NCBI RefSeq assembly: GCF_001953175.1
Contig: NZ_CP018258.1
Coordinates: forward strand, 1,082,210 to 1,146,209
Origin: Dehalogenimonas formicexedens
Lineage (GTDB): Bacteria > Chloroflexota > Dehalococcoidia > Dehalococcoidales > Dehalococcoidaceae
Direction of reading: 5' to 3'
DNA length: 64,000 nucleotides
The translations under genes and the position numbers were made by a program. Position 1 is the stretch's first letter; every line of letters begins with the position of its first letter. A model generated the notes under the pieces. It was not told the DNA's origin and searched no databases. It saw only the letters and a list, made by a program, of their open reading frames with translations. Positions 1-64,000 of the stretch are shown one piece after another.

Positions 1-612
1 GATAACCCAGCCGCCGACGAGCTACATCAAATTCATCCCCTGTTTAGTCAAGGCCTTTGGATTTTTGGACCAGAATATGAGTCCATTCAATTCATTTCAA
101 ATGTCACGTTACTTCGAGTGATTCAAGATTTATTCCAAGATAATCAAACAGTTAAGTTGGATAATCCGAAGAGAAGGCCAGATTTCGTTATATTACCCAA
201 TTCCACGATTGGCGTTTATGCGAGCGACGATTTCAATCGAAAGGGCGAAGTCAATGGTTTTGCCAAAGTATTAATTATCGAGCTAAAAAAAGGTGGTTCT
301 GAAATTACTGTAAAGGAAAGGCGCCAAGCTGAAGATTACGTATTAGAATTGAGGAAAAGTGGAAAAATTCAACCAACTACTGAATTAGTCGCGGTGGTAT
401 TGGGTAGTAGAGTGTCCGGAGATTGTACTGAAGTCAATTGGCCAGAGCAAAATACCCGAATCACCCCATATTCATATAGCGTCATTTTGAGGTTCGCTCA
501 TGCAAGAACATTTAACTTACTTGAGAAAATAAGGAAAGCGAAAGATATCGAACTCTCCGACCCAGAAATTGACCGTGTTTTACAGGTGGAAACGCAAAGC
601 CAATTTGTGTGA
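1..612 (+). CDS. C-terminal part of a large protein with a PD-(D/E)XK nuclease-like tail (5' end outside window)
   Basis: The frame is open from base 1, so the gene starts to the left of the window. An internal GTG at 118 is unlikely to be the true start because the same frame is coding-like before it (IHPLFSQGLWIFGPEYES). The visible 203 residues contain RPDFV near residue 59 and IIELKKG near residue 92, the spacing and chemistry of a D...ExK nuclease core. The segment around LWIFGPEYES is familiar to me from the ends of HSP90-like ATPase proteins found in accessory and defence regions, but that is recollection. The sequence is A+T-rich compared with the housekeeping genes to the right and belongs to the putative integrated element. 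The nuclease call is an inference; catalytic activity is not established. Confidence 0.6.
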   Translation, partial: DNPAADELHQIHPLFSQGLWIFGPEYESIQFISNVTLLRVIQDLFQDNQTVKLDNPKRRPDFVILPNSTIGVYASDDFNRKGEVNGFAKVLIIELKKGGSEITVKERRQAEDYVLELRKSGKIQPTTELVAVVLGSRVSGDCTEVNWPEQNTRITPYSYSVILRFAHARTFNLLEKIRKAKDIELSDPEIDRVLQVETQSQFV

Positions 613-683
613 GCTTGTGCGTTCGGGTGACATCTTCTTTTCACCAAGATGTTCGATATTTTAGACCAAAGTAGATTTTAGTT

Positions 684-1166
684 TTAGCCGTCCGCCAATA
701 CCTCGGGATGAGTTTTAATGTATTCTATTATTTGTCGGGCTGCCACATTGCCTGGGTATTTGATGAGGGCATTGAATACATATCTTCTGACACTTTCATC
801 CTCACGACCATCCGCCAAAACATAAGCCATTGACTTCACAGCAGTATCATCATTGATTCTGCCCAATGCCATGGCAGCAGTTATTCTTATTCGTAATTCT
901 TGCGATTTGTTAATGAGCAACTCCAAGAGTTTTTTTGTAGCCCGCTTGTCCTCAATTTCTCCGAGTGCGAACAACAACTCACACTGGATTCGGTAATCGG
1001 CGTCGGAGGATAACGGTTGGGGTTTTAAAGCCATTAATAATGGTTCCACAGCTTTGCCATCTTTCAATTCGCCAAGTGCATGAATGGCATGCAATATTTC
1101 ACTTTCAACATTGGAATTCTGCACAATGTCGATTAGTGTATCTAAGTTGTGATTTTCTTGAACCAT
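684..1166 (-). CDS. HEAT-repeat protein
   Basis: A 160-residue protein made almost entirely of paired short helices typical of HEAT/PBS-lyase repeats. Repeated units of about 32 residues carry A-x-x-A-L-G signatures: AIHALGELKDGKAVEPLL near residue 26, LLFALGEIEDKRATKKLL near 64, and AAMALGRINDDTAVKSMA near 97. Such proteins act as protein-binding scaffolds and have no obvious catalytic residues. It starts at an ATG with an AGGATG-like sequence upstream. It is the only minus-strand gene in the element and lies convergent to the nuclease-like gene. Its partner cannot be read from the sequence. Confidence 0.75.
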   Translation of the reverse strand: MVQENHNLDTLIDIVQNSNVESEILHAIHALGELKDGKAVEPLLMALKPQPLSSDADYRIQCELLFALGEIEDKRATKKLLELLINKSQELRIRITAAMALGRINDDTAVKSMAYVLADGREDESVRRYVFNALIKYPGNVAARQIIEYIKTHPEVLADG

Positions 1167-1294
1167 GACGACATCCTAATAGGTTGACTTTCCGCGATAT
1201 TCTATGTCCATGTTTGAGAAGTGTCAATAAGTGTTCCAAATAGTACCAAAGTGCCACATTGTTAACCTCTGATTATTATCAGAGGAAAGTAGGA

Positions 1295-1504
1295 GTGAAA
1301 CAACAAGTGGCACGAAAAAAGATAACCGCCAACGAAGAAAACGTAGAATCGCCATTTTATACTTTCACCGAAGCCCAGCAATTCCTAAAAGTCAGCCACC
1401 AGACTATTTATAGGCTTATGCAAAAGGGGCTTCCATCACACAAAGTTGGTAACAAAAGGGTATTTATAAAAGCAGACCTGATAAAATGGGTCCAGGAGCA
1501 CTAA
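1295..1504 (+). CDS. Excisionase-type helix-turn-helix DNA-binding protein
   Basis: Small DNA-binding protein with one MerR/excisionase-type (HTH_17) domain: FYTFTEAQQFLKVSHQTIYR, then a G-x-P-x-x-K-V-G-N-K-R-V-F wing and a C-terminal DLIKWVQEH helix, the usual layout of phage and element Xis proteins. The frame is open back to a TTG at 1259, but GTG at 1295 is preferred because GAGGAAAG at 1282-1289 lies at good Shine-Dalgarno distance. That gives 69 residues. It probably either bends DNA for excision with the integrase or regulates element genes; the sequence does not separate these. Confidence 0.75.
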   Translation: MKQQVARKKITANEENVESPFYTFTEAQQFLKVSHQTIYRLMQKGLPSHKVGNKRVFIKADLIKWVQEH

Positions 1505-1549
1505 ACCCGTCTTTTAGCCCTCACAATCTATATCTGAAGATTAACGAGC

Positions 1550-2380
1550 ATGTCGGACGACTCTGAGAACGAACCTCTAGAACTCCCAGATGCGATATAT
1601 TTACCGTTTCATCAGCTACCGGGAGTAAAAATCGCCGGTTACGCATTTGCGTGTGTTGAAAGAGCCTTAAAATACTCAGAAGAATCCCGAGTCGTATATG
1701 CTGGAATTGTACAGACTTGGGATTTACCTGGGTGCCAATCGTTAATTGAAGAGATGGCAACCCCAACCGAGGATTTCAATACGTGGCAAAAGAGCCTTGA
1801 CAAAGCTACGAAGTTCGGTACCTTACTTCCTGACTGGCCAACGTCCTGGGTGGACGTCTTTGCGAAAGTCAAAGATAATTCAGGCTTTGAGGCGTTATCA
1901 GAGCAGGCTCAGTACTTCGTAATAATGGCATTCAATCGTAAAGAGGACTTGGCTAACAATAAACCCAAAGTGAAACCTTTCATTCCCGGTCAAGAACCAT
2001 ACCTTTTCATGGCTGTCCTAATCAGCTCGCTGTTGGATTATTTGGCCAAAGTCCCGACAGGGGGTCCCAAGGTATGGTCCAGCGAATCATTGAGTGGATT
2101 TGTACATTTTTCCCAAGACGTTCGAGCAGGCTCTTCTGCCACACGGAGGCAACGGGCAATTCGGAATAGGATTCGGCATGAAGGGTACCGTATCAAACAT
2201 AGAAGCAAGATTCAAGAAGGTGCCGACACATGGTTTAAATGCCGCGTAAACCCAGGCACGATTGAGGCCTATCTGAATGATGTATCCAAAATAGGTAAAG
2301 CCCTAGAACGTAGTAATGTTGAAACCATGATTGCGCCGTATGACCAGGCCACAGGATACCCTCGTAAATGGCGTAAGTAA
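1550..2380 (+). CDS. Hypothetical protein of the integrated element
   Basis: A 276-residue protein I do not recognise. It starts with an acidic stretch (MSDDSENEPLELPD), has a hydrophobic patch LFMAVLISSLLDYLAKV near residue 150 that could be a buried helix rather than a membrane segment, and a strongly basic Arg-rich section SATRRQRAIRNRIRHEGYRI near residue 197 that may contact nucleic acid. There is no signal peptide or cysteine motif. A strong rho-independent terminator follows directly, so this gene ends a transcription unit that may begin with the upstream excisionase-like gene. Confidence 0.65.
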   Translation: MSDDSENEPLELPDAIYLPFHQLPGVKIAGYAFACVERALKYSEESRVVYAGIVQTWDLPGCQSLIEEMATPTEDFNTWQKSLDKATKFGTLLPDWPTSWVDVFAKVKDNSGFEALSEQAQYFVIMAFNRKEDLANNKPKVKPFIPGQEPYLFMAVLISSLLDYLAKVPTGGPKVWSSESLSGFVHFSQDVRAGSSATRRQRAIRNRIRHEGYRIKHRSKIQEGADTWFKCRVNPGTIEAYLNDVSKIGKALERSNVETMIAPYDQATGYPRKWRK

Positions 2381-2406
2381 TCCCTGATTCCCATCAGCAT
2401 ATCAGT

Positions 2407-2430
2407 AAAACCGCCTTAATGGGCGGTTTT
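2407..2430 (+). terminator. Rho-independent terminator
   Basis: Perfect 9-bp stem AAAACCGCC / GGCGGTTTT with a six-base loop. The T-run is part of the 3' arm and is followed by CTATTTG. It lies 27 bases after the stop of the hypothetical gene and before the XRE-type gene, separating two transcription units. Confidence 0.85.
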
Positions 2431-2487
2431 CTATTTGTACAAAAAAGTAATACATACATTTCTAATTGAATATGGCAGTATTTCAGC

Positions 2488-2715
2488 ATGAACGATGTAC
2501 TGGTTCTAACCGGTGTGAATGAAGGCCTAAAAATCAAACTAACGCGAATTGCTAAGGGTCTGCGTCAGATAGACGTAGCCGCAGCTGCTCGGGTAGATTG
2601 CATCGATATCACGCGACTTGAAAAGGGCCGTTTTGTTCTACCCGCCAGACAAAAACGGGTATTGGCTGTTTTGGGAATCAGCGATGACATCGAGGAAAAG
2701 GGAAACCATTGTTGA
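2488..2715 (+). CDS. XRE-family helix-turn-helix regulator
   Basis: A 75-residue protein with a Cro/CI-type helix-turn-helix covering about residues 12-65: LKIKLTRIAKGLRQIDVAAA, then ARVDCIDITRLEKGR, the usual recognition-helix and 'E-x-G' pattern, and LAVLGI near the end. It lacks a second domain, so it is of the small Cro-like class. It stands first in the run leading to the replication ATPase and is a reasonable candidate for the element's repressor or copy-control regulator. No good ribosome site is seen before the ATG. Confidence 0.75.
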   Translation: MNDVLVLTGVNEGLKIKLTRIAKGLRQIDVAAAARVDCIDITRLEKGRFVLPARQKRVLAVLGISDDIEEKGNHC

Positions 2716-2738
2716 ACCTGGCAATGTTGTTGGGCTGA

Positions 2739-2948
2739 ATGAATAACGATTGTTCTTTGGTTTTAACGGTCACAGAAGCTGCCAAGCTACTTCGCCTCGG
2801 GCGCTCGTTAACCTACGAACTCTGCGAGAAAAACGCTTTGCATGGTACCGCCATTCGGTTCGGAAAAAGATGGCTAGTTTCCCGGTCAAAATTATTGCGT
2901 CTAATCGAAGGTAACCAAGGAAGGTCAGAAGATGTCCCTTCAGGATAA
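2739..2948 (+). CDS. Second excisionase-type helix-turn-helix protein
   Basis: A 69-residue HTH_17/excisionase-like protein: LVLTVTEAAKLLRLGRSLTY is the helix-turn-helix, followed by a short wing (AIRFGKRWLVSRSKLLRLI) that matches the family's 'F-G-x-R-W-x-V' turn. Its last 17 bases overlap the start of the replication ATPase gene, suggesting translational coupling and co-regulation. Together with the first excisionase-like gene, the element carries two such proteins, one of which may act in replication or transcription rather than excision. Confidence 0.75.
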   Translation: MNNDCSLVLTVTEAAKLLRLGRSLTYELCEKNALHGTAIRFGKRWLVSRSKLLRLIEGNQGRSEDVPSG

Positions 2949-4716
2949 CCGCCTTCCACCCCACGACCTTGCTGCGGAAGAAGCCGTCAACGGCTCGCTG
3001 CTCATCAATGATAACGCAATCCACGAAGTTGCCCCATTCTTAAAGCCAGAAGACTTCTTTTCAGAACCCGGAAGGTTTGTCTACGAAGCCGCCTTAGATT
3101 TGTTTCAGCGGGGGGAACCAATTGACCAAGTTACGATGGCGCAGGAACTGGAACGCCAGCAACGGTTAGAGCGCGTTGGTGGGGCCGCCTACCTGGTTCA
3201 CCTGCTAGGCGTCGTACCTACCTCATTGGACGCCGGCCACTACGGCAAAATCGTGCGTAACAGTTCAATAGCCCGCTCGTTGGTGGTTGCTGGCACCCAA
3301 ATTACAAACCTCGCCTATGACGAAGGGTGCACCGTGGACCTCGGTACCGCGGTGAATAAAGCAAAAATGCTCATTGCCGGTATCGAACAGCAGGTTGGTC
3401 CGTCATTCATCGACCACCCCGAATTTTCGGTTTTAGGCAACGATTCCTTTAGGGCTCACTGGCAAGGACCATCTGTCACTATCGAGCTTTCACGCCTTCA
3501 GCCAAGTGGCAATGTCGAAATCGAGGTCATCCACGGGGTCAACGGTCACTCCAAAACCCTGGTGGTGGCATCGCATAACCTGCTCCGACAAAACGAGTTC
3601 TTCAACCTTATAAAAGCTTTGGAAGGCTCTAGGGTAACCTTTCCATGGAGAGAGGGACTCACCAAGGCATTTGCAATGGCCATGCAGCATTTTAAGGAAG
3701 GAACCCCTTCTCAGAAAGTAGGCCGGAAACCGGAGGGTATGTCTCAGACTTGGCAGGTTTATCCGATTTCTGAACGAGGGCAAATCACCGAGGTCTACGG
3801 AGCCGGCGGTGGCCTGAAAACCTATCTCGCTATTTACAACATGTTGGGATGCCAACTGTTACCGTTCTACCCCAAAATCAGTGACTACTTCAGCTCTCTC
3901 GGTCTAATTCCTATGCAAGCTAATGGGCTGTACCTAGATTGGGAGTCTTCAAAGGAGTCGATGGACCGGCGGTGTTGGGCGATAAAGGCGGGTTGGGGTA
4001 TCACAAACGACAGCGATGACGAGTGTTTTGAATACCTGTCCTGCGACAAGCCGCTGCTATACGAGATGGATAGGATTCGCCGGGTGATTGAATCCCGCGA
4101 TATCACGTTCGTTGTCATTGACAGTCAGATGGCCGCGTCCAGGAGCGGCACCAACCCAGACCAGCTCGCGGGGGAGTTCTTCAATGCAGTTCGTACGCTC
4201 GGCTGCACTGCATGGGTAGTAGACCACAGTACCAAGGCCGACGCGAGGGGCGATACGCTCGAAAGTTCAGGGCCGTTTGGCTCGGTCGTCAAGTACAATC
4301 GGGCAAGGGCTGTTTGGGAAGTCCGAGGAACCCATACCGAGGGTGATGAGTTCTATGACCTCTCCCTAAAGAACGTCAAGAACAACGATAGTCAGCTATT
4401 CCATACCATAGGCATCCGGGCTCGGTTTTACAATACTCCCATTCCGTCTCGGGTACTTCAGAAGGTCGAGTTTGAGCATCTAAATTTGCTGAACGACTCC
4501 CCAGAATTGGCCCAAAGGACCGTCGGTATCCGAAGGCTTGCCATCGACTATTTCACCAAGACCGGCAACAAACGAATTTCTATCGAGAAATTGGCCGCTG
4601 CAATCGGCAAAGCTGAAGCATCGGTCCGCGCCGAATTGTACCGCCAAAAAGGAACTTTCGACAAAAACATGGAAGGCCTATGGGGATTAATAGACCCGTT
4701 GCAGCATATCGAATAG
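2932..4716 (+). CDS. Replication ATPase with DnaB N-terminal domain and RecA-like (RepA/AAA_25-type) core
   Basis: 594 residues. Residues about 6-110 match the DnaB helicase N-terminal domain (LPPHDLAAEEAVNGSLL, ending GGAAYLVHLLGVVPT). A linker region around 150-270 is characteristic of element AAA proteins (FPWREGLTKAFA). The ATPase core follows, with Walker A GAGGGLKT at 290-297 and Walker B FVVIDS at 393-398, then a sensor-like WVVDHSTKA. A C-terminal winged-helix-like section ends the protein. Known relatives load or act as replicative helicases for plasmids, phages and integrative elements, so autonomous or satellite-type replication is likely (inference). An inverted repeat and a hexamer array lie immediately downstream. 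The start ATG overlaps the preceding gene. Confidence 0.8.
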   Translation: MSLQDNRLPPHDLAAEEAVNGSLLINDNAIHEVAPFLKPEDFFSEPGRFVYEAALDLFQRGEPIDQVTMAQELERQQRLERVGGAAYLVHLLGVVPTSLDAGHYGKIVRNSSIARSLVVAGTQITNLAYDEGCTVDLGTAVNKAKMLIAGIEQQVGPSFIDHPEFSVLGNDSFRAHWQGPSVTIELSRLQPSGNVEIEVIHGVNGHSKTLVVASHNLLRQNEFFNLIKALEGSRVTFPWREGLTKAFAMAMQHFKEGTPSQKVGRKPEGMSQTWQVYPISERGQITEVYGAGGGLKTYLAIYNMLGCQLLPFYPKISDYFSSLGLIPMQANGLYLDWESSKESMDRRCWAIKAGWGITNDSDDECFEYLSCDKPLLYEMDRIRRVIESRDITFVVIDSQMAASRSGTNPDQLAGEFFNAVRTLGCTAWVVDHSTKADARGDTLESSGPFGSVVKYNRARAVWEVRGTHTEGDEFYDLSLKNVKNNDSQLFHTIGIRARFYNTPIPSRVLQKVEFEHLNLLNDSPELAQRTVGIRRLAIDYFTKTGNKRISIEKLAAAIGKAEASVRAELYRQKGTFDKNMEGLWGLIDPLQHIE

Positions 4717-4723
4717 CAACACA

Positions 4724-4775
4724 CATTAGCACACCCCTTAAAGGGGGTGGTGCTAATGCTAATGCTAATGCTAAT
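4724..4775. repeat. Inverted repeat plus four tandem GCTAAT hexamers (candidate origin or regulatory array)
   Basis: CATTAGCAC (4724-4732) and its complement GTGCTAATG (4750-4758) flank a second imperfect stem CCCCTT/AGGGGG. From 4752 the hexamer GCTAAT is repeated four times without gaps, then degenerates. The array sits directly after the replication ATPase gene in a 220-base gap. Repeats next to an initiator-type gene are the usual layout of iteron origins. A terminator with a chance hexamer run is the main alternative. Confidence 0.55.
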
Positions 4776-4936
4776 AATGCTATAAGCTGTGCTACTCGAT
4801 GTTTGTAGCATGCTATTAAAACGCTGGGCTAATCAAATGGCTAGTACGACAAGGCGCGACGCCGGGACACATGATAGTTCGGGGTTCTCCGCTAGTTATC
4901 TGATGCAATGGCTGTCGCCAACACCGGGGGGGAGAT

Positions 4937-5995
4937 ATGGCACCATTAATCGATATCAATGACGACCACGGGCAACAAGAACGGTCCGAGCATATGGCTC
5001 GCTTGGCTGCGGAAAAGGAGGCCGCAGCGTATTTTGCGAATATCAAAAAAGCTTCGGACAACTTTAAGGTCATTCTGGCCAAAGAAAAGGAACCGGAAGT
5101 AACAACCCCGCAATGGTTACGGCCATATTCCCTCGACATTTGGGGCAACATACCATTTCCACCAAAAGATTGGATGACTGATGAGACTAAAATCAAAATC
5201 GCTCTGAAAAAAGCAACCCTACCAAGCGAATACGGAAAATACGTAAACCATCGCGTTTCTCACAAGGCATTTTACATACCCAGGGCATTTTATGAGGCGG
5301 TATCCCTAGCCACTCCCAGTTCGACCGGTCACCATAGTTCAAAAAGCCGGATTCCTTCTTTAGTCTGGGAAGTTGGTGTGCATATTATTTCGACCATAGA
5401 TTTCCATGAAACTCCAGGGGTCATTCGAGTTCCAAGATATGACTTTACACAACAAATTCGGTGCGTTCCAGAATGCTTGGGTGAGATGTACGCTGGACCC
5501 GAATTTTGGAGCTATCAAAAAGCATTCATCACTCCTGTCTTGCTCTTAGCCAAGCTCGCCTGGGGGAAAGAAAAGATGCCCGGCGTAGATGTCGTTAGAC
5601 GTGTCACCCCTTGGACCAGGTATGAGATTGAAAGTACGGGCCGTGAATTCAGCGTACATGACGATTTTGCGCGTCTCCTCCAGGAAGCGACGAAAAAGGC
5701 ATCCCTTGATAAAGCGCTTCTAAATATGGGGATATGCGACGTTCAAACAGCCCAGCTTATCAAGGTCGAGCTTGAGCGATTGAAGGCACTTGTGGCTCAA
5801 TCATCTTATCTCCCAGTTTTCGTAAAATCAGAAGATGTCTGTGACAACGGCTATGTTGACCTGATGGGCACCTTGGCTGCATTAGGATTTCCCAAAGCTG
5901 AGGCGGCTCCAGTTGCTAAGCAGGTTTGTCAGAAATACCCTGAAGAACCCCTTGAAAAAAAAGTCGCTATCGCCTTGCAGTTACTGGGTCGATGA
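4937..5995 (+). CDS. Element protein with RuvA domain III-like C-terminus
   Basis: 352 residues. The first 60 are charged and helical, and the central 200 residues match nothing I recognise. The last 45 residues (LMGTLAALGFPKAEAAPVAK ... EPLEKKVAIALQLL) closely follow the pattern of RuvA domain III, the module that binds the RuvB motor. The window's own RuvA ends with LAALGALGYSPTEAAKAVVA and EEKIKLALAGL. GGGGGGAG just before the ATG is a strong ribosome site. The gene follows the candidate origin. Recruitment of RuvB or of another branch-migration partner during element replication or recombination is an inference. Confidence 0.65.
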   Translation: MAPLIDINDDHGQQERSEHMARLAAEKEAAAYFANIKKASDNFKVILAKEKEPEVTTPQWLRPYSLDIWGNIPFPPKDWMTDETKIKIALKKATLPSEYGKYVNHRVSHKAFYIPRAFYEAVSLATPSSTGHHSSKSRIPSLVWEVGVHIISTIDFHETPGVIRVPRYDFTQQIRCVPECLGEMYAGPEFWSYQKAFITPVLLLAKLAWGKEKMPGVDVVRRVTPWTRYEIESTGREFSVHDDFARLLQEATKKASLDKALLNMGICDVQTAQLIKVELERLKALVAQSSYLPVFVKSEDVCDNGYVDLMGTLAALGFPKAEAAPVAKQVCQKYPEEPLEKKVAIALQLLGR

Positions 5996-6090
5996 TTCAA
6001 GCAGAAGAAAAGAGTCCATTTGTATCGAAATGGTAAACATAAGGCGAACATAGATAGATTTTATAGATAGAAGGAGGAGAGACAACAATA

Positions 6091-6366
6091 ATGACAAGGC
6101 GCCACGTTAACACAGGATTGTTCTTAAACTGCGAGTGCGGCGCAAAGGCGGTCATTTTAAACGATGGGGATTGCAAATGGCACAGCCATTGTGCCGGTTG
6201 TGGTAAGTTGAGTTTTTTTTCAAGCCCGCAGATTTTAGGCCGGGCGAAAGTCGGGGGTGGGTTGTGCCCGCACAAACCACCTGAAAAAAAATGTGCGAAC
6301 GGCACAACGACCACTTGGTGTGAAATTTGCCGAATCCGAACTTTCTCACCAATTAAACAAAAGTGA
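6091..6366 (+). CDS. Cysteine-rich zinc-ribbon protein
   Basis: 91 residues with four short cysteine knuckles: CECG near residue 14, CAGC near 35, C-P-H-x6-C near 59-67, and CEIC near 76. These would bind one or two zinc ions. No enzymatic motif is visible. The ATG follows an AAGGAGGAG ribosome site. The protein lies between the RuvA-tail protein and the short recombinase, and a DNA- or protein-binding accessory role is the most that can be said. Confidence 0.65.
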   Translation: MTRRHVNTGLFLNCECGAKAVILNDGDCKWHSHCAGCGKLSFFSSPQILGRAKVGGGLCPHKPPEKKCANGTTTTWCEICRIRTFSPIKQK

Positions 6367-6399
6367 CCAATTTGATTAGCCCTATAAAGGAGGATGAAA

Positions 6400-7071
6400 A
6401 TGAATGAAGGTTCAGCGATGGTTGTTTCGCCACAAGGACTAAACAAAACTTCAAAAGTGTTAGCCATTCAAAAGGGAGAGGCCGGAACGGCAACTTACGT
6501 CCCACACCTCAGCCTCCCCCAGGTCAAGATGCTGGCGGCCTCCGCCGCACATCTCGGAGAGGGCCACTACGGCGACCGCAACGAACTCTTAGTTCTAATC
6601 ACTTTCGATGGTTGCTTACGTTGTAGCGAGACCATCGGTCTCAGGGTGCGCGACATCGACCGCAACGATGACGGCTGGGTTGTCAGGATTCTGGGCAAGG
6701 GCCACAAGGCCGGTGTGGCCGCCATTTCTCCATCACTTGCTGCCCGGCTCCAGGCCTTCGCGTACCGTCAGAAGCTCAACCCGGATGACAGACTTTTCCC
6801 ATTTTCTAGGTCCCGGGCATACCAGATAATCTGCGCAGCTTACGACGGCTGCCCTGAACTTTATAAACCGTCCAAGGAGAAAGACCGTGTTGGTGCGGTC
6901 CATGCATTACGCCACAGTGGAGCCATCGAAAGACTCCGTGTGACAAGGAATCCAACGGCCGTGCAACATCAGCTTCGACACCGTTCGGCAGTCATGACTC
7001 TAAAATATTTTCGAACTCTCACAATCGATGAGTCACTCACCCAGCAAAAGGCGGTTGACTTTGATTATTGA
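6400..7071 (+). CDS. Tyrosine recombinase, catalytic domain only
   Basis: 223 residues, about half the length of a normal integrase. All catalytic residues are visible: Arg within CLRCSETIGLRVRD, Lys in GKGHKAG, H-x-x-R in HALRHSG, the second His in LRHRS, and the nucleophile Tyr in LKYFRT. There is no N-terminal core-binding (SAM-like) domain, so DNA specificity must come from elsewhere. The ATG at 6400 is preferred over 6394 because AAAGGAGG ends at 6393, leaving six bases of spacing. It may resolve element dimers, invert a segment or assist the full-length integrase 280 bases downstream. Confidence 0.8.
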   Translation: MNEGSAMVVSPQGLNKTSKVLAIQKGEAGTATYVPHLSLPQVKMLAASAAHLGEGHYGDRNELLVLITFDGCLRCSETIGLRVRDIDRNDDGWVVRILGKGHKAGVAAISPSLAARLQAFAYRQKLNPDDRLFPFSRSRAYQIICAAYDGCPELYKPSKEKDRVGAVHALRHSGAIERLRVTRNPTAVQHQLRHRSAVMTLKYFRTLTIDESLTQQKAVDFDY

Positions 7072-7134
7072 TGTCATTGTAATTGCCCGAAGTTCGGATT
7101 CAAGTCCCATTAAAATGCCCGCGGGATTATTACT

Positions 7135-7163
7135 TTGATATTATATATGTATGTCTATATAAT
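7135..7163 (+). promoter_or_regulatory. Near-consensus sigma-70 promoter placing the start site on an ATG
   Basis: TTGATA at 7135-7140 and TATAAT at 7158-7163 are separated by exactly 17 bases. Only six bases separate the -10 box from the ATG at 7170, so the expected first transcribed base is at or next to the start codon. This implies a leaderless mRNA for the next gene. Confidence 0.75.
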
Positions 7164-7169
7164 CTAGAC

Positions 7170-7364
7170 ATGGAAGATAATTATGTGCGACTCCCAATCT
7201 ATTTGTGCCAGCGCTGTCGACATAGGTGGGTACCAAGGTCAGACCGAGTCCCACAAAGGTGCCCACGATGTAATTCACCATATTGGCAAAAGCCAAGATG
7301 GAAAGGACTGAAGAGGGTTAAGGCAACCGAAGAGGAGGATAAAAAAGATGGCACAAAGAAGTAA
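7170..7364 (+). CDS. Small zinc-ribbon protein, probably leaderless
   Basis: 64 residues: CQRCRHRW then CPRCNSPYW form a rubredoxin-like zinc ribbon in the first half, followed by a highly charged lysine-rich tail (EEEDKKDGTKK). The frame is open back to a TTG at 7083, but the ATG at 7170 is favoured because a strong promoter ends six bases before it and residues before it do not look conserved. The last 17 bases overlap the integrase start, so integrase expression is probably coupled to it. Such small ribbons in elements often bind DNA, but the function is not known. Confidence 0.65.
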   Translation: MEDNYVRLPIYLCQRCRHRWVPRSDRVPQRCPRCNSPYWQKPRWKGLKRVKATEEEDKKDGTKK

Positions 7365-8523
7365 GGGCGCGGGCCGCGTTATCGACCGAGGTACCGACAA
7401 GCACGGGAACAAAGTCTGGGCGGTAGCCGCCGAACTACCCAAGACCCCAGAAGGTAAACGTAGCCAAGTATGGCGGACGGTTCGTGGGAATCGCCGTCAA
7501 GCCGAGAAAGCCCTTCAGAGTCTCCAATCTGAGATTCAGCGAAAAGAAGTAGTTAAACCTTCTAGGGGCACTCTCGCAGTATTCATGGCTTCCTGGCTCA
7601 ACGATAACCTTAAGGCAACAGCAAGCCCCAAGACATTCCAGAATTATTCATCCATGCTTTCAGCCCACATCACACCATCTGCACTAGGCACAATGGCGCT
7701 GGGTGATATTGACCCGAACGCAGTTCAAGCTTACATCAACTCTAAACTCAAAGCGGGCTTAAGTGCCAGGACAGTTCGCCATCATTACGCCCTGATTCAC
7801 AGGGCTCTTGAATTGGCAACACGCTGGGGAATGATAACCCGGAATCCTGCTTCAATCATCGACCCGCCACGATTCAAGCGGCCTGAAATGAACACTTTAT
7901 CCGAAGAACAAATCGGTCATGTTCTAGCTGCCGTTCTGGGGTCGATGTATCATCCAATCTATGCTACGGCAATATTTTCCGGAGCTCGCCGGAGCGAATA
8001 TTTGGCATTGCGCTGGGGTGATATCGATTTCAAGTTTGCTTCGATGAGCATATCCAGGTCGATGCATTATGTTGGTGGCAAAATCGTGTTTACCGAAACG
8101 AAGACGGCCAAATCGCGGCGCCTAATAGTGCTCACTCCTACTCTCATTGAGATTCTCACACGCCACTTTGAGGAGCAGCGCGCCCTGGCTGACAAACTGG
8201 AGCGACCTTTCAATCAGGACTCGCTCGTCTTCTGCCATGCCGATGGCTCACCAGTGTTACCAGACTCAATAACTCAGCATTGGGCTCGGGTCTGTAAAAA
8301 GCTCGGTTTCGATGTCCGGCTCCATGATGCACGTCATACCATGGCGACTATAATGTTAAAACAGGGAGTACATCCGAAAGTTGTCGCGGAAAGGCTCGGC
8401 CATTCTTCTGTGAGCCTCACTCTGGACACTTACTCTCACGTTACCCAGAGCATGGGTAAGGTCGCCGCTTTCCAACTCGACCAGGCCATTGCCGAGGCAA
8501 TCGCTAAAGCTGGCGCAATCTAA
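7348..8523 (+). CDS. int: Site-specific tyrosine integrase
   Basis: 391 residues with the full integrase layout: an N-terminal AP2-like arm-binding region (residues about 10-60), a SAM-like core-binding domain (about 70-170, TLAVFMASWLNDNL ... ITRNPASII), and the catalytic domain with R in SGARRSEYLAL, K in ETKTAKSRR, H-x-x-R in HDARHTMA, H in LGHSS and Tyr in LDTYSH. GAGGAGG lies eight bases before the ATG. The gene runs toward the 3' end of the initiator tRNA, 69 bases beyond its stop, which is the usual position of an integrase relative to its attachment site. It most likely inserted and excises this element. Confidence 0.92.
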   Translation: MAQRSKGAGRVIDRGTDKHGNKVWAVAAELPKTPEGKRSQVWRTVRGNRRQAEKALQSLQSEIQRKEVVKPSRGTLAVFMASWLNDNLKATASPKTFQNYSSMLSAHITPSALGTMALGDIDPNAVQAYINSKLKAGLSARTVRHHYALIHRALELATRWGMITRNPASIIDPPRFKRPEMNTLSEEQIGHVLAAVLGSMYHPIYATAIFSGARRSEYLALRWGDIDFKFASMSISRSMHYVGGKIVFTETKTAKSRRLIVLTPTLIEILTRHFEEQRALADKLERPFNQDSLVFCHADGSPVLPDSITQHWARVCKKLGFDVRLHDARHTMATIMLKQGVHPKVVAERLGHSSVSLTLDTYSHVTQSMGKVAAFQLDQAIAEAIAKAGAI

Positions 8524-8529
8524 GAAAGC

Positions 8530-8550
8530 GTGCAAAAAAGAGTGCAAAAA
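8530..8550. repeat. Two direct repeats GTGCAAAAA between integrase and tRNA
   Basis: GTGCAAAAA occurs at 8530-8538 and again at 8542-8550, a 12-base period, between the integrase stop and the attachment-site tRNA. Short direct repeats here could be integrase arm-type sites, but the A-rich composition makes chance possible. Confidence 0.35.
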
Positions 8551-8553
8551 TCA

Positions 8554-8580
8554 AAGAGCCCTCTTAAAAAGAGGGCTCTT
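8554..8580 (+). terminator. Terminator after the integrase
   Basis: A perfect 12-bp stem AAGAGCCCTCTT / AAGAGGGCTCTT with a three-A loop lies 30 bases after the integrase stop. The symmetric arms end in A and T bases on both strands, so it could also stop transcription leaving the minus-strand tRNA gene. Confidence 0.8.
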
Positions 8581-8592
8581 ACGTTTACAAAT

Positions 8593-8667
8593 TGGTAGCG
8601 GGGATAGGATTCGAACCTATGACCTTCGGGTTATGAGCCCGACGAGCTGCCACTGCTCCACCCCGCG
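8593..8667 (-). tRNA. Initiator tRNA-fMet (CAT)
   Basis: A 75-base cloverleaf on the minus strand with CCA encoded. The anticodon loop CTCATAA sits on a stem with three G-C pairs (GGG/CCC), the mark of initiator tRNA. The first base C faces T at position 72, so there is no Watson-Crick pair at 1:72, again as in initiators. TTCGAAT forms the T loop. Its 3' end faces the integrase, making it the likely attachment site. The gene is intact, so the crossover restores its sequence. Confidence 0.93.
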
Positions 8668-8681
8668 ACGGAAAACTCTTA

Positions 8682-8710
8682 ATTATCCCATTTCAGCGCA
8701 GCGCTGTCAA
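8682..8710 (-). promoter_or_regulatory. Promoter of the initiator tRNA gene
   Basis: On the minus strand TTGACA (8705-8710) is followed after 17 bases by GATAAT (8682-8687), giving a start about eight bases before the tRNA 5' end. This is close to the sigma-70 consensus. Confidence 0.8.
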
Positions 8711-8744
8711 TGTGAGAGCAGCCGCGCTCTGCAATATAACCCGG

Positions 8745-8773
8745 TTGCCACGATCCCGGCTTTAGTTTATAAT
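8745..8773 (+). promoter_or_regulatory. Promoter of the formate dehydrogenase-like operon
   Basis: TTGCCA (8745-8750) and TATAAT (8768-8773) are separated by 17 bases. They lie about 60 bases upstream of the NuoE-like start and are divergent from the tRNA promoter. Confidence 0.75.
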
Positions 8774-8835
8774 TATTCGTCTCCAATGTTATGTCATCTA
8801 TCTTTCTGCCGTTGACCAGATAATCCTTTGCCGCT

Positions 8836-9330
8836 ATGCCAGACGACGTGACGCAAACTCATTTTGATATCGACGCCGTTTTGGGCGGATTCGGGCGCGA
8901 TCGCGCGAACCTCATCCCGGTTCTGCAAGCGGTTCAACAGCATATTGGTTACCTATCGGTCGACGCCGTTTCCTCCGTAGCCGAATACCTGGGGTTATCG
9001 GAGACGACCGTCCACAGCGTCGCCTCCTTCTATACCCAGTTCAAATTCAAACCCTCCGGCAAGAACGTTATCAAGGTCTGCCGCGGTACCGCCTGCCACG
9101 TAGGCGGCGGCGAGCGCATTCTGGCCGAGATCGAACGACAACTGGGCATCAAACCCGGCGAAACCACCCCTGATCTCCAGTTCACCATCGATACCGTCGC
9201 CTGTATCGGCGCCTGCGCCCTTTCGCCGGTGGTCATCGTCAACGAGAACATTCACGGCCGCGCTTCGGTGAACAAGATCCTCGAAGCCGTGGCGGAGAAG
9301 AAAGACGTGGCGTACTGCCGATGCCCGTGA
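8836..9330 (+). CDS. NuoE-like [2Fe-2S] thioredoxin-fold subunit
   Basis: 164 residues, the usual size of NuoE/HydC/HoxE-type subunits. The four iron-sulfur cysteines are seen in C-R-G-T-A-C near residue 82 and C-I-G-A-C near 123, with the family helix pattern before them (LIPVLQAVQQHIGYLS, ASFYTQF). The protein passes electrons within an NAD(P)H-linked oxidoreductase module in the cytoplasm. It is the first gene after a strong promoter and overlaps the NuoF-like gene by ten bases, so the two are translated together and belong to the same complex. Confidence 0.92.
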   Translation: MPDDVTQTHFDIDAVLGGFGRDRANLIPVLQAVQQHIGYLSVDAVSSVAEYLGLSETTVHSVASFYTQFKFKPSGKNVIKVCRGTACHVGGGERILAEIERQLGIKPGETTPDLQFTIDTVACIGACALSPVVIVNENIHGRASVNKILEAVAEKKDVAYCRCP

Positions 9331-11189
9331 CGTCGGATTTCGCAACGCTCCAGGCAGAAGCCAAAGCGTCATGGCAGGCGCTGATCGATAGTCCCACCCC
9401 ACATATCCTCATCGGCACCGCCACCTGCGGCAAGGTTTCCGGCGCCATGAGCGTCTACGACGCCATCCTCGCCGCCCTTGAAAGGCTGGGCATCAAGGCT
9501 ACCGTAACCCAGGTCGGCTGTTTCGGCATGTGTTACGCCGAACCGACGATGGACATCGTTCTTCCCGGATTGCCGCGGGTCAGTTATGGCTTTATGACCC
9601 CTGAGAAAGCCGGCCGGATCATCGAGGATTTCATCATCAACGGGAACCCCAGGCCGGACCTGGCGCTGTGCACCATCGGCCCGGGCCTCATCGAAGGCAT
9701 TACTCCTTTCGACGAGATGCCGATGCTGAAAGACCAGCACCGCATCGCCCTGCGCAACGGCGGCCATATCAATCCGCTGCGAATCAGCCATTACATCGCC
9801 CGTGGCGGCTATGCGGGTCTTTATCGGGCTCTGTCTTCCATGACGCCGCAGGAGGTTATCGACGAGGTCTCGAAGTCTGGCCTCCGGGGGAGGGGCGGCG
9901 CCGGTTTTGCCACCGGCCAGAAGTGGCAGTTCTGCCGGAATGCCCAGGGCTCGCCCAAGTACATGATCTGCAATGCTGACGAAGGCGATCCCGGGGCGTT
10001 CATGGACCGTTCCATCCTGGAAGGCGATCCTCATTCGGTAATCGAGGGGCTCATTATCGCCGCTTACGCTATCGGCGCGTCCGAGGGGTTCATCTATGTC
10101 AGGGCGGAGTATCCCCTGGCGGTTTCAACGGTCAGGCATGCGGTCGAACAGGCCAGGGAGCGCGGTTTCCTGGGCACAAACATCATGGGTTCCGGCTTCG
10201 ATTTCGATGTCAGGATAAAAGAAGGCGCCGGAGCGTTCGTCTGCGGTGAAGAGACCGCTCTCATGGCCAGCATCGAAGGCCGGCGCGGCATGCCCCGTTC
10301 CCGCCCGCCCTTCCCCGCCCAATCCGGCCTCTGGGGCAAACCGACGACGATCAATAACGTCAAGACACTGGCAATGGTCTCGTACATCCTTGCCGAGGGC
10401 GCTTACCGGTTCGCTGGTCTCGGCACCGACAAGAGCCAGGGTACCTGCGTATTCGCCTTGGCCGGGAATATCAACCACATGGGCTTGATCGAAGTGCCCA
10501 TGGGGACGCCGCTTGATGACGTTATCTTCAAAATCGGCGGCGGCATTCCCAGGGGCAGGAAGCTCAAAGCCGTTCAGATAGGCGGCCCTTCGGGCGGTTG
10601 CCTGCCGGCTGATCTATCGGCCACGGGGCTCGATTACGAATCGCTCATCAAATCCGGGGCCATAATGGGCAGCGGCGGCCTCATCGTCATGGATGAAGGC
10701 AACTGCATGGTGGACGTGGCCCGCTATTTCCTGTCTTTCATCCAGGCCGAGTCCTGCGGCAAATGCACCCCCTGCCGGCTGGGCACCAAGCAGATGCTTG
10801 ATATCCTCACCCGGATAACTAAAGGCGAGGGCAAATCAGAAGATATCCCGGCGCTCGAGGAACTGGCGAAACAGATCAAGGTTTCCTCACTCTGCGCCCT
10901 GGGCGGCACTTCCCCCAACCCGGTACTGACAACCCTGAAATATTTCCGGGACGAGTACGAAGCCCACATCAATGAAAAACGCTGCCCCGCCGGCGTGTGC
11001 AAAACTCTGATCAAGTATGCGATTGTCAACGATAAATGCAACGGCTGCCGCCTGTGCGAAAAAGCCTGTCCGGCGAAGGCGATCACTTTCGTCGGCAAGC
11101 GTAAGCCTGTCATCCTCGACGAAACATTATGCAATCGCTGCGGCATCTGCCGCGACGTCTGCAAGCTGGACGCGGTGGCGGTAAAATGA
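9321..11189 (+). CDS. NuoF-like NAD(P)/FMN-binding subunit with C-terminal ferredoxin domain
   Basis: 622 residues, longer than plain NuoF (about 430). An N-terminal thioredoxin-like [2Fe-2S] section has cysteines around residues 36 and 75 (GCFGMC). The NADH/FMN domain follows (GRGGAGF near 190), then SLBB and the N3 [4Fe-4S] motif ESCGKCTPC near 478. Two ferredoxin [4Fe-4S] clusters close the protein (CNGCRLCEKACP, CNRCGICRDVC). This fused form is typical of electron-bifurcating hydrogenases and formate dehydrogenases. It oxidises or reduces NAD(P) and shares electrons with ferredoxin; the bifurcating role is inferred. Its stop overlaps the next start (ATGA). Confidence 0.92.
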   Translation: MPVTSDFATLQAEAKASWQALIDSPTPHILIGTATCGKVSGAMSVYDAILAALERLGIKATVTQVGCFGMCYAEPTMDIVLPGLPRVSYGFMTPEKAGRIIEDFIINGNPRPDLALCTIGPGLIEGITPFDEMPMLKDQHRIALRNGGHINPLRISHYIARGGYAGLYRALSSMTPQEVIDEVSKSGLRGRGGAGFATGQKWQFCRNAQGSPKYMICNADEGDPGAFMDRSILEGDPHSVIEGLIIAAYAIGASEGFIYVRAEYPLAVSTVRHAVEQARERGFLGTNIMGSGFDFDVRIKEGAGAFVCGEETALMASIEGRRGMPRSRPPFPAQSGLWGKPTTINNVKTLAMVSYILAEGAYRFAGLGTDKSQGTCVFALAGNINHMGLIEVPMGTPLDDVIFKIGGGIPRGRKLKAVQIGGPSGGCLPADLSATGLDYESLIKSGAIMGSGGLIVMDEGNCMVDVARYFLSFIQAESCGKCTPCRLGTKQMLDILTRITKGEGKSEDIPALEELAKQIKVSSLCALGGTSPNPVLTTLKYFRDEYEAHINEKRCPAGVCKTLIKYAIVNDKCNGCRLCEKACPAKAITFVGKRKPVILDETLCNRCGICRDVCKLDAVAVK

Positions 11190-13843
11190 TCGAACTCCGC
11201 ATCAACGATCAGGTTATCGAAGCGGCGGAAGGCCAGACTGTCCTGGAAGCCGCCCGCCAGGCCGGGATCTACATCCCCAGCCTGTGTTATTCCCCCGATC
11301 TCAAACCCTACGGCGGTTGCCGCATGTGCATCGTCGAGATCGAAAAAATGCGGGGACTGCCCACCGCCTGCACTACCCCGGTAGCCGCCGGCATGGTAAT
11401 CCGGACCGAAACGCCCGCTTTGACCGATGCCCGCAGAACCGTCCTGGATTTGCTCCTGGCCGAACATCCGCTCGATTGCGCTTCCTGCGTCAAAGACGGA
11501 CGGTGCGAACTCCAGGACGCGGCCAAGCACATGGGGATTACCGTAAGCAGGCTGCCTGTCAGCGCCCGAATCCAGGCGATCGACGATTCCAACCCGTTCT
11601 TCAAACTGGACCGCAACAAGTGCATCCTGTGCGCCCGCTGCACCCGCGCCTGCGACGAGATCACCGGCAACAATGCCATCGAGATTGTCGACCGGGGTTA
11701 CGGAAGCAAAGTCGGCACCGTCGTCGATCGTCCCCTCACCGGGACCAACTGCGCCTCCTGCGGCGAATGCGTCACGCAGTGTCCGGTCGCCGCCCTGGTT
11801 CCCAAGGATCATGTAAAGCCTGACGGTGTGGTATCCACGGTTTGCCCCTATTGCGGCGTCGGTTGCGGCATAAAGCTTGAGCTGTCCGGCGGAAAGATCG
11901 TCTCCGTTTCAGGCGACACCGGTAATCCATCGTCGAGAGGCCGGCTGTGCGTCAAAGGCCGATTCGGCATAAAAGACTTCGTGCATCATGCCGACCGGTT
12001 AACCACGCCGCTCCTGAAACGTGATGGACAATTCGTCGAGTCCGCCTGGGATGAGGCGCTGGAATACGCCTGTTCCCGGCTGTACCAGTTCAAACCCGGC
12101 GAAGTGGCTGTCATCGCCTCTGCCAAAGCCACCAATGAGGAGAATTACCTCATTCAAAAGTTCGCCCGGGCGGTTTTGAAAACAAACAACGTGGACCATT
12201 CCGCCCGCCTGTGCCACGCCCCCACCGTGGCCGGCCTCGCCGCCGCCTTTGGTTCGGGAGCCATGACCAATTCGATAGGCGATTTGAACCAATCCGGGTG
12301 CTTTTTCGTCCTCGGCGCCAATACCTCGGAAACCCACCCGGTTATCGGCTTCGGTATCAAGCAGGCGGTGAAGAACGGAGCAAAACTCATTGTTGCCAAC
12401 CCCGTGAGGATCCCCCTCGTCCGCTACGCCGATATTTTCCTGCAGCATCATCCAGGAACCGATGTCATGCTACTCTCGGCGATGTGCAAGATCATTATCG
12501 ACGAGGAGTTGCTCGACCGGAATTTCATCGATTCCCGGACCGAAGGCTACGAGTCCCTCGCAAAATCTCTGAGAAAATTTGATCTCGACCACGCCGCCGC
12601 CGTCACCGGCGTCGCGTTAGAGGACATCCGAATGGCCGCCCGCCTTTACGCCGGCAGCAAGACTGCTTCGATCCTCTACGCCATGGGCATTACGCAGCAC
12701 CGCCACGGCACCGACAATGTTTCTTCTGTTGCCAACCTGGCCATGCTCACCGGGAACCTGGGCAAACCCGGGGGCGGGGTGAACCCGCTCCGGGGACAGA
12801 ACAACGTCCAGGGGGCTTGCGACATGGGCGCCCTGCCGGACGTCTTCACGGGTTACCAGAAGGTCTCCGATGAAGTTGCCAAAACCAAATTCGAAGCCGC
12901 GTGGGGAGTGTCTTTGCCATCGGAACCGGGACTTACGCTTCTTGAAATCATCGACGCCATCGACCGCAAAAAGATCAAGGCTCTTTATGTAGTCGGCGAA
13001 AACCTGATGCTCTCCGACCCCGACATCAACCGCTTGAAAAGAGCTTTGGAGAAGCTGGAACTCTTGGTAGTCCAGGATATTTTCATGAACGAAACGGCTG
13101 AAATGGCCCACGCGGTTCTGCCGTCGACGACTTTCGCCGAGAAAGAAGGTACTTTCACCAACACTGAACGCCGGGTACAACGCCTCAGGAAAGCGGTTAA
13201 CCCGGTTGGATTCTCAAAACCGGACTGGTGGATCACCGCCCAGCTCGGAAAACGCCTCTGCGGCAAGGGTTTCGGTTTTTCCGGCCCTGAGGGCATCTTT
13301 GAGGAAATAACCACACTGACCCCGTCATATGCCGGAATCAGCTACGACCGGTTGGACCAGGGCGGCCTTCAGTGGCCTTGCCCCTCCCCGTCCCATCCCG
13401 GCACCCCGATCCTCTACGTCGGGAGTTTCACCCGCGGCAAAGGCGTCTTCAAAGCTGTTAAATTCGTGCCCCCGGCGGAATTGCCGGACGATACATATCC
13501 ATTCATCCTGACCACCGGCCGCAGCCTGTACCATTTCCATACCGGGACCATGACCCGCCGGGTCAAGGGTTTGAATGCTCTTCAACCAACCGAAACGCTT
13601 GAGATTTCAGGCGTTGATGCCTCAAACCTAGGCATCAGCGATGGTGAGTCGGTGAGGGTGACTTCCCGGCGCGGTTCGGTTACCGCTAACGCCGTGGTCA
13701 GTAAGCGGCCGAAACCGGGTACGATATTCATGACCTTCCACTTCCCCGAAACCGCCACCAACATCCTCACCAATCCGGCGCGCGACCCAGTCGCCAAGAT
13801 ACCGGAACTCAAGGTGGCGGCTGTCAAAATCGAGAAGGTATAA
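11186..13843 (+). CDS. fdhA: Formate dehydrogenase-like molybdopterin subunit with NuoG-type N-terminus (cysteine form)
   Basis: 885 residues. In order: a [2Fe-2S] plant-type domain (cysteines from residue 33), the His-Cys3 motif HPLDCASC near 94, two [4Fe-4S] clusters (CILCARCTRAC near 146, CASCGECVTQC near 189), the MopB domain opening with CPYCGVGC near 220, and a molybdopterin-dinucleotide-binding end. The Mo/W ligand position reads ARLCHAP, so Cys343 stands where many formate dehydrogenases use selenocysteine, followed by the conserved His344. ATG at 11186 overlaps the NuoF-like stop and is preferred over an upstream in-frame ATG at 11129. With its neighbours it forms an NAD(P)- and probably ferredoxin-linked formate dehydrogenase; another substrate is not excluded. 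Confidence 0.88.
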   Translation: MIELRINDQVIEAAEGQTVLEAARQAGIYIPSLCYSPDLKPYGGCRMCIVEIEKMRGLPTACTTPVAAGMVIRTETPALTDARRTVLDLLLAEHPLDCASCVKDGRCELQDAAKHMGITVSRLPVSARIQAIDDSNPFFKLDRNKCILCARCTRACDEITGNNAIEIVDRGYGSKVGTVVDRPLTGTNCASCGECVTQCPVAALVPKDHVKPDGVVSTVCPYCGVGCGIKLELSGGKIVSVSGDTGNPSSRGRLCVKGRFGIKDFVHHADRLTTPLLKRDGQFVESAWDEALEYACSRLYQFKPGEVAVIASAKATNEENYLIQKFARAVLKTNNVDHSARLCHAPTVAGLAAAFGSGAMTNSIGDLNQSGCFFVLGANTSETHPVIGFGIKQAVKNGAKLIVANPVRIPLVRYADIFLQHHPGTDVMLLSAMCKIIIDEELLDRNFIDSRTEGYESLAKSLRKFDLDHAAAVTGVALEDIRMAARLYAGSKTASILYAMGITQHRHGTDNVSSVANLAMLTGNLGKPGGGVNPLRGQNNVQGACDMGALPDVFTGYQKVSDEVAKTKFEAAWGVSLPSEPGLTLLEIIDAIDRKKIKALYVVGENLMLSDPDINRLKRALEKLELLVVQDIFMNETAEMAHAVLPSTTFAEKEGTFTNTERRVQRLRKAVNPVGFSKPDWWITAQLGKRLCGKGFGFSGPEGIFEEITTLTPSYAGISYDRLDQGGLQWPCPSPSHPGTPILYVGSFTRGKGVFKAVKFVPPAELPDDTYPFILTTGRSLYHFHTGTMTRRVKGLNALQPTETLEISGVDASNLGISDGESVRVTSRRGSVTANAVVSKRPKPGTIFMTFHFPETATNILTNPARDPVAKIPELKVAAVKIEKV

Positions 13844-13850
13844 TAGCCGC

Positions 13851-14210
13851 GTGAAACAGTATCTCGGCGTCGATATCATCGAGATCAGCCGCATCGAAAA
13901 GGCCATCGACCGTTGGGGTGACGCCTTTCTCGACCGTATTTTCACTCCCGCCGAGAAAGAAAAGTACCGTAACCGGCCGGAGTCGCTGGCCGCGCGTTTT
14001 GCCGCCAAGGAAGCCGCGGTCAAAGCCCTGGGCTGCAACGAGATAATCTATCGGGATATCGAAATCGTTGCCGATGCCGGGAAGCGCCCCGAGATAAGTT
14101 TGACAGGCCGCGCGGAGGTTTTCGCCCGCGATTTGGGCATCGCCAATTTAGCGGTCAGCCTCTCCCACAGCCGGGATTATGCGGTTGCTGTTGTCTCAGG
14201 ATTCAGTTAA
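13851..14210 (+). CDS. acpS: Holo-[acyl-carrier-protein] synthase
   Basis: 119 residues, the normal length of AcpS. It transfers the phosphopantetheine arm of CoA to a serine of acyl carrier protein, in the cytoplasm. The magnesium-binding residues appear in GVDIIEISRIE and in ARFAAKEAAVKALG, and the end VSLSHSRDYAVAVV is characteristic. It begins with GTG seven bases after the formate dehydrogenase stop, so it is probably the last gene of that transcript, and a strong terminator follows. Confidence 0.95.
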   Translation: MKQYLGVDIIEISRIEKAIDRWGDAFLDRIFTPAEKEKYRNRPESLAARFAAKEAAVKALGCNEIIYRDIEIVADAGKRPEISLTGRAEVFARDLGIANLAVSLSHSRDYAVAVVSGFS

Positions 14211-14234
14211 CCAAATTCGCCCGCAGAAATAATA

Positions 14235-14268
14235 AAGAGGGAGGCCGTTTGGCCTCCCTCTTGTTTTT
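14235..14268 (+). terminator. Rho-independent terminator after acpS
   Basis: Stem AAGAGGGAGGCC / GGCCTCCCTCTT (12 bp, GTTT loop), followed by GTTTTTT. It also lies just past the end of the convergent DUF3068 gene and may act on both strands. Confidence 0.92.
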
Positions 14269-14283
14269 TCCGAAAGATGAGTA

Positions 14284-15135
14284 CTAGGCCGCTTTGGGTT
14301 TGGATTTCAGGACCAACCCAAGGACGATCAACACGGCACCGAGGGCGATGGCGCCCCAGAAACCATAAACGCTGGCCCATACGATTTTGTTCATATTGGC
14401 TTTGCCGTCGGTGACCATTTCATCGATAGTAGCCTGGGTGAAATGGCTTTCGTTGATGAGAACCGCCATTGATGACCCATTGGCTAACAACTGATTTACA
14501 GTGGTGGTGAGTTTTGAATCAATGGGAGTACCGGACACGGGTTCAACTTTGATTGTAGCCGCGACATCGATTTTTTGTGTAGCATTAGTAGGACTTGTAT
14601 TGCCTTTTGAATCAATCTTGAACACGTAGACTTTTAGACCATTAACGGTCTCTTCACCCACAAAAGTGGCAGGAAGAGTGGAATTGGTGGTCGCTACCCA
14701 GTACTGATAAGTTTCTTTTTGAACATCTAAAGGGAAAGTGAATTGACCACTTCGAGTTTTGTCGCCTCCGGGCAGGTTAACTCTCGTAGTACGATCAATC
14801 GCATAAGTCTCGTGAGAATCTAGCGCAGCAAGTGATGCAGCACCTGGTGCTGACGATAAAGGTGCGCCATTTGCGGCGAGGAAAAACGTGATGTCTTGCT
14901 TGAGCACAAGGGCATCAGCAGAATTAACCTCGGTACCGGTAAGCACGCGGTCCATTTTCGTTGCGATTGGAACCATTGCATTAGCTGCTTGATTGAATAC
15001 CTGAACCTGGCCTTCGAAATGGTACACGACCGAATAATCCGCCGGCATTTTCGCCATCCCCGGGAAAATGAGGTAGAGCCAGACCATCGCAAACGCGACA
15101 ACCAGGACGCCAAGGGCTACCAGTGCTCGACGCAT
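14284..15135 (-). CDS. DUF3068 (PorA-family) membrane-anchored protein
   Basis: 283 residues with one transmembrane helix at each end: residues about 5-25 (ALVALGVLVVAFAMVWLYLIF) and about 255-275 (GFWGAIALGAVLIVLGLVL). The large middle part is therefore outside the membrane, probably on the extracytoplasmic face. This two-anchor layout and the spacing fit DUF3068, known from actinobacteria and Chloroflexota; its function is unsettled. GAGGAAAGG precedes the ATG. A TTGAACAG...CTGTTCAA palindrome overlaps the upstream region, suggesting repressor control. Confidence 0.8.
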   Translation of the reverse strand: MRRALVALGVLVVAFAMVWLYLIFPGMAKMPADYSVVYHFEGQVQVFNQAANAMVPIATKMDRVLTGTEVNSADALVLKQDITFFLAANGAPLSSAPGAASLAALDSHETYAIDRTTRVNLPGGDKTRSGQFTFPLDVQKETYQYWVATTNSTLPATFVGEETVNGLKVYVFKIDSKGNTSPTNATQKIDVAATIKVEPVSGTPIDSKLTTTVNQLLANGSSMAVLINESHFTQATIDEMVTDGKANMNKIVWASVYGFWGAIALGAVLIVLGLVLKSKPKAA

Positions 15136-15153
15136 CGACGACCCCTTTCCTCA

Positions 15154-15248
15154 TTGAACAGATTGAATGGCTGTTCAATATAATATAATGGCGACCATCA
15201 TAGGGCTAATATGTCTCGCTGTCAATAGATTTAATGAACTATCGTTCA
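15154..15248. promoter_or_regulatory. Two palindromic operator-like sites upstream of the DUF3068 gene
   Basis: TTGAACAG (15154-15161) and CTGTTCAA (15171-15178) form a perfect 8-bp inverted repeat. A related TGAAC-4-GTTCA site lies at 15235-15248. Both use the half-site TGAAC, as expected for one dimeric repressor, for example of the TetR family. No regulator gene is adjacent. Confidence 0.5.
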
Positions 15249-15290
15249 ATATTATTCAAGGGAGAGACCAATCGCCGAGACAAACCGACA

Positions 15291-16856
15291 TTATTCCCGC
15301 GTGGCGGGAATATCGCGTCTTGAAGGCCGATACTTGATTAACAAAGCCGACACAGCCCCCGCCACCGCGACGAACATGGCCACCGTCATCGCGGTGGATA
15401 TTGCGCCATTGAACTGTTCCCGCATGATCTGGCCTATCAGATCCTGGAGAAACGAGGGCGCATCGGAAAATGACGGGCCGGTCATCCCCCCCTTGCTCAC
15501 TGCTTCCAGCATGGCGTCCTTGGCGGATTGCGGCATGAAGGGAATATAACCGAAAAAATATTTCAAATTCGCCACTAATTGAAACTGCAGCACCGCCCCT
15601 AACGCCGATATTCCAAGGGTCGCCCCCACCTGGCGCATTGTCGTTAAAACCCCGGACGCCGCGCCGGAACTGGCCACAGGTGCCGAACCCATAACCACCG
15701 TACCAAGAGGAGCCATTACCAATCCCAGTCCGACCCCGGCGCCCGCCATGGGTAACGCTATTTCCACCCAACCCGTATTCATCCCCAGTTGTTTCAGGAA
15801 ATAAAAAGCCCCGGCCACGATCAACATGCCGGCGGACATCGCCCATCTCATAGGTATATGGTCGGCCAATCGTCCGGCAAGAGGCGAGACGATCATCAAT
15901 GCCAGCGGCAGGGGCAGCACCAGTAGTCCCGCATGCATCGGCGTGAACTGCCTTACCATCTGGAGATACATCACGGACAGAAAGATCCCTCCCACCAGGC
16001 AGAACATGAGTAGCAGACCCAGGATATTGCCGGCGGTGAACGACAGGTTGCGGAACAGTGAAAGTTCGATCAGCGGCGCGGCGCTCCTGGCTTCAACTGT
16101 GATGAAAACAGCTCCGGCCAGCAGGCTGATGCCAACCAGAGTCAGCGTCACCGGCGACGTCCAACCAAAAGACTGGCCTTCGACAAGCGCATAAGTCAGG
16201 GTACCCAAACCAATGGAAGCGGTGACGATTCCGGGGTAATCGATACTCTTTCCGGAGCCGGGATCTCTGGATTCGGGTATGATCTTTCTGGCCGCAACCA
16301 GCGCCGCCAGCCCTATCGGCAGGTTGACCAGGAAAATCCATTGCCAGCCAAGGCTGCCCACCAGCAAGCCCCCGATGAGCGGCCCCAGGGCGGCGGCGGC
16401 TCCGGCGGAAGCACCCCAGATGCCCATCGCCAGCCCGCGCTGGCCACCGTGGAATGTTACGTTCAAAATAGAAAGCGTTGCCGGCATCATCGCCGCGCCG
16501 CCGGCAGCCTGAAGGACCCTGGCGGTTACCAGCCATTCGATGCCCGGCGCCAGCCCGCACAGCAGGGATGCGCCGGTGAAAAGACCGAGGCCGAGGGTGA
16601 AGAGTTTTTTTCTCCCGAACATGTCGCCTAACCGTCCCATGGTGATAAGAAGGACGGCAAAAACAAGGACGTAGGCGTTCAGAATCCATTCGGCGTCCGC
16701 CAGTGAGGCGGACAACTTGTCCATGATGTCCGGCAAGGCAATGTTGACGATCGTCACGTCGAGGTTGATCATGAACAGCGCCGCCGACAGGACTGCCAGT
16801 ATCAGCCATTTGTTATGGCTTCTGCTTTGAGCTAAAGCAACATCTTCGGAAAACAT
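15291..16856 (-). CDS. DHA2-family (EmrB/QacA-type) MFS exporter
   Basis: 521 residues with about 14 predicted membrane helices, the size and layout of proton-driven drug exporters of the DHA2 family. The first helix carries the family signature LDVTIVNIALPDI, followed by WILNAYVLVFAVLLITMGRL (motif between helices 2 and 3) and GRLGDMFGRKK (motif A). Substrate cannot be told. It reads toward the DUF3068 gene with 155 bases between, which hold the operator-like palindromes, so the two genes may or may not share a transcript. Confidence 0.92.
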   Translation of the reverse strand: MFSEDVALAQSRSHNKWLILAVLSAALFMINLDVTIVNIALPDIMDKLSASLADAEWILNAYVLVFAVLLITMGRLGDMFGRKKLFTLGLGLFTGASLLCGLAPGIEWLVTARVLQAAGGAAMMPATLSILNVTFHGGQRGLAMGIWGASAGAAAALGPLIGGLLVGSLGWQWIFLVNLPIGLAALVAARKIIPESRDPGSGKSIDYPGIVTASIGLGTLTYALVEGQSFGWTSPVTLTLVGISLLAGAVFITVEARSAAPLIELSLFRNLSFTAGNILGLLLMFCLVGGIFLSVMYLQMVRQFTPMHAGLLVLPLPLALMIVSPLAGRLADHIPMRWAMSAGMLIVAGAFYFLKQLGMNTGWVEIALPMAGAGVGLGLVMAPLGTVVMGSAPVASSGAASGVLTTMRQVGATLGISALGAVLQFQLVANLKYFFGYIPFMPQSAKDAMLEAVSKGGMTGPSFSDAPSFLQDLIGQIMREQFNGAISTAMTVAMFVAVAGAVSALLIKYRPSRRDIPATRE

Positions 16857-17056
16857 GAGCGCCCAATTCTATCGGCGCCATAGCTTTATGTCAAAGAGCC
16901 TGGGTCCGGGCGGTAGTGAAATTCGGTATTGTGTGCATGTTTGAAGCATTGGCAATTGCTCCGGCTATCCGAAGACGCTCTGCCGTTTCTTTCAATTCCA
17001 TGAAATGCTAGAATATCAATTGACTGAAACTGTTTCTGATCAGGAGTTTTGAAGGC

Positions 17057-17809
17057 ATGTCCGGACATTCCAAGTGGGCCAACATCCAGCATGAAAAAGG
17101 CGCCGCCGATGCCAAGCGCGGCCAGGTCTTCACCAAGCTTTCCCGTGAGATCATCATGGCTTCCAAGGAAGGCGGCCCCGAACCAGATATGAACGCCCGG
17201 TTGCGGCTGGCGATACAGAAGGCCAAGGACGCCCGCATGCCCGCCGACAATATCGATCGGGCCATCAAGAAAGGCTCCGGGCAGCTTGAAGGCGAAGTCA
17301 TGGTTGAACTGACCCTCGAGGGTTACGGCCCGGGAGGCGTCGCCGTGCTCGTCCAGGCGGTGTCGGATAACCGCAACCGCACCGTTTCTGACGTCCGGCA
17401 CCAGTTTACCCGCAGCGGCGGGGCCATGGGCGAGGCCGGTTGTGTCTCCTGGATTTTCGACTCAAAGGGTTCGATCATCCTCAAAACCGACGGCGGGGAT
17501 CCGGATGAGTTGACCCTGGAGGCGATCGACGCCGGCGCCGATGACGTGAAGCAGGAAGAAGACGTACTGGAAGTCATCACCGCGCCCGATCAACTGGAGA
17601 AGGTGCGTAAGGCTCTGGAAGCCAAGAAGCTGCATGTCGAATCGGCCAGCATCGAAAAGCACCCCCGGACCCAGGTCGAACTCAACGAAGAAACGGCGAT
17701 TCAGGTGCTCAAGCTCCTCTCCAACCTTGAAGACATGGATGACGTCCAGAACGTCTACTCCAACGCCGATTTCGATCCGGCGGTCGTCGATAAATTTGCC
17801 TCGGGTTAA
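17057..17809 (+). CDS. yebC: YebC/PmpR (TACO1) family protein
   Basis: 250 residues, full length for the family. The start MSGHSKWANIQHEKGAADAK is diagnostic, and SREIIMASKEGGPEPDMNARLR and the acidic C-terminal domain follow in order. Members have been described as transcription regulators and as translation factors that help ribosomes through difficult sequences such as proline runs. The second role is notable because the window also holds EF-P. In many bacteria yebC sits next to ruvC, as here (73 bases away). Confidence 0.96.
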   Translation: MSGHSKWANIQHEKGAADAKRGQVFTKLSREIIMASKEGGPEPDMNARLRLAIQKAKDARMPADNIDRAIKKGSGQLEGEVMVELTLEGYGPGGVAVLVQAVSDNRNRTVSDVRHQFTRSGGAMGEAGCVSWIFDSKGSIILKTDGGDPDELTLEAIDAGADDVKQEEDVLEVITAPDQLEKVRKALEAKKLHVESASIEKHPRTQVELNEETAIQVLKLLSNLEDMDDVQNVYSNADFDPAVVDKFASG

Positions 17810-17881
17810 GCTCCGGCTTTCTTTGCCCTCGATGATTGAGGGAACGAACGAGAGCGTGATCGAGATCGGACTGTCAGAATC

Positions 17882-18385
17882 ATGAGAATAATCGGCATCG
17901 ATCCCGGCACCCGCTGCCTCGGCTATGGCATTATCGACACATCGGGTAGCGAAGCCGTTTACGTAAGCGCCGGCGCCGTCACCTGTTCCGACAAACTCCC
18001 GATGACCGGCAGGTTGGTCCGTCTCTACGCTGAACTCTCCCGGATTATCGCCGAAACCCGCCCCGATTGCGCCGCCGTCGAAACCCCGTTCTTTTCAGAA
18101 AACGCCCGCTCGGCGCTAGCCGTGGGTAAAGCCCAGGCCGTAGCCATCTTAGCCGCCGCCAATGCCGGCCTTCCGGTTTTTGAATATCCCCCAGCCAAGA
18201 TCAAAGCCCATATCTCCGGCTTCGGAGCCTCCGACAAGGACCAAGTATCGCGCATGGTCGTCCTTCAGCTGGGATTGTCCCAGGCTCCAAGTCCCGCCGA
18301 CGCCTCCGACGCCCTCGCCTGCGCCTTATGCCATCTCCAGGAAATGCAGACGTCCGCTGTTATCAACCGAAATTCCAATCCCTGA
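17882..18385 (+). CDS. ruvC: Holliday junction resolvase RuvC
   Basis: 167 residues, standard length. RuvC cuts Holliday junctions symmetrically after RuvAB branch migration. The acidic active site is visible: Asp in IGIDPGT (residue 7), Glu in AVETPFF, and the C-terminal pair in SPADASDALACALCH. It is downstream of yebC in the same direction. ruvA lies about 21 kb away on the other strand in this window and ruvB is not present, so the ruv genes are split here. Confidence 0.96.
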   Translation: MRIIGIDPGTRCLGYGIIDTSGSEAVYVSAGAVTCSDKLPMTGRLVRLYAELSRIIAETRPDCAAVETPFFSENARSALAVGKAQAVAILAAANAGLPVFEYPPAKIKAHISGFGASDKDQVSRMVVLQLGLSQAPSPADASDALACALCHLQEMQTSAVINRNSNP

Positions 18386-18584
18386 TCTGGATCGTCACCC
18401 CCTAAAACCCATGCTCTCATTTAGGGTCCGTCTTTCCGGATGTTGCATCTTCGTTAGCTCAGCCATTCGATTTATTACTTATGTGTCATCAAACAAGTAC
18501 TTTTTTGGGATTGTCCTCCCGGGTTAAAAGGTTCAATATCATACCGGTAGTTGGAGACGGGATCGGTAACCCGGCGGAGGAACC

Positions 18585-19691
18585 ATGGCACCAACCGGCA
18601 GGGGCGAAATTCTACTTATCGTCGATGGCGACGACGGGCAGCGCAAGGTGCTGTCCTCGATGCTGATATCGGAGGGGTTCCATTGCCTGGTTAGTTCCAC
18701 CGCCGCTCAGGCGATGGAGTTCGTCGAAACTCACGAGATCGCGCTCGCTTTCCTGGCCACCAACCTTTGCGGCAAATCAGGTTTTCAACTTCTACGGGAG
18801 ATAAAATCCCGGGGCACCGATACGTCTGTCATTATGGTGGCGGACTCCAGAGACGTTGAATTCGCCATCCAGAGCGTTCGTTCCGGCGCGTATGATTTCG
18901 TGACCAGGCCGCTAAACCCGGTCCTGCTTGGCTTTTGCCTCCGCCGGGCGCTGGAGACGCGCCGTCTTGAATTCATGGCGGCGGAGAGTAAGCGTTCTCT
19001 TGACTCCAAAGTGGCCGAACGGACCCGGGAACTCTCTCAGAACCTGGCCAAGATCAAATCCGCTTCTATAGATACCATCATGCGCCTGTCCCGTGCGGCG
19101 GAATTCAAGGATGAAGATACCGGAAGTCATATCGAGCGGATGAGCCGTTACACGGCAATCGTCGCCGACCGGATGGGGTTGCCGGACCCGTACGTCGAAT
19201 CCATGTTGTACGCTTCATCGATGCACGACATCGGCAAGATCGGCATCCCGGATAGCATTCTGCTCAAATCAGGAAAGTTGACCCCGGACGAATGGGAAGT
19301 GATGAAGCGCCACACCATCATCGGAGCCAAGATCCTGGACGGCGCTGAGGCGGAGGTGGTCAGACTGGGCGGGATTATCGCCCTCAGCCACCATGAAAAA
19401 TGGAACGGAACAGGTTACCCCTTCGGTTTCAAGGGGGAGGATATCCCCCTCTCCGGCCGGATCGCCGCCATCGCCGACGTTTTCGATTCCCTGACTTCCA
19501 AAAGAGTCTACCGCACCGATGACTTTACGCCGGAGGAGACCTTCCGGATCATCGAACAAAGCGTCGGCGTCCAATTCGATCCCACCGTGTTCGCCGCTTT
19601 CAAGGCCGCCTGGCCGGTTATCGTGGCGGAACAGGAACGCTTCCGCCGCCTGGAATCCAGCCGCCGGGAAACCGTCGACAGCCTTTCCTGA
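18585..19691 (+). CDS. HD-GYP domain protein with degenerate receiver domain
   Basis: 368 residues. Residues about 8-125 have the receiver fold, but the phosphate-accepting aspartate is replaced by Ala58 (LATNLCG), the acidic pocket reads VDGDD, the Thr/Ser position is Ala (MVADS) and the conserved Lys is Arg (VTRPLNP). A coiled segment follows (about 130-165), then an HD-GYP domain with HD at 214-215 (MHDIGKIGIPD) and HHE...GTGYP at 269-279, the signature of cyclic-di-GMP phosphodiesterases. The catalytic part looks complete apart from D-to-N before GTGYP. Control by ordinary phosphorylation is therefore unlikely. GGAGGAACC precedes the ATG. Confidence 0.9.
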   Translation: MAPTGRGEILLIVDGDDGQRKVLSSMLISEGFHCLVSSTAAQAMEFVETHEIALAFLATNLCGKSGFQLLREIKSRGTDTSVIMVADSRDVEFAIQSVRSGAYDFVTRPLNPVLLGFCLRRALETRRLEFMAAESKRSLDSKVAERTRELSQNLAKIKSASIDTIMRLSRAAEFKDEDTGSHIERMSRYTAIVADRMGLPDPYVESMLYASSMHDIGKIGIPDSILLKSGKLTPDEWEVMKRHTIIGAKILDGAEAEVVRLGGIIALSHHEKWNGTGYPFGFKGEDIPLSGRIAAIADVFDSLTSKRVYRTDDFTPEETFRIIEQSVGVQFDPTVFAAFKAAWPVIVAEQERFRRLESSRRETVDSLS

Positions 19692-19698
19692 TACACAG

Positions 19699-19736
19699 GA
19701 GATCATTCGACGGTGACGGCCGTGATCTCTTTTTTC
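19699..19736 (+). terminator. Terminator after the HD-GYP gene
   Basis: GAGATCA (19699-19705) pairs with TGATCTC (19723-19729) around a GC-rich loop and is followed by six T residues. Confidence 0.75.
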
Positions 19737-19825
19737 TAAGTTTTGTTGCGGTTTCCGCCGCTGAGTTATAAACTCTTGGGTACGCAACGTCAACCAACGC
19801 AAAATATGTCGCATCATAACCACGC

Positions 19826-20803
19826 ATGATGAAACCCCCGATCGACTGGCTGCTTGCGGGAGAACCGTGGATAGAGTACCTCACCAGGCGTGACCTCTTG
19901 GGACAGCCTGAGGCCGATCCCGAAGTCCAAACGTCCAGGGCGCTCATGCTTGAGGACCCGGGTGTAAAAAACCTCATCGATGAAGTGGCGGGTTGGCCCG
20001 GCAGAGTTATCGCCAGCCACAAAAGTTCAAGTCAGCCCTTTCATAAGCTCACCTTCCTCGCCGATCTCGGCCTAAGAGCCAGCGATCCTGGCATCGCGTC
20101 CCTCACGTCGAAAATAATGGCGCACCAATCGCCTGAAGGCCCTTTCCTTATCCCTTTGAACATCCCGGAAAACCATGGCGGAACGGGCCAAGAAACGTGG
20201 GCATGGGCGTTATGTGATGCTCCCGTGCTGGTAAATGCGTTGGTGAAATTCGGACTTGCTGGAGAACCCGCGGTACAGTCTGGCATTAGCTTTCTTACGG
20301 GCCTGGCTCGTGAAAATGGTTGGCCGTGTGCCGTATCCCGGGAACTTGGAGATTTCCGGGGACCGGGACGCAAGAGTGACCCATGCCCCTACGCCACCCT
20401 GGTCATGCTGAAATTGCTTTGTGAGTTGGATGGATTTCGAGACAGTACCGCCAGTCGCCAGGGTGCCGAATCGCTTTTATCCCTATGGGCAGAAAGCCTT
20501 GGCCGGCATCCCTACATGTTCTACATGGGTACCGATTTCCGCAAGCTCAAAGCGCCATTTGTTTGGTACGACCTGCTCCACGTCCTGGAGGTGTTGTCCC
20601 GTTTTCCATGGCTGAAAAACGATCCTCGCCTGGGACAGATGGTTTCGATATTGAGCGCCAAAGCGGACACCGAAGGAAGATTCACTGCCGAGTCCGTTTG
20701 GACCGCCTGGAGTCCCTGGGAATTCGGCCAGAAAAAGGCGCCCTCACGGTGGCTGACGCTGTTATCCTGGCGCATTCTGAAAAGGTTCGAGGCTGACTGT
20801 TGA
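19826..20803 (+). CDS. Prenyltransferase-like alpha/alpha-toroid protein of unknown function
   Basis: 325 residues built of repeated helix pairs with aromatic-glycine turns (GTGQETWAWALCDAPVLVNA, ARENGWPCAVS, EGRFTAESVWTAW), the pattern of the squalene-cyclase/prenyltransferase toroid. No DxDD or other catalytic motif of terpene cyclases is seen, so an enzymatic role is doubtful. There is no signal peptide. It stands alone between two terminators. The fold call is by pattern only. Confidence 0.6.
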   Translation: MMKPPIDWLLAGEPWIEYLTRRDLLGQPEADPEVQTSRALMLEDPGVKNLIDEVAGWPGRVIASHKSSSQPFHKLTFLADLGLRASDPGIASLTSKIMAHQSPEGPFLIPLNIPENHGGTGQETWAWALCDAPVLVNALVKFGLAGEPAVQSGISFLTGLARENGWPCAVSRELGDFRGPGRKSDPCPYATLVMLKLLCELDGFRDSTASRQGAESLLSLWAESLGRHPYMFYMGTDFRKLKAPFVWYDLLHVLEVLSRFPWLKNDPRLGQMVSILSAKADTEGRFTAESVWTAWSPWEFGQKKAPSRWLTLLSWRILKRFEADC

Positions 20804-20828
20804 AATCGAGCCTTTCACCGGCAAACTA

Positions 20829-20863
20829 AAGAGGGGGGAGCGCAGCGCTCCCCCCTCTTCGAT
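20829..20863. terminator. Bidirectional terminator between convergent genes
   Basis: A 15-bp perfect stem AAGAGGGGGGAGCGC / GCGCTCCCCCCTCTT with a single-base loop (20829-20859). It lies between the toroid-protein gene and the convergent glutamine synthetase gene and could stop both. Confidence 0.88.
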
Positions 20864-20882
20864 TACTATACTGCCCCTGGTT

Positions 20883-22967
20883 TTAGAGGTTGAACAGCAA
20901 TTTGGCGTAGGTCGGCATCGGCCAGTAGTCTTCGTCGACCATCGTCTCCAGCATGTCGGCGTCCTTGCGCAGTTCGGCCATCGCCTTGAACACCAGGTCG
21001 CGGTAAGCCTCAGCCTGCTTCTTGGCGTCGCCGTGAAGGTGAGCCGCGGTCTTAACGGCCTCTTCCAGGGCCGTAAGGTTATTGCTGAAAGACCTCACCA
21101 GCTGGCTGATCTGGGCAAACAGGGCGGTTTCGACTTCGGTGTTGCCGTCCACCGCCATGATGGCGGTGATAGAGGAAGCCAGGTCGCCTTTGTAGTTCAG
21201 GACCGCCGGCAGAATCCGGCGCTTGGCCATCTCCACCATCGTCAAGGCTTCGATGTTGATCGTCTTGATATAGATTTCATATTGGATCTCAGCGCGGGAT
21301 TCCATCTCGACCGGTGACAGCACGCCATGCTTGCCCATGACGGCGACGTTCTTCTCGGCGGTAATCGCCGCGATAGCGTCGACCATATTGCCGATGTTCG
21401 GTAAGCCGCGCTTCTTAGCCTCCACAACCCAGTCCTCGGAGTAGTTGTTGCCGTTGAAAATAACTCTTTTGTTTTTCCTGATGACTTCCAGGACAATCGA
21501 GGCGGACTCTTTCTGTACGTCGGCGGCTTTCTCCAGGCGATCGGCAAACAAACTCAGGCTTTCGGCCACAATGGTGTTCAAGGTGAAGTTAGCCTGGGCG
21601 ATAGACTGCATCGAGCCGACCATGCGGAATTCAAATTTGTTACCGGTAAAAGCAAAGGGTGAAGTCCGGTTTCGATCGGTCGAATCTTTAGCCCATGACG
21701 GCAATGCCGTGGCGCCCAGGTTCATCGTGCCGCCAGACTTGCTCTTGGTAGCCCCGCCGGCTTCTATTTGAGTCAGGATATCGGTCAATTGTTCACCGAG
21801 GAAGATAGAGATGATTGCCGGCGGTGCCTCGTTGGCGCCCAACCGGTGGTCGTTGCCCGGGCTGGCGGCCGACATGCGGAGGATTTCGGCATATTCATCG
21901 ACTGCCTTGATGACGGCGGAGAGAAACAGCAGGAACTGGGCATTCTGATGGGGATCCTTGCCCGGATCCAGCAGGTTCTGCCCCTCGTTGGTGCCCATCG
22001 ACCAGTTGTTATGCTTGCCGCTTCCATTGATGCCGGCGAACGGTTTTTCGTGCAGCAGGCATACCAGGCCGTGCCGCAGGGCGACTTTCCTCATCGTCTC
22101 CATGGTCAGCTGGTTGTGGTCGGTGGCGATGTTGGTCGTGGAGAAAATAGGTGCCAGTTCGTGCTGGGACGGCGCCACTTCGTTGTGCTCTGTTTTGGCG
22201 GCCACGCCCAGTTTCCACAACTCGGTATCGACATCCGCCATGAAAGCAGCCACCCGGTCCTTGATCTGGCCGAAATAGTGGTCTTCCAGTTCCTGCCCCT
22301 TGGGGGGTTTGGCGCCGAAAAGGGTCCGGCCGGTCAGGATAAGGTCCTGGCGCTCGTCGAACAATTTTTTATCGATCAGGAAATATTCCTGCTCGGGCCC
22401 TACCGTAGTCGTAACCCGCTTGACCGTCTTGTTGCCCAGCGCCCGGAGTACCCTGAGCGCCTGCCGGTTTAGGGCGTCCATCGACCGCAGCAGCGGGGTT
22501 TTCTTATCCAGCGCCTCGCCGGTGTATGACGCGAAGGCGGTAGGAATATACAGGGTACCGTCCTTGACGAAGGCCGGGGAGGTGTAGTCCCAGGCAGTGT
22601 AGCCCCGGGCTTCGAAGGTGGCGCGAAGTCCTCCGGAAGGAAAGGAAGAGGCGTCAGGTTCGCCCTTGATAAGCTCTTTGCCGGAGAATTCCAGGATGAC
22701 GCGGCCGTCAGGGGTAGGCGAGATGAATGAATCATGCTTCTCCGCGGTGATTCCGGTCAGCGGCTGGAACCAGTGGGTGAAGTGAGTCGCCCCTTTGTCG
22801 ATCGCCCAATCCTTCATCACCGAGGCTACCACCTCGGCGACCTGCGGGTCGAGCGGCAGGCCTTCTTCGATCGTCTGCCTCAAAGATTTGTAGATTTCCT
22901 TCGGCAGGGTTTGGCGCATCACCTGGTCGTTGAACACGTTGTTGCCGTAGATTTCGGTAAGATTCAT
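20883..22967 (-). CDS. glnN: Type III glutamine synthetase
   Basis: 694 residues, the size of GS-III (about 700) rather than GS-I (about 450). It makes glutamine from glutamate, ammonia and ATP in the cytoplasm. Typical GS-III blocks are [19 protein letters not shown] near the start, [12 protein letters not shown] and [18 protein letters not shown] in the catalytic domain, and [13 protein letters not shown]. The ATG at 22967 ([10 protein letters not shown]) is preferred to an upstream in-frame ATG because AAGGAG lies nine bases before it. No PII or ammonium transporter gene is adjacent. Confidence 0.95.
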
Positions 22968-23107
22968 GCATTCTCTCCTTGTCGTGTGTTGCGTCATCGT
23001 CGCTCCTTATACGCCGTTATTATTTAACTTCTGGCCCGGATCGGCCTCTTCGCCGATTACTATTCGAGATTGTACAAGAATATTGTTACAGGCATATTAC
23101 GCTCGCT

Positions 23108-23138
23108 GTCATTCTGAGCCTTGCGAAGAATCTCAGTG
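23108..23138. repeat. Short dispersed-type repeat
   Basis: The string GTCATTCTGAGCCTTGCGAA followed by GAATCTC resembles a short palindromic intergenic repeat I know from many environmental genomes. Only one copy is seen here. Confidence 0.35.
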
Positions 23139-23193
23139 TTATTGATTCTCCAGTGTCACCGGAAAAGCAACTTACTCCTTTAATAATTCAGGC

Positions 23194-23823
23194 TCACCAT
23201 GAACCTGAATTCACGCTGAGATTCGGTTTCCTTCTTGCTTTGAACGGAAATCCGGCGTCGAAATTTGCCAGCTCGTTTTTATCGACGGTGTAAGCCGGGC
23301 TCTCGATGAAATTTCCGGCCATGCCCTCCAGGGCGCCCGGTTTCAGTTCCAGCGCCAGGAGCGCAGCGGCGAATTTCCCATCGGCGGTCCTGATGTCATA
23401 TTTTTCGGCGCACCTGAAACCAAAGCGGCTGTAATACCTTGGGTCTCCGTAGATCACAATTGCCGGATAGCCCATGGCGCGAGCGGTGTCGATGGTGCCC
23501 CTTATCAAGGCGCCGCCGATTCCCCTTTTCTGCAATTCCGGCAGCACGCCCACCGGACCGAAGGTGATGACTTCGTGGTTTTGCCCCTTTTCGCCCTTAA
23601 CAATTCCGCGAGCATAGGCTATCTGGCCGACTATCATGCCATCCAAGTCGGCGACGAAATCGAGTTCCGGGATAAAATCGTCGCTCTTTCTCAGGTTGTG
23701 AATCACCAGATGTTCGCTGCAGCCGGGAACGTGCACGTTCCAAAAGGCATCCCTGACCAGGTTCTCGACGGCGCGATGATCATCTTCCTGTTCCCGCCTG
23801 ATGGTAAAGTCCATCTTTGACAT
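23194..23823 (-). CDS. GNAT-family N-acetyltransferase (YhbS-like)
   Basis: About 209 residues from the ATG at 23823 (MSKMDF); the frame extends further upstream, and ATG at 23814 is also possible. The acetyl-CoA-binding motif is VGVLPELQKRGIGGALI, preceded by FVADLDGMIVGQIAYARG and followed by AIVIYGDPRYYSRFGF, which together match the YhbS (COG3153) group. Substrate is unknown. It lies between the glutamine synthetase and a histidine kinase, all on the minus strand, but with no sign of one operon. Confidence 0.85.
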   Translation of the reverse strand: MSKMDFTIRREQEDDHRAVENLVRDAFWNVHVPGCSEHLVIHNLRKSDDFIPELDFVADLDGMIVGQIAYARGIVKGEKGQNHEVITFGPVGVLPELQKRGIGGALIRGTIDTARAMGYPAIVIYGDPRYYSRFGFRCAEKYDIRTADGKFAAALLALELKPGALEGMAGNFIESPAYTVDKNELANFDAGFPFKARRKPNLSVNSGSW

Positions 23824-23891
23824 GTCGTGATTATAGCTTTTCACGGTCGCCGCCGCACGGTTGGTCAGTCTCGAGGCCACCGCCGTAATTC

Positions 23892-26036
23892 CTAATCCGC
23901 GACGTTAGAATCATCCGGCGCGGCGGCCAGGTCCTCTTTAGCAATTATCGGGAGTTCGATGACAAAGGTAGCGCCCTCTCCCGGTTCGCTCTTCACGTTC
24001 AGGGTGCCGGCATGCTCCAGGATGATGGACCTTGCCAAGGCCAGTCCCAGGCCGGTCCCCTCTCCCGGCGCTTTAGTTGTGAAAAACGGCTGGAAGAGCT
24101 TGGTCATTATCTCCGGCGGGATGCCTGGCCCGTCGTCGGAGACGGTGATGCGGACAGTTTCGCCCGTTCTTTCGGTCCCGATGGTCAGGATGCCGCGGTT
24201 ATGGGCTTTCTTCATGGCGTAATGGGCGTTGATTATCAGGTTCAAAAAGACCTGCTGCATCTGCCCCGGGTCAACTACCAGCCATGGCAGGCCGGGATCC
24301 AACCGTTTGATGATCTCGATGTTAGAAATCTGGAGGGAATAAGTCTGCAGCGCCAGCGTGGAATTGATAATTTCATTTATATCGATGCGGGTCCGTACCG
24401 GCTGGGTCTGCCGCGCGAACGTTAGCATCCTTTTCACTATCTCGGCTACCCTGGCGGAACCTTCGGCTACAAGCTTGATATCTCCCTTCACCACCTCGGG
24501 AAGGTCGCTCTCCAGCAGCATATCGGTGAAGCCGATCATTCCGGTGAGCGGGTTATTGATTTCATGGGCGATACCCGCCGCCATTTCGCCAAGCGATGCC
24601 AGCCTGTCGGTAACGATCAAGTGGCTTTCCAATTTTTTCCGCTCGGTTACGTCTTTGGTTATCTGGACCACCCCCGCCATCTCCCCGTTGCCGGAGATAA
24701 TCGGCGCCATCGAAATTTCGAGATGCATTTCCTTGACCGGGTCGTAATATTCCTCGGTCATCGGCCGGGGCGCTTTCATTATTTCCCGGTGGGGGCAATC
24801 GGCGGGCGGCGCCGCGGTTTTATGGATGATTTCATAGCATTTTTTCCCAACCAGATCGGCGGGTTCCATGCCGTATGCTCTGCCGAAGGCCCGATTCACC
24901 CTCACGAAACGATAGTTGTTGTCCTGGATAGAAATTGGATCATCGATGGAATCGAAGGTGATCCGCCATTCTTCGGCGGCTTTTTTCAACGCTTTTTGGG
25001 ATTCTTCCAACCGCTCGAGCGTGTTGTTGATGGCTTTGCCGAGCGACGCGACTTCGTCATTGCCCGCATCCGGCACCCGTTGCTTTTCATCGCCATCGGT
25101 CCTGATCCTGGCCACCGCCCCATTCAGTAATGATAACGGAACGACCACTATGCGGCCCATCATCAGAAACAGGACGACGCCCAGGGCGGCCATCGCTGTC
25201 CCAAGCGCCAGCGTCATGGATCTGACCGTCGAGGTTCCCTGAAGAAGGTACTCGCGGGAGGCGGTCACCTTGATCAAGAATGCGGGATTACCCTGTAAAT
25301 CGTCTATCGCCTCATAAGCCGTGATTTGGTTGCCGTTTACCGGTGAGATCCACCGGTCGCTGCTTTTTAGATTGTCCAATGCCGTCTTTGCGTTTTCGTC
25401 GCTGTTCCAGGCGTCTGGGAAATTCAGGCCGACTTCGGTCAACATCCTCTGAGTCAAAACCGTGCCGTAGTCCGGGGTAATATACCTGCCCCACACCAGG
25501 AATCCCCTGGACGGACCAAGCCCGTTGCTGGTCAGAACCGGACTGGAAACTACCATCAACGGTCGCCCTCCGAGGGTAACAAAACCCGTATTGGACTGTT
25601 CCCCCGCCACAACAAAAAGGGAAGCCCCCGTTGTTTTCAGCGTGTTTATAGATTCCGCTGGAATATCGGCCATGCCGGACGGAGCCCGGCTCCCTTGCCA
25701 GACGACGTTCCCCGCAACATCCACATACATGATCAGGTCGATCCCCAAATTCTCAAAAATCGAAGCCACCAGGTTGGATTCGACGTAACCGGGATTCCGG
25801 TTTTGCATGAATTCATAGGTGTCATCCCATTCCGCCCAATCCAGGTTAACCTTATTCAGGTTTGCCATATGATCGTCCATGGTATTGGCTATGAGGTCCA
25901 GGTGCTGCGACATATGCTCATGGTCCAAAGCATCGTAATTACGCAGCAGGATGGTGTCCGATATCACCAGTATCAGGGCGATGGCTATCAGCGTCGAAGC
26001 CGCGGCCATGGAGAACACTTTTACCCTTAGCGACAT
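23892..26036 (-). CDS. Membrane sensor histidine kinase (CHASE4-HAMP-PAS-HisKA-HATPase)
   Basis: 714 residues. An N-terminal membrane helix (residues about 8-30) is followed by an extracytoplasmic CHASE4 domain ([13 protein letters not shown] near 65), a second helix near 275, HAMP (about 290-345), a PAS domain with cysteines ([16 protein letters not shown]), HisKA with the phospho-His in [12 protein letters not shown], and a catalytic domain ([28 protein letters not shown]). No receiver is fused. The transmitter half is very similar to that of the hybrid kinase at 26471. Ligand and partner regulator are not identifiable here. Confidence 0.93.
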
Positions 26037-26065
26037 ACGGTTTTATCCATTTCTACATTTGCCGA

Positions 26066-26290
26066 TTAACGGGATGCCTGTTTGGACACCGTGATCACCG
26101 AACCCGTCTTGGTCAACAGGCTGTCGAGCTGCTCCTCGGTAAACAGCCGCCATCCCCGAAAATCCCGGTGCATGTCCCCCGGAAGTTCTGCCTCCTCGCA
26201 CCAGCGGTAAAGCGTGTTCCTGCTGATGCCTACCATGCGGCAGACTTCGGCGGTCCTGAAGTAATTTGTCCCCTTAATAGTCACAGGCAT
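26066..26290 (-). CDS. MerR-type helix-turn-helix protein
   Basis: 74 residues with one MerR/HTH_17 DNA-binding domain (YFRTAEVCRMVGISRNTLYR, then FRGWRLFTEEQLDSLL). There is no effector or dimerisation domain. ATG at 26290 is used because GGAGG sits six bases before it; an in-frame TTG lies four codons upstream. It is placed between two related histidine kinases, 29 bases upstream of the first on the same strand, so it is likely co-transcribed with that kinase and could be part of its output. Confidence 0.8.
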   Translation of the reverse strand: MPVTIKGTNYFRTAEVCRMVGISRNTLYRWCEEAELPGDMHRDFRGWRLFTEEQLDSLLTKTGSVITVSKQASR

Positions 26291-26470
26291 ATTTGCCTCC
26301 AATTACGATAGTTGACACACTCTACCATACCCGCGTGGCCGGCAATATCCCTCTTTAGTACTGGTCGCTTCGATTTCTAAAGGTATATCAAGCCATCCTG
26401 CCGCAGGGGACGCATTACATTTTGCCCTCGTTGTTTTCCCCATTGTCCTTAATTTGACACCGGCAGGGTC

Positions 26471-29149
26471 ATGAGATACAGTATTAAGACTTTGGCACTA
26501 GGGCTTAATACCTGGACAAACGGCGTCTCTGAAAGTCTGAATATCGCAATGCAAAGTAACTTTCAGGTACTCGTCATCGGGCCGCAACACCCCAGGATCG
26601 TTGCTTTTTTAAAATCCTTAGAGTTCTCGTTTCAGGTACGTGACGCCATCGGTCACCAGGAACTGCGCCTGTTGCTGCATGACAATCCCTGGGACCTGCT
26701 GATCCTCGAATACCCCTTTTCCGGGATGACCGTCTCGGACATCGTCTCCCTGCGCGACAGGTTTACGCCCCAGACCTCGATAATTTTCGCACTTGATAAG
26801 GCTCTGGCAAAGAGTGTCCCCTCCTCGGTACTGGCAAGCGGCGACGATTATTTCATCATCGATGACGTTGACCGGTTGCTTCCGGCGGTGCACCGCGCCA
26901 TTGCAAACCGGGTAATCCGGCAGAAACACTGGGAGGCCGAGAGCAAGGCCCACCAGCAGGCCGAGCTCAATCAGGTGATCCTGGATTCGCTTCCCCACCC
27001 CATCATGCTCATCAAGCCGAACACCTTTGAGATCGTCGCCGCCAACAGAGCGGCTTCTGAATCCGGGGTCGCCAGGGGAGGGCATTGTTACAAAACATGG
27101 GCTGGTGAGGACACACCCTGTGCCTGGTGCCTGGCGCCGGTTTTATGGAAGAGCGGGATGGCCCAGCAGAGAGAAGTCTTCTGGAAAGGCCGGTGGTGGG
27201 AAGCCCATTGGATCCCGGCCGACAAAGACCACTACCTGCATTTTGTCTATGACATCACGGCGCTGAAAAAAGCGGAAGAAGGTATGCAGCTCCGCGTTCA
27301 ACTCCTGGATTCCGTATCTGATTCGGTGTTTCTCTCCGAGGTTGGAGGCACAATTTTAGATTGTAATGAGAATGCTTTTAAGACAAGAGGTTATGCCCGG
27401 GAAGAGCTCATCGGGGCTGATATCAGGGTCCTCCGGCCTGTTGTGGATGTTCCTGACTGGGATGAGACGAGAAAGCAGATTATCGAAAAAGGGGAGATAA
27501 CTTACCAGTCTTCCCACCGCCGGAAAGACGGTTCGACCTTCCCGATCGAGGTGCACGCCAGGTCGATCGAACGGAACGGTTCCGTCCAGATACTTTCGGT
27601 CGTCCGGGACATTGCCGAGCGCAAGCAGGCGGAAGATCGCCTGAAAACGAGCATTAACCGTCTTTCGGCGGCGGAGCGTGTTTCCAGATTCGGCAATTGG
27701 GAGTTTAACCTCAACGACAACCTCGTTTTCGCCTCACAGGGCGCCCGCCGGATCTACGGCCTGTTGAAAGAAACTCTGACCATTCCGGAGGTCCAGCAGA
27801 TTCCCCTCCCCGAATACCGTAGCATGCTCGATAAGGCTCTCGCGGATCTCGTCACTCGGAACAGTCCCTATGAGGTAGAGTTCAAGATCAAGCGCCCGTC
27901 CGACGCCCTCGTCCTCGATATTCATTCGATAGCTGAATTCGACAGATCCCGGAACGTGGTCTTCGGCGTCATCCAGGACGTGACCGAGGCGAGGCGGGCC
28001 GAGGAAGAAAACCGCAAGCTCCGTGAAAAAGCGGAGAATGCCAGCCGGCTGTCGACCGTCGGAGAAATGGCCGCCGGCATCGCCCACGAAATAAACAATC
28101 CCCTGACCGGGGTTGTCGGTTTCTCGGAGCTTTTACTGGGCAGAACCGACCTGCCGGCCGATGTGATCGACCAATTACAGATAATCAACCAGGGCAGCGT
28201 CAGGGTCAAGGAGATCGTCGGCCGCATGCTAACCTTCGCGCGGCAGAACAAACCCCGGAAGAGCAGCGTCAACATCGCCGAACTGCTTGACAACACCCTG
28301 GAGCTGCGGAGTTACGTCCTGAGAACTTCCAACATCGAAGTGGTCAGGGATTACGATTACGACCTGCCATCGGTGATTGCCGATGCCGGCCAGCTTCAGC
28401 AGGTGTTTTTGAACATCATCGTCAACGCCGAATATTCGATGAAAAAGGCTCACGATAAAGGCATCCTCCGCATCGGTGCCGCCCCGTATGGTGATTGTGT
28501 CAGGATCTCTATCCAGGACAACGGGCTCGGCATGAACGAAGATGTGGTGTCCAAGCTGTTCCAGCCTTTCTTCACCACAAAAGACCCCGGCGAAGGTACT
28601 GGCCTGGGTTTATCCCTGTCGCTGGGAATCATTCAGGAGCATGGAGGCGACATTCGCGTTGAAAGCGTCCTCGGTGATGGAGCCACTTTTATCATCGAAC
28701 TGCCGATTACTGCCGGGGCAGAAATTCCACCGGCGACCCAGCCCGTTACATCTCGGGAATGCAAGACAGCCTCGGCCAAAGTTTTAGTGATAGACGACGA
28801 GCCCCACGTGAGGTCTCTTATTAAGACGCTGCTCACGAGGAGCGGCCACCTCGTCGAAACGTGTGATAATCCTCTCCGGGCTACCGACATATTGAAAAGC
28901 AGGAATTTCGATGTTGTATTCCTCGATATCCGGATGCCCGGCAAGAGCGGCATTGAAATTTATAATGAGATGCGTGAGACATCGCCCGAACAGGCTAAAA
29001 GAGTCGTATTTGTTACCGGAGATTCGTCGGATTTCATGATACGGGAATTTCTCAAAACCCGAGGCGTTCCCTGCATAATGAAGCCCCTCGACCGCAAAGC
29101 CGTTGAAACTGCCATGGATGATGTTCGCGGAGGCGTTCTCAGGGCGTAG
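26471..29149 (+). CDS. Hybrid histidine kinase with N-terminal pseudo-receiver, three PAS domains and C-terminal receiver
   Basis: 892 residues without membrane helices, so cytoplasmic. Residues about 30-145 look like a receiver, but the acceptor position is Glu (LLILEYPFSGM) and the Lys is lost. PAS domains follow: the first has a cysteine cluster (HCYKTWAGEDTPCAWC near 205-220), then two more before about 530. HisKA carries [12 protein letters not shown], the catalytic domain carries NIIVNAEYS and [10 protein letters not shown], and a C-terminal receiver has a normal Asp (VVFLDIRMPGKSG). A later ATG (26549) is a possible start. The paired-cysteine PAS may bind a metal or sense redox; that is speculation. 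Confidence 0.9.
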   Translation: MRYSIKTLALGLNTWTNGVSESLNIAMQSNFQVLVIGPQHPRIVAFLKSLEFSFQVRDAIGHQELRLLLHDNPWDLLILEYPFSGMTVSDIVSLRDRFTPQTSIIFALDKALAKSVPSSVLASGDDYFIIDDVDRLLPAVHRAIANRVIRQKHWEAESKAHQQAELNQVILDSLPHPIMLIKPNTFEIVAANRAASESGVARGGHCYKTWAGEDTPCAWCLAPVLWKSGMAQQREVFWKGRWWEAHWIPADKDHYLHFVYDITALKKAEEGMQLRVQLLDSVSDSVFLSEVGGTILDCNENAFKTRGYAREELIGADIRVLRPVVDVPDWDETRKQIIEKGEITYQSSHRRKDGSTFPIEVHARSIERNGSVQILSVVRDIAERKQAEDRLKTSINRLSAAERVSRFGNWEFNLNDNLVFASQGARRIYGLLKETLTIPEVQQIPLPEYRSMLDKALADLVTRNSPYEVEFKIKRPSDALVLDIHSIAEFDRSRNVVFGVIQDVTEARRAEEENRKLREKAENASRLSTVGEMAAGIAHEINNPLTGVVGFSELLLGRTDLPADVIDQLQIINQGSVRVKEIVGRMLTFARQNKPRKSSVNIAELLDNTLELRSYVLRTSNIEVVRDYDYDLPSVIADAGQLQQVFLNIIVNAEYSMKKAHDKGILRIGAAPYGDCVRISIQDNGLGMNEDVVSKLFQPFFTTKDPGEGTGLGLSLSLGIIQEHGGDIRVESVLGDGATFIIELPITAGAEIPPATQPVTSRECKTASAKVLVIDDEPHVRSLIKTLLTRSGHLVETCDNPLRATDILKSRNFDVVFLDIRMPGKSGIEIYNEMRETSPEQAKRVVFVTGDSSDFMIREFLKTRGVPCIMKPLDRKAVETAMDDVRGGVLRA

Positions 29150-29181
29150 TGGTTGTCGATTAACCTCTAAATCCTTCGCGT

Positions 29182-29259
29182 GGACTGCTTGAATGGCAGT
29201 CCGTGGCAATCGTCCCTGAATAGTACACCGATCAAAACGTGCGAGGCATTCGCCTCGCA
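29182..29259. other. Two hairpins between the hybrid kinase and the macrodomain gene
   Basis: GGACTGC/GCAGTCC (29182-29202) and TGCGAGGC/GCCTCGCA (29240-29259) are perfect inverted repeats. Neither is followed by a T-run, so they are not canonical terminators. Confidence 0.45.
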
Positions 29260-29322
29260 GTATTAGCTCCGTAAATCACCAACCCATTTTGACCTATTCA
29301 CCTTCAGGGCTATGATTAATAC

Positions 29323-29874
29323 ATGGACAGCATCACCATCAAATCCACCACCATCAACCTGACGATGGGCGACATCGTCGCCGCCAAAGTTGACGCCATT
29401 GTGAACGCCGCCAATTCGGAACTGGCCGGCGACGGAGGCGTCGACGGCGCCATCCACCGGGCAGGCGGACCCGATATTCACGTCGCCTGCCACGAGATCT
29501 TTCAAAAGCAGGGACCTCTTCCCCCCGGCAAGGCCGTTATAACAACCGCTGGCAACCTTCCCGCCAAATGCGTCATCCACACAGTGGGACCGATCTGGTA
29601 TGGCGGCAAGAACAGCGAGGCCGAGACGCTGGCCAGCGCTTATATTGAGAGCTTGAAGCTAGCAACCGCTAACAACCTAGAAAGCGTCGCCTTCCCGTCC
29701 CTGAGCACGGGGGCTTATCATTATCCGGTTGACCAGGCTTCGAAAATAGCATTGGAAACCGTTGCCGATTATTTGAGATCGAACGAAACCAGCCTAAAAG
29801 AAGTCCGGTTCGTTCTTTATGACACAAAGACTTACGATGCTTATGCCAGGGATTTGACTGAAATAGCTTCCTAA
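29323..29874 (+). CDS. Macrodomain protein (ADP-ribose/O-acetyl-ADP-ribose hydrolase family)
   Basis: 183 residues forming a single macrodomain: GDIVAAKVDAIVNAANSELA at residue 16, then DGGVDGAIHRAGG, GKAVITTAGNLPAKCVIHTVGP, and SLSTGAYHYPVDQA, which is the phosphate-binding loop. These match the MacroD/YmdB group that hydrolyses O-acetyl-ADP-ribose and removes ADP-ribose from proteins. No ADP-ribosyltransferase or sirtuin gene is adjacent. Confidence 0.93.
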   Translation: MDSITIKSTTINLTMGDIVAAKVDAIVNAANSELAGDGGVDGAIHRAGGPDIHVACHEIFQKQGPLPPGKAVITTAGNLPAKCVIHTVGPIWYGGKNSEAETLASAYIESLKLATANNLESVAFPSLSTGAYHYPVDQASKIALETVADYLRSNETSLKEVRFVLYDTKTYDAYARDLTEIAS

Positions 29875-29994
29875 CTGATCTTGGTGGTGGCGCCCAGATT
29901 ATCACACTCCCAATCTTTTGAGACCTGCGGGTCTATGTTTGGATGATCTGCGATTCTCCATCTACTGAGCGCCATTCTTTTGGTACCGTATATT

Positions 29995-31548
29995 TTATTC
30001 TGTCGCCGGAACCAAAACTTCTGCATTTATCTCCGCGGCCGAAATAATTTGATTCGGCATCAGAATAAACGCCGTCACAGCAGCCACAACCATGACGATG
30101 GCCGTCACCAGCAGGGCTTCGGACATTCCGGACACGAAAGCTTCGTTTGTTTTAGTCACGATCAGCGCCGAAGTCTGCGGGTCTGGTATCGCTGACGCCA
30201 CCCCATGGGCAGCCTGGATGCTGCTTCTGATCGGATCGGCAAGTTGCGGAGGCAGAGCCTGTATCCAGCCACTGCCATTGATGTTACCAAGATAATTGGT
30301 GTTGATCGTTGAACCTATGACTGCCACACCGATGGCTCCGCCGATCTGTCGGGTGGTGTCGTTCATCGCCGAGCCCACGCCGGCTTCGTCAACGGGTATT
30401 GAACCCATCACCGAGTTGGTTGCCGGGCTCATCGTCAAGCCCATCCCAAGGCCGATGATGACCATTCCAAAGGCGATGGAGCTATAGGCAGTATCCACGG
30501 CGGCAATTGAGTAAAAATAGAAGAACCCGAGAGCCGACAGCATTATTCCCGCGCTGACAGTAACTTTCGTCCCCATGCGTTGTGCCAGTTTGGCTGACAG
30601 AACAGAGGTCAAGAATAGCGCAGCCACCAGGGGCATGAGTTTCACCCCGGTTTGCAGCGGCGTATTTCCCAAAATTGTCTGCAGGTACTGGCCCAGGATG
30701 AATAACGCGCCCATTACTACAAACGATATCAGGGTGAGTGAGATGATTGCCCCTGAAAAGGACATGTTTTTGAAAAAACTGAGAGGCAGCATCGGGTTCT
30801 TTGTACGCCGTTCCCATAGACCGAAAAGGGCAAATATGACCAGCCCGCCGGTGATGAAGGCTACCACCCCGCTATCAGACCAGCCCACTCGTCCGGCTTG
30901 GATGATGCCGTGGATGAATAAGAACAGACCTCCGGCGGAAAGCAGTGATCCTAAGATATCAAGGCGTTTCGGCTGAGATGATCTAGATGCGCGGACAACC
31001 AGAATGATTCCGGTTATGCTGATAAGTACCACCGGTATGTTGATGTAGAAAATGGAACTCCAGGCGTAATGTTCCAATAACCAGCCGCCCACCAGCGGCC
31101 CGACGCCGACCCCCAGACCGAAGACAGCCGACCAGATAGCGATCGACAACGCCCTTTCTTTCGGCTGGCGAAAGATATCGGTGAGAATTGAAAGAGTCGA
31201 AGGCATGATAGCCGCCCCGCCCACTCCCATCAGCGCCCTCATGGTGATGAGCATATTGCTGCTGCTGGCTAATCCTGCCCCCAGCGAAAAGATGCCAAAA
31301 ACAGCCAGACCGCCGATCAGCATCCTTTTGCGCCCGATCCTGTCCCCTATGGCTCCGAAGGTCAGCAGGCAGGCGGCAAAGACCAGCAGGTATGAGTCGA
31401 CGATCCATTGCAGCGCCGTGGCGCTCGCTCCGAGACCATTGGCGATCGAAGGCAGTGCCAGGTTCAAAATGGTATTGTCGATTGAAATGGCGAAAAGGGA
31501 TAGACTCAAAAAACCAAGCGCGATCCATTTACCGTTGTTGATTTTCAT
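29995..31548 (-). CDS. DHA2-family MFS exporter in TetR-controlled cluster
   Basis: 517 residues with about 14 membrane helices. The opening LFAISIDNTILNLALPSIA, WIVDSYLLVFAACLLTFGAIGDR and GRKRMLIGG are the DHA2 signatures. It is a proton-driven exporter of unknown substrate and a paralogue of the one at 15291. It is the last gene of a minus-strand run tetR, ferredoxin, cytochrome-like, exporter with short gaps (65 bases from the cytochrome gene), so the exporter is probably under the TetR repressor. Confidence 0.93.
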   Translation of the reverse strand: MKINNGKWIALGFLSLSLFAISIDNTILNLALPSIANGLGASATALQWIVDSYLLVFAACLLTFGAIGDRIGRKRMLIGGLAVFGIFSLGAGLASSSNMLITMRALMGVGGAAIMPSTLSILTDIFRQPKERALSIAIWSAVFGLGVGVGPLVGGWLLEHYAWSSIFYINIPVVLISITGIILVVRASRSSQPKRLDILGSLLSAGGLFLFIHGIIQAGRVGWSDSGVVAFITGGLVIFALFGLWERRTKNPMLPLSFFKNMSFSGAIISLTLISFVVMGALFILGQYLQTILGNTPLQTGVKLMPLVAALFLTSVLSAKLAQRMGTKVTVSAGIMLSALGFFYFYSIAAVDTAYSSIAFGMVIIGLGMGLTMSPATNSVMGSIPVDEAGVGSAMNDTTRQIGGAIGVAVIGSTINTNYLGNINGSGWIQALPPQLADPIRSSIQAAHGVASAIPDPQTSALIVTKTNEAFVSGMSEALLVTAIVMVVAAVTAFILMPNQIISAAEINAEVLVPATE

Positions 31549-31613
31549 CAGTACCTCGAAATATCGATATTACCTTGTTCACTGCGCAATCAAAAACCTA
31601 AATTTGGCTGCCG

Positions 31614-31922
31614 TTAACTGTTCTTGAGCCATGCCGCCAGGATTGATTGCTGCTCTGCCGTGAGCTTACCGGCGGTTTTATGGTCCGTAAGGAATGCCGC
31701 CAGGCTGCTTTGGCTGAGATCCACTAACGATGAAGGCGTGATATCTGGCCCGTGGCCTCCCGTCCGGTCCTGCCCGTGACAACTGGCGCAATCATTGGAA
31801 AAGATCTGGGATGCATCGGATAAATCGGTGGGTGAAATGGTTTTAGGGGTGCATGATGTTGCCAGGCCGCCCAAAATGAGCGCCATTGCCGTTGTTACCA
31901 AAACTACTGCTGTCTTTCTCAT
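31614..31922 (-). CDS. Small c-type cytochrome-like lipoprotein
   Basis: 102 residues. The start is a signal peptide with a plausible lipobox ending ATS-Cys24, so it is likely exported and lipid-anchored. A single haem c motif C-A-S-C-H lies at 45-49, followed by GQDRTGGHGPDI and an LTAEQQSILAAWLKNS end, as in small cytochrome c domains (cytochrome_CBB3 type). There is no methionine after the haem motif, so the usual Met axial ligand is missing; a His in LTDHKTAG could replace it. The setting, between a ferredoxin gene and an exporter gene, is unusual. Confidence 0.8.
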   Translation of the reverse strand: MRKTAVVLVTTAMALILGGLATSCTPKTISPTDLSDASQIFSNDCASCHGQDRTGGHGPDITPSSLVDLSQSSLAAFLTDHKTAGKLTAEQQSILAAWLKNS

Positions 31923-31959
31923 TTCAACCTCTTTTGATAGTTGCCTCGTCGGATTTCGT

Positions 31960-32232
31960 CTAAATTCCGGGTAACGCGGCCGGTTCCTGCTTATCCTTTG
32001 AAATTTCCCCCGTGATCGCTCCGTGGGGACAGGCTTTTACGCACTTGAAACAACCCTTGCAATTCTCAGAGTTATCGATGCGCGAATGCTTGTGGAAAAA
32101 AACGTTCACTTTTCCGATGACATGTTCCGGGCAGGCTTCGACACAATCCCAGCACGCTTTGCATAATTGGGTGTCCAGTTCGATGTAAACCGTTCGATGG
32201 TTGGATTTGGATACTTTGATCGTTTGCGGCAT
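31960..32232 (-). CDS. Two-cluster ferredoxin (2x[4Fe-4S])
   Basis: 90 residues. Two complete cluster motifs are visible: CKACWDCVEACP near residue 19 and CKGCFKCVKACP near 60, separated by a 30-residue insert. It is a cytoplasmic electron carrier. It lies just downstream of the TetR gene, with an operator-like sequence in the gap, and upstream of the cytochrome-like and exporter genes, so it is presumably the first gene of the regulated unit. Confidence 0.9.
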   Translation of the reverse strand: MPQTIKVSKSNHRTVYIELDTQLCKACWDCVEACPEHVIGKVNVFFHKHSRIDNSENCKGCFKCVKACPHGAITGEISKDKQEPAALPGI

Positions 32233-32249
32233 GAAACGTTCTCCTATTT

Positions 32250-32265
32250 AGTAATCACTTATTAA
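32250..32265. promoter_or_regulatory. TetR operator-like site upstream of the ferredoxin gene
   Basis: AGTAATCACTTATTAA matches 14 of 16 bases of the site in front of the tetR gene (32924-32939). It lies 18 bases upstream of the ferredoxin start. Confidence 0.6.
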
Positions 32266-32298
32266 ATATCATCGATAAAAAAAGGGAGCCTGTTTAGA

Positions 32299-32919
32299 TC
32301 ACTTGCAGATACCGCCCAGAAAAAGCTTTACCAGCGTTCGGGCTACCTCTTCGTCCCCTGCTTTTAACCTGGGGCCGGTAAACGGCGTTTGTTTTTCAAG
32401 AATGTACATGAGGATGGATCCGACGAACGACTTAGCGGCAATATCGGCGTTAAGCTCGATAAAATCCCCGTCGAGGGTTCGCTGCCTGATATATTGGGCC
32501 AGTCGCACTGTCAATCTTCCGGTGTCGGTTTCCTCACTGCCAGGAGAAACCTTTTCCAGGGCGCTGAAGGCGGCCAGTCGCAAGAACCTCGGGTCTTCCT
32601 CTCCATGAGACATGATGTGCCTGGTGACCGCCATGAGGAGGCCTTCGTCGTCTTTTTTCTGGATGAACTCCTTCAAAACGTCGGCCACCGGATGCTGGTC
32701 CATCAATTCTTTCAATCCGGTACGGTAAAGTTCTTCTTTTGTTGCAAAATACCGGAAAATCAGCGTTTCGCTGACGCCCGCCCGCTTCGCGATCTCCCTG
32801 GTTTTTGCGCCCTGGAATCCTTTTTCCGCAAAAACATCGAGAGCTGCCTGGAGGATCAGGTACCTTCGCTCTTCGTATTTGAGCCGTTCGCTCCGGATGG
32901 TTTTAGGTTTTGTGTCCAT
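32299..32919 (-). CDS. TetR/AcrR-family transcription regulator
   Basis: 206 residues from the ATG at 32919; an upstream in-frame start at 32970 is less likely because the palindromic operator lies between. The N-terminal helix-turn-helix is typical (ILQAALDVFAEKGFQGAKTR, then AGVSETLIFRYFATKEEL). The C-terminal ligand domain is diverse and gives no substrate. Its own promoter region and the ferredoxin promoter region share a 16-base near-palindrome, so it probably represses itself and the ferredoxin/cytochrome/exporter genes downstream until a compound is bound. Confidence 0.92.
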   Translation of the reverse strand: MDTKPKTIRSERLKYEERRYLILQAALDVFAEKGFQGAKTREIAKRAGVSETLIFRYFATKEELYRTGLKELMDQHPVADVLKEFIQKKDDEGLLMAVTRHIMSHGEEDPRFLRLAAFSALEKVSPGSEETDTGRLTVRLAQYIRQRTLDGDFIELNADIAAKSFVGSILMYILEKQTPFTGPRLKAGDEEVARTLVKLFLGGICK

Positions 32920-32939
32920 AGTAAGTAATCGCTTACTAA
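32919..32939. promoter_or_regulatory. TetR operator palindrome
   Basis: TAGTAAG-6-CTTACTA is a perfect inverted repeat at 32919-32938 that starts on the first base of the tetR ATG. It contains AGTAATCGCTTACTAA, which recurs with two changes at 32250. Confidence 0.65.
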
Positions 32940-33037
32940 TATACCTCTGTGATCCACTGCTGTCAAGCATCGTCTTAGTACTAATATATACCGTAATAAT
33001 ATTCTTTCAATCACCCCTCAAAAACGACACGAAACGC

Positions 33038-33068
33038 TTGACAGAACGCTGAACACTCGTGCTATAAT
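33038..33068 (+). promoter_or_regulatory. Strong promoter upstream of valS
   Basis: Perfect TTGACA (33038-33043) and TATAAT (33063-33068) hexamers with a 19-base spacer. The next ATG (33075) begins six bases after the -10 box, the same distance as at the leaderless-type gene at 7170. The valS start is 330 bases downstream. Confidence 0.7.
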
Positions 33069-33074
33069 CTCGTC

Positions 33075-33332
33075 ATGTCTAATAATAGAACAGATGTACC
33101 TTGTATCACCCATCCCCGGTGCGGGGCTACTCACCTCTTCCCAAAACAAATAGCTTTGAAACCATTTGATATGAAAATCAAATCCCACGTTTGGGGCAAA
33201 CGTAAATTTTCCGGATTCGTTTCGCATAAAAGGTTTTTGAAAATCTTCGCTGAAATAAATCCGGCGGGAACCCAACCTTCTCTCTCAGGTTCGGTGATGC
33301 AATATTCGCTGGTAGCAACCACTGACAACTGA
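33075..33332 (+). CDS. Possible small leaderless protein, or untranslated valS leader
   Basis: An 85-residue basic open frame that starts exactly where transcription from the promoter at 33038 would begin. It has no recognised domain, its last codons fall in a tandem 7-base repeat, and the opposite strand has frames of equal length. It may be a real small protein, a leader peptide, or simply part of a long untranslated leader of valS. This is the only candidate in the 430 bases between tetR and valS. Confidence 0.25.
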   Translation: MSNNRTDVPCITHPRCGATHLFPKQIALKPFDMKIKSHVWGKRKFSGFVSHKRFLKIFAEINPAGTQPSLSGSVMQYSLVATTDN

Positions 33333-33345
33333 CAACTGAAAACTG
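33321..33345. repeat. Tandem 7-base repeat ACTGACA
   Basis: ACTGACA at 33321 and 33328, then ACTGAAA at 33335 and ACTG. It lies 50 bases before valS. Confidence 0.6.
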
Positions 33346-33397
33346 TTAACTTAACATGCTACAATTACCAGAAACATCGCAAACAAGGACAATTCAC

Positions 33398-36031
33398 ATG
33401 ACCGATACTCCCATGAATGAACTTCCCAAAGCCTATGAACCGGCTCAGGTCGAGGACAAGTGGTACAAGTTCTGGATGGACAAGGGCTACTTTAAGCCCG
33501 CCATTGATCCAAACCGGAAGCCCTTCGTTATCATCATGCCCCCGCCAAATGTCACCGGCGAGCTGCACCTCGGGCATGCCCTGACCGCCACCCTGGAAGA
33601 CATCATGACCCGCTGGCACCGCATGAAAGGCGAACCGACTCTGTGGCTGCCCGGCGTCGACCATGCCGGCATCGCCGCCCAGGTGGTCGTCGAGCGCGCC
33701 CTGGCCAAAGAACATCGCACCAAGTACGACCTCGGCCGCGAGGCTTTCACCAAGCGCATGTGGGACTGGGCCAATTCCTGCCGTTCCACCATCCGCAAAC
33801 AGCACATGCGGCTCGGCGCCTCCTGCGATTGGGACCGTGAGGTCTTCACCCTGGACGCCGGACCCAGCCTGGCTGTGCGCACCACCTTCAAGAACCTCTA
33901 TGACAAGGGTCTCATCTACCGCGGCGAGCGCATCATCAACTGGTGCCCCCGCTGCCATACCGCCATCTCGGATCTGGAGGTCGATCACAAGGACCTGTCC
34001 GGCCATTTGTGGCACATCAAGTATCCTCTGGCCGACGACCCCACCCGTTTCGTGACCGTGGCGACGACTCGGCCGGAGACTATGCTCGGCGATGTGGCCG
34101 TGGCAGTCAATCCCGACGACGAGCGGTACAAGGGGCTGGTGGGCAAGAAGCTGATGCTGCCGCTTATGGACCGCGAGATCCCCATCGTCGCCGACTCCGT
34201 TGTCGACATGACTTTCGGCACCGGCGCGGTTAAGACGACTCCCGCCCATGACCCGACCGATTTCGAAATCGCCCAGCGGCACAATTTGCCCCTGATCAAC
34301 ATTTTCAACGACGATGCGACATTGAACCAGAATGCGGGTCGCTTTGCCGGCATGGACCGCTACGCCGCCCGCAAGCTCATCGCCGAGGAACTGGCGCAGA
34401 TGGGTTTGCTGGCCTTGGTGCAGGATTATGCCCATTCCGTGGGGCATTGCCAGCGCTGCTCAACCGTCGCCGAGCCCATCGCCTCCCGCCAGTGGTTCGT
34501 CAAGATGGAACCCCTGGCTAAGCCGGCGCTCGAGGTGGTGAAGTCCGGGCAGATCAAGATTCTTCCGGAGCGGTTCGAGAAAGTCTACGTGAACTGGATG
34601 GAGAACATCCGCGACTGGTGCATCTCCCGGCAGCTGTGGTGGGGCCACCGCATCCCGGTGTGGTATTGCAAATGCGGCGAGGTAGTCGTTTCAGTCGATA
34701 CACCAACAGAATGTCCCGCCTGCCACAATAAGGACATCGAGCAGGACCCGGACGTCCTGGATACCTGGTTCTCCTCGGGGCTCTGGCCTCACTCCACTCT
34801 CGGCTGGCCGAAACAGACCGAAGACATGAAGTATTTCTATCCCACCAGCGTCATGGAGACTGGCTACGACATCCTCTTCTTCTGGGTCGCCCGGATGATC
34901 ACCATGGGTCTGGAGAACACCGGCAAGATACCCTTCGACACCGTCTACCTGCACGGCCTCATCCGCGACGAAAAGGGCGAGAAGATGTCCAAGGTCAAGG
35001 GCAACGTCATGAATCCCTTGACCCTGATCGACAAGTTCGGCACCGACGCCCTGCGCTTCGGTATCACCACCGGCAATTCTCCCGGCAACGATATCAAGCT
35101 GTCGGAGAACCGCCTCGAGGCCGGCCGCAATTTCGCCAACAAGCTCTTTAACGCCGCCCGCTTCGTCATCGGCTTCCTCTCTAAATCCGATATTAAACCG
35201 ATCGATTACACTCACTTGCCCGTCGAGGACCGCTGGATCCTATCGAGGCTGTCGCGCACCGAGGCTCAAGTCGCTTCCTTCATGAACGACTTCCAGTTCG
35301 GCGAGGCCGAGCGCGAGCTTCACGATTTCATCTGGGGCGAGTTCTGCGACTGGTATATCGAACTGGCCAAGATCCGACTGCAATCCGGTTCCGAGCCTTC
35401 GCCTCTGCCGGTCCTGTTGAAAGTCCTCGACGAGTCGCTAAGGCTGCTGCATCCCTTCATGCCCTTCGTCACCGAGGAGTTGTGGCAGCACCTGCGCGAC
35501 TACCTGGTGGGAGAACCGGAATCGATCATGGTCGCGCGCTACCCGGTGGCCCATCCGGACCTGGTCGATCCCATCTCGGAAGAGGTCATCGAGGGCTTGA
35601 TCGAGGTGGTCCGCTCAATCCGCAACGTCCGCGCCGAGCACAAGGTCGAAGCCGGCCGCTGGATCACCGCCGAGCTGCACTCCGGCGAGACACAGGCAGA
35701 GTTATCTCAGTATAAATCAGCCATCGAGGCGCTTGCCCGTGTTCGCCCGCTGTCCATTCTCGCTGATCGTTTCAAAGGTGAGAGCGATTCGGAGCGGCTG
35801 GTGCTGGTGCTGAAAAACCTGGAGGTCGTCCTCCCGCTTTCGGGCATGATTGACCTTGAAGCCGAATCAAAGCGCCAGGCCACTGAACTCGCCGAAACAA
35901 CGGCTCAAGTGGAACGCCTTCGCGCCTTACTCGCCAGCGGCTTCGCCTCCAAAGCCCCGCCCCAGGTCGTCGCCAAGGAACAATCCCGCCTCGAAGCGTT
36001 GGAAGACAAACTGAGGAGACTTAAAGGTTAA
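33398..36031 (+). CDS. valS: Valyl-tRNA synthetase
   Basis: 877 residues from the ATG at 33398 (MTDTPMNELPK), chosen over an upstream ATG at 33356 because AAGGA lies nine bases before it. Class I synthetase with the HIGH motif as HLGHA near residue 60, the editing domain in the middle (TTRPETMLGDVAVAVN), KMSKS as EKMSKVK near 528, the anticodon-binding helical domain, and a C-terminal coiled coil (KRQATELAETTAQVERLRAL). It charges tRNA-Val. No clear T-box element is seen in its leader. Confidence 0.96.
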   Translation: MTDTPMNELPKAYEPAQVEDKWYKFWMDKGYFKPAIDPNRKPFVIIMPPPNVTGELHLGHALTATLEDIMTRWHRMKGEPTLWLPGVDHAGIAAQVVVERALAKEHRTKYDLGREAFTKRMWDWANSCRSTIRKQHMRLGASCDWDREVFTLDAGPSLAVRTTFKNLYDKGLIYRGERIINWCPRCHTAISDLEVDHKDLSGHLWHIKYPLADDPTRFVTVATTRPETMLGDVAVAVNPDDERYKGLVGKKLMLPLMDREIPIVADSVVDMTFGTGAVKTTPAHDPTDFEIAQRHNLPLINIFNDDATLNQNAGRFAGMDRYAARKLIAEELAQMGLLALVQDYAHSVGHCQRCSTVAEPIASRQWFVKMEPLAKPALEVVKSGQIKILPERFEKVYVNWMENIRDWCISRQLWWGHRIPVWYCKCGEVVVSVDTPTECPACHNKDIEQDPDVLDTWFSSGLWPHSTLGWPKQTEDMKYFYPTSVMETGYDILFFWVARMITMGLENTGKIPFDTVYLHGLIRDEKGEKMSKVKGNVMNPLTLIDKFGTDALRFGITTGNSPGNDIKLSENRLEAGRNFANKLFNAARFVIGFLSKSDIKPIDYTHLPVEDRWILSRLSRTEAQVASFMNDFQFGEAERELHDFIWGEFCDWYIELAKIRLQSGSEPSPLPVLLKVLDESLRLLHPFMPFVTEELWQHLRDYLVGEPESIMVARYPVAHPDLVDPISEEVIEGLIEVVRSIRNVRAEHKVEAGRWITAELHSGETQAELSQYKSAIEALARVRPLSILADRFKGESDSERLVLVLKNLEVVLPLSGMIDLEAESKRQATELAETTAQVERLRALLASGFASKAPPQVVAKEQSRLEALEDKLRRLKG

Positions 36032-36037
36032 CTCAGG

Positions 36038-36450
36038 TTTTCCTCGCCCCCATCCTACGCGAAGGCGAAGGAGGGAGAGGAATTAAAGGCTGCACTGAGC
36101 CTGTCGAATGTGGAGAGGGGTAGTCTCGTCCTCCCATGGAACAATCTCAAACCAACTTCGCTGGATCAATCCAGAAACACGGTGCTCCGCCGAATGGATC
36201 CAATGGCAGCATCTGCACAATTATTTTCCTCGCCCCTTGTGGGAGAGGAATTAAAGGAGAGGGGTAGTTCATCGGACTGCTTCCAACTTGGAGTAGATAA
36301 CTGGAAGCTGACAATTCCTACGTTCGTCCTTGGGTGGGGCTCCCATTCTAGAGGTTTTAGCGAGCGGGGCATGCGAGCTAAAACCTCTTAAAAAACACTC
36401 CCCTTCCCTTCGCCTCGCATAGCTCGGCGTGGGAAGGGGCAGGGGATAGG
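36038..36450. repeat. Repeat-rich intergenic region
   Basis: This 450-base gap between valS and a kinase gene holds no convincing gene. It contains two copies of a unit that begins TTTTCCTCGCCCC and ends GGAGAGGGGTAGT (36038-36124 and 36224-36268). The first carries an insert with CACTGAGCCTGTCGAATG, a sequence resembling common dispersed palindromes. A perfect inverted repeat AGAGGTTTTAGC/GCTAAAACCTCT (36350-36388) and a long hairpin CCCCTTCCC/GGGAAGGGG (36400-36439) follow. The layout suggests small palindromic mobile repeats. Confidence 0.6.
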
Positions 36451-36478
36451 CTCCGATTAGGTTAAATGTGGTCGGAGG

Positions 36479-37588
36479 CTAGGTTCTCAACCGCCGCTCA
36501 AGTTCCTGAGCCGGTGTCGGTATCTCGCACAGGTTGCCCTGGTTCGGCACCTCGACGGTGACCACCGTGCCATGCCCTGGATCGCTCTTCAGCGCCACAT
36601 GCCCGCCAATCAGCTGAGCCCGTTCCTGCATACCGGCAAGCCCAAGTTTGCCCCCGGCAGCCAGGTCCGATACACGATGCGGTATCGCGAAACCCTTGCC
36701 ATTGTCGGCGATAGAGACAACGGTTTTCTCATCTCCGAAGGTGACCGTGATCTCGACCTGCGAAGCTTCGGAATGCTTCCGGATGTTGTTTAAAGCCTCC
36801 TGGGCGATGCGGAACAGCAAAAGCTGGACCTCGCTGGACAGTAGTTGTTCCCGCCCGGCGACCGTTACCTTGGCTTCGATGCCATGCTTCTTGATCAGGT
36901 TGTCCGCCATCCACTCGAGGGCAGGGATCAGGCCGAGGTCGTCAAGGATGCGCGGACGCAGATCCTGGGCGATACGCCGGGTGCTCTCCAGGGCTTCGAC
37001 GGTTTGGACCCGGAGGTCTTCCATCTTCTCCTTCATCACCTCGGAGAGCTTGAGGCGGTTGTTGGAGGTGATGGCGTCTATTCGCTGGATGAGCAGCAGC
37101 AAAGAAGGCGACACCTCGTCATGCAGTTCCCTGGCGACCCGCTTGCGCTCGTCCTCCTGGGCCCGGATAACCTCCTGGACGTAGAAGCGCATGTTGTCCT
37201 GGAGCTGCTTTTCAGCGGTAATGTCCCGGGCGATATGCTGGAAACCCTTGACCTCGCCGTCGACGATTACCAGGCTGGTGGCCATGCGCCAGATCGCCAG
37301 CGTCCCATCGCTTCGGACGATCCGCTGTTCGTACGGCTGGTGGAAATCCTCGCCTGCTGTCAAACGCCGGCGGACTTCGCGGGCTATGTCGTGGGAGCGG
37401 ACATCGGGAAGAAATTTAATGACATCGTGATTGACCAGTTCGTCATGCCCGTATCCGGTCAACCGTTCAGCGGCTTTATTGGCATACAGGATCTGACCTT
37501 CCAGGTCCTGCACCCAGATGGCATCCGAGGCGTTCTCGAAGAGATAGCGGTAGTCCTGGTCGGGCAGGCTAGATTTTTTCTTTTTCAT
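36479..37588 (-). CDS. PAS sensor histidine kinase, NarX/DesK type (HisKA_3)
   Basis: 369 residues, no membrane helix. A PAS domain with PAC motif fills residues about 10-130 (YLFENASDAIWVQDLEGQIL). The HisKA_3 box follows with the phospho-His in VARELHDEVSPSLLL, and a catalytic domain with LLFRIAQEALNNIRKHSEAS and DNGKGFAIP. This is the kinase class that pairs with LuxR/NarL regulators, and exactly such a gene lies upstream on the same strand, overlapping by 20 bases. The two form one two-component system, probably sensing an internal signal through the PAS domain. Confidence 0.92.
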   Translation of the reverse strand: MKKKKSSLPDQDYRYLFENASDAIWVQDLEGQILYANKAAERLTGYGHDELVNHDVIKFLPDVRSHDIAREVRRRLTAGEDFHQPYEQRIVRSDGTLAIWRMATSLVIVDGEVKGFQHIARDITAEKQLQDNMRFYVQEVIRAQEDERKRVARELHDEVSPSLLLLIQRIDAITSNNRLKLSEVMKEKMEDLRVQTVEALESTRRIAQDLRPRILDDLGLIPALEWMADNLIKKHGIEAKVTVAGREQLLSSEVQLLLFRIAQEALNNIRKHSEASQVEITVTFGDEKTVVSIADNGKGFAIPHRVSDLAAGGKLGLAGMQERAQLIGGHVALKSDPGHGTVVTVEVPNQGNLCEIPTPAQELERRLRT

Positions 37589-38267
37589 AGCTCTCTATGC
37601 CCTGGGGTACATCATCCAATGTAACATAGCCTTCACGGAAGCCCTTTACGATGGCCTCGGTGCGGCTGGAACAGCGCATCTTGTTGAATATATTGGATAA
37701 ATGCGCTTTGACGGTACGCATAGAAAGCTCAAGTTTTTCAGCGATATCGCGATTGCTCATACCCCGGGCGGCAAGCCTGAGGATCTCGATCTCGCGGGGA
37801 GATAACTGCCCCCGGCTCTTGTCTTCAGGAGTCTCTTTGGACAGGTTGACCACCCGCTCGAGAAGTTTGCGAGTCGCCATCGAATCCAGGACGGATTCGC
37901 CGGAACGTACGGCGCGAATAGCGCCGACGATCTCATCGGCACGGGCGCTCTTCAGCAGGTAACCGCTGGCGCCGGCCTCCAGGAGTCCAAGGATATACCT
38001 GATATCGGAATAAGCGGTGAGGATCAGAATTGCCGTGGAGGGATTAGCCTTCTTGATCAACTTGGTGGCTTCGACACCCGTAAGTTTAGGCATGACGATG
38101 TCCATGAGGACCACATCTGGTTTTTGCTCATCGACAAGACGGACGGCTTCTTCGCCGTCGGAGGCTTCACCGACCACCTCCATATCTTTTTCCTGTTCCA
38201 GCAGGCGTCTCATGCCTTCGCGGAGTACGGCATGGTCGTCGGCGATCATGACACGCGTCTTAGCCAT
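37569..38267 (-). CDS. NarL/FixJ-family response regulator
   Basis: 232 residues. The receiver has the acidic pocket MIADDHAVLREG, the phospho-acceptor Asp in VVLMDIVMPK, Thr in ILTAYSD and Lys in YLLKSARADE. The C-terminal LuxR-type helix-turn-helix reads LSPREIEILRLAARGMSNRD then TVKAHLSNIFNKMRC. It binds DNA and regulates transcription once phosphorylated by the overlapping kinase gene downstream. Targets are unknown. Confidence 0.95.
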   Translation of the reverse strand: MAKTRVMIADDHAVLREGMRRLLEQEKDMEVVGEASDGEEAVRLVDEQKPDVVLMDIVMPKLTGVEATKLIKKANPSTAILILTAYSDIRYILGLLEAGASGYLLKSARADEIVGAIRAVRSGESVLDSMATRKLLERVVNLSKETPEDKSRGQLSPREIEILRLAARGMSNRDIAEKLELSMRTVKAHLSNIFNKMRCSSRTEAIVKGFREGYVTLDDVPQGIESYEKEKI

Positions 38268-38386
38268 ATAATCCTCGCTTTGGCCGGTTAAGGTTCTTTC
38301 CGGCCATTGTAATATATCTAAAGGCCAATATCAATACGTTGAATTGTCCTATACCTTACGATATAGCACGGGTGGGGTCGCTATAA

Positions 38387-39016
38387 TTAAACGTACGGTT
38401 GGCGTACTACCGTTTTCCATTTTTCCGGAGCGGTCCGCCTGGGATCGGACAGGTAGATCTCGTGATGTTTCTGCCTGGCGCCCTCAAAAGTGTGCCCGGA
38501 CTCCTTAATCAAACGGTGTATCTTCTCAATATTAGGCCCCTCTTCGGAATACGGACCGATATGCATTATCTGTGCCGACATGCCTTCAGCGAGGGAGGCG
38601 AATCTGACCTTTCCCAAGGCGGGTGGGTTCTTTTTCTTTCGAACTTCGTCAATGACTTTTTCGACCAACGCATGGGTGATGAATTCCGGCTGCATTATCA
38701 TATAAGTCCACAGCCAGCCGGCCTTGTTGGTATGGACAAAATCGTCCATGTTGTTAGACCACCACAAGCCTTCAAGCGGCATGACGCTGAAATCAATGGC
38801 CTGTTCCTTTTTGACGGAGAATTTGAGAGCATAAGCCACAGAATACAGGGCTTCGATCGCTGCGATGGCGTCGGGACCGTCTGGCAAGCCGCGTCCGTCA
38901 ACCATCAGATAACTAAACTCAGGTACTTCGACAAAGACCGCTTTACCAACCGGCGGGTTGTAGAGATGTTTAAGTTGTTTCTTCAGGTCTATCGTTTCCG
39001 TAGGTCGATCCACCAA
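38387..39016 (-). CDS. GyrI-like small-molecule-binding domain protein
   Basis: 209 residues of the GyrI/SOUL-like class that binds small hydrophobic ligands in a beta-sheet cleft: FVEVPEFSYLMVDGRG near the start, and MSAQIMHIGPYSEEGPNIEK near residue 150, which is the typical GyrI strand-helix. There is no attached DNA-binding domain. It is the last of a minus-strand run ruvA, zinc-finger protein, GyrI-like, with 42 bases before it. Its ligand is unknown. Confidence 0.85.
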   Translation of the reverse strand: MVDRPTETIDLKKQLKHLYNPPVGKAVFVEVPEFSYLMVDGRGLPDGPDAIAAIEALYSVAYALKFSVKKEQAIDFSVMPLEGLWWSNNMDDFVHTNKAGWLWTYMIMQPEFITHALVEKVIDEVRKKKNPPALGKVRFASLAEGMSAQIMHIGPYSEEGPNIEKIHRLIKESGHTFEGARQKHHEIYLSDPRRTAPEKWKTVVRQPYV

Positions 39017-39058
39017 TCCCTAAGGCTCCCGTTGAAGCCAGATCCGGCTGGTTCCGGG

Positions 39059-39253
39059 TTAGTCGTCGATCTTAACCGTTCCGCTTCCTGCGCAAGTATG
39101 GCATCTGACAGTCCCGGAACCCTTGCAAGAAGTACACGGCTTCTTTTCGTCCTCGAAATCGCCTTCCCGGGTGATCTCCCCGGCGCCACGGCAAACAGGG
39201 CAGGCTATTTGTCCGCTGCCTTCACAGCGGGCGCAGGTTTCGGGATGACTCAT
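39059..39253 (-). CDS. DnaJ-type zinc-finger mini-protein
   Basis: 64 residues consisting only of the cysteine-rich zinc domain of DnaJ: four C-x-x-C-x-G-x-G units (CARCEGSG, CPVCRGAG, CTSCKGSG, CHTCAGSG), enough for two zinc ions. J domain and client-binding domains are absent. It lies 17 bases downstream of ruvA on the same strand and is presumably co-transcribed. A stand-alone finger of this type may be a small redox or chaperone helper; the function is not known. Confidence 0.85.
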   Translation of the reverse strand: MSHPETCARCEGSGQIACPVCRGAGEITREGDFEDEKKPCTSCKGSGTVRCHTCAGSGTVKIDD

Positions 39254-39270
39254 TCATTTCTCCCGTCGGC

Positions 39271-39849
39271 CTATGTCTGGCTTAATCCAGCCAACGCCAG
39301 TTTAATTTTTTCTTCAAGAGACATAGCAGGATCCTTGGGAATGGCGACCACCGCTTTCGCTGCTTCGGTGGGGGAATAGCCTAACGCGCCGAGGGCAGCC
39401 AAAACATCGGCATCTACGGCTCCGGCGGTCATCGGAGTTGCTGCCCAGCTTTTGGCTACCTTGTCTTTGAGTTCGAGCACGATCCGTGATGCAGTCTTTT
39501 TCCCGATACCGGGCACGGTACATAACATCGCGTCATTGCCGGTGGCAATGATGGCGGCAAGTTCATCGGCTTTGAATGATGACAACAGGGCCAGGGCAAG
39601 CCTGGGGCCGATACCTGAAACACCAAGCATGGTCTCGAAAATACCCAATTCTTCAATAGTGATAAAACCGAAAAGGGTTAGCGCATCCTCACGAACCTGT
39701 AAATGCGTAAAAAGCTTAACCTCAGAGACACTCTGGATCTGAGAGATGGTAGCGGTGGATATAAACACTTTATAACCGATACCGCCGACGTTCACCACCG
39801 CCCAATCAGCACCGAGTAGTTCTATTTTGCCTTTCAGGGACGCGATCAT
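39271..39849 (-). CDS. ruvA: Holliday junction branch migration protein RuvA
   Basis: 192 residues, the standard length. Domain I (OB fold) opens MIASLKGKIELLGADWAVVN, domain II has the two helix-hairpin-helix motifs (LGVSGIGPRLALALLSSF and LCTVPGIGKKTASRIVLELK), and domain III (LAALGALGYSPTEAAKAV) binds RuvB. It forms a tetramer on Holliday junctions. ruvB and ruvC are not adjacent. Domain III provides the comparison for the tail of the element protein at 4937. Confidence 0.96.
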   Translation of the reverse strand: MIASLKGKIELLGADWAVVNVGGIGYKVFISTATISQIQSVSEVKLFTHLQVREDALTLFGFITIEELGIFETMLGVSGIGPRLALALLSSFKADELAAIIATGNDAMLCTVPGIGKKTASRIVLELKDKVAKSWAATPMTAGAVDADVLAALGALGYSPTEAAKAVVAIPKDPAMSLEEKIKLALAGLSQT

Positions 39850-40039
39850 TTAATTCCTCTACGGCGAATTGCCGATTATTCTAGCACGTATTTTACTTGC
39901 TTTCAGGGGGATCAGCTACCTTTTTCAAATCATCAGCCAATGAAATGCCACGCCATTTCGCGTCTTCTCTCAAGGGGAAGTGGCATGGTTTACCCCGATA
40001 CCATAAAATACACCCATTCTGTTCCCAGGGAGAGGATAA

Positions 40040-40288
40040 ATGATCATTGGATCGGTTGCCCTTACCATCAGGATAATCTTCTGGCTTGGTATCTTAAACG
40101 CAGTTACCGGGGCTCTTTTACTCTTCAGCTGCAGGTGCGTGCCGGCGATGCGCATATTCAAAGGCCTGATGCTTCACCCGTGGTACAAGACATTTTTCAA
40201 ATATCACTGTTACTTGTGGTGGGTGTTTTGGACCTCGGTGGTAATCCACGCCACCTTAGCTCTGCGCGTTTACGGGATTAATTACTAA
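40040..40288 (+). CDS. Small membrane protein with conserved-looking histidines
   Basis: 82 residues with two or three hydrophobic helices (IIGSVALTIRIIFWLGILNA, AVTGALLLFSC, and YLWWVFWTSVVIHATLALRV). The segment LHPWYKTFFKYHCYLWWVFW and the later His in VVIHATLA place histidines in or next to membrane helices, as in some haem b or quinol proteins; this is only a suggestion. GGGAGAGGA lies close before the ATG, which supports expression. I do not recognise the family. Confidence 0.65.
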   Translation: MIIGSVALTIRIIFWLGILNAVTGALLLFSCRCVPAMRIFKGLMLHPWYKTFFKYHCYLWWVFWTSVVIHATLALRVYGINY

Positions 40289-40327
40289 AACTAATCACCT
40301 CAAACTTTGAGAAATGAAAGGATAACT

Positions 40328-40717
40328 TTGAAAAAGGAAATCATTCACACCCCCCGGGCACCGAAGGCAATCGGGCCATATTCTCAAGCGATAAAGACTT
40401 CAAACCTGTTGTTCACCTCCGGTCAGCTTCCCATTGATCCGGTAACGGGGGAGGTGTCGGGAGATATATCTGTTCAAACACGACGGGTGCTTGAAAATCT
40501 AACGGCTATACTGAATGCGGCCGGAGGATCGATTGACGATGTTATCAAGGCCACGGTGTTCATCACCGATCTTTCGAATTTCGGGGCGATGAATTCCGTT
40601 TATTCCAGTTACTTCAAAACGTCACCGCCTGCACGGAGCACCGTCGAAGTTTCCGGACTGGCCAAAAACGCTCTTGTCGAGATTGAAGTTGTGGCCCAGA
40701 TTGGCGGTGAGGGATAA
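40328..40717 (+). CDS. ridA: RidA family enamine/imine deaminase
   Basis: 129 residues from a TTG start at 40328 with AAAGGA five bases before it; a TTG at 40307 is also open. RidA proteins hydrolyse reactive enamine/imine intermediates from amino-acid metabolism and are trimeric. The pattern is complete: [43 protein letters not shown], and [21 protein letters not shown] with the conserved Arg that binds substrate carboxylate. It ends one base before the FmdB-type gene and is co-transcribed with it. Confidence 0.93.
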
Positions 40718-41047
40718 ATGCCGGTCTATGAGTATGAATGCCCCAATTGTAAAACTAATTTCGAAGTGACTCGGAAATTCAACGAAACCGGAGGCAACTC
40801 ATGCCCTGACTGCGGAATGGAAGGCCGGAGGGTTTACTGTCCGCCTTTCCTGGTGTTTAAAGGTCCGGGCTTTTACGTCACCGACAGCCGCACTGAAGTC
40901 GACCCAGAACTGGAGCATCGCAAGAAAGAAAAAGAAACGGCAGAAAAAGCTGAAAAGGGCGAAGCCAAACCAGAAGCAAAAACACCGGAACACGTTTCCG
41001 AAGGCAAAGGTAGCACCGGAAAACGGGAATCATCCAGCGTAGAGTGA
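40718..41047 (+). CDS. FmdB-family zinc-ribbon protein
   Basis: 109 residues. The start MPVYEYECPNCKTNFEV with a second pair CPDCG near residue 28 is the FmdB putative-regulator zinc ribbon. The C-terminal half is a low-complexity charged tail (KKEKETAEKAEKGEAKPEAK). The role of the family is not settled, although one member was linked to formamidase/amidase regulation. It begins directly after the ridA stop. Confidence 0.88.
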   Translation: MPVYEYECPNCKTNFEVTRKFNETGGNSCPDCGMEGRRVYCPPFLVFKGPGFYVTDSRTEVDPELEHRKKEKETAEKAEKGEAKPEAKTPEHVSEGKGSTGKRESSSVE

Positions 41048-41100
41048 CCGGCTTATCGGACTAGTCAATATCGAACGCACCGGTAAAACATCGCTTTTTG

Positions 41101-41250
41101 CTAGAAGACGGTTTTCAGGAGCCAGATAACTGCCAGGACCACCGCGGCTATCAAAGCCAGGTGGATGAGGCACCCGAGTGATTTGAAAAAGAGCCTGGCG
41201 ATTATCCAGATCACCAACAGGCCAATAGCTATGAGAAGGATCGTACTCAT
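41101..41250 (-). CDS. Very small two-helix membrane protein (lmo0937-like)
   Basis: 49 residues. Two hydrophobic helices, ILLIAIGLLVIWIIARLFF and CLIHLALIAAVVLAVIWLL, are joined by a short loop (KSLGC). The size, two-helix layout and L-I-H-L at the second helix resemble the lmo0937 family of small membrane proteins. AGAGGT lies five bases upstream of the ATG. It is opposite in direction to the flanking FmdB and universal stress genes. The function is unknown; stress-related expression is reported for relatives in other bacteria. Confidence 0.7.
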   Translation of the reverse strand: MSTILLIAIGLLVIWIIARLFFKSLGCLIHLALIAAVVLAVIWLLKTVF

Positions 41251-41439
41251 GCGTACCTCTGACAACTATATTTCACGCCGGCTTGCCTACTTGGATTATT
41301 CGCATATACGATGGATAGCGCGAGAGATTACACCCCATTAACAATATCATAAATCAAGGACAACAAATCAAGTTTAAGATTTTATATTCGTTGATGTAAG
41401 ATAACGCGTCGGTAGATAACGATTACTGGGAGTCCAAAT

Positions 41440-41826
41440 ATGTTCAATAATATTCTGCTACCACTTGATGGTTCTGAAGCTGCCGAAGCAGTAATTCCGT
41501 ACGCAGAGGAAATGGCGAAAAGGATGGGCTCAAGCCTAGTGTTGTTTCACGCATGTGAAGCCTCGCATAGACAGGCGCGCGGAATGCACAAGCTTTACAT
41601 GGACAAATTGGCGGAAATAATCACCCAGGAGATAAACCAAAGCGGTCAACGGACCAACGTTCTGGTGGAACAGAGAATGGGCGAGTTCACCTCCAGCTTA
41701 TGCGAGTATATTGAAAATAACGACATCAATTTAGTGATACTGGTCGCTCACGGCTTCACCAGCCCATCGGCCAAAAGCGTCGTTGATGACGTGGCTCGCT
41801 TGGCTAAATGCCCACGATGCTGGTGA
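41440..41826 (+). CDS. Universal stress protein, first domain (frame-disrupted tandem USP)
   Basis: 128 residues with a USP fold: NILLPLDGSEAAEAVIPYAE at the start and VILVAHGFTSPSAKSVVDDV near the end; the usual nucleotide loop G-x-x-G is not intact, so ATP binding is doubtful. Reading stops at 41826 just after AKCPRCW. A -1 shift at the CCC (41811-41813) would continue as CPTMLVRHE into the next frame, where a second USP domain follows. GGGAG precedes the ATG. This looks like the first half of a two-domain USP gene broken by one missing base or split in two. Confidence 0.8.
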   Translation: MFNNILLPLDGSEAAEAVIPYAEEMAKRMGSSLVLFHACEASHRQARGMHKLYMDKLAEIITQEINQSGQRTNVLVEQRMGEFTSSLCEYIENNDINLVILVAHGFTSPSAKSVVDDVARLAKCPRCW

Positions 41827-42257
41827 GACACGAGAGGCAACCCGAGAGCAACCGCGGCATCATCAAGAGGATACTTGTGCCTTTGGACGGCACGCCTTAC
41901 GCCCAGCAAATTCTTTCCGTAGCGCGCCGAATCGGCGAAAATTTCAAAGCGGATATTGTTTTGTTTTCCGCGGTCAAATCCGCCGGCCGCACTGCAGCAG
42001 ATATCGAAAATCAAAAGAAAGAAGCTTCCAAATATCTGGACGGTGTCGCCGCGATGTTGTACGGGTTGAATGTAACGACCATAATCTCGGAGGCCAACGA
42101 TTTTACGACTGCGATAGACTGGGCGGCCTTTCAGACCAAATCCGATATGGTGACCATGGTGACTAATTCAAGAGTTACCGAATGGGCAGAAAACAGCATT
42201 TCCCGTAAGATTCTGAATACGGGTGCAACTTCCATGCTCATAGTTCACCGTAAATAA
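41808..42257 (+). CDS. Universal stress protein, second domain (frame-disrupted tandem USP)
   Basis: 149 residues. After TMLVRHERQPESN, the end of the first USP domain, a second domain begins: IIKRILVPLDGTPYAQQILS and ends ATSMLIVHRK. Between them the middle (SAVKSAGRTAADIENQKKE) is normal for the family, while the G-x-x-G nucleotide loop is again not clear. The ATG at 41808 overlaps the previous frame by 19 bases and has no ribosome site of its own, so it would need translational coupling or represents the second half of a single disrupted gene. Confidence 0.75.
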   Translation: MPTMLVRHERQPESNRGIIKRILVPLDGTPYAQQILSVARRIGENFKADIVLFSAVKSAGRTAADIENQKKEASKYLDGVAAMLYGLNVTTIISEANDFTTAIDWAAFQTKSDMVTMVTNSRVTEWAENSISRKILNTGATSMLIVHRK

Positions 42258-42277
42258 GAAACCGACAAGGACGGTTC

Positions 42278-42358
42278 TTACTTTTTATTTCCATTTGTAA
42301 TCAGCATATAGACGCCGAGCATGGCTAGCGCTACGAAGACAGATAATAATGGCCCCAT
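42278..42358 (-). CDS. Tiny single-helix membrane protein (26 residues)
   Basis: Reads MGPLLSVFVALAMLGVYMLI then a short TNGNKK tail: one membrane helix with a positive end. GGAGG stands seven bases before the ATG, which is why I accept it despite its size. It lies 20 bases beyond the convergent USP gene. The length is like KdpF, but no kdp genes are nearby. The function is unknown. Confidence 0.55.
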   Translation of the reverse strand: MGPLLSVFVALAMLGVYMLITNGNKK

Positions 42359-42498
42359 CGCAATTCCCTCCGGCATGATCCCTGTCTAACAATAACTGAA
42401 ACTCTGTCTGGGGACATCGGTATTTTTACCTGATTCTTATCGCTAAAGTACGAATTGTCTACGGATTCAGCCCCAATTTTTTGAACGAGAAGGGGAAC

Positions 42499-43101
42499 CT
42501 AGTTTGCCGTAGTGTTGGACCTGGATGCCGGGGCGGGAGATTTGCAAGGGAGACAGACGGAAGCCGATTTGGCGTCTATCTGCGAGAGGTCTCCTACCGA
42601 AAAACTCATTACGCATTTTGGGTCTTCACAGTGACCCAGGTTAAATAGGTGACCAATTTCGTGAGTAGCCTCTTTAACAATCCGCTTAGAAATCAACTTT
42701 GTGTCGTTTGTACCTTCTTCCAGACGATGGGTGGATAGCGTAGCAATACCTTCCTCTGCATCCGCTTCCCCAAATATAAAATCATAATCAGGGCAATACA
42801 AATCGACATCGACGATCGCTAAAAGCTTATCACCAGTCCTTTGTGGGACGGCTTTAAGTCTATTCAATATCTTCGGCGATGAATACTGGTTTCGCCTCCG
42901 GTTGAAAGCGAACGAGACGTTCCAGTTAAGTTCCAACGTCTCTACCGGTACACTGAATTCCTTTTGAAGATGCTCCGATAGCGCCGATAAAACGCCGCCC
43001 GGTAGCGGACTGATCAATCCAAGGATGATCCGGCCGGACTTATTGTCCGCTGAAAAACTTATTGAGCCAGAATTGGGGATTACTTGTTGACTTCTTGGCA
43101 T
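42499..43101 (-). CDS. amzA: Archaemetzincin family zinc metalloprotease
   Basis: 200 residues. The diagnostic zinc site is HEIGHLFNLGHC, followed by CVMSF and a CLPC pair that binds a second zinc in archaemetzincins. The order HExxHxxGxxHC-x5-C-x-M and the Met-turn agree with the family. It has no signal peptide, so it is probably cytoplasmic. Substrates of the bacterial members are not known. Its start overlaps the end of the glutaredoxin-like gene by 22 bases, indicating co-translation. Confidence 0.93.
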   Translation of the reverse strand: MPRSQQVIPNSGSISFSADNKSGRIILGLISPLPGGVLSALSEHLQKEFSVPVETLELNWNVSFAFNRRRNQYSSPKILNRLKAVPQRTGDKLLAIVDVDLYCPDYDFIFGEADAEEGIATLSTHRLEEGTNDTKLISKRIVKEATHEIGHLFNLGHCEDPKCVMSFSVGDLSQIDAKSASVCLPCKSPAPASRSNTTAN

Positions 43102-43331
43102 TTTTGAATCAAGTCGAAGTCCGCCGGTTCAACCAGGATGGAACCATCCGGAAAAACGATGGTCGGCACGCTTCGATTTCCCCTGTTAGTCCGTTCCACG
43201 AAAGCGCACGCGGAAGGATCGCGTTCGATATCAAACCAGGTGTATGGAACTTTTTGTCGGTCCAGGATAGACCTGGAACGGGAGGTGTGGGGGCACCATG
43301 AGGTGCCGTAAAGTTTAGTCGCTTCAGCCAT
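43080..43331 (-). CDS. Glutaredoxin-like protein with a single active-site cysteine
   Basis: 83 residues from the ATG at 43331 (GAAGG before it). Thioredoxin fold of the mycoredoxin/NrdH size: TKLYGTSWCPHTSRSRSILD, then VPTIVFPDGSILVEPADFDL with the cis-Pro. The motif is C-P-H-T, so only the first cysteine is present and it would act as a monothiol enzyme. The gene overlaps amzA by 22 bases. A link between redox state and the protease is possible but inferred. Confidence 0.85.
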   Translation of the reverse strand: MAEATKLYGTSWCPHTSRSRSILDRQKVPYTWFDIERDPSACAFVERTNRGNRSVPTIVFPDGSILVEPADFDLIQKCQEVNK

Positions 43332-43422
43332 GTTACCTTCCCTTCTCATGATTCCGTCCCATATTATTTTAGTCCAGAATTTGCGGAAGCGTTAGCAGAT
43401 TGAAGGGTCGAAAGCGCCTGCC

Positions 43423-43452
43423 TTTACAAGTCTTGAAGTTGAAGGTTAAAAT
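43423..43452 (+). promoter_or_regulatory. Promoter of tRNA-Gly
   Basis: TTTACA (43423-43428) and TAAAAT (43447-43452) with an 18-base spacer, 12 bases upstream of the tRNA. Confidence 0.6.
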
Positions 43453-43464
43453 AGTCCGGATTCT

Positions 43465-43540
43465 GCGGGTGTAACTCAGTTGGTAGAGTGCCTGCTTCCC
43501 AAGCAGGTTGTCGCGGGTTCGAGTCCCGTCACCCGCTCCA
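43465..43540 (+). tRNA. tRNA-Gly (CCC)
   Basis: A 76-base cloverleaf with CCA encoded: acceptor GCGGGTG/CACCCGC, anticodon stem CCTGC/GCAGG with loop TTCCCAA (anticodon CCC, reads GGG), T loop TTCGAGT. It ends 11 bases before the stop of the convergent GlmU-like gene. Confidence 0.95.
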
Positions 43541-43551
43541 CCCATTCACAT

Positions 43552-44769
43552 TCAGGGTTGATTCATTCCGCGGACGACCGCGCCGCATTCAATTTCACCT
43601 CCAACAACACATCCCGGCCAAATCAAAACATTGTCGCCGATAAGCGTGCCCGGATTTAGAGAGACGTTGACACCGCTCTGAACGTTATCACCGATAATCG
43701 CTCCAAATTTGCGCAAACCGGTATCAACGTGGCCGCATCTGATATTGCGGTGATCAAAACGAAGATTGGCTACCTTGGTGCCGGCGCCGAAGTTACAGTT
43801 TTCGCCGATTACGGTATCGCCGATGTAACTGAGGTGCGGGATTTTACTTCCAGACATGATTATCGAATTTTTTATTTCGACTGAGGCGCCGATTCGGGAC
43901 CGGTTGCCGATGGCGGTCGAGCCTCGTATATAACAGTTAGGACCGATATCGCAGTCGTCGCCAATGATCACAGGGCCGACAATATAAGAGCCAGATCTAA
44001 TTATGCTGTCTTTTCCAACAATGCAAAGGCTTTCAATGTGAGCTCCCGGTTCGATCACGCCATCACAACGTGATTCCATCCCGGACAGTATCTTTTCATT
44101 TGTACTCAAAAGTTCCCAAGGATAACTCACGGTCAACCAATTTTCTACCGGTTGACAGCTGATACCAAATCCATCTTCGATCAGAATTTCCAGCGATCGT
44201 GTGATTTCGTATTGGCCTCGAGGGGATTTTTCGGTGCGGTCAATAGCCTGGAATATGGTGTGGGTAAATAAATAGGCGCCGGCGTTGGCTAGTTTAGAGG
44301 CAGGCAATTCAGGCTTTTCTACAATGCGTTTGACCATGCCATTTTCGACCTCGATGATTCCGAGCCCGGCGGGATCGTTAACCTCTTGCACGGCAATGGC
44401 GGTCGACTGGGAACTCGCCAACCGTTCGATGTCCTCTTTAGCGAAAATAGCATCCCCGTTAAGAACGATGAAGCGATCGCCGACAATTCGCTGTGCCAGT
44501 TTTACGGCACTGGCAGTGCCAGTCGCCTCATTCTGCACGAGATAAGAAATCCGAATCTTCCACCGGGAACCGTCTCCGAAGTAGTTCCTGATCGAGGCGT
44601 CTTTGTAACCGACGATGAAAACAAACTCACTTATTCCAGCGTTGACGCACTCAAGCAAGAGTCGCTCAAGAATGGGCTTATTGGCCACCGGAATCATTGG
44701 TTTAGGACGGGCAAAGGTCAAAGGCCTCATGCGCCTGCCTTCTCCCGCGGTGAGGATTACCGCCTTCAA
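43552..44769 (-). CDS. Bifunctional sugar-1-phosphate nucleotidylyltransferase/acetyltransferase (GlmU-like)
   Basis: 405 residues. The N-terminal nucleotidyltransferase has MKAVILTAGEGRRMRPLTFA, the G-x-G-x-R-x-x-P-x-T signature, and FIVLNGDAIF. The C-terminal part is a left-handed beta helix of hexapeptide repeats (CIVGKDSIIRSGSYIVGPVI onward). This is the GlmU-like form common in archaea and Chloroflexota, which can make UDP-GlcNAc or dTDP-sugars. It overlaps the GlmM-type gene by four bases, so the pair probably carries out the steps from glucosamine-6-phosphate to UDP-N-acetylglucosamine. True substrate is inferred. Confidence 0.88.
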   Translation of the reverse strand: MKAVILTAGEGRRMRPLTFARPKPMIPVANKPILERLLLECVNAGISEFVFIVGYKDASIRNYFGDGSRWKIRISYLVQNEATGTASAVKLAQRIVGDRFIVLNGDAIFAKEDIERLASSQSTAIAVQEVNDPAGLGIIEVENGMVKRIVEKPELPASKLANAGAYLFTHTIFQAIDRTEKSPRGQYEITRSLEILIEDGFGISCQPVENWLTVSYPWELLSTNEKILSGMESRCDGVIEPGAHIESLCIVGKDSIIRSGSYIVGPVIIGDDCDIGPNCYIRGSTAIGNRSRIGASVEIKNSIIMSGSKIPHLSYIGDTVIGENCNFGAGTKVANLRFDHRNIRCGHVDTGLRKFGAIIGDNVQSGVNVSLNPGTLIGDNVLIWPGCVVGGEIECGAVVRGMNQP

Positions 44770-46052
44770 TTAAGCGCCCTTTCGATCACATCGACAACTT
44801 GGGAGTACCGGGTAGAAACCCATTCCTCAGCGATTCCCTCAACGGTCAAACGGATCTTCGGTTCGGTGCCGGAAGGTCGTACCAGTACCCAGCCTTCTGG
44901 GAAAACCAGCTTGATTCCATCCGTCTTGTCGATGGAATACGGCTTCAACCCCGAAACAAGAACGGTAACAAGATCCTCAAACCCTAAATTACCCAGGTCA
45001 TGGCTTCCCCGCATGATCGGGAGGGATTTGAAAGAACGGTTAAAGGTCGATAGATTTCCTTTACTTGCGATATCGACCAAACAGGCCGCGGCGAAAATCC
45101 CATCCGGACATAGCGTGTTAGCAGGAAATATCCAGGCGCCGCAGGGTTCACCGCCGAAATCCCCGCCTTGTTTCAATTCTTCTGAAACATAATTATCGCC
45201 CACTCTGGTACGGCGAACGTTGAATTTTTGCTTATCGATTGCCATCGAAGCATCGATGGTGGTAACAATGTTTTTGGCCTCCAAGTGTCCGGCGAGCAAG
45301 CACAACATTTTATCGCCGCTAATGTACTTACCCTGGTCATCTACGGCCATCATCCGGTCCGCATCGCCGTCGTGCGCTAAACCCAAATCAGCTCCGACCC
45401 TCAGTACGGTACTTTTAAGCTCGGTCAAATTTTTTTTAAGGGGTTCCACCGGGTGCGTGGGAAAACCGCTGGGGTTCGAATTGATCGCATGCACCCTGCA
45501 ACCGATGGACTCCAGTAAGCTCGGCGTAATCATGGAAGCCGCCCCTGAAGCGCAATCGACGACAACCTTGAGGCTGTATTTTTTCGGGAACCGGTCCCGG
45601 ATAAATTCGATGTGGCGTTCAATCGCGCCGCTGTAAGTCTCGCTTTCACATATTTCATCCCAAGAGACTCTCGGCGCGGATTGCCGGGACACCGCTTCTT
45701 CGATTTCACGTTGTTGCAGCGGGCTGAAAGCAGACCCATCAGGATTGAGAAGCTTAAGCCCGTTGTACTCAGGCGGATTGTGAGATGCGGTCACCATCAC
45801 GGCGCAGTCGAAATCCCTTCCAGACATGGCAAGGGTCGGTGTCGGAACCAGTCCGGCGTCGAAAACCTTTGCGCCAGAAAGGCTGAGACCGGCGGCAGAA
45901 ACGTGCCTGAGCAGGTCGGAGGTTGTCCGGGCGTCCCGCCCCAGAATTACCCTGCGGTATCGGGTTCCGATCGCTGCTGAGGTCTTGAAAACGACATCGA
46001 CCAATTCCTGATCGAACACTTTTCTGATCCCTGAAGTACCGAAAAGACGCAT
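44766..46052 (-). CDS. glmM: Phosphoglucosamine mutase-like phosphohexomutase
   Basis: 428 residues of the alpha-D-phosphohexomutase family. The phosphoserine loop is VTASHNPPEYNG near residue 83, the metal-binding loop DGDADRMM near 215, the sugar loop GGEPCGAWIF, and the phosphate-binding loop RPSGTEPKIR near the end. It lies upstream of and overlaps the GlmU-like gene. Amino-sugar specificity is inferred from that pairing; phosphomannomutase or phosphoglucomutase activity is possible for this archaeal-like type. Confidence 0.88.
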   Translation of the reverse strand: MRLFGTSGIRKVFDQELVDVVFKTSAAIGTRYRRVILGRDARTTSDLLRHVSAAGLSLSGAKVFDAGLVPTPTLAMSGRDFDCAVMVTASHNPPEYNGLKLLNPDGSAFSPLQQREIEEAVSRQSAPRVSWDEICESETYSGAIERHIEFIRDRFPKKYSLKVVVDCASGAASMITPSLLESIGCRVHAINSNPSGFPTHPVEPLKKNLTELKSTVLRVGADLGLAHDGDADRMMAVDDQGKYISGDKMLCLLAGHLEAKNIVTTIDASMAIDKQKFNVRRTRVGDNYVSEELKQGGDFGGEPCGAWIFPANTLCPDGIFAAACLVDIASKGNLSTFNRSFKSLPIMRGSHDLGNLGFEDLVTVLVSGLKPYSIDKTDGIKLVFPEGWVLVRPSGTEPKIRLTVEGIAEEWVSTRYSQVVDVIERALN

Positions 46053-46137
46053 TTATCGATTCTAATTTGTTGGGCTCATCCTGTCAAAGCGCCTGATTGC
46101 TATTTGCCAGGTGATTGGCACAGGGATATCTGAATTA

Positions 46138-46159
46138 AGCCGCGCGCGAAGGCGCGGCT
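46138..46159. other. GC-rich hairpin upstream of glmM
   Basis: AGCCGCGC (46138-46145) pairs with GCGCGGCT (46152-46159). On the minus strand it is followed by TTAATT, so it may be a weak terminator for the small gene before glmM. Confidence 0.4.
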
Positions 46160-46201
46160 AGATGACCGATTCGGTGGCAAAGCGTGGAAATCCGGCAAGG
46201 A

Positions 46202-46498
46202 CTATTTTTCGGCGGTCTGGCGGGAACGCCTTTGCCGGGTTGTCGGTTTGATCTTTATGTCCAGTTGCGGATAGATTGAAGGTAAAAGCTGCTTGGTTTC
46301 CTGGGTGATCTCTTCCAACCGGTCAATAATAAGAACGCTCCTGGCATCCCGGGCATCGCCCTGAGAGTTCTGGTCGGGTGCCAGGCTATTGCACTGAGCC
46401 CTGAGCGAATAATATTCGCTGGTTAGCCTGATAAGCTGTAAACGGGCTTCCTCGGTGGCTAACGGCTCGGCAGCCGGGCTGTTTTGATCTTGTTCCAT
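46202..46498 (-). CDS. Small hypothetical soluble protein
   Basis: 98 residues from the ATG at 46498, preferred over an upstream ATG at 46540 because AGAGGG lies close before it. It appears helical with a central LQLIRLTSEYYSLRAQCNSL, and ends in a basic run RQRRSRQTAEK. No family is recognised. It is on the same strand as the MMPL exporter upstream and the GlmM gene downstream. Confidence 0.6.
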   Translation of the reverse strand: MEQDQNSPAAEPLATEEARLQLIRLTSEYYSLRAQCNSLAPDQNSQGDARDARSVLIIDRLEEITQETKQLLPSIYPQLDIKIKPTTRQRRSRQTAEK

Positions 46499-46612
46499 AA
46501 TCCCTCTGGCTCTTGAAGAGAGATTATACCCGTCAAACACGATAATAACAGCCCTACGTTGGTACTATTTTGGCGCATTTTCTTCTGAATTCGCCAAACT
46601 TTGGTAAATTGC

Positions 46613-49105
46613 CTATTGTCTCGTCAGGTTGCCGCCCCCCGGCCACCAGTTAAACCTCCCTAACACCCGCGCCACAGCCGGCACCAGCAAAGCCCGTACG
46701 ATGAAGGTATCGAGGATGATGCCGAGGGCTATGGCCATGCCTATCTGATGAACCATCTGGAGCGGCGAAAGAATGAGCACGCTGAAGGTGCCCGCCAGTA
46801 TGATTCCGCAGGTGCTGATGACGCCGCCGGTGTGGCTTACGGCAGCAGCCACAGCCTGTTTGTTCGGGACTGAAGAGGCTTCTTCCCTGATCCTGGACAT
46901 CAGGAAAAGGTTATAGTCAGCTCCGACAGCTACCAGCATGATAAAAATGAAAAGCGGCAGTACATATATGATCGGTTCTCTGGATATGTTTTGGACGAAA
47001 AAAGTGGTAAACCCCAGGGTGGCTCCGAAATTGAATAGAACCGTGGCCACCATGTAAAGCGGCGCTACCAGGCTCCGCAACACGATCACCAGGATCACGA
47101 AAATGGCGGCTACCGACGGTATTGCCACGCGGCCAAAATCAGCCGTCGTTACGGAAATGGTGTCCGCGTATCGGGCAGTTTCCCCGCCAACATAAGTCTT
47201 GTTGATGGTAGCCAATTGGGCTTCTTTGACGGCGATATCTTCTCGAAACCCTGGAATCAAAGCCACCGCTTCATCGGAATACGGGTCCAAATCCAAGATA
47301 ATGTTGATCCGGGAATAGGTCTTGTCGGTGGAAAAGAAGGTTTGATACAACCATGCAGTGAACGGAGTCGATACTTCCAGGTTGAATTCCTGAATCATCT
47401 GGCCCAGCCCGGCACTCAACCCGTCAGCGGCTGGAACGAGCTGGGATAGCAGAGGGGGAAGTTCGGTTTGCGGGGCTTTCTGAATTGTTGCCAGAAGCTG
47501 AGCTGCGGTTTGAGCGGCTGTTGCCGCCTGCTGAAACGCAGGGCTGCTAATGATTCCGGGGTATCTCAGTGGCAATGAGCCAAGCATTTCCCCCGCCTGC
47601 TCGAGAGGAACAGTCATCGAACTATCGAAACGACCGGTGGCAATATTATCGGCGACCGCCTGAATCTGTTCTGCCAAGGCGCTCAAAGCGGTCGACGGAG
47701 CGTTAAAATATTCCACCCGCATCACTCCCGGCAGCGTGGAAACGTAGGCCGCTAGTTCGTCGACATCCTGCCGCGGCGCAATATCGGTGAAATCTGATCC
47801 GGTCGAGCTGACCAGCAGATAGAGAGGCTGGAGTTCACCCTTGGAAAAATGGGATTGGATCACCTGGAATCCGGCGGCCGCCTCGACTTCTGCGGGCATC
47901 TGGGCGATGACATCTGCCGAACGCTTCAGCGAAGGCAAGAACACGTACGGCACCGCCAGGACGACAATAACCGGCAAGATGATGAGCCATGGTTTGGATA
48001 CTACGAAAGCGGAAATCCTGCTCCATCCGATATTTTTACCGGCAACCCGGGCTGCCTCCCCAGGCCAGAACAGTTTACTGCCAAAAATGACCATGAGAGC
48101 CGGCACCAACGTGATTCCGGCTAAAAGAGTGATGGCAACCCCGGTGGCCAGGGCGACGCCGACCGATTTGGTCATACCGAACTGAGACACCCAGAGGCAC
48201 AGGAAAGCGATAATCACCGTCAGTGCGCTGGCCGAGATCACAGGACCAATTTTCGCCATCGTGTATCCAACGGCATCATGACGCCGGGCAGCCAATTCTT
48301 CCCTTAAACGGGAAATGATGAACAAGCAATAGTCAGTTCCTATCCCGAAAATGATAACCACCAGGTAGGCATCGGCGAGGGTAGATACTTTTAGTCCGGA
48401 TTCGGCCATGAAACCTACCAGTCCCCGCGCGATAAGGAAACTCCACCCGATGGCGATGAGCGGAACCATCGAAGCGACCGGGGAGCGGTAAGCGATCAAC
48501 AACAAAACAGCCACCAGGACAATGGTGACCAGGGTTGTCCGATCTATGGTACTGTTTATTGATTGAAACAGGTCCTTGGAAATAGCTACCTGACCCGTGA
48601 CATAGACATTCCCCGGATGCGGGTTCCCGGATATGTAATTCCGGATAGTGTCGACCGCAGCTTGAGACGAAGGTACCAGAGAAGGTTGGCCAAGTCCGAC
48701 GTTTATCAGCATGACGGTGTTATCCGCGCTGATGAGAACCGGCTCTAGCGCCGGGTTATCGAAGACGGAGGTCACCGTTTTGATGTTATCCGGGCCGCTG
48801 TCGGAAAGCAACCAGTCGCGTAAGGCGCGGGCGAAAACGTTGTCAGCCTCCGAGAGGCCCAGGGTGTTCTCGATGACTATCTCAAGGGAACTGGCAGGTG
48901 CATCCGGGGCTGTATAAAAGCGGTTTTTGATGATATCCCGAGCCAGGGTGGATTCGGTGTCCGAAGGCAAAAACTGGCTGTCGTCATTGATCCCGACATC
49001 GGACAGTTTCGGAGCAAAAAGGAACGAGGCGATGGCCGCGCCGGTCCAAACGACGGCGATCAGCCATTTGTACCGTCTTGAGATGCTGGCAATCGTTTTG
49101 AACAT
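46613..49105 (-). CDS. MMPL-family RND exporter
   Basis: 830 residues. It has the two-half MMPL design: one helix near residue 15, a large extracytoplasmic loop, then five to six membrane helices around 175-340, and the same arrangement in the second half with helices around 650-800. Functionally telling segments are IFGIGTDYCLFIISRLREEL and VAVGADYNLFLMSRIREEA, the paired G-x-D-Y-x-L-F motifs that carry protons. Such proteins export lipids or hydrophobic drugs. No lipid-synthesis gene is adjacent, so the substrate is open. Confidence 0.93.
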   Translation of the reverse strand: MFKTIASISRRYKWLIAVVWTGAAIASFLFAPKLSDVGINDDSQFLPSDTESTLARDIIKNRFYTAPDAPASSLEIVIENTLGLSEADNVFARALRDWLLSDSGPDNIKTVTSVFDNPALEPVLISADNTVMLINVGLGQPSLVPSSQAAVDTIRNYISGNPHPGNVYVTGQVAISKDLFQSINSTIDRTTLVTIVLVAVLLLIAYRSPVASMVPLIAIGWSFLIARGLVGFMAESGLKVSTLADAYLVVIIFGIGTDYCLFIISRLREELAARRHDAVGYTMAKIGPVISASALTVIIAFLCLWVSQFGMTKSVGVALATGVAITLLAGITLVPALMVIFGSKLFWPGEAARVAGKNIGWSRISAFVVSKPWLIILPVIVVLAVPYVFLPSLKRSADVIAQMPAEVEAAAGFQVIQSHFSKGELQPLYLLVSSTGSDFTDIAPRQDVDELAAYVSTLPGVMRVEYFNAPSTALSALAEQIQAVADNIATGRFDSSMTVPLEQAGEMLGSLPLRYPGIISSPAFQQAATAAQTAAQLLATIQKAPQTELPPLLSQLVPAADGLSAGLGQMIQEFNLEVSTPFTAWLYQTFFSTDKTYSRINIILDLDPYSDEAVALIPGFREDIAVKEAQLATINKTYVGGETARYADTISVTTADFGRVAIPSVAAIFVILVIVLRSLVAPLYMVATVLFNFGATLGFTTFFVQNISREPIIYVLPLFIFIMLVAVGADYNLFLMSRIREEASSVPNKQAVAAAVSHTGGVISTCGIILAGTFSVLILSPLQMVHQIGMAIALGIILDTFIVRALLVPAVARVLGRFNWWPGGGNLTRQ

Positions 49106-49232
49106 CGATTAATCTTACATCTGCCAACACCAGGCTTCAAAGAACCCCCTTACCCTGACAAGGGACCGCATTTTTATTAGATTTTGGATTTATGTTATAC
49201 TTCTGCTTTGATAAAAGAATAAGAGGAAGAAT

Positions 49233-49496
49233 TTGGAAAAACAGGAAAAGATCAACGTTATCGATGCCTTCAAGCGCCATCCGAAGGATACCGGCTCCGC
49301 CGAGGTGCAGGTTGCCATTCTTTCGGCGCGCATCAACCAGCTTACCGCGCACATGGCCGCCAACAAACAGGACTCTCATACCAAGCGGAACCTGTTGAGG
49401 CTCGTTGGTCAGCGCAGGCGCATGCTGGCTTACCTCCGTCGCGAGGACGCCACCCGTTACCAGGACCTTATCGCCAAGATCGGCTTGCGCAAATAA
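49233..49496 (+). CDS. rpsO: 30S ribosomal protein S15
   Basis: 87 residues, normal for S15, with the signature [20 protein letters not shown] and [20 protein letters not shown]. It starts with TTG, preceded by AGAGGAAG. It binds 16S rRNA and is usually followed by pnp, as here, 114 bases downstream. Regulation of rpsO-pnp by S15 and PNPase is known in other bacteria; no specific hairpin is assigned here. Confidence 0.97.
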
Positions 49497-49610
49497 TAAT
49501 TTAGCGCTCTGCCCGTATCCGGATAGGGCTGAAAAACGGCTCCAGCTTACCGGCGTTCCCTCCAGGGCAAGCCCAAGGGCAAAGCTCTATTTTCGCATAA
49601 GGAGAATCCA

Positions 49611-51812
49611 TTGGCATCGATCCACACTTTTGAAAGAACCATCGGCGGGCGCAAGCTCGTTATCGAACACGGCAAACTAGCCTGGCAGGCCAACGGCGCC
49701 GTGACCTTGCGTTACGGCGATACCGAAATTTTGGCCACGGCGGTCGTCGCTAAAGAAGCCAAACCCGGAACCGACTTCCTGCCGTTGACCATCGACGTCG
49801 AGGAACGAATGTATGCCGCGGGCAAGATCCCCGGGGGCTTTATCCGCCGTGAAGGCCGGGCCACCGAAGCCGCCACCCTCGCCAGCCGCTTAGCCGATCG
49901 CCCCATCCGTCCGCTGCTGCCCAAGTACTGGCGGCGCGAAATCCAGGTTATCCTGACCGTGCTCGCCGCGGATCAGGAGAACGACCCGGACGTCCTGGGC
50001 GTTATCGGTGCCTCCTGCGCCCTGGGCATATCCGAAATGCCTTTCGAAGGGCCTATTTCAGCAGTTCATGTCGGCTATATCAACGGCGAATTTGTGCTCA
50101 ACCCAACCTTTTCCCAGTTACCCGAAAGCAAGCTTGATGTGGTCGTTGCCAGCACCAAGCATGCCGTTACAATGCTGGAAGCCGGCGCTCGGGAGACGCC
50201 AGAAGCGCTGATGCTGGAGGCTATCCGGTTTGGCCATGCCGCCAACCAGGAGATAATCGCCCTTCAGGAAGAAGTGATCGCCGCCGTCGGCAAGACTAAG
50301 TGGCATGTAGATCCCCCCGTCGTGGACGAGGCTCTGGTGCAGAAGATATCGATCGCCATCGACGACAGGCTACCCGGGGCTTTCTACCAGGCAGACAAGG
50401 CTCAGCGGACCGAAAACCTTGAAAAACTGTCGCAGGAACTGATCGCCGACCTGGGTGAAGAATTTGAAACCGCCGCCATAATGGCCGCCTACGACAAGAA
50501 GATTCGCAAGTTGGTACGTTCGACCGCCCTTGACAAGAATGAACGTGTCTCAGGCCGCGGCATTACCGAGATCCGGGAACTATCCGCCGACGTGAGCATC
50601 CTGCCCCGCGTTCACGGGTCCGCCCTTTTTTCTCGAGGTATGACCCAGATCCTGAACGTCATAACCCTTGGTTCACTCCAGATGGAACAGAAACTGGACA
50701 ACATCTCTCCGGAAGAAACCAAGCGGTATATCCACCATTACAATTTCCCGCCCTACTCCACCGGTGAGACCAAGCGTCTCGGCGGTCAGGGCCGCCGTGA
50801 AATAGGTCATGGCGCCTTGGCTGAGCGGGCATTACTGCCGGTCATCCCATCGGAGTCTGAGTTCCCCTACGCCATGCGCCTTGTTTCGGAAGCGGTATCT
50901 TCCAACGGTTCGACCTCCATGGCCTCAACCTGCGCCTCAAGCCTTTCGCTGATGGATGCCGGGGTGCCTATCAAGAAAGCCGTGGCCGGTATCTCTATTG
51001 GGCTTATAACCGACGACGAAAACCGGGACAGGTTCGTGACCCTGACCGATATCGAAGGGCTCGAAGACAATTACGGCGACATGGACTTCAAGGTAGCCGG
51101 GACGCGTGACGGCATCACCGCCATTCAACTGGATATCAAGCTCAAGGGCATCAGCTTCGCTATCATCGAAAAAACGCTGTCGCAGGCCAGAGAAGCCCGC
51201 ATGGTTATACTTGATGTCATGGACAAGTCTATTTCGCAACCTCGCGCCGAGCTTTCGCCCTTCGCGCCACGAATGTACAAGCTGAAGATCGATCCCGGTA
51301 AGATAGGTACCGTCATCGGCCCCGGCGGACGGGTAATCCGGTCGATCATTGATGAGACCAAGACCACTATCGATATCGAAGACGACGGTACGGTGATCAT
51401 TGGAGCAACCGACGCTGCCGCCGCCAACAAGGCCATCGCCATTGTCGAAGGCTTGACCAAGGACGTCGAGCCCGGAAGCGTTTACACCGGCAAGGTCACC
51501 CGCATCATGAGCTTTGGCGCTTTCGTGGAAATTTTGCCCGGCAAGGAAGGAATGGTCCATATCTCCGAGCTCGCCAACCGCCGGGTCGACAAAGTTGAAG
51601 ACGTGGTCAAACTAGGCGACGTTATCCAGGTGAAGGTCACCGAGATCGATTCCCAGGGCCGGATCAACCTTTCCCGCCGCGCTTTGCTGCCCCCGCCTAC
51701 CGCGGAGGAACAGGAAGCGATGAAGCGGCAGGGCCCACCTCCCGGAGGCTTCCCCCGCTCGGCTCCCGGCGCGCCGATGGACAGAGGCGGAAGACCACCT
51801 TTCAGGCGGTAA
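49611..51812 (+). CDS. pnp: Polyribonucleotide nucleotidyltransferase (PNPase)
   Basis: 733 residues with the full order: two RNase PH-like domains (GRKLVIEHGKLAWQANGAVT and FSRGMTQILNVITLGS), KH domain (IGTVIGPGGRVIRSIIDETK) near residue 565, and S1 domain (GKVTRIMSFGAFVEILPGKE) near 625. A short Pro/Gly/Arg-rich tail follows. It degrades RNA from the 3' end using phosphate. TTG start with AAGGAG seven bases upstream. It shares the transcription unit with rpsO. Confidence 0.97.
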   Translation: MASIHTFERTIGGRKLVIEHGKLAWQANGAVTLRYGDTEILATAVVAKEAKPGTDFLPLTIDVEERMYAAGKIPGGFIRREGRATEAATLASRLADRPIRPLLPKYWRREIQVILTVLAADQENDPDVLGVIGASCALGISEMPFEGPISAVHVGYINGEFVLNPTFSQLPESKLDVVVASTKHAVTMLEAGARETPEALMLEAIRFGHAANQEIIALQEEVIAAVGKTKWHVDPPVVDEALVQKISIAIDDRLPGAFYQADKAQRTENLEKLSQELIADLGEEFETAAIMAAYDKKIRKLVRSTALDKNERVSGRGITEIRELSADVSILPRVHGSALFSRGMTQILNVITLGSLQMEQKLDNISPEETKRYIHHYNFPPYSTGETKRLGGQGRREIGHGALAERALLPVIPSESEFPYAMRLVSEAVSSNGSTSMASTCASSLSLMDAGVPIKKAVAGISIGLITDDENRDRFVTLTDIEGLEDNYGDMDFKVAGTRDGITAIQLDIKLKGISFAIIEKTLSQAREARMVILDVMDKSISQPRAELSPFAPRMYKLKIDPGKIGTVIGPGGRVIRSIIDETKTTIDIEDDGTVIIGATDAAAANKAIAIVEGLTKDVEPGSVYTGKVTRIMSFGAFVEILPGKEGMVHISELANRRVDKVEDVVKLGDVIQVKVTEIDSQGRINLSRRALLPPPTAEEQEAMKRQGPPPGGFPRSAPGAPMDRGGRPPFRR

Positions 51813-51894
51813 ACACAAGATCCGGATTTCGAAATTCGCAACAAACCAACGAGAACCCAGGTAAAATGATCGGAACCGAAGGGTTTTGAGGTTG

Positions 51895-51920
51895 CAGGGA
51901 CACGGCAAGCCGTGTCCCTG
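51895..51920. repeat. Perfect palindrome CAGGGACACGGC-AA-GCCGTGTCCCTG
   Basis: Twelve-base arms around AA, followed by TGTTTT. It lies between pnp and dapB and could terminate pnp transcription. The same core occurs at 59427-59454, so it is also a dispersed repeat. Confidence 0.7.
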
Positions 51921-51940
51921 TGTTTTAAGGAGGCAACATA

Positions 51941-52726
51941 ATGGCAATCAGGGTAGCGGTTCAGGGCGCCTTGGGACAGATGGGGCGGGAGGTCATGAAA
52001 ACCGTCTCCAATTCGCCGGACCTGACGCTGGTTGGCGCCTGTGACGCCAGGGCGTCGGGGGAATTCATTGAAGTCAATGGCAAGCAAATCTTCCTGACCT
52101 CCGATCTCAATTCATGCCTGGTTAACACAAGGCCGGAAATCCTGGTTGATTTCAGCCTGGCGGCCGCCGTGCCTCAAACCGCTGAGACAGCGGCGCGGGT
52201 TGGGGCAAACCTGGTGATAGGCACCACTGGCGTAAACCCGCAAGTTCTAGGCCGTCTGGAGGCCCTGACCAAGGAGTTCAACATCAGCGTGATGGTGGCG
52301 CCCAACTTTGCGCTGGGAGCGGTCGTAATGATGCAACTCTCAAGGATCGCCGCCAGATATTTCGATTGGGCTGAGATCATCGAATCTCACCATGAAAAAA
52401 AGATTGACGCTCCGTCGGGGACGGCTATCGCCACCGCCAGGGAAATGAATGCGGCCCGCGAAAAACCGTTCGCCTCCATACCCGGCGAGGCCGAGCATAA
52501 GAGCCGCGGCGAGAAGTTTTACGGCGTGCCGGTTCACAGCGTCCGGTTGCCCGGCCTGGTGGCGCACCAGGAGGTTATCTTCGGCGCGCTGGGCCAGACT
52601 TTGACCATCAGGCACGATACGACCAGCCGCGAGAGTTTTATGCCGGGTGTGCTTCTTGCTATCAAGGAAATGGCTGGCCGGAAAGGCGAATTCATTTTTG
52701 GTTTGGACAAGTTGCTGGGATTCTAA
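51941..52726 (+). CDS. dapB: 4-hydroxy-tetrahydrodipicolinate reductase
   Basis: 261 residues. NAD(P) is bound by the start MAIRVAVQGALGQMGREVMK; the substrate loop IIESHHEKKIDAPSGTA contains the catalytic His pair and Lys. It catalyses the second committed step to diaminopimelate and lysine. AAGGAGG precedes the ATG. It opens the run dapB-asd-dapA, with 115 bases to asd. Confidence 0.96.
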   Translation: MAIRVAVQGALGQMGREVMKTVSNSPDLTLVGACDARASGEFIEVNGKQIFLTSDLNSCLVNTRPEILVDFSLAAAVPQTAETAARVGANLVIGTTGVNPQVLGRLEALTKEFNISVMVAPNFALGAVVMMQLSRIAARYFDWAEIIESHHEKKIDAPSGTAIATAREMNAAREKPFASIPGEAEHKSRGEKFYGVPVHSVRLPGLVAHQEVIFGALGQTLTIRHDTTSRESFMPGVLLAIKEMAGRKGEFIFGLDKLLGF

Positions 52727-52841
52727 ATTTCGAAGATCCAAATTCGAAGCCATGACGTTTTGGATTTTTGCCAGTTAATGCTTTAGAATCATTTCACGCT
52801 TGGGGTTTGGCGGTCCTGAATATTCCGTGAGAGGGTTGAAA

Positions 52842-53864
52842 TTGGACGGTTTACGAGTCGGCATTGTCGGGGCAACGGGCCTGGTCGGCCAAGAATTTAT
52901 CCGCGTTTTGACCCAGCGGAATTTCCCCATGAAATCACTGACTCTGCTTGCTTCAGACCGCAGCGCGGGGAAAAGACTGCTGGTTAAGGGCCAGGAAATC
53001 GAGGTCAAGGAAACCAGTCCTGACAGCTTCAACGATCTTGACGTGGCTCTTTTTTCCGCCGGGGCTGACATATCACGTCATTTTTCTCCCGTCGCGGCCG
53101 AAAAAGGCGTGGTCGTCATCGATAACAGCGCCGCTTTCCGTTATGAACCTGATGTGCCCCTGGTTGTACCGGAGGTTAACATCGAGGATGCCAAGAGCCA
53201 TAAAGGCATCATTGCCAATCCGAACTGTTCCACTATCCAGATGGTGACGGCGCTCTACCCGCTGCACAGGGTCAACCCGATCAAGCGTATCATTGTTTCC
53301 ACTTATCAGGCGGTATCAGGCACGGGAACCGCGGCCATGGACGTTCTCACAACTCAAAGTCAAACGGTTTTAGCCGGCCAACCCGTCACTCCTCACGTTT
53401 ATCCGCACCAGATCGCTTTCAATCTTATTCCAGAGATCGACGTGTTCTTCGATACGGGTTACACCAAGGAAGAATGGAAGATGCTGGTGGAAACCCGCAA
53501 GATCATGCATGCCCCCCACGTCGCTCTGTCCGCCACCTGCGTCCGGGTGCCGGTTTTCATCGGTCACAGCGAGGCGGTCAATGTCGAGTTTGAGCGCCCG
53601 ATGTCGCCGGATGAAGCCCGCGATATTCTGGCGAAGGCTCCTGGCGTCAAGGTCCTCGATGATCCCACCGTCAGTCTCTACCCCCATCCTTGGATGGCGG
53701 CAGGCACCGACGATACCTTCGTCGGCCGGATACGGTCCGATTCCTCCCTGGCGGGCGGTCTGGTGATGTGGATCGTCGCCGACAATGTCAGAAAAGGCGC
53801 CGCACTCAATGCCGTCCAGATCGCCGAGGAAATGCTTAAACGGGGCTGGCTCGGAGGCAAGTGA
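52842..53864 (+). CDS. asd: Aspartate-semialdehyde dehydrogenase
   Basis: 340 residues from a TTG at 52842 (MDGLRVGIVGATG). GAGAGGG lies six bases before, so this start is preferred to an open TTG at 52800. The nucleotide loop is GIVGATGLVGQEF, the catalytic Cys is in NPNCSTIQ, and VRVPVFIGHSEAV contains the active-site His. It makes aspartate semialdehyde, the substrate for DapA, whose gene overlaps its end. Confidence 0.95.
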   Translation: MDGLRVGIVGATGLVGQEFIRVLTQRNFPMKSLTLLASDRSAGKRLLVKGQEIEVKETSPDSFNDLDVALFSAGADISRHFSPVAAEKGVVVIDNSAAFRYEPDVPLVVPEVNIEDAKSHKGIIANPNCSTIQMVTALYPLHRVNPIKRIIVSTYQAVSGTGTAAMDVLTTQSQTVLAGQPVTPHVYPHQIAFNLIPEIDVFFDTGYTKEEWKMLVETRKIMHAPHVALSATCVRVPVFIGHSEAVNVEFERPMSPDEARDILAKAPGVKVLDDPTVSLYPHPWMAAGTDDTFVGRIRSDSSLAGGLVMWIVADNVRKGAALNAVQIAEEMLKRGWLGGK

Positions 53865-54766
53865 TGAAAGAACTGGGACGATTGATCACCGCCATGGTAA
53901 CGCCGTTCAAGGAAGACGGCTCAATTGATTTTATCCAGACGAGAAAGCTGGCCAAAGCCCTGGTTGCTTCCGGCAGCGACGGTATTGTGGTCGCCGGCAC
54001 GACAGGCGAATCTCCTACTGTCACCTGGGAAGAGGAGCATGCCCTGTTCATGGCCGTCAGGGAAGCCGTGGGTGAAAACGCCAAGGTTATCGCCGGCACC
54101 GGTTCCAACTCCACTGCCGAAGCCATCGAAAACACCATTAAAGCCGAGAAACTCGGCGTCGATGCCGCTCTCCTGGTGGTGCCCTACTACAATAAACCTA
54201 CGCAGGAGGGCCTGTACCGCCATTTCAAGGCGGTTGCAGATTCGACCACCCTTCCCATAATCCTGTACAACGTTCCGTCCCGTACCATCACTTCGATGTC
54301 GGCCGAGACAACGATCCGATTGTCGAAGATCCAGAATATCGTCGGAACCAAGGAAGCCTCCGGCAATCTCGGCGAGATCGCCCGGATCATCGACGGAACC
54401 CAGTCAGACCGCCCGGATTTCACCGTCTGGAGCGGCAATGACTCGGACACCCTGCCGATGATGGCCATAGGCGCCCACGGCGTTATTTCAGTCGCTTCTC
54501 ACCTCGTCGGCCTCCAAATAAAGAGGATGATGGAAAGCTTCGTTGCCGGCAATCTGGCTGAAGCCGCGGCACTGCACCGCCACCTGACGCCTATTTTCAA
54601 TAATCTGTTCGTGGTGGCTAACCCGATCCCGATCAAGTACGCGTTGAATTACATCGGTTTCAAAGTCGGCCAACCGCGTTTGCCGTTGACCGACCCGGAC
54701 GAAAGGACGGCGGCATTTATTCGCGATACCCTCAAGGGCTATCACATCGATTTACCCCTTGCCTGA
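53864..54766 (+). CDS. dapA: 4-hydroxy-tetrahydrodipicolinate synthase
   Basis: 300 residues forming a TIM barrel of the DapA family. The catalytic Lys forms a Schiff base in VGTKEASGN, the Tyr of the active-site triad is in ILYNVPSRT, and GTTGESPTVTWEEE is the pyruvate carboxylate loop. ATG at 53864 overlaps the asd stop; GTG three bases earlier is an alternative. It condenses pyruvate and aspartate semialdehyde. The gene order dapB-asd-dapA gives a compact lysine-branch operon. Confidence 0.96.
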   Translation: MKELGRLITAMVTPFKEDGSIDFIQTRKLAKALVASGSDGIVVAGTTGESPTVTWEEEHALFMAVREAVGENAKVIAGTGSNSTAEAIENTIKAEKLGVDAALLVVPYYNKPTQEGLYRHFKAVADSTTLPIILYNVPSRTITSMSAETTIRLSKIQNIVGTKEASGNLGEIARIIDGTQSDRPDFTVWSGNDSDTLPMMAIGAHGVISVASHLVGLQIKRMMESFVAGNLAEAAALHRHLTPIFNNLFVVANPIPIKYALNYIGFKVGQPRLPLTDPDERTAAFIRDTLKGYHIDLPLA

Positions 54767-54817
54767 AAAAGCTGCTTAATTTCATGTCTTCTTAAGCCCA
54801 TCGTTGGGTTGAGGGCA

Positions 54818-55453
54818 ATGTTACCTGATAAGCTTGGAGATCTCGTACCGCTGACGCAGGCGCTGGTAAAACCCGCGTCGTTGACCTGCGCCCGAGCTTT
54901 TGCCGACGATGAGACGACGCATTTCCTGATACCCGATGCCTCTAAGCGGGATAACCTGCGATTCTCGTTCGAGTATTACCTCAATTTGACGCTCGTTACC
55001 GGCCAGGGAACCTACGTGACATCGCCCAGATGCGAAGGCGTGGCGATATGGTTCGAATCGCCACACAAAGAATCGCTGATTGATCACCTCCGCGCAGGCT
55101 TCCCGCTGTTGCCCCTGAGGGCAGGCTGGGGTTATCTGCTCAGGGAATCCCGCCTCGACCTCCATTTCTCCCGACTGCGTCGGGAACTGGCGCCAACGCG
55201 GCACGTGTATCTGGGAGTCCTGGCTGTCGACCCGGCCTGCCAGGGACAGGGATTTGCCTCAAAACTGTTGCGGCCGATGCTGGAATACCTTGACCGAAAT
55301 AAAATGCCGGCTTACCTCGAGACCCAAAACCTGAGGAACGTGGGGATGTACCGTGGGTGGGGATTTGACCTCATAAAAGAGGAAGCGCTGCCGGACACAG
55401 GCCTGAAACTATTCTTGATGCTCAGGCAGCCAAAATCAGCGAACGTCTCTTAA
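54818..55453 (+). CDS. GNAT-family N-acetyltransferase
   Basis: 211 residues. The acetyl-CoA motif is LAVDPACQGQGFASKLLRPM, preceded by THFLIPDASKRDNLRFSFEY and followed by LETQNLRNVGMYRGWGFDLI, a layout common to one group of bacterial GNAT proteins of unknown substrate. ATG at 54818 is taken; an in-frame TTG lies three codons upstream. It follows dapA by 51 bases and may be read from the same transcript, but it has no clear place in lysine synthesis. Confidence 0.85.
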   Translation: MLPDKLGDLVPLTQALVKPASLTCARAFADDETTHFLIPDASKRDNLRFSFEYYLNLTLVTGQGTYVTSPRCEGVAIWFESPHKESLIDHLRAGFPLLPLRAGWGYLLRESRLDLHFSRLRRELAPTRHVYLGVLAVDPACQGQGFASKLLRPMLEYLDRNKMPAYLETQNLRNVGMYRGWGFDLIKEEALPDTGLKLFLMLRQPKSANVS

Positions 55454-55510
55454 TTGTTCATCCTCCGACCGGATCAGGCGAACGGTTCCCATTACCCGAT
55501 TAAAAAATGA

Positions 55511-55541
55511 AAAGGGGCGGGTTTGTAACCCGCCCCTTTAT
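55511..55541. terminator. Terminator between convergent genes
   Basis: AAAGGGGCGGGTT (55511-55523) pairs with AACCCGCCCCTTT (55527-55539) around TGT. It lies between the GNAT gene and the convergent acs gene and may serve both. Confidence 0.85.
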
Positions 55542-55559
55542 TGAACTTCGATCGTGATA

Positions 55560-57548
55560 TTATGGCATCGGCTTGGTTTCGGGGTTCCGCTCGCCCGATT
55601 TGTAGTGGTGGGACCCAGCGCTTAATTCGGCAAAGGCAGCCTTGGCCTCATCCACCGAGGCGCCGTCATCGAGGGTGGAAGTGTCACCGATGGTGGCGCC
55701 CGTCGCCACAGCCTTGAGCAGGCGGCGCATGATTTTGCCGCTGCGGGTTTTGGGCAGCAGGTTGACGAAGAAAATCTCTTCAGGGGTGGCCAGGGTACCG
55801 ATGGTCGCCCTGAGGTGCCGGGTCAGTTCGTTCTTGATCTCGACCGACGGCGGCGTGCCCTTGCGCAGGGTCACGAACATAATGATCGCCTCGCCCTTGA
55901 TCTCATCGGGCCGTGAGGTCGCGGCGGCTTCGGCGACCGCGGAATGGCCGACGATGGCGCTTTCCAGTTCGGCGGTGGAGATGCGGTGTCCCGCAACCTT
56001 GATGACCTCGTCGGCGCGGCCGAGGAGCCAAAGGAAGTTGTCCTGGTCCTTCATGCAATAGTCACCCGGCAGATAGTAACCGGGGAAGCGCGACCAGTAG
56101 GTCTTCTGGTAGAGTTCCGGGTTATGGTAGATGTCCAGGAGCATCCCCGGCCATGGTTTCTTGATCACGATGAAGCCGGTCTCGCCGTTAGGTAGTTCCT
56201 TGCCCTCGGCATCGAGAACAGCCGGAACGATACCGGGCATGGGCTTGGTGGCCGAACCGGGTTTCAGGAAATGGGGCTGGATGCCGGGGGTTGGGGAGAT
56301 CATGAAGCCGCCGGTCTCGGTCTGCCACCAGGTATCCGAAATGCCGATGCGCTCGTGACCGATATTGCGGTAATACCACAGCCAGGCCTCGGGATTGATC
56401 GGCTCGCCGACCGAACCGAGGATCCTGAGGCTGGAAAGGTCGTGTTTGGCCGGCCATTCTTCGCCATGGCGCATGAACATCCTGATAGCCGTGGGTGAAG
56501 TATACAGAATAGTTACGCCGTATTTGGCGATAATTTGCCACCAGCGGTCGAGGGTTGGGTAGTCAGGCGCGCCCTCATACATAACTGAGGTCAGGCCAAG
56601 TTCAAGAGGGGCAAAGACAACGTAGCTATGCCCGGTGATCCAGCCGATGTCGGCGGTGCACCACCACACGGTTTTCTTATCGGTATTGAACGCCCATTGC
56701 ATCGTCTTGGCGATCCATAAAGAGTAGCCGCCGGTGCCGTGAAGAATGCCCTTGGGCTTGCCGGTGCTGCCGGATGTGTAAAGGACAAACAGCGGATCGT
56801 TTGAGTCCATATGCTCCGGCTCAACGTACTCATCGCACCCGGCCAGGAGATCGTTTAGCCACACATCTCGTGCGGGGTCCATTTCGACGTTATGTCCCGT
56901 ATGCTTGACGACTACTATCTTCTCCACGCAGGGACATTTTTTGGCAGCTTCGACGGCGTTATCCTTAAGGGGCAGAATTTTGCCGCGCCGATGCATGCCG
57001 GAGGAGGTCACGATAATTTTGGCTTCCACGTCTTCAACGCGGTCAGCCAGCGCCTGACCGGAGAAGGCGGAGAAGACCACGGTGAAAATAGCGCCGATCC
57101 GGGCACAGGCCAGCATAAAAATCGGGAGGGCTGGAATCATAGGCAGGTAAAGGGCAACCCGGTCTCCGCGCTTGACGCCGAGTCTCTTTAAAGCCGCGGC
57201 GTAGTTGTTAGTAAGGCGGTAAAGTTCGGCGTAGGTCAAAACCTGGGTATCGCCAAGTTCTCCTTCCCAATGGAAGGCGACTTTGTTTTTGACCTCTGTT
57301 TTCATGTGGCGGTCGAGGCACTGATACGACAAATTCAGCTTGCCGCCGACAAACCAGCGGGCATACGGGACTTTCCAGTCGAGCACCTTGTCCCAGCGCT
57401 TGAACCAATCGAGGTCCATCGCCTGCTCGCCCCAGAAGCCTTCCGGGTCCTGATCGGCGCGGCGCCACATTTCGTCGTAGTCACCCGACGGGCAAAAGTA
57501 CTGAGTAGTAGGCAAGTGAGCGACGCGGGAATCGGCTGCTTGTGTCAT
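55560..57548 (-). CDS. acs: Acetyl-CoA synthetase (AMP-forming)
   Basis: 662 residues from the ATG at 57548 (MTQAADSR); the frame is open upstream, but GGAGAGAG marks this start. It is an adenylating enzyme: the P-loop YTSGSTGKPKG near residue 270, DTWWQTETGG for acetate binding, and the C-terminal Lys in RSGKIMRR, whose acetylation controls the enzyme in other bacteria. It activates acetate to acetyl-CoA, useful to an anaerobe that assimilates acetate. The gene lies 17 bases upstream-side from the nucleotidyltransferase gene on the same strand. Confidence 0.96.
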   Translation of the reverse strand: MTQAADSRVAHLPTTQYFCPSGDYDEMWRRADQDPEGFWGEQAMDLDWFKRWDKVLDWKVPYARWFVGGKLNLSYQCLDRHMKTEVKNKVAFHWEGELGDTQVLTYAELYRLTNNYAAALKRLGVKRGDRVALYLPMIPALPIFMLACARIGAIFTVVFSAFSGQALADRVEDVEAKIIVTSSGMHRRGKILPLKDNAVEAAKKCPCVEKIVVVKHTGHNVEMDPARDVWLNDLLAGCDEYVEPEHMDSNDPLFVLYTSGSTGKPKGILHGTGGYSLWIAKTMQWAFNTDKKTVWWCTADIGWITGHSYVVFAPLELGLTSVMYEGAPDYPTLDRWWQIIAKYGVTILYTSPTAIRMFMRHGEEWPAKHDLSSLRILGSVGEPINPEAWLWYYRNIGHERIGISDTWWQTETGGFMISPTPGIQPHFLKPGSATKPMPGIVPAVLDAEGKELPNGETGFIVIKKPWPGMLLDIYHNPELYQKTYWSRFPGYYLPGDYCMKDQDNFLWLLGRADEVIKVAGHRISTAELESAIVGHSAVAEAAATSRPDEIKGEAIIMFVTLRKGTPPSVEIKNELTRHLRATIGTLATPEEIFFVNLLPKTRSGKIMRRLLKAVATGATIGDTSTLDDGASVDEAKAAFAELSAGSHHYKSGERNPETKPMP

Positions 57549-57564
57549 CTTTCTCTCTCCTCTT

Positions 57565-58647
57565 TTAATTACTGAGCGCCGTTCCGGGCCAAATTTGAGA
57601 CCCGGACAGGGAATAATCGGAAGGGGTGTAAACGCCATCAGCCAGGGTTGAGTCTGAAATTCGATTCTGCCCACCGAGCCGGCTGCGACCGGCGATAATA
57701 GATCCGGTCACAACGTCATCTGGGCTGAACTCAACATTCTCCCAGACAATGGAATTCCGCAGCACCGTGTTGTTCCCAACGGCGCATCGATCGCCAATAA
57801 TTACCGGCCCTTCGATCCTGACGCCTGGGCCAATACTGCAACCGCGGCCTACCATCACATTACCGGCAAACACGGCTGAAGGATCCACGAAAGTCCCGTC
57901 CCCTATACTGGTGCCGGCCGGCGGGGTAAGCGGACATTGGCAACGGCCGTTCAGCATATCCATGTTGAATTGAAAGTATTTTTCGCAATTGCCCATATCT
58001 ATCCAATAGGAATTGCGGTCAACAAAGGCGTAAAACGGGCGGTGATCTGTTAACAGGAACTGAAAAGTCTCCCGCTCGATGCTGGTATTTTTGCCCGGTT
58101 CGATATACCCGAATATCTCAGGCTCCAGGATGTAACATCCTGCGTTGATCAAATCGGTGGTTATCTCTTCGGCCCTGGGCTTTTCAATGAAACGCCTGAT
58201 CTGGTTGTCCTTTTCAGTCTCTACCAGGCCGAATGCCGAAGGATTTTCAACCGGCGTCAAGGCGATAGTCGCCACGGCGTTATTGGAGCGATGCTGAGCC
58301 AGCATCGCCGATAAATCTATGGTGGAAAAGACGTCGCCGTTCAAAGCAAAAAAAGTGCTGTCCAGAAAACGTTCACAATTCTTGATGCCCCCGGCGGTGC
58401 CGAGCGGCTTTTCCTCGTCAATAAAAGTCACCTTACAGCTGCGGTAATTTTCTCCGAAATATCTTTCCATCTGCCCGGCAAGATGCCCCCGGGTAAAAAT
58501 AACCTCATCGACGCCGTGCCCCATAAGATGATCCACGACGTGAGCCATGAAAGGTTTATTGAGCACCGGCATCATGGCCTTGGGGGTGTTGATAGTCAGG
58601 GGTCTCAATCGGGTGCCCAGGCCGCCAACTAAAATGAGCGCTTTCAT
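57565..58647 (-). CDS. NDP-sugar pyrophosphorylase with hexapeptide C-terminus (mannose-1-phosphate guanylyltransferase-like)
   Basis: 360 residues from the ATG at 58647; an upstream start at 58674 is open. The N-terminus MKALILVGGLGTRLRPLTIN is the sugar nucleotidyltransferase loop, FFALNGDVF the metal site, followed by IEKPRAEEITTDLINAG. The end consists of left-handed beta-helix repeats. It most resembles GDP-mannose pyrophosphorylase-like proteins; exact nucleotide and sugar are not determined. It lies upstream of acs on the same strand. Confidence 0.85.
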   Translation of the reverse strand: MKALILVGGLGTRLRPLTINTPKAMMPVLNKPFMAHVVDHLMGHGVDEVIFTRGHLAGQMERYFGENYRSCKVTFIDEEKPLGTAGGIKNCERFLDSTFFALNGDVFSTIDLSAMLAQHRSNNAVATIALTPVENPSAFGLVETEKDNQIRRFIEKPRAEEITTDLINAGCYILEPEIFGYIEPGKNTSIERETFQFLLTDHRPFYAFVDRNSYWIDMGNCEKYFQFNMDMLNGRCQCPLTPPAGTSIGDGTFVDPSAVFAGNVMVGRGCSIGPGVRIEGPVIIGDRCAVGNNTVLRNSIVWENVEFSPDDVVTGSIIAGRSRLGGQNRISDSTLADGVYTPSDYSLSGSQIWPGTALSN

Positions 58648-58814
58648 AAATAAATACCGGTACTCACCCTTCAATTTTGTTGGAGACGATGGGTTCCAGT
58701 TTTAATACCGCGGCTAGCTTATCTTATAGGAACTAGTACCTCGAAATCAAGCCGCGTTTGTTACGGGAATTTTTATCTCTTTTTTACTTTTTATAGTCTT
58801 TTACTGACTATAGG

Positions 58815-59411
58815 CTACTTTAGATCCTTCAAAATGAGGCAAGCATCAGCCGCGGCCAAAGCCCGGTGGCTGATGTGATTTTTTTCTTTCGGCGCAATTT
58901 CTGCCATCGTTTTGCCGAGTTCCTGTAAAAAAAATACCGGGTCGTACCCAAACCCGTGTCTTCCCTGAGGGGCTAAAGAGATCAAACCCTCAATCTTGCC
59001 TTCGGCAAATTTAACCTGACCGGTTGGAGTTGCAATGGCGATGACACAGCGGAAACGGGCTGTCCGCTTGCCGACCGGTACTGTTTCCAGCCGCCGAAGA
59101 AGCAGGTCGATTCTTCCGGTATCAGTGGCATTGTCTCCCGCGTAACGGGCTGAACGGACACCGGGCTCACCGCCAAGGGCATCGACCTCGAGGCCGGAAT
59201 CGTCAGCCAGGGTCAATAGACCGGATGCCTTGGCCAGGGCGCGGGCTTTTAACGCGGCGTTATCAGCGAAGGAGTTGCCTGTCTCGGCGACTTCGGTGAC
59301 AATGCCTTTGTCTGACGGGGTCACCAGGCGGAAACCGCAGCCCGCCAGGAGTTCCCGGTATTCATTTAATTTGCCCTTGTTATTGGTCGCCAGGAGTAAT
59401 TCAGCTTCCAT
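58815..59411 (-). CDS. rdgB: XTP/dITP diphosphatase (RdgB/HAM1)
   Basis: 198 residues from the ATG at 59411; the open frame continues upstream through a palindrome and is not believed. It hydrolyses non-canonical purine triphosphates. Family marks are LLLATNNKGKLNEYRELL, SFADNAALKARALAKASGLLTLADDSGLEVDAL, GVRSARYAG, and FGYDPVFFLQELGKTMAEI. It is the last gene of the run cobO, FBP aldolase/phosphatase, rdgB. Confidence 0.95.
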   Translation of the reverse strand: MEAELLLATNNKGKLNEYRELLAGCGFRLVTPSDKGIVTEVAETGNSFADNAALKARALAKASGLLTLADDSGLEVDALGGEPGVRSARYAGDNATDTGRIDLLLRRLETVPVGKRTARFRCVIAIATPTGQVKFAEGKIEGLISLAPQGRHGFGYDPVFFLQELGKTMAEIAPKEKNHISHRALAAADACLILKDLK

Positions 59412-59426
59412 TGCCCTTAACCTAAA

Positions 59427-59454
59427 GTGGGGACACGGCATGCCGTGTCCCCAC
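59427..59454. repeat. 28-base perfect palindrome, second copy of a dispersed repeat
   Basis: GTGGGGACACGGCA and its exact complement TGCCGTGTCCCCAC. The core GGGACACGGC/GCCGTGTCCC also occurs at 51895-51920. It lies between the FBP aldolase/phosphatase stop and the rdgB start. Confidence 0.75.
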
Positions 59455-59477
59455 ATAATAATCGGACCCTATGATGA

Positions 59478-60569
59478 CTAGATTGGTTTGAAACGGGATT
59501 CCAGTTTGCGTGAGACCTGCGGCATGGTGGTGTACTCCATCTCATCCAGCGGCAGGCGGTGGGGTTCGAATGGACCATGCTTGCGCATCATATATGCCAT
59601 TTCGTTCGCCTTTTCGCGGGCTTTGTCATAGGAGACATCGGCGAAGAAATCGCGGGGACCCACCAGACGTCCCTGGGACAACTGGAAGCCCTGGGCGATG
59701 ACCCGGGGCGGGCCGTCGAACCGGGTGGGGAGGCTGTCGGCTACGCCCACGGGCATAATCGGTCCCCAGTGAGAGCCCCTCATCCAGCCTTCTACCAGGT
59801 ACGGCTGGGCAAAGGGTTCCAGGACCTCGCCGACGGCGGGAAAGGCTCCCTGACAGCGGACGATGCAGACCGGATCATCTTTGCCGACGTAGCGGCCGGC
59901 AAGGAAAGCCAGTTTCTGGGTGGATGATGAAGCCGCGATTTCGCCGGACTTGGTGTAGACCGCTTTAACGGGGTAGCGGTTGGGTGCGCCGATGAAGACC
60001 AGCAGGTCGTAGATTTCCTCAGGAGTTGAAAAGGTGATCTTCTTGCTTTCTTTAACGTCATGGACTTCGAAATTGAAACCCTGGTGCATGTTCTCGGCGA
60101 TTACGAGGCCGATGGTATTGAACGGATCGGCGAACATTTTGTATAGAGGCATATTCCACGCGCCGGAGGAGGTTTTGTCAGCCATGAAGATGACCACCGG
60201 TTCAGAGGTTCGCTCCTCGAATTCCATCTCCGCGGCCCCCGGACCCATGCCCTTGATGTTTCCGGAGAAGGCATCGGTCAGGAGGTCCTGCCCGGCACCG
60301 TAAAGTTTCAGTCTCTTGGCCACGTTGGTGCAAGCGACGAACGTATCCCACGCCATTTCATGAACGTCGGGACTGTTCTCGCCCTTCTGATGGGTCATGA
60401 TAAGTTGCAGGTCGTCGCCGCACTTGGTGACATGGTAATCGATCAGCAGGCCGCTTTCCTTGGCCTTGGCGAGCTTATTGTCGGCCTCGCAAAGGCACTC
60501 GGGATGCGAATCGGAATGACCGACATACCCGCCGATGTCCGCCTTGATGACGCTAAGGGTAAGCTTCAT
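59478..60569 (-). CDS. fbp: Fructose 1,6-bisphosphate aldolase/phosphatase (archaeal type V)
   Basis: 363 residues. The start MKLTLSVIKADIGGYVGHSD is diagnostic of the bifunctional enzyme of archaea and deeply branching bacteria, which turns triose phosphates straight into fructose 6-phosphate. Also seen are the Asp-rich FSGNIKGMGPGAAEMEFEER and a conserved MPVGVADSLPTRFDGPPRV loop. It makes gluconeogenesis one-way, fitting an autotroph or acetate assimilator, and would work with the acetyl-CoA synthetase nearby. An SD-like GGAGG lies before the ATG. Confidence 0.95.
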   Translation of the reverse strand: MKLTLSVIKADIGGYVGHSDSHPECLCEADNKLAKAKESGLLIDYHVTKCGDDLQLIMTHQKGENSPDVHEMAWDTFVACTNVAKRLKLYGAGQDLLTDAFSGNIKGMGPGAAEMEFEERTSEPVVIFMADKTSSGAWNMPLYKMFADPFNTIGLVIAENMHQGFNFEVHDVKESKKITFSTPEEIYDLLVFIGAPNRYPVKAVYTKSGEIAASSSTQKLAFLAGRYVGKDDPVCIVRCQGAFPAVGEVLEPFAQPYLVEGWMRGSHWGPIMPVGVADSLPTRFDGPPRVIAQGFQLSQGRLVGPRDFFADVSYDKAREKANEMAYMMRKHGPFEPHRLPLDEMEYTTMPQVSRKLESRFKPI

Positions 60570-60587
60570 GGTAACTCCTCCTGTTAG

Positions 60588-61154
60588 TTAATAGTCTATG
60601 CCCTTGCGGGCGCGGATGCCTTCGGTAAAAGGATGTTTGATCATCAAAATCTCGGAAACAAGGTCAGCGGCTTGCACCACCTCTGGGGCGGCGTCCCGTC
60701 CGGTGAGAATGAGTTCAACGTGCTCCGGCCGGTTATTTATCAGGTCAAGCACGTCGGCCACATCCACCAGACCCTTAGCTGTCGCCTGATTGATCTCGTC
60801 AATAATGACAATGTCGTAGTCGCCGGAAACCATAGCGTTTTTCGCTGCAGCCAGTTCTTCTTTGGCCGCGGCGCGATAGGCCGATTTCGATGGGCTTGCT
60901 CTCAACCAACTGCGATCGCCGACATATCGGACGGTGACATTGGGCAGGTTCTTCAGAATAAAATATTCGCCGTGTTCCCCGGCGTAGTCTCCGCCTTTCA
61001 TCATCCCCAGCATAAACACCCGGGCGCCCCACCCGGCCCCCCTGACGGCAATTCCGATGGCCGCGGAGGTCTTGCCTTTGCCGTGTCCGGTAAAAACGGA
61101 AACCAGTCCTTTTTCCAGCCTGAAGGCATCGGCGTGTTCTTCGGTGTGGGTCAA
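60588..61154 (-). CDS. cobO: Cob(I)yrinic acid a,c-diamide adenosyltransferase
   Basis: 188 residues from a TTG at 61154 with GGAGG five bases before it; the frame is open to 61265, but those residues look non-coding. P-loop VFTGHGKGKTSAAIG near residue 20, and IVIIDEINQA (Walker B) near 117, define the CobO/BtuR/CobA family. It attaches the adenosyl group to corrinoids. Corrinoid handling is central to reductive dehalogenation in Dehalococcoidia, although no dehalogenase gene lies in the window. It is 18 bases upstream of the FBP aldolase/phosphatase gene. Confidence 0.93.
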   Translation of the reverse strand: MTHTEEHADAFRLEKGLVSVFTGHGKGKTSAAIGIAVRGAGWGARVFMLGMMKGGDYAGEHGEYFILKNLPNVTVRYVGDRSWLRASPSKSAYRAAAKEELAAAKNAMVSGDYDIVIIDEINQATAKGLVDVADVLDLINNRPEHVELILTGRDAAPEVVQAADLVSEILMIKHPFTEGIRARKGIDY

Positions 61155-61322
61155 CAGAACCTCCGGGGAATATGCGGCGCTTGGGTAGCTTGCGAATATC
61201 CGGTGAAGTTTAACAAGGGTGATTGGCAGTGTCAAGATAAAAATATGAACCGCCGACCGTACCATTTTGACACCCGGCGATTTCGACCATAGAATTGAAA
61301 TTAAGCCTGCAACGGAGGGTAT

Positions 61323-61697
61323 ATGAAAAAACCTGACCTGCTCGTATTAATAGCCGTCTGGGAATTCCTGACCTCTCTAATGTCTATTGTAGGTTTGGGC
61401 GCAATCATCGTGGTCGGCTTACAAACGAGAACCTGGTGGATGCGTCAGAATGTCGACTTTGATCTTTACAGCCCATGGATTCACTTCGGTCTTATCGTCG
61501 GCGGCGTGATCTGCTTGATCTATGCCGTGTTAGCCCTGGCCGCGGGTATCGGGCTTCTTTCGGGAAAAGAATACGGCCGTATCATGTCGCTCATTCACGG
61601 CGGGTTCAGCCTCCTTGTTTTCCCGGTCGGCACGGTCATCGGAGTGCTGCAGATTGTTTATCTAACCCGGTCCGATGTCAGGGCGTATTTTCAATGA
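61323..61697 (+). CDS. Small integral membrane protein
   Basis: 124 residues with three to four membrane helices: LLVLIAVWEFLTSLMSIVGL near residue 5, FGLIVGGVICLIYAVLALAA near 58, and LVFPVGTVIGVLQIVYL near 98. It resembles small DUF-type membrane proteins with a G-x-x-x-G in helix one, but I cannot name the family. CGGAGGG precedes the ATG. It is transcribed divergently from cobO. Confidence 0.65.
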   Translation: MKKPDLLVLIAVWEFLTSLMSIVGLGAIIVVGLQTRTWWMRQNVDFDLYSPWIHFGLIVGGVICLIYAVLALAAGIGLLSGKEYGRIMSLIHGGFSLLVFPVGTVIGVLQIVYLTRSDVRAYFQ

Positions 61698-61726
61698 AGT
61701 CCATTAACGACGGTCTAGTCCGTTTT

Positions 61727-62500
61727 TTAGTCTCGCCGAATCACCCGGTTTTTGAGGGACCCGATTCCTGAAATCCTGATTTCTACCGTGTCTCCCACCT
61801 GCATCGGTCCTATCCCTGAAGGGGTTCCGGTGGCGATCACATCCCCCGGCAACAAGGTCATCACATGCGAAATAAAATGAATTAGATAATCCACGGGATA
61901 GATTAGATCTGAAGTGTTACCCTGCTGTTTACGTTCATCGTTCAGATAGGTCTCGACAATCAGATTACCCGGGTCCGCTTCAGTTTCAATCCATGGCCCT
62001 ATCGAGGCAAATGAATCAAAGCCCTTAGCCCGCGTCCATTGTCCATCGATCTTTTGAAGATCACGGGCGGTGATATCGTTAAAGCAGGTATAGCCCAGCA
62101 CGTGGCTAAGGGCGTTTTCCCGGCTGATTCGCCAACCGGATTTCTTGATGACCACCGCCAGTTCCGCCTCATAGTCGACTCGCTGCGACATCGGAGGATA
62201 AATGATACCCTCCTCCGGACCTATTACCGTCGTTGATGGTTTGAGGAAAATCAACGGCGCGGTAGGCAGCGTGTGCCCCATCTCTCTGGCATGGCCGTGA
62301 TAATTAACTCCCAGGCAGACAATCTTTGAAGGTGCGCATGGCGCCAGCAATTTCACCGAATGTAACGGATATACCGCGCCGGAATAATCAAGGCTTTTGT
62401 ACGGCGTGCCATTTATCCCAAGAATATTTTTACCATCAATGACACCATAGGATTCCGACCCATCGGGCGTAGAAAAACGAGCAATTTTCATGGGTGGCAT
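61727..62500 (-). CDS. Fumarylacetoacetate hydrolase-family protein
   Basis: 257 residues. The FAH fold marks are KIVCLGVNYHGHAREMG, then FLKPSTTVIGPEEGIIYPP, VDYEAELAVVIKKSGWRI, GYTCFNDITARDLQ, and DVIATGTPSGIG. The metal ligands (Glu, Glu, Asp of E...E...D) lie in these blocks. Members hydrolyse or decarboxylate beta-diketo acids, including acylpyruvate hydrolase and oxaloacetate decarboxylase. Which substrate applies here is not visible. A second ATG three codons in (62491) is an alternative start. Confidence 0.9.
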   Translation of the reverse strand: MPPMKIARFSTPDGSESYGVIDGKNILGINGTPYKSLDYSGAVYPLHSVKLLAPCAPSKIVCLGVNYHGHAREMGHTLPTAPLIFLKPSTTVIGPEEGIIYPPMSQRVDYEAELAVVIKKSGWRISRENALSHVLGYTCFNDITARDLQKIDGQWTRAKGFDSFASIGPWIETEADPGNLIVETYLNDERKQQGNTSDLIYPVDYLIHFISHVMTLLPGDVIATGTPSGIGPMQVGDTVEIRISGIGSLKNRVIRRD

Positions 62501-62689
62501 TGTACCTTCAAGGCGGTGAGCTATACAAGCAGCGACTTATAAAATACTTAAAACAGTTTTGGTTCCAAACCTGATGGTACTTATAATGGAACTGATGGAG
62601 GAAATATTGACCCTGCCCTTAGGAGTCGCTATGGTGGTATCTGCTTTGTGAAGCAGTATTTTTCGAAACCTGTCTGAACATTCGGATAT

Positions 62690-62718
62690 TTGCGCCGCCT
62701 ATTTGAACGCCCTATAAT
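62690..62718 (+). promoter_or_regulatory. Probable efp promoter
   Basis: A perfect TATAAT (62713-62718) with a weak TTGCGC 17 bases before it (62690-62695), 55 bases upstream of the efp start. The rest of the 270-base gap shows nothing I can support. Confidence 0.5.
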
Positions 62719-62772
62719 AACGTCCGGTTTTAGAACTAATGAATAATATAACTGGAGGATGTCCCAAAATCT

Positions 62773-63333
62773 GTGGAAGTCTCTGAGGTTTCAAAGAACA
62801 AAAAACTGCTCATCGACGGTGTCCCATTCAACGTTGAAGGCGTCGATTTCGTTAAACCCGGTAAAGGCCGGGCCATTTACCATCTCAAATTGCGCAATTT
62901 GATCAACGGGACATTATCCGAGCCGACTTACCATTCCGGCGACAAGTTTGATGAAGCCACGATCACCGTCAGAGATATGCAATACCTCTACGAGGAGCAT
63001 GGCCATTACACCTTCATGGATGCCGAGAGCTACGAACAGCACGTCATGGGCGAAGAAAATGTCGGCGACAAAAAGCTTTACCTTAAAGACAGCCTCGGTG
63101 TCCAGGTGATGATGTGGGAAGACCGCCCTATCGACCTCATCCTGCCCAAAGCTGTCGAACTTAAGGTAATAGAGACCGAATCCGCCCTCAAAGGCGCCAC
63201 GGTTACGGCACAGCAGAAAATGGCAAAGCTTGAAACCGGTATGTCCATAGGCGTTCCCGCCTTCGTCAAGGAAGGCGATGTTATCCGGATCAGCACCATT
63301 ACCGGATCATACGTCGAGCGTGTCGGCGGCTAG
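62773..63333 (+). CDS. efp: Elongation factor P
   Basis: 186 residues with the three beta domains of EF-P. The tip of domain I reads VKPGKGRA, so the modified residue is Lys31, the type that is lysylated by EpmA, rather than Arg or an unmodified Pro-loop variant. LKLRNLINGTLSEPTYHSGD and the C-terminal IGVPAFVKEGDVIRISTITG are family marks. It helps ribosomes through proline runs. The start is GTG with GGAGG rather far upstream (14 bases). An EpmA-like gene follows after six bases. Confidence 0.95.
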   Translation: MEVSEVSKNKKLLIDGVPFNVEGVDFVKPGKGRAIYHLKLRNLINGTLSEPTYHSGDKFDEATITVRDMQYLYEEHGHYTFMDAESYEQHVMGEENVGDKKLYLKDSLGVQVMMWEDRPIDLILPKAVELKVIETESALKGATVTAQQKMAKLETGMSIGVPAFVKEGDVIRISTITGSYVERVGG

Positions 63334-63339
63334 AATCCC

Positions 63340-64000
63340 GTGGACCTGGGTGTTCTTTCAGGTAAAAAAGGAAATCTGAAACGCCGGGCTGAGATCTTGA
63401 ATCTCACCCGGCGTTTTTTCATCGAACGGGGTTATCTTGAAGTTGAAACGCCTTCATTAGCGCCCTGTCCGATCCCTGAAGCCTTCATCGAACCCATTAC
63501 CAGCGAATGTGGCTGCCTCCTCCCTTCCCCCGAACTCTATATGAAACCCCTGCTGTCAGCCGGTTATGGCGACATTTTTCAAATATGCCACGCCTTTCGC
63601 AGGGGAGAAAAAGGTGCCCGGCACCGTGAAGAGTTCACACTTCTCGAATATTACCGGATCGGTAGAACCTATCTCGATCTCGCAATCGAAACGGAATCGT
63701 TAATCATTAATTTGGCAGAATGTCTTATCGGGTCAGCCAAGATCCAGTACCAGGGTAAGGAGATCGACCTGACGCCGCCGTGGCCCCGTGTTACCGTCAG
63801 TGATTCTTTTATGTCCACCTGTGGCTGGGATCCTGTGAACGTCCACGACGACGAAAAATTCGACTTCGAACTGGCGACCAGGGTCGCCGCCATGTCGAAT
63901 GAGCGCCCCCTGATCCTTTACGATTTTCCATCCAGGATGGCTTCATTGGCCCGCCTTAAACCAAGCGACTCGAAATTAGCGGAAAGAACCGAGATATTCA
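63340..64000 (+). CDS. epmA: EF-P lysine ligase-like protein (EpmA/GenX/PoxA), 3' end outside window
   Basis: The frame is open from GTG at 63340 to the end of the window (220 residues seen). It is a class II lysyl-tRNA-synthetase-like protein without the anticodon domain: KRRAEILNLTRRFFIERGYL, then LEVETPSLAP (motif 1), and IFQICHAFRRGEKGARHREE with FTLLEYYR (motif 2). This is the pattern of EpmA, which attaches beta-lysine to EF-P. Its position six bases after efp supports that role. The last motif lies beyond the window. EpmB, which makes beta-lysine, is not seen here. Confidence 0.9.
   Translation, partial: MDLGVLSGKKGNLKRRAEILNLTRRFFIERGYLEVETPSLAPCPIPEAFIEPITSECGCLLPSPELYMKPLLSAGYGDIFQICHAFRRGEKGARHREEFTLLEYYRIGRTYLDLAIETESLIINLAECLIGSAKIQYQGKEIDLTPPWPRVTVSDSFMSTCGWDPVNVHDDEKFDFELATRVAAMSNERPLILYDFPSRMASLARLKPSDSKLAERTEIF

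Follow-up and report, generated by a model that had tools for sequence, protein, structure and literature searches.

The left end of the window, by which we mean the whole 64-kb stretch of DNA analysed here (positions 1,082,210-1,146,209 of the complete 2,092,789-bp, or 2.09-Mb, genome of Dehalogenimonas formicexedens), is the right-hand 8.6 kb of an integrative element of 22,925 bp inserted in the initiator tRNA gene. The locus as a whole is best explained as a 22.9-kb tRNA-targeted integrative element that probably possesses its own replicon and a replication protein (Rep) with an N-terminal domain derived from the host lineage. Such an element, precisely bounded and accompanied by an empty site in a relative, is of value in a group of organohalide-respiring bacteria that grow slowly and are hard to work with genetically. 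The element also offers a testable case of a link between element and host replication, in which a piece of the host helicase is fused to the initiator of the element.

Boundaries of the element and its target

The junction with the chromosome includes the following features (positions in the window unless stated otherwise).

8592-8637 (genome 1,090,801-1,090,846), no strand: right copy of the attachment repeat, 46 bp, extending from the 3' end of the tRNA to its anticodon loop
genome 1,067,876-1,067,921, outside the window: left copy of the attachment repeat, 46/46 identical to the right copy
8593-8667, minus strand: initiator tRNA-fMet (tRNA-Met(CAT)), detected by ARAGORN, 3' half supplied by the element
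8554-8580, no strand: perfect 12-bp inverted repeat, terminator-like, between the integrase gene and the tRNA

The tRNA 3' end had been expected to recur as a direct repeat to the left, and the search of the whole genome with the tRNA region as the query revealed this repeat as a perfect copy (46/46 bp the same) 22,925 bp away. The preliminary description placed the element at 1-8592 of the window; its right end is at the tRNA as stated, but these positions are only the right-hand 37% of the element, which starts 14.3 kb to the left of the window. At the left copy ARAGORN detects no tRNA, and this copy is a remnant that has no function as a tRNA. It is evident from the arrangement of the two junctions that a circular element entered the apparently single-copy gene of the initiator tRNA at its 3' half. 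The tRNA is now completed by the 46-bp 3' half that the element brought along, and the original one, together with its terminator, has been displaced to the far end of the element. The tRNA has obtained a new downstream region from the element. Full identity of the two copies suggests a recent insertion or a continued exchange between them. The GC content is 0.40-0.52 within the element versus 0.49-0.61 in the flanks.

An empty site was also anticipated, and it was found in the closest congener (G005:C1:1082775-1083460), where the alignment runs unbroken across the junction and includes both flanks and the tRNA at 75% identity. The other genomes of the family possess the tRNA and lack the element, and this tyrosine integrase is found at the tRNA-fMet site in no other genome of the family, which was sampled by 11 searched genomes of two genera (1.4-2.1 Mb).

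The C1-U72 mismatch and the GGG/CCC pairs of the anticodon stem identify the tRNA-Met(CAT) as an initiator. The target appears to be single-copy because each genome of the genus contains one full-length match to tRNA-fMet. The use of an initiator rather than an elongator tRNA was correctly recognised earlier; such a target is uncommon, but it is neither unique nor new in kind. Related tyrosine integrases adjoin tRNA-Arg, Ser, Thr, Ala, Lys and others, and in two genomes of the same class (G663 and G482) they adjoin an initiator tRNA. The same initiator tRNA, beside the same nuoE-type gene, is abutted in the congener G008 by a recombinase of the large serine type (Resolvase 1.2e-33, Recombinase and zinc ribbon domains). 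The site has been used there a second time, independently, and at this one chromosomal place the initiator tRNA serves recombinases of both the tyrosine and the serine type. A far attachment copy of the G008 element was sought within 19.5 kb, and none was found there.

Integration, regulatory and cargo genes

The part of the element within the window carries the following genes and sites in addition to rep.

7348-8523, plus strand: complete tyrosine integrase, 391 aa (PF00589 2.6e-21 and an N-terminal SAM-like domain)
6394-7071, plus strand: an additional, short tyrosine recombinase of 225 aa that consists of the catalytic domain alone
8524-8547, plus strand: right tandem arm-type sites (AAAGCGTGCAA, AAAGAGTGCAA)
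genome 1,068,037-1,068,060, 160 bp inside the left end: left tandem arm-type sites, a matching pair
1259-1504, plus strand: HTH_17 excisionase-like (Xis/AlpA-type) gene (HTH_17 1e-12)
2739-2948, plus strand: HTH_17 (AlpA/Xis-type) gene (HTH_17 1e-10), overlapping the rep start by 17 bp
2488-2715, plus strand: XRE-like regulator (5.5e-3)
1-612, plus strand: 3' part of the gene for a 640-aa GHKL ATPase protein, the start of which lies 1.3 kb beyond the left edge of the window; type II restriction-like matches
684-1166, minus strand: HEAT-repeat protein, 160 aa
1550-2380, plus strand: 276-aa protein without an assigned family
4937-5995, plus strand: 352-aa protein with a weak RuvA_C match at the C-terminus

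Domain searches bore out the full integrase described beside tRNA-fMet, as well as the two Xis-like genes, both of which are of the HTH_17 type. The XRE gene also stands: its own match is weak when taken alone, and it is backed by clear XRE genes at the same position in two relatives (L119 and L120). The short recombinase at 6394-7071 is absent from the preliminary description. The 12-bp arm-type sites AAAG[C/A]GTGCAA occur in four copies in 22,971 bp, one pair per end and none between, as would be expected for the arm-type sites of an integrase. Excision would be performed by the integrase together with an HTH_17 excisionase, under control of the XRE regulator.

The left 14.3 kb of the element, beyond the window, contains a SprT-like gene (weak match), an IS3-type transposase pair, a type ISP/IIG restriction-methylation enzyme (Type_ISP_C 1.7e-77; PADLOC 1,124 bits), a 1,301-aa protein with TPR and PIN domains, DUF5677 and DUF429 genes and the start of the GHKL ATPase gene. 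The cargo consists mainly of restriction and conflict-type genes. Capsid, terminase, phage structural, relaxase and conjugation genes were not recognised in Pfam and PHROGs scans of the element's larger proteins, and small or uncharacterised reading frames could still encode relaxase or conjugation functions. Within this scope, the earlier remark that no capsid or conjugation gene is visible can be extended to the whole element.

The IS3 insertion in the left part and the single carrier genome in the family might indicate a decayed genomic island that is no longer mobile. We regard this as improbable: the attachment copies have remained 46/46 identical though the far one has no tRNA function, and the integrase gene, rep, arm sites and iterons are all intact.

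Rep and the putative origin

The replication module of the mobile element includes rep and the region immediately downstream.

2932-4716, plus strand: Rep, 594 aa (DnaB-N 9.5e-27 and AAA_25 4.6e-11)
4724-4758, no strand: origin-like hairpin CATTAGCACACCCC / GGGTGGTGCTAATG, with inverted iteron copies as its outer arms; 0/100 shuffles as good
4751-4775, plus strand: iterons, four overlapping direct copies of TGCTAAT, with one inverted copy at 4725-4731

The domains of Rep agree with the previously proposed DnaB-N/RecA-fold ATPase. The first ~150 residues of the protein are a host-type DnaB N-domain with its linker. Fused to them are an N-region specific to the family, an ATPase of the RepA-like RecA/AAA_25 type and, at the C-terminus, a winged helix. 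The XRE gene (2488-2715), the HTH_17 gene (2739-2948) and rep are closely packed, with an overlap between the HTH_17 gene and rep, and the same order is common to L119, which belongs to a genome of the same order (G071), and L120. The family defined by Rep residues ~155-594 was found in 26 of the 393 genomes of the class; one short peptide pattern, applied over genome contigs, located at least 7 loci. No relative of Rep was found among viral contigs. In a tblastn search against plasmids and phages no record covered 80% of Rep, and most of the matches were confined to the DnaB N-domain.

The core yielded no PDB match by sequence, and RSF1010 RepA gave no phmmer match. The structure model of Rep (mean pLDDT 71, with residues 155-275 unreliable) matches RSF1010 RepA (1olo) in the core with Z 18.2 and rmsd 3.5 over 209 residues, a score with which other RecA folds tie. 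Walker A of Rep reads GAGGGLKT instead of the canonical GxxxxGK[ST]: the glycine before the lysine is replaced, and K and T are kept. The closest relative also deviates from the consensus (APGGCAKS). As modelled, the core is a RepA-like (AAA_25) putative replicative helicase; Rep would act as such a helicase and would presumably provide for helicase loading.

The repeat array noted previously beside the ATPase gene was confirmed directly 3' of it as 4.2 perfect copies of TGCTAA. Its origin by chance was considered and ruled out, given the shuffling result and its uniqueness: three tandem copies of TGCTAA are found nowhere else in the 64 kb even with 2 mismatches, the chance expectation being 0. 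In homologues, a GC hairpin occupies the same place after rep, accompanied by direct repeats whose sequence differs (for example TGATACG in L121, AACTTACA in L126 and TGTTAA in L133). A 7-mer present at least 4 times within 160 nt after the gene was found in 16 of 25 homologues versus 1 of 221 control genes (Fisher 6e-18), two control hits that proved to be rep genes being counted as homologues; clear iterons are lacking in the other 9 homologues. The sole control gene with such repeats is a DUF3987 gene. Members of the DUF3987 family have been predicted to act as replication helicases in mobile elements (PMC5862659).

We read the iteron-hairpin as an element-specific, putative replication origin. 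The excised circle would replicate from this region just downstream of rep, and Rep would bind the iterons, probably via its C-terminal winged helix. As a GC-rich hairpin just 3' of rep, the structure could alternatively serve as a transcription terminator joined to an operator for rep autoregulation. This is quite unlikely, since the window contains no T-run after the hairpin, and the hairpin is followed by direct repeats that differ from element to element, which is what one would expect if the iterons are specific to an origin. The hairpin-iteron layout that is conserved in the Rep family is new as far as searched. Being kept while the repeat sequence changes, it provides a search signature for the origins of AAA_25 replicons in Dehalococcoidia.

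The preliminary description left the choice between a replicating integrative element and a satellite. The rep gene and the origin-like region support the former, and packaging or helper-phage genes that would characterise a satellite were not found among the larger proteins. The set of integrase, Xis-type HTH, repressor, rep and iteron origin would also fit a PICI-like phage satellite mobilised by a helper phage. Beside int, PICIs carry a regulator, xis, primase/rep and an iteron origin in this order (PMC6092414), and anti-phage-type genes are present aboard the element. However, terminase, capsid-remodelling and interference genes were not recognised in the Pfam and PHROGs scans of the larger proteins. 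The origin of PICIs consists of two iteron sets flanking an AT-rich region, whereas here one iteron block is attached to a GC hairpin. A satellite of this kind is thus hardly probable, and the replicating integrative element remains the preferred reading.

Capture of the DnaB N-domain and comparison with known systems

The first ~150 residues of Rep are 58-71% identical to the chromosomal DnaB proteins of the genus and at most 55% identical to other DnaBs of the order. In the tree, this domain is placed among the DnaBs of the genus (86/85), beside those of its own genome (G000) and of G005 (94/78). A sister position of the domain, which forms a long branch, to all DnaBs of the genus is also compatible with the data (AU p 0.19). 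Among 156 genomes of the order, only Rep is a frame of ~600 aa with DnaB-N. The chimeric nature of Rep, with DnaB-N and linker apparently acquired from the host lineage, is therefore well supported.

When compared with its own host DnaB, the domain is identical at 0.69, 0.84 and 0.42 of the first, second and third codon positions, respectively, and 34 of the 39 DnaB-N residues invariant across the order are kept. The drift of third positions together with the conservation of second positions and invariant residues demonstrates protein-level constraint, so the acquisition was not recent and the domain has been kept functional. A phage-borne host-like DnaB may have been an intermediate in the capture. 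The gene upstream of rep in L131 (G628) was considered as a second case of DnaB-N and rejected (Pfam 0.0034, below the cut-off; profile comparison probability 2%).

The DnaB N-domain and linker bind the DnaG primase, and I119 and I125 of Bst DnaB are primase-binding residues (PMC2761005). Rep retains Y88 and I125 of Bst DnaB and has V in place of I119; E15 is A in Rep, as it is in the host DnaB.

In relatives of the Rep core, the gene just upstream or the fused N-terminal part is often of the primase type. CHC2, the DnaG zinc finger, is encoded beside rep in L120 (2e-10) and L132 (3e-29) and is fused in L153 and L154; weak CHC2 and Toprim matches occur in L121, Prim-Pol in L146 and an NrS-1-pol-like module in L139. 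Fusions of primase modules with RepA-type helicases have been described (PMC5862659). Neither a primase domain nor DnaB-N was recognised beside rep in the close relatives L119, L126, L130 and L133, which indicates that such a module is not obligatory.

Judging from these homologies, the DnaB N-domain of Rep most likely docks the host DnaG in place of a primase of the element's own, the role that an element-encoded primase-type module would have in some relatives. More generally, we tentatively propose, as an idea only slightly short of probable, that mobile elements can switch between a primase of their own and that of the host by fusing a captured primase-docking DnaB N-domain to their initiator-helicase. 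One protein would then bind element-specific iterons, unwind DNA and recruit the host DnaG.

The same domain could instead mix with or capture the host helicase, through the DnaB N-terminal collar, or its loader and so bring the host DnaB to the iterons. The DnaB N-domain and linker are also the dimerising, hexamer-collar region (PMC2761005), a complex of DnaB with the loader DciA is among the PDB hits (8a3v), and the close identity of the domain to the host DnaB equally favours a mixed assembly. Yet Rep has its own RepA-like ATPase, so the host DnaB should not be needed, and the same place or fusion slot of the relatives is occupied by primase-type and not helicase-type domains. Recruitment of the host helicase is therefore considered unlikely, and primase docking is retained as the preferred function.

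A literature search on the capture of host DnaB by mobile elements returned nothing relevant, which is no proof of absence. As far as searched, a DnaB N-domain of the host lineage is new at this position of the protein, which in some relatives is taken by a primase-type module. Over its ~150 residues the domain resembles bacterial DnaB, as quantified above, and unlike in DnaB it is joined to a RepA-like AAA_25 core and not to the DnaB RecA domain. Elsewhere, the RepA-like ATPase of the Rep family is standalone or joined to a primase-type module. A protein of a Streptomyces sp. NBC_01650 plasmid (WP_332010482.1) combines the Pfam domains DnaB-N and AAA_25 in the order seen in Rep; it differs in its length of 454 aa, a divergent N-domain and the lack of the intervening region. 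RSF1010 RepA works with iterons and a separate primase. Rep shares the RecA-like fold with it (PDB 1olo, 1g8y) and adds an N-terminal region and winged helix in one chain, plus the fused DnaB-N.

Integrative plasmids, IMEs and genomic islands that use tRNA-targeted tyrosine integrases are similar to the present element in the attachment repeat from the tRNA 3' half, the restored tRNA, the integrase gene adjoining it, arm sites, xis-like genes and the empty site of a relative. The element differs from them in the initiator tRNA target and in that no mobilisation gene was recognised; relaxase or conjugation genes typical of ICEs and IMEs were not found when the larger proteins were scanned against Pfam. 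Rep-iteron modules are already known from tRNA-targeted elements (PICIs, integrative plasmids). The pri-rep-ori module of PICIs and SaPIs (PMC6092414) is alike in its regulator, xis-type HTH and rep followed by element-specific iterons. Here, unlike in that module, packaging genes are lacking, a DnaB N-domain is found and no own primase, the single iteron block is accompanied by the GC hairpin, and int is located at the opposite end.

The ssrA islands of Dehalococcoides, of the same family, are likewise site-specific insertions at an RNA gene and carry cargo (PMC3146451). They use the serine recombinase DsiB and a tmRNA target and have no such rep, and are closer to the serine-recombinase insertion of G008 than to the element described here.

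Recombinases and a possible integration relic

Two further genomes from the same class (loci L104 and L113) have an initiator tRNA beside a related tyrosine integrase.

L104:2742-2816, initiator tRNA adjoining the integrase
L113:2243-2317, initiator tRNA adjoining the integrase

The large serine recombinase of the congener G008 represents a second element type at the same initiator tRNA site, beside a nuoE-type gene. The other boundary of this element was not found in a search within 19.5 kb.

L054:3808-5445, minus strand, large serine recombinase, antisense overlap with the initiator tRNA 3' end

Genome G002 contains a fragment that matches the initiator tRNA's 5' half at 85% identity; no tRNA was called at this place, and the fragment is possibly an integration relic.

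L020 (G002:C1:1,017,413-1,017,458), initiator-tRNA-like fragment, 46 bp

The element itself also carries a second tyrosine recombinase lacking the N-terminal domain.

Window 6394-7071, short tyrosine recombinase

Surroundings of rep and of a DUF3987 gene

In several relatives, rep is preceded by a small gene (~95-115 aa) with the common motif FYH..D...L..EL..LRP.LWG; the one such gene scanned had no Pfam match.

L127:1163-1477, small gene
L136:1194-1478, small gene
L152:2712-3053, small gene

A 7-mer occurs six times within 160 nt after the DUF3987 gene of L122, and these repeats suggest a putative iteron origin there as well.

L122:10295-12733, minus strand, DUF3987 gene
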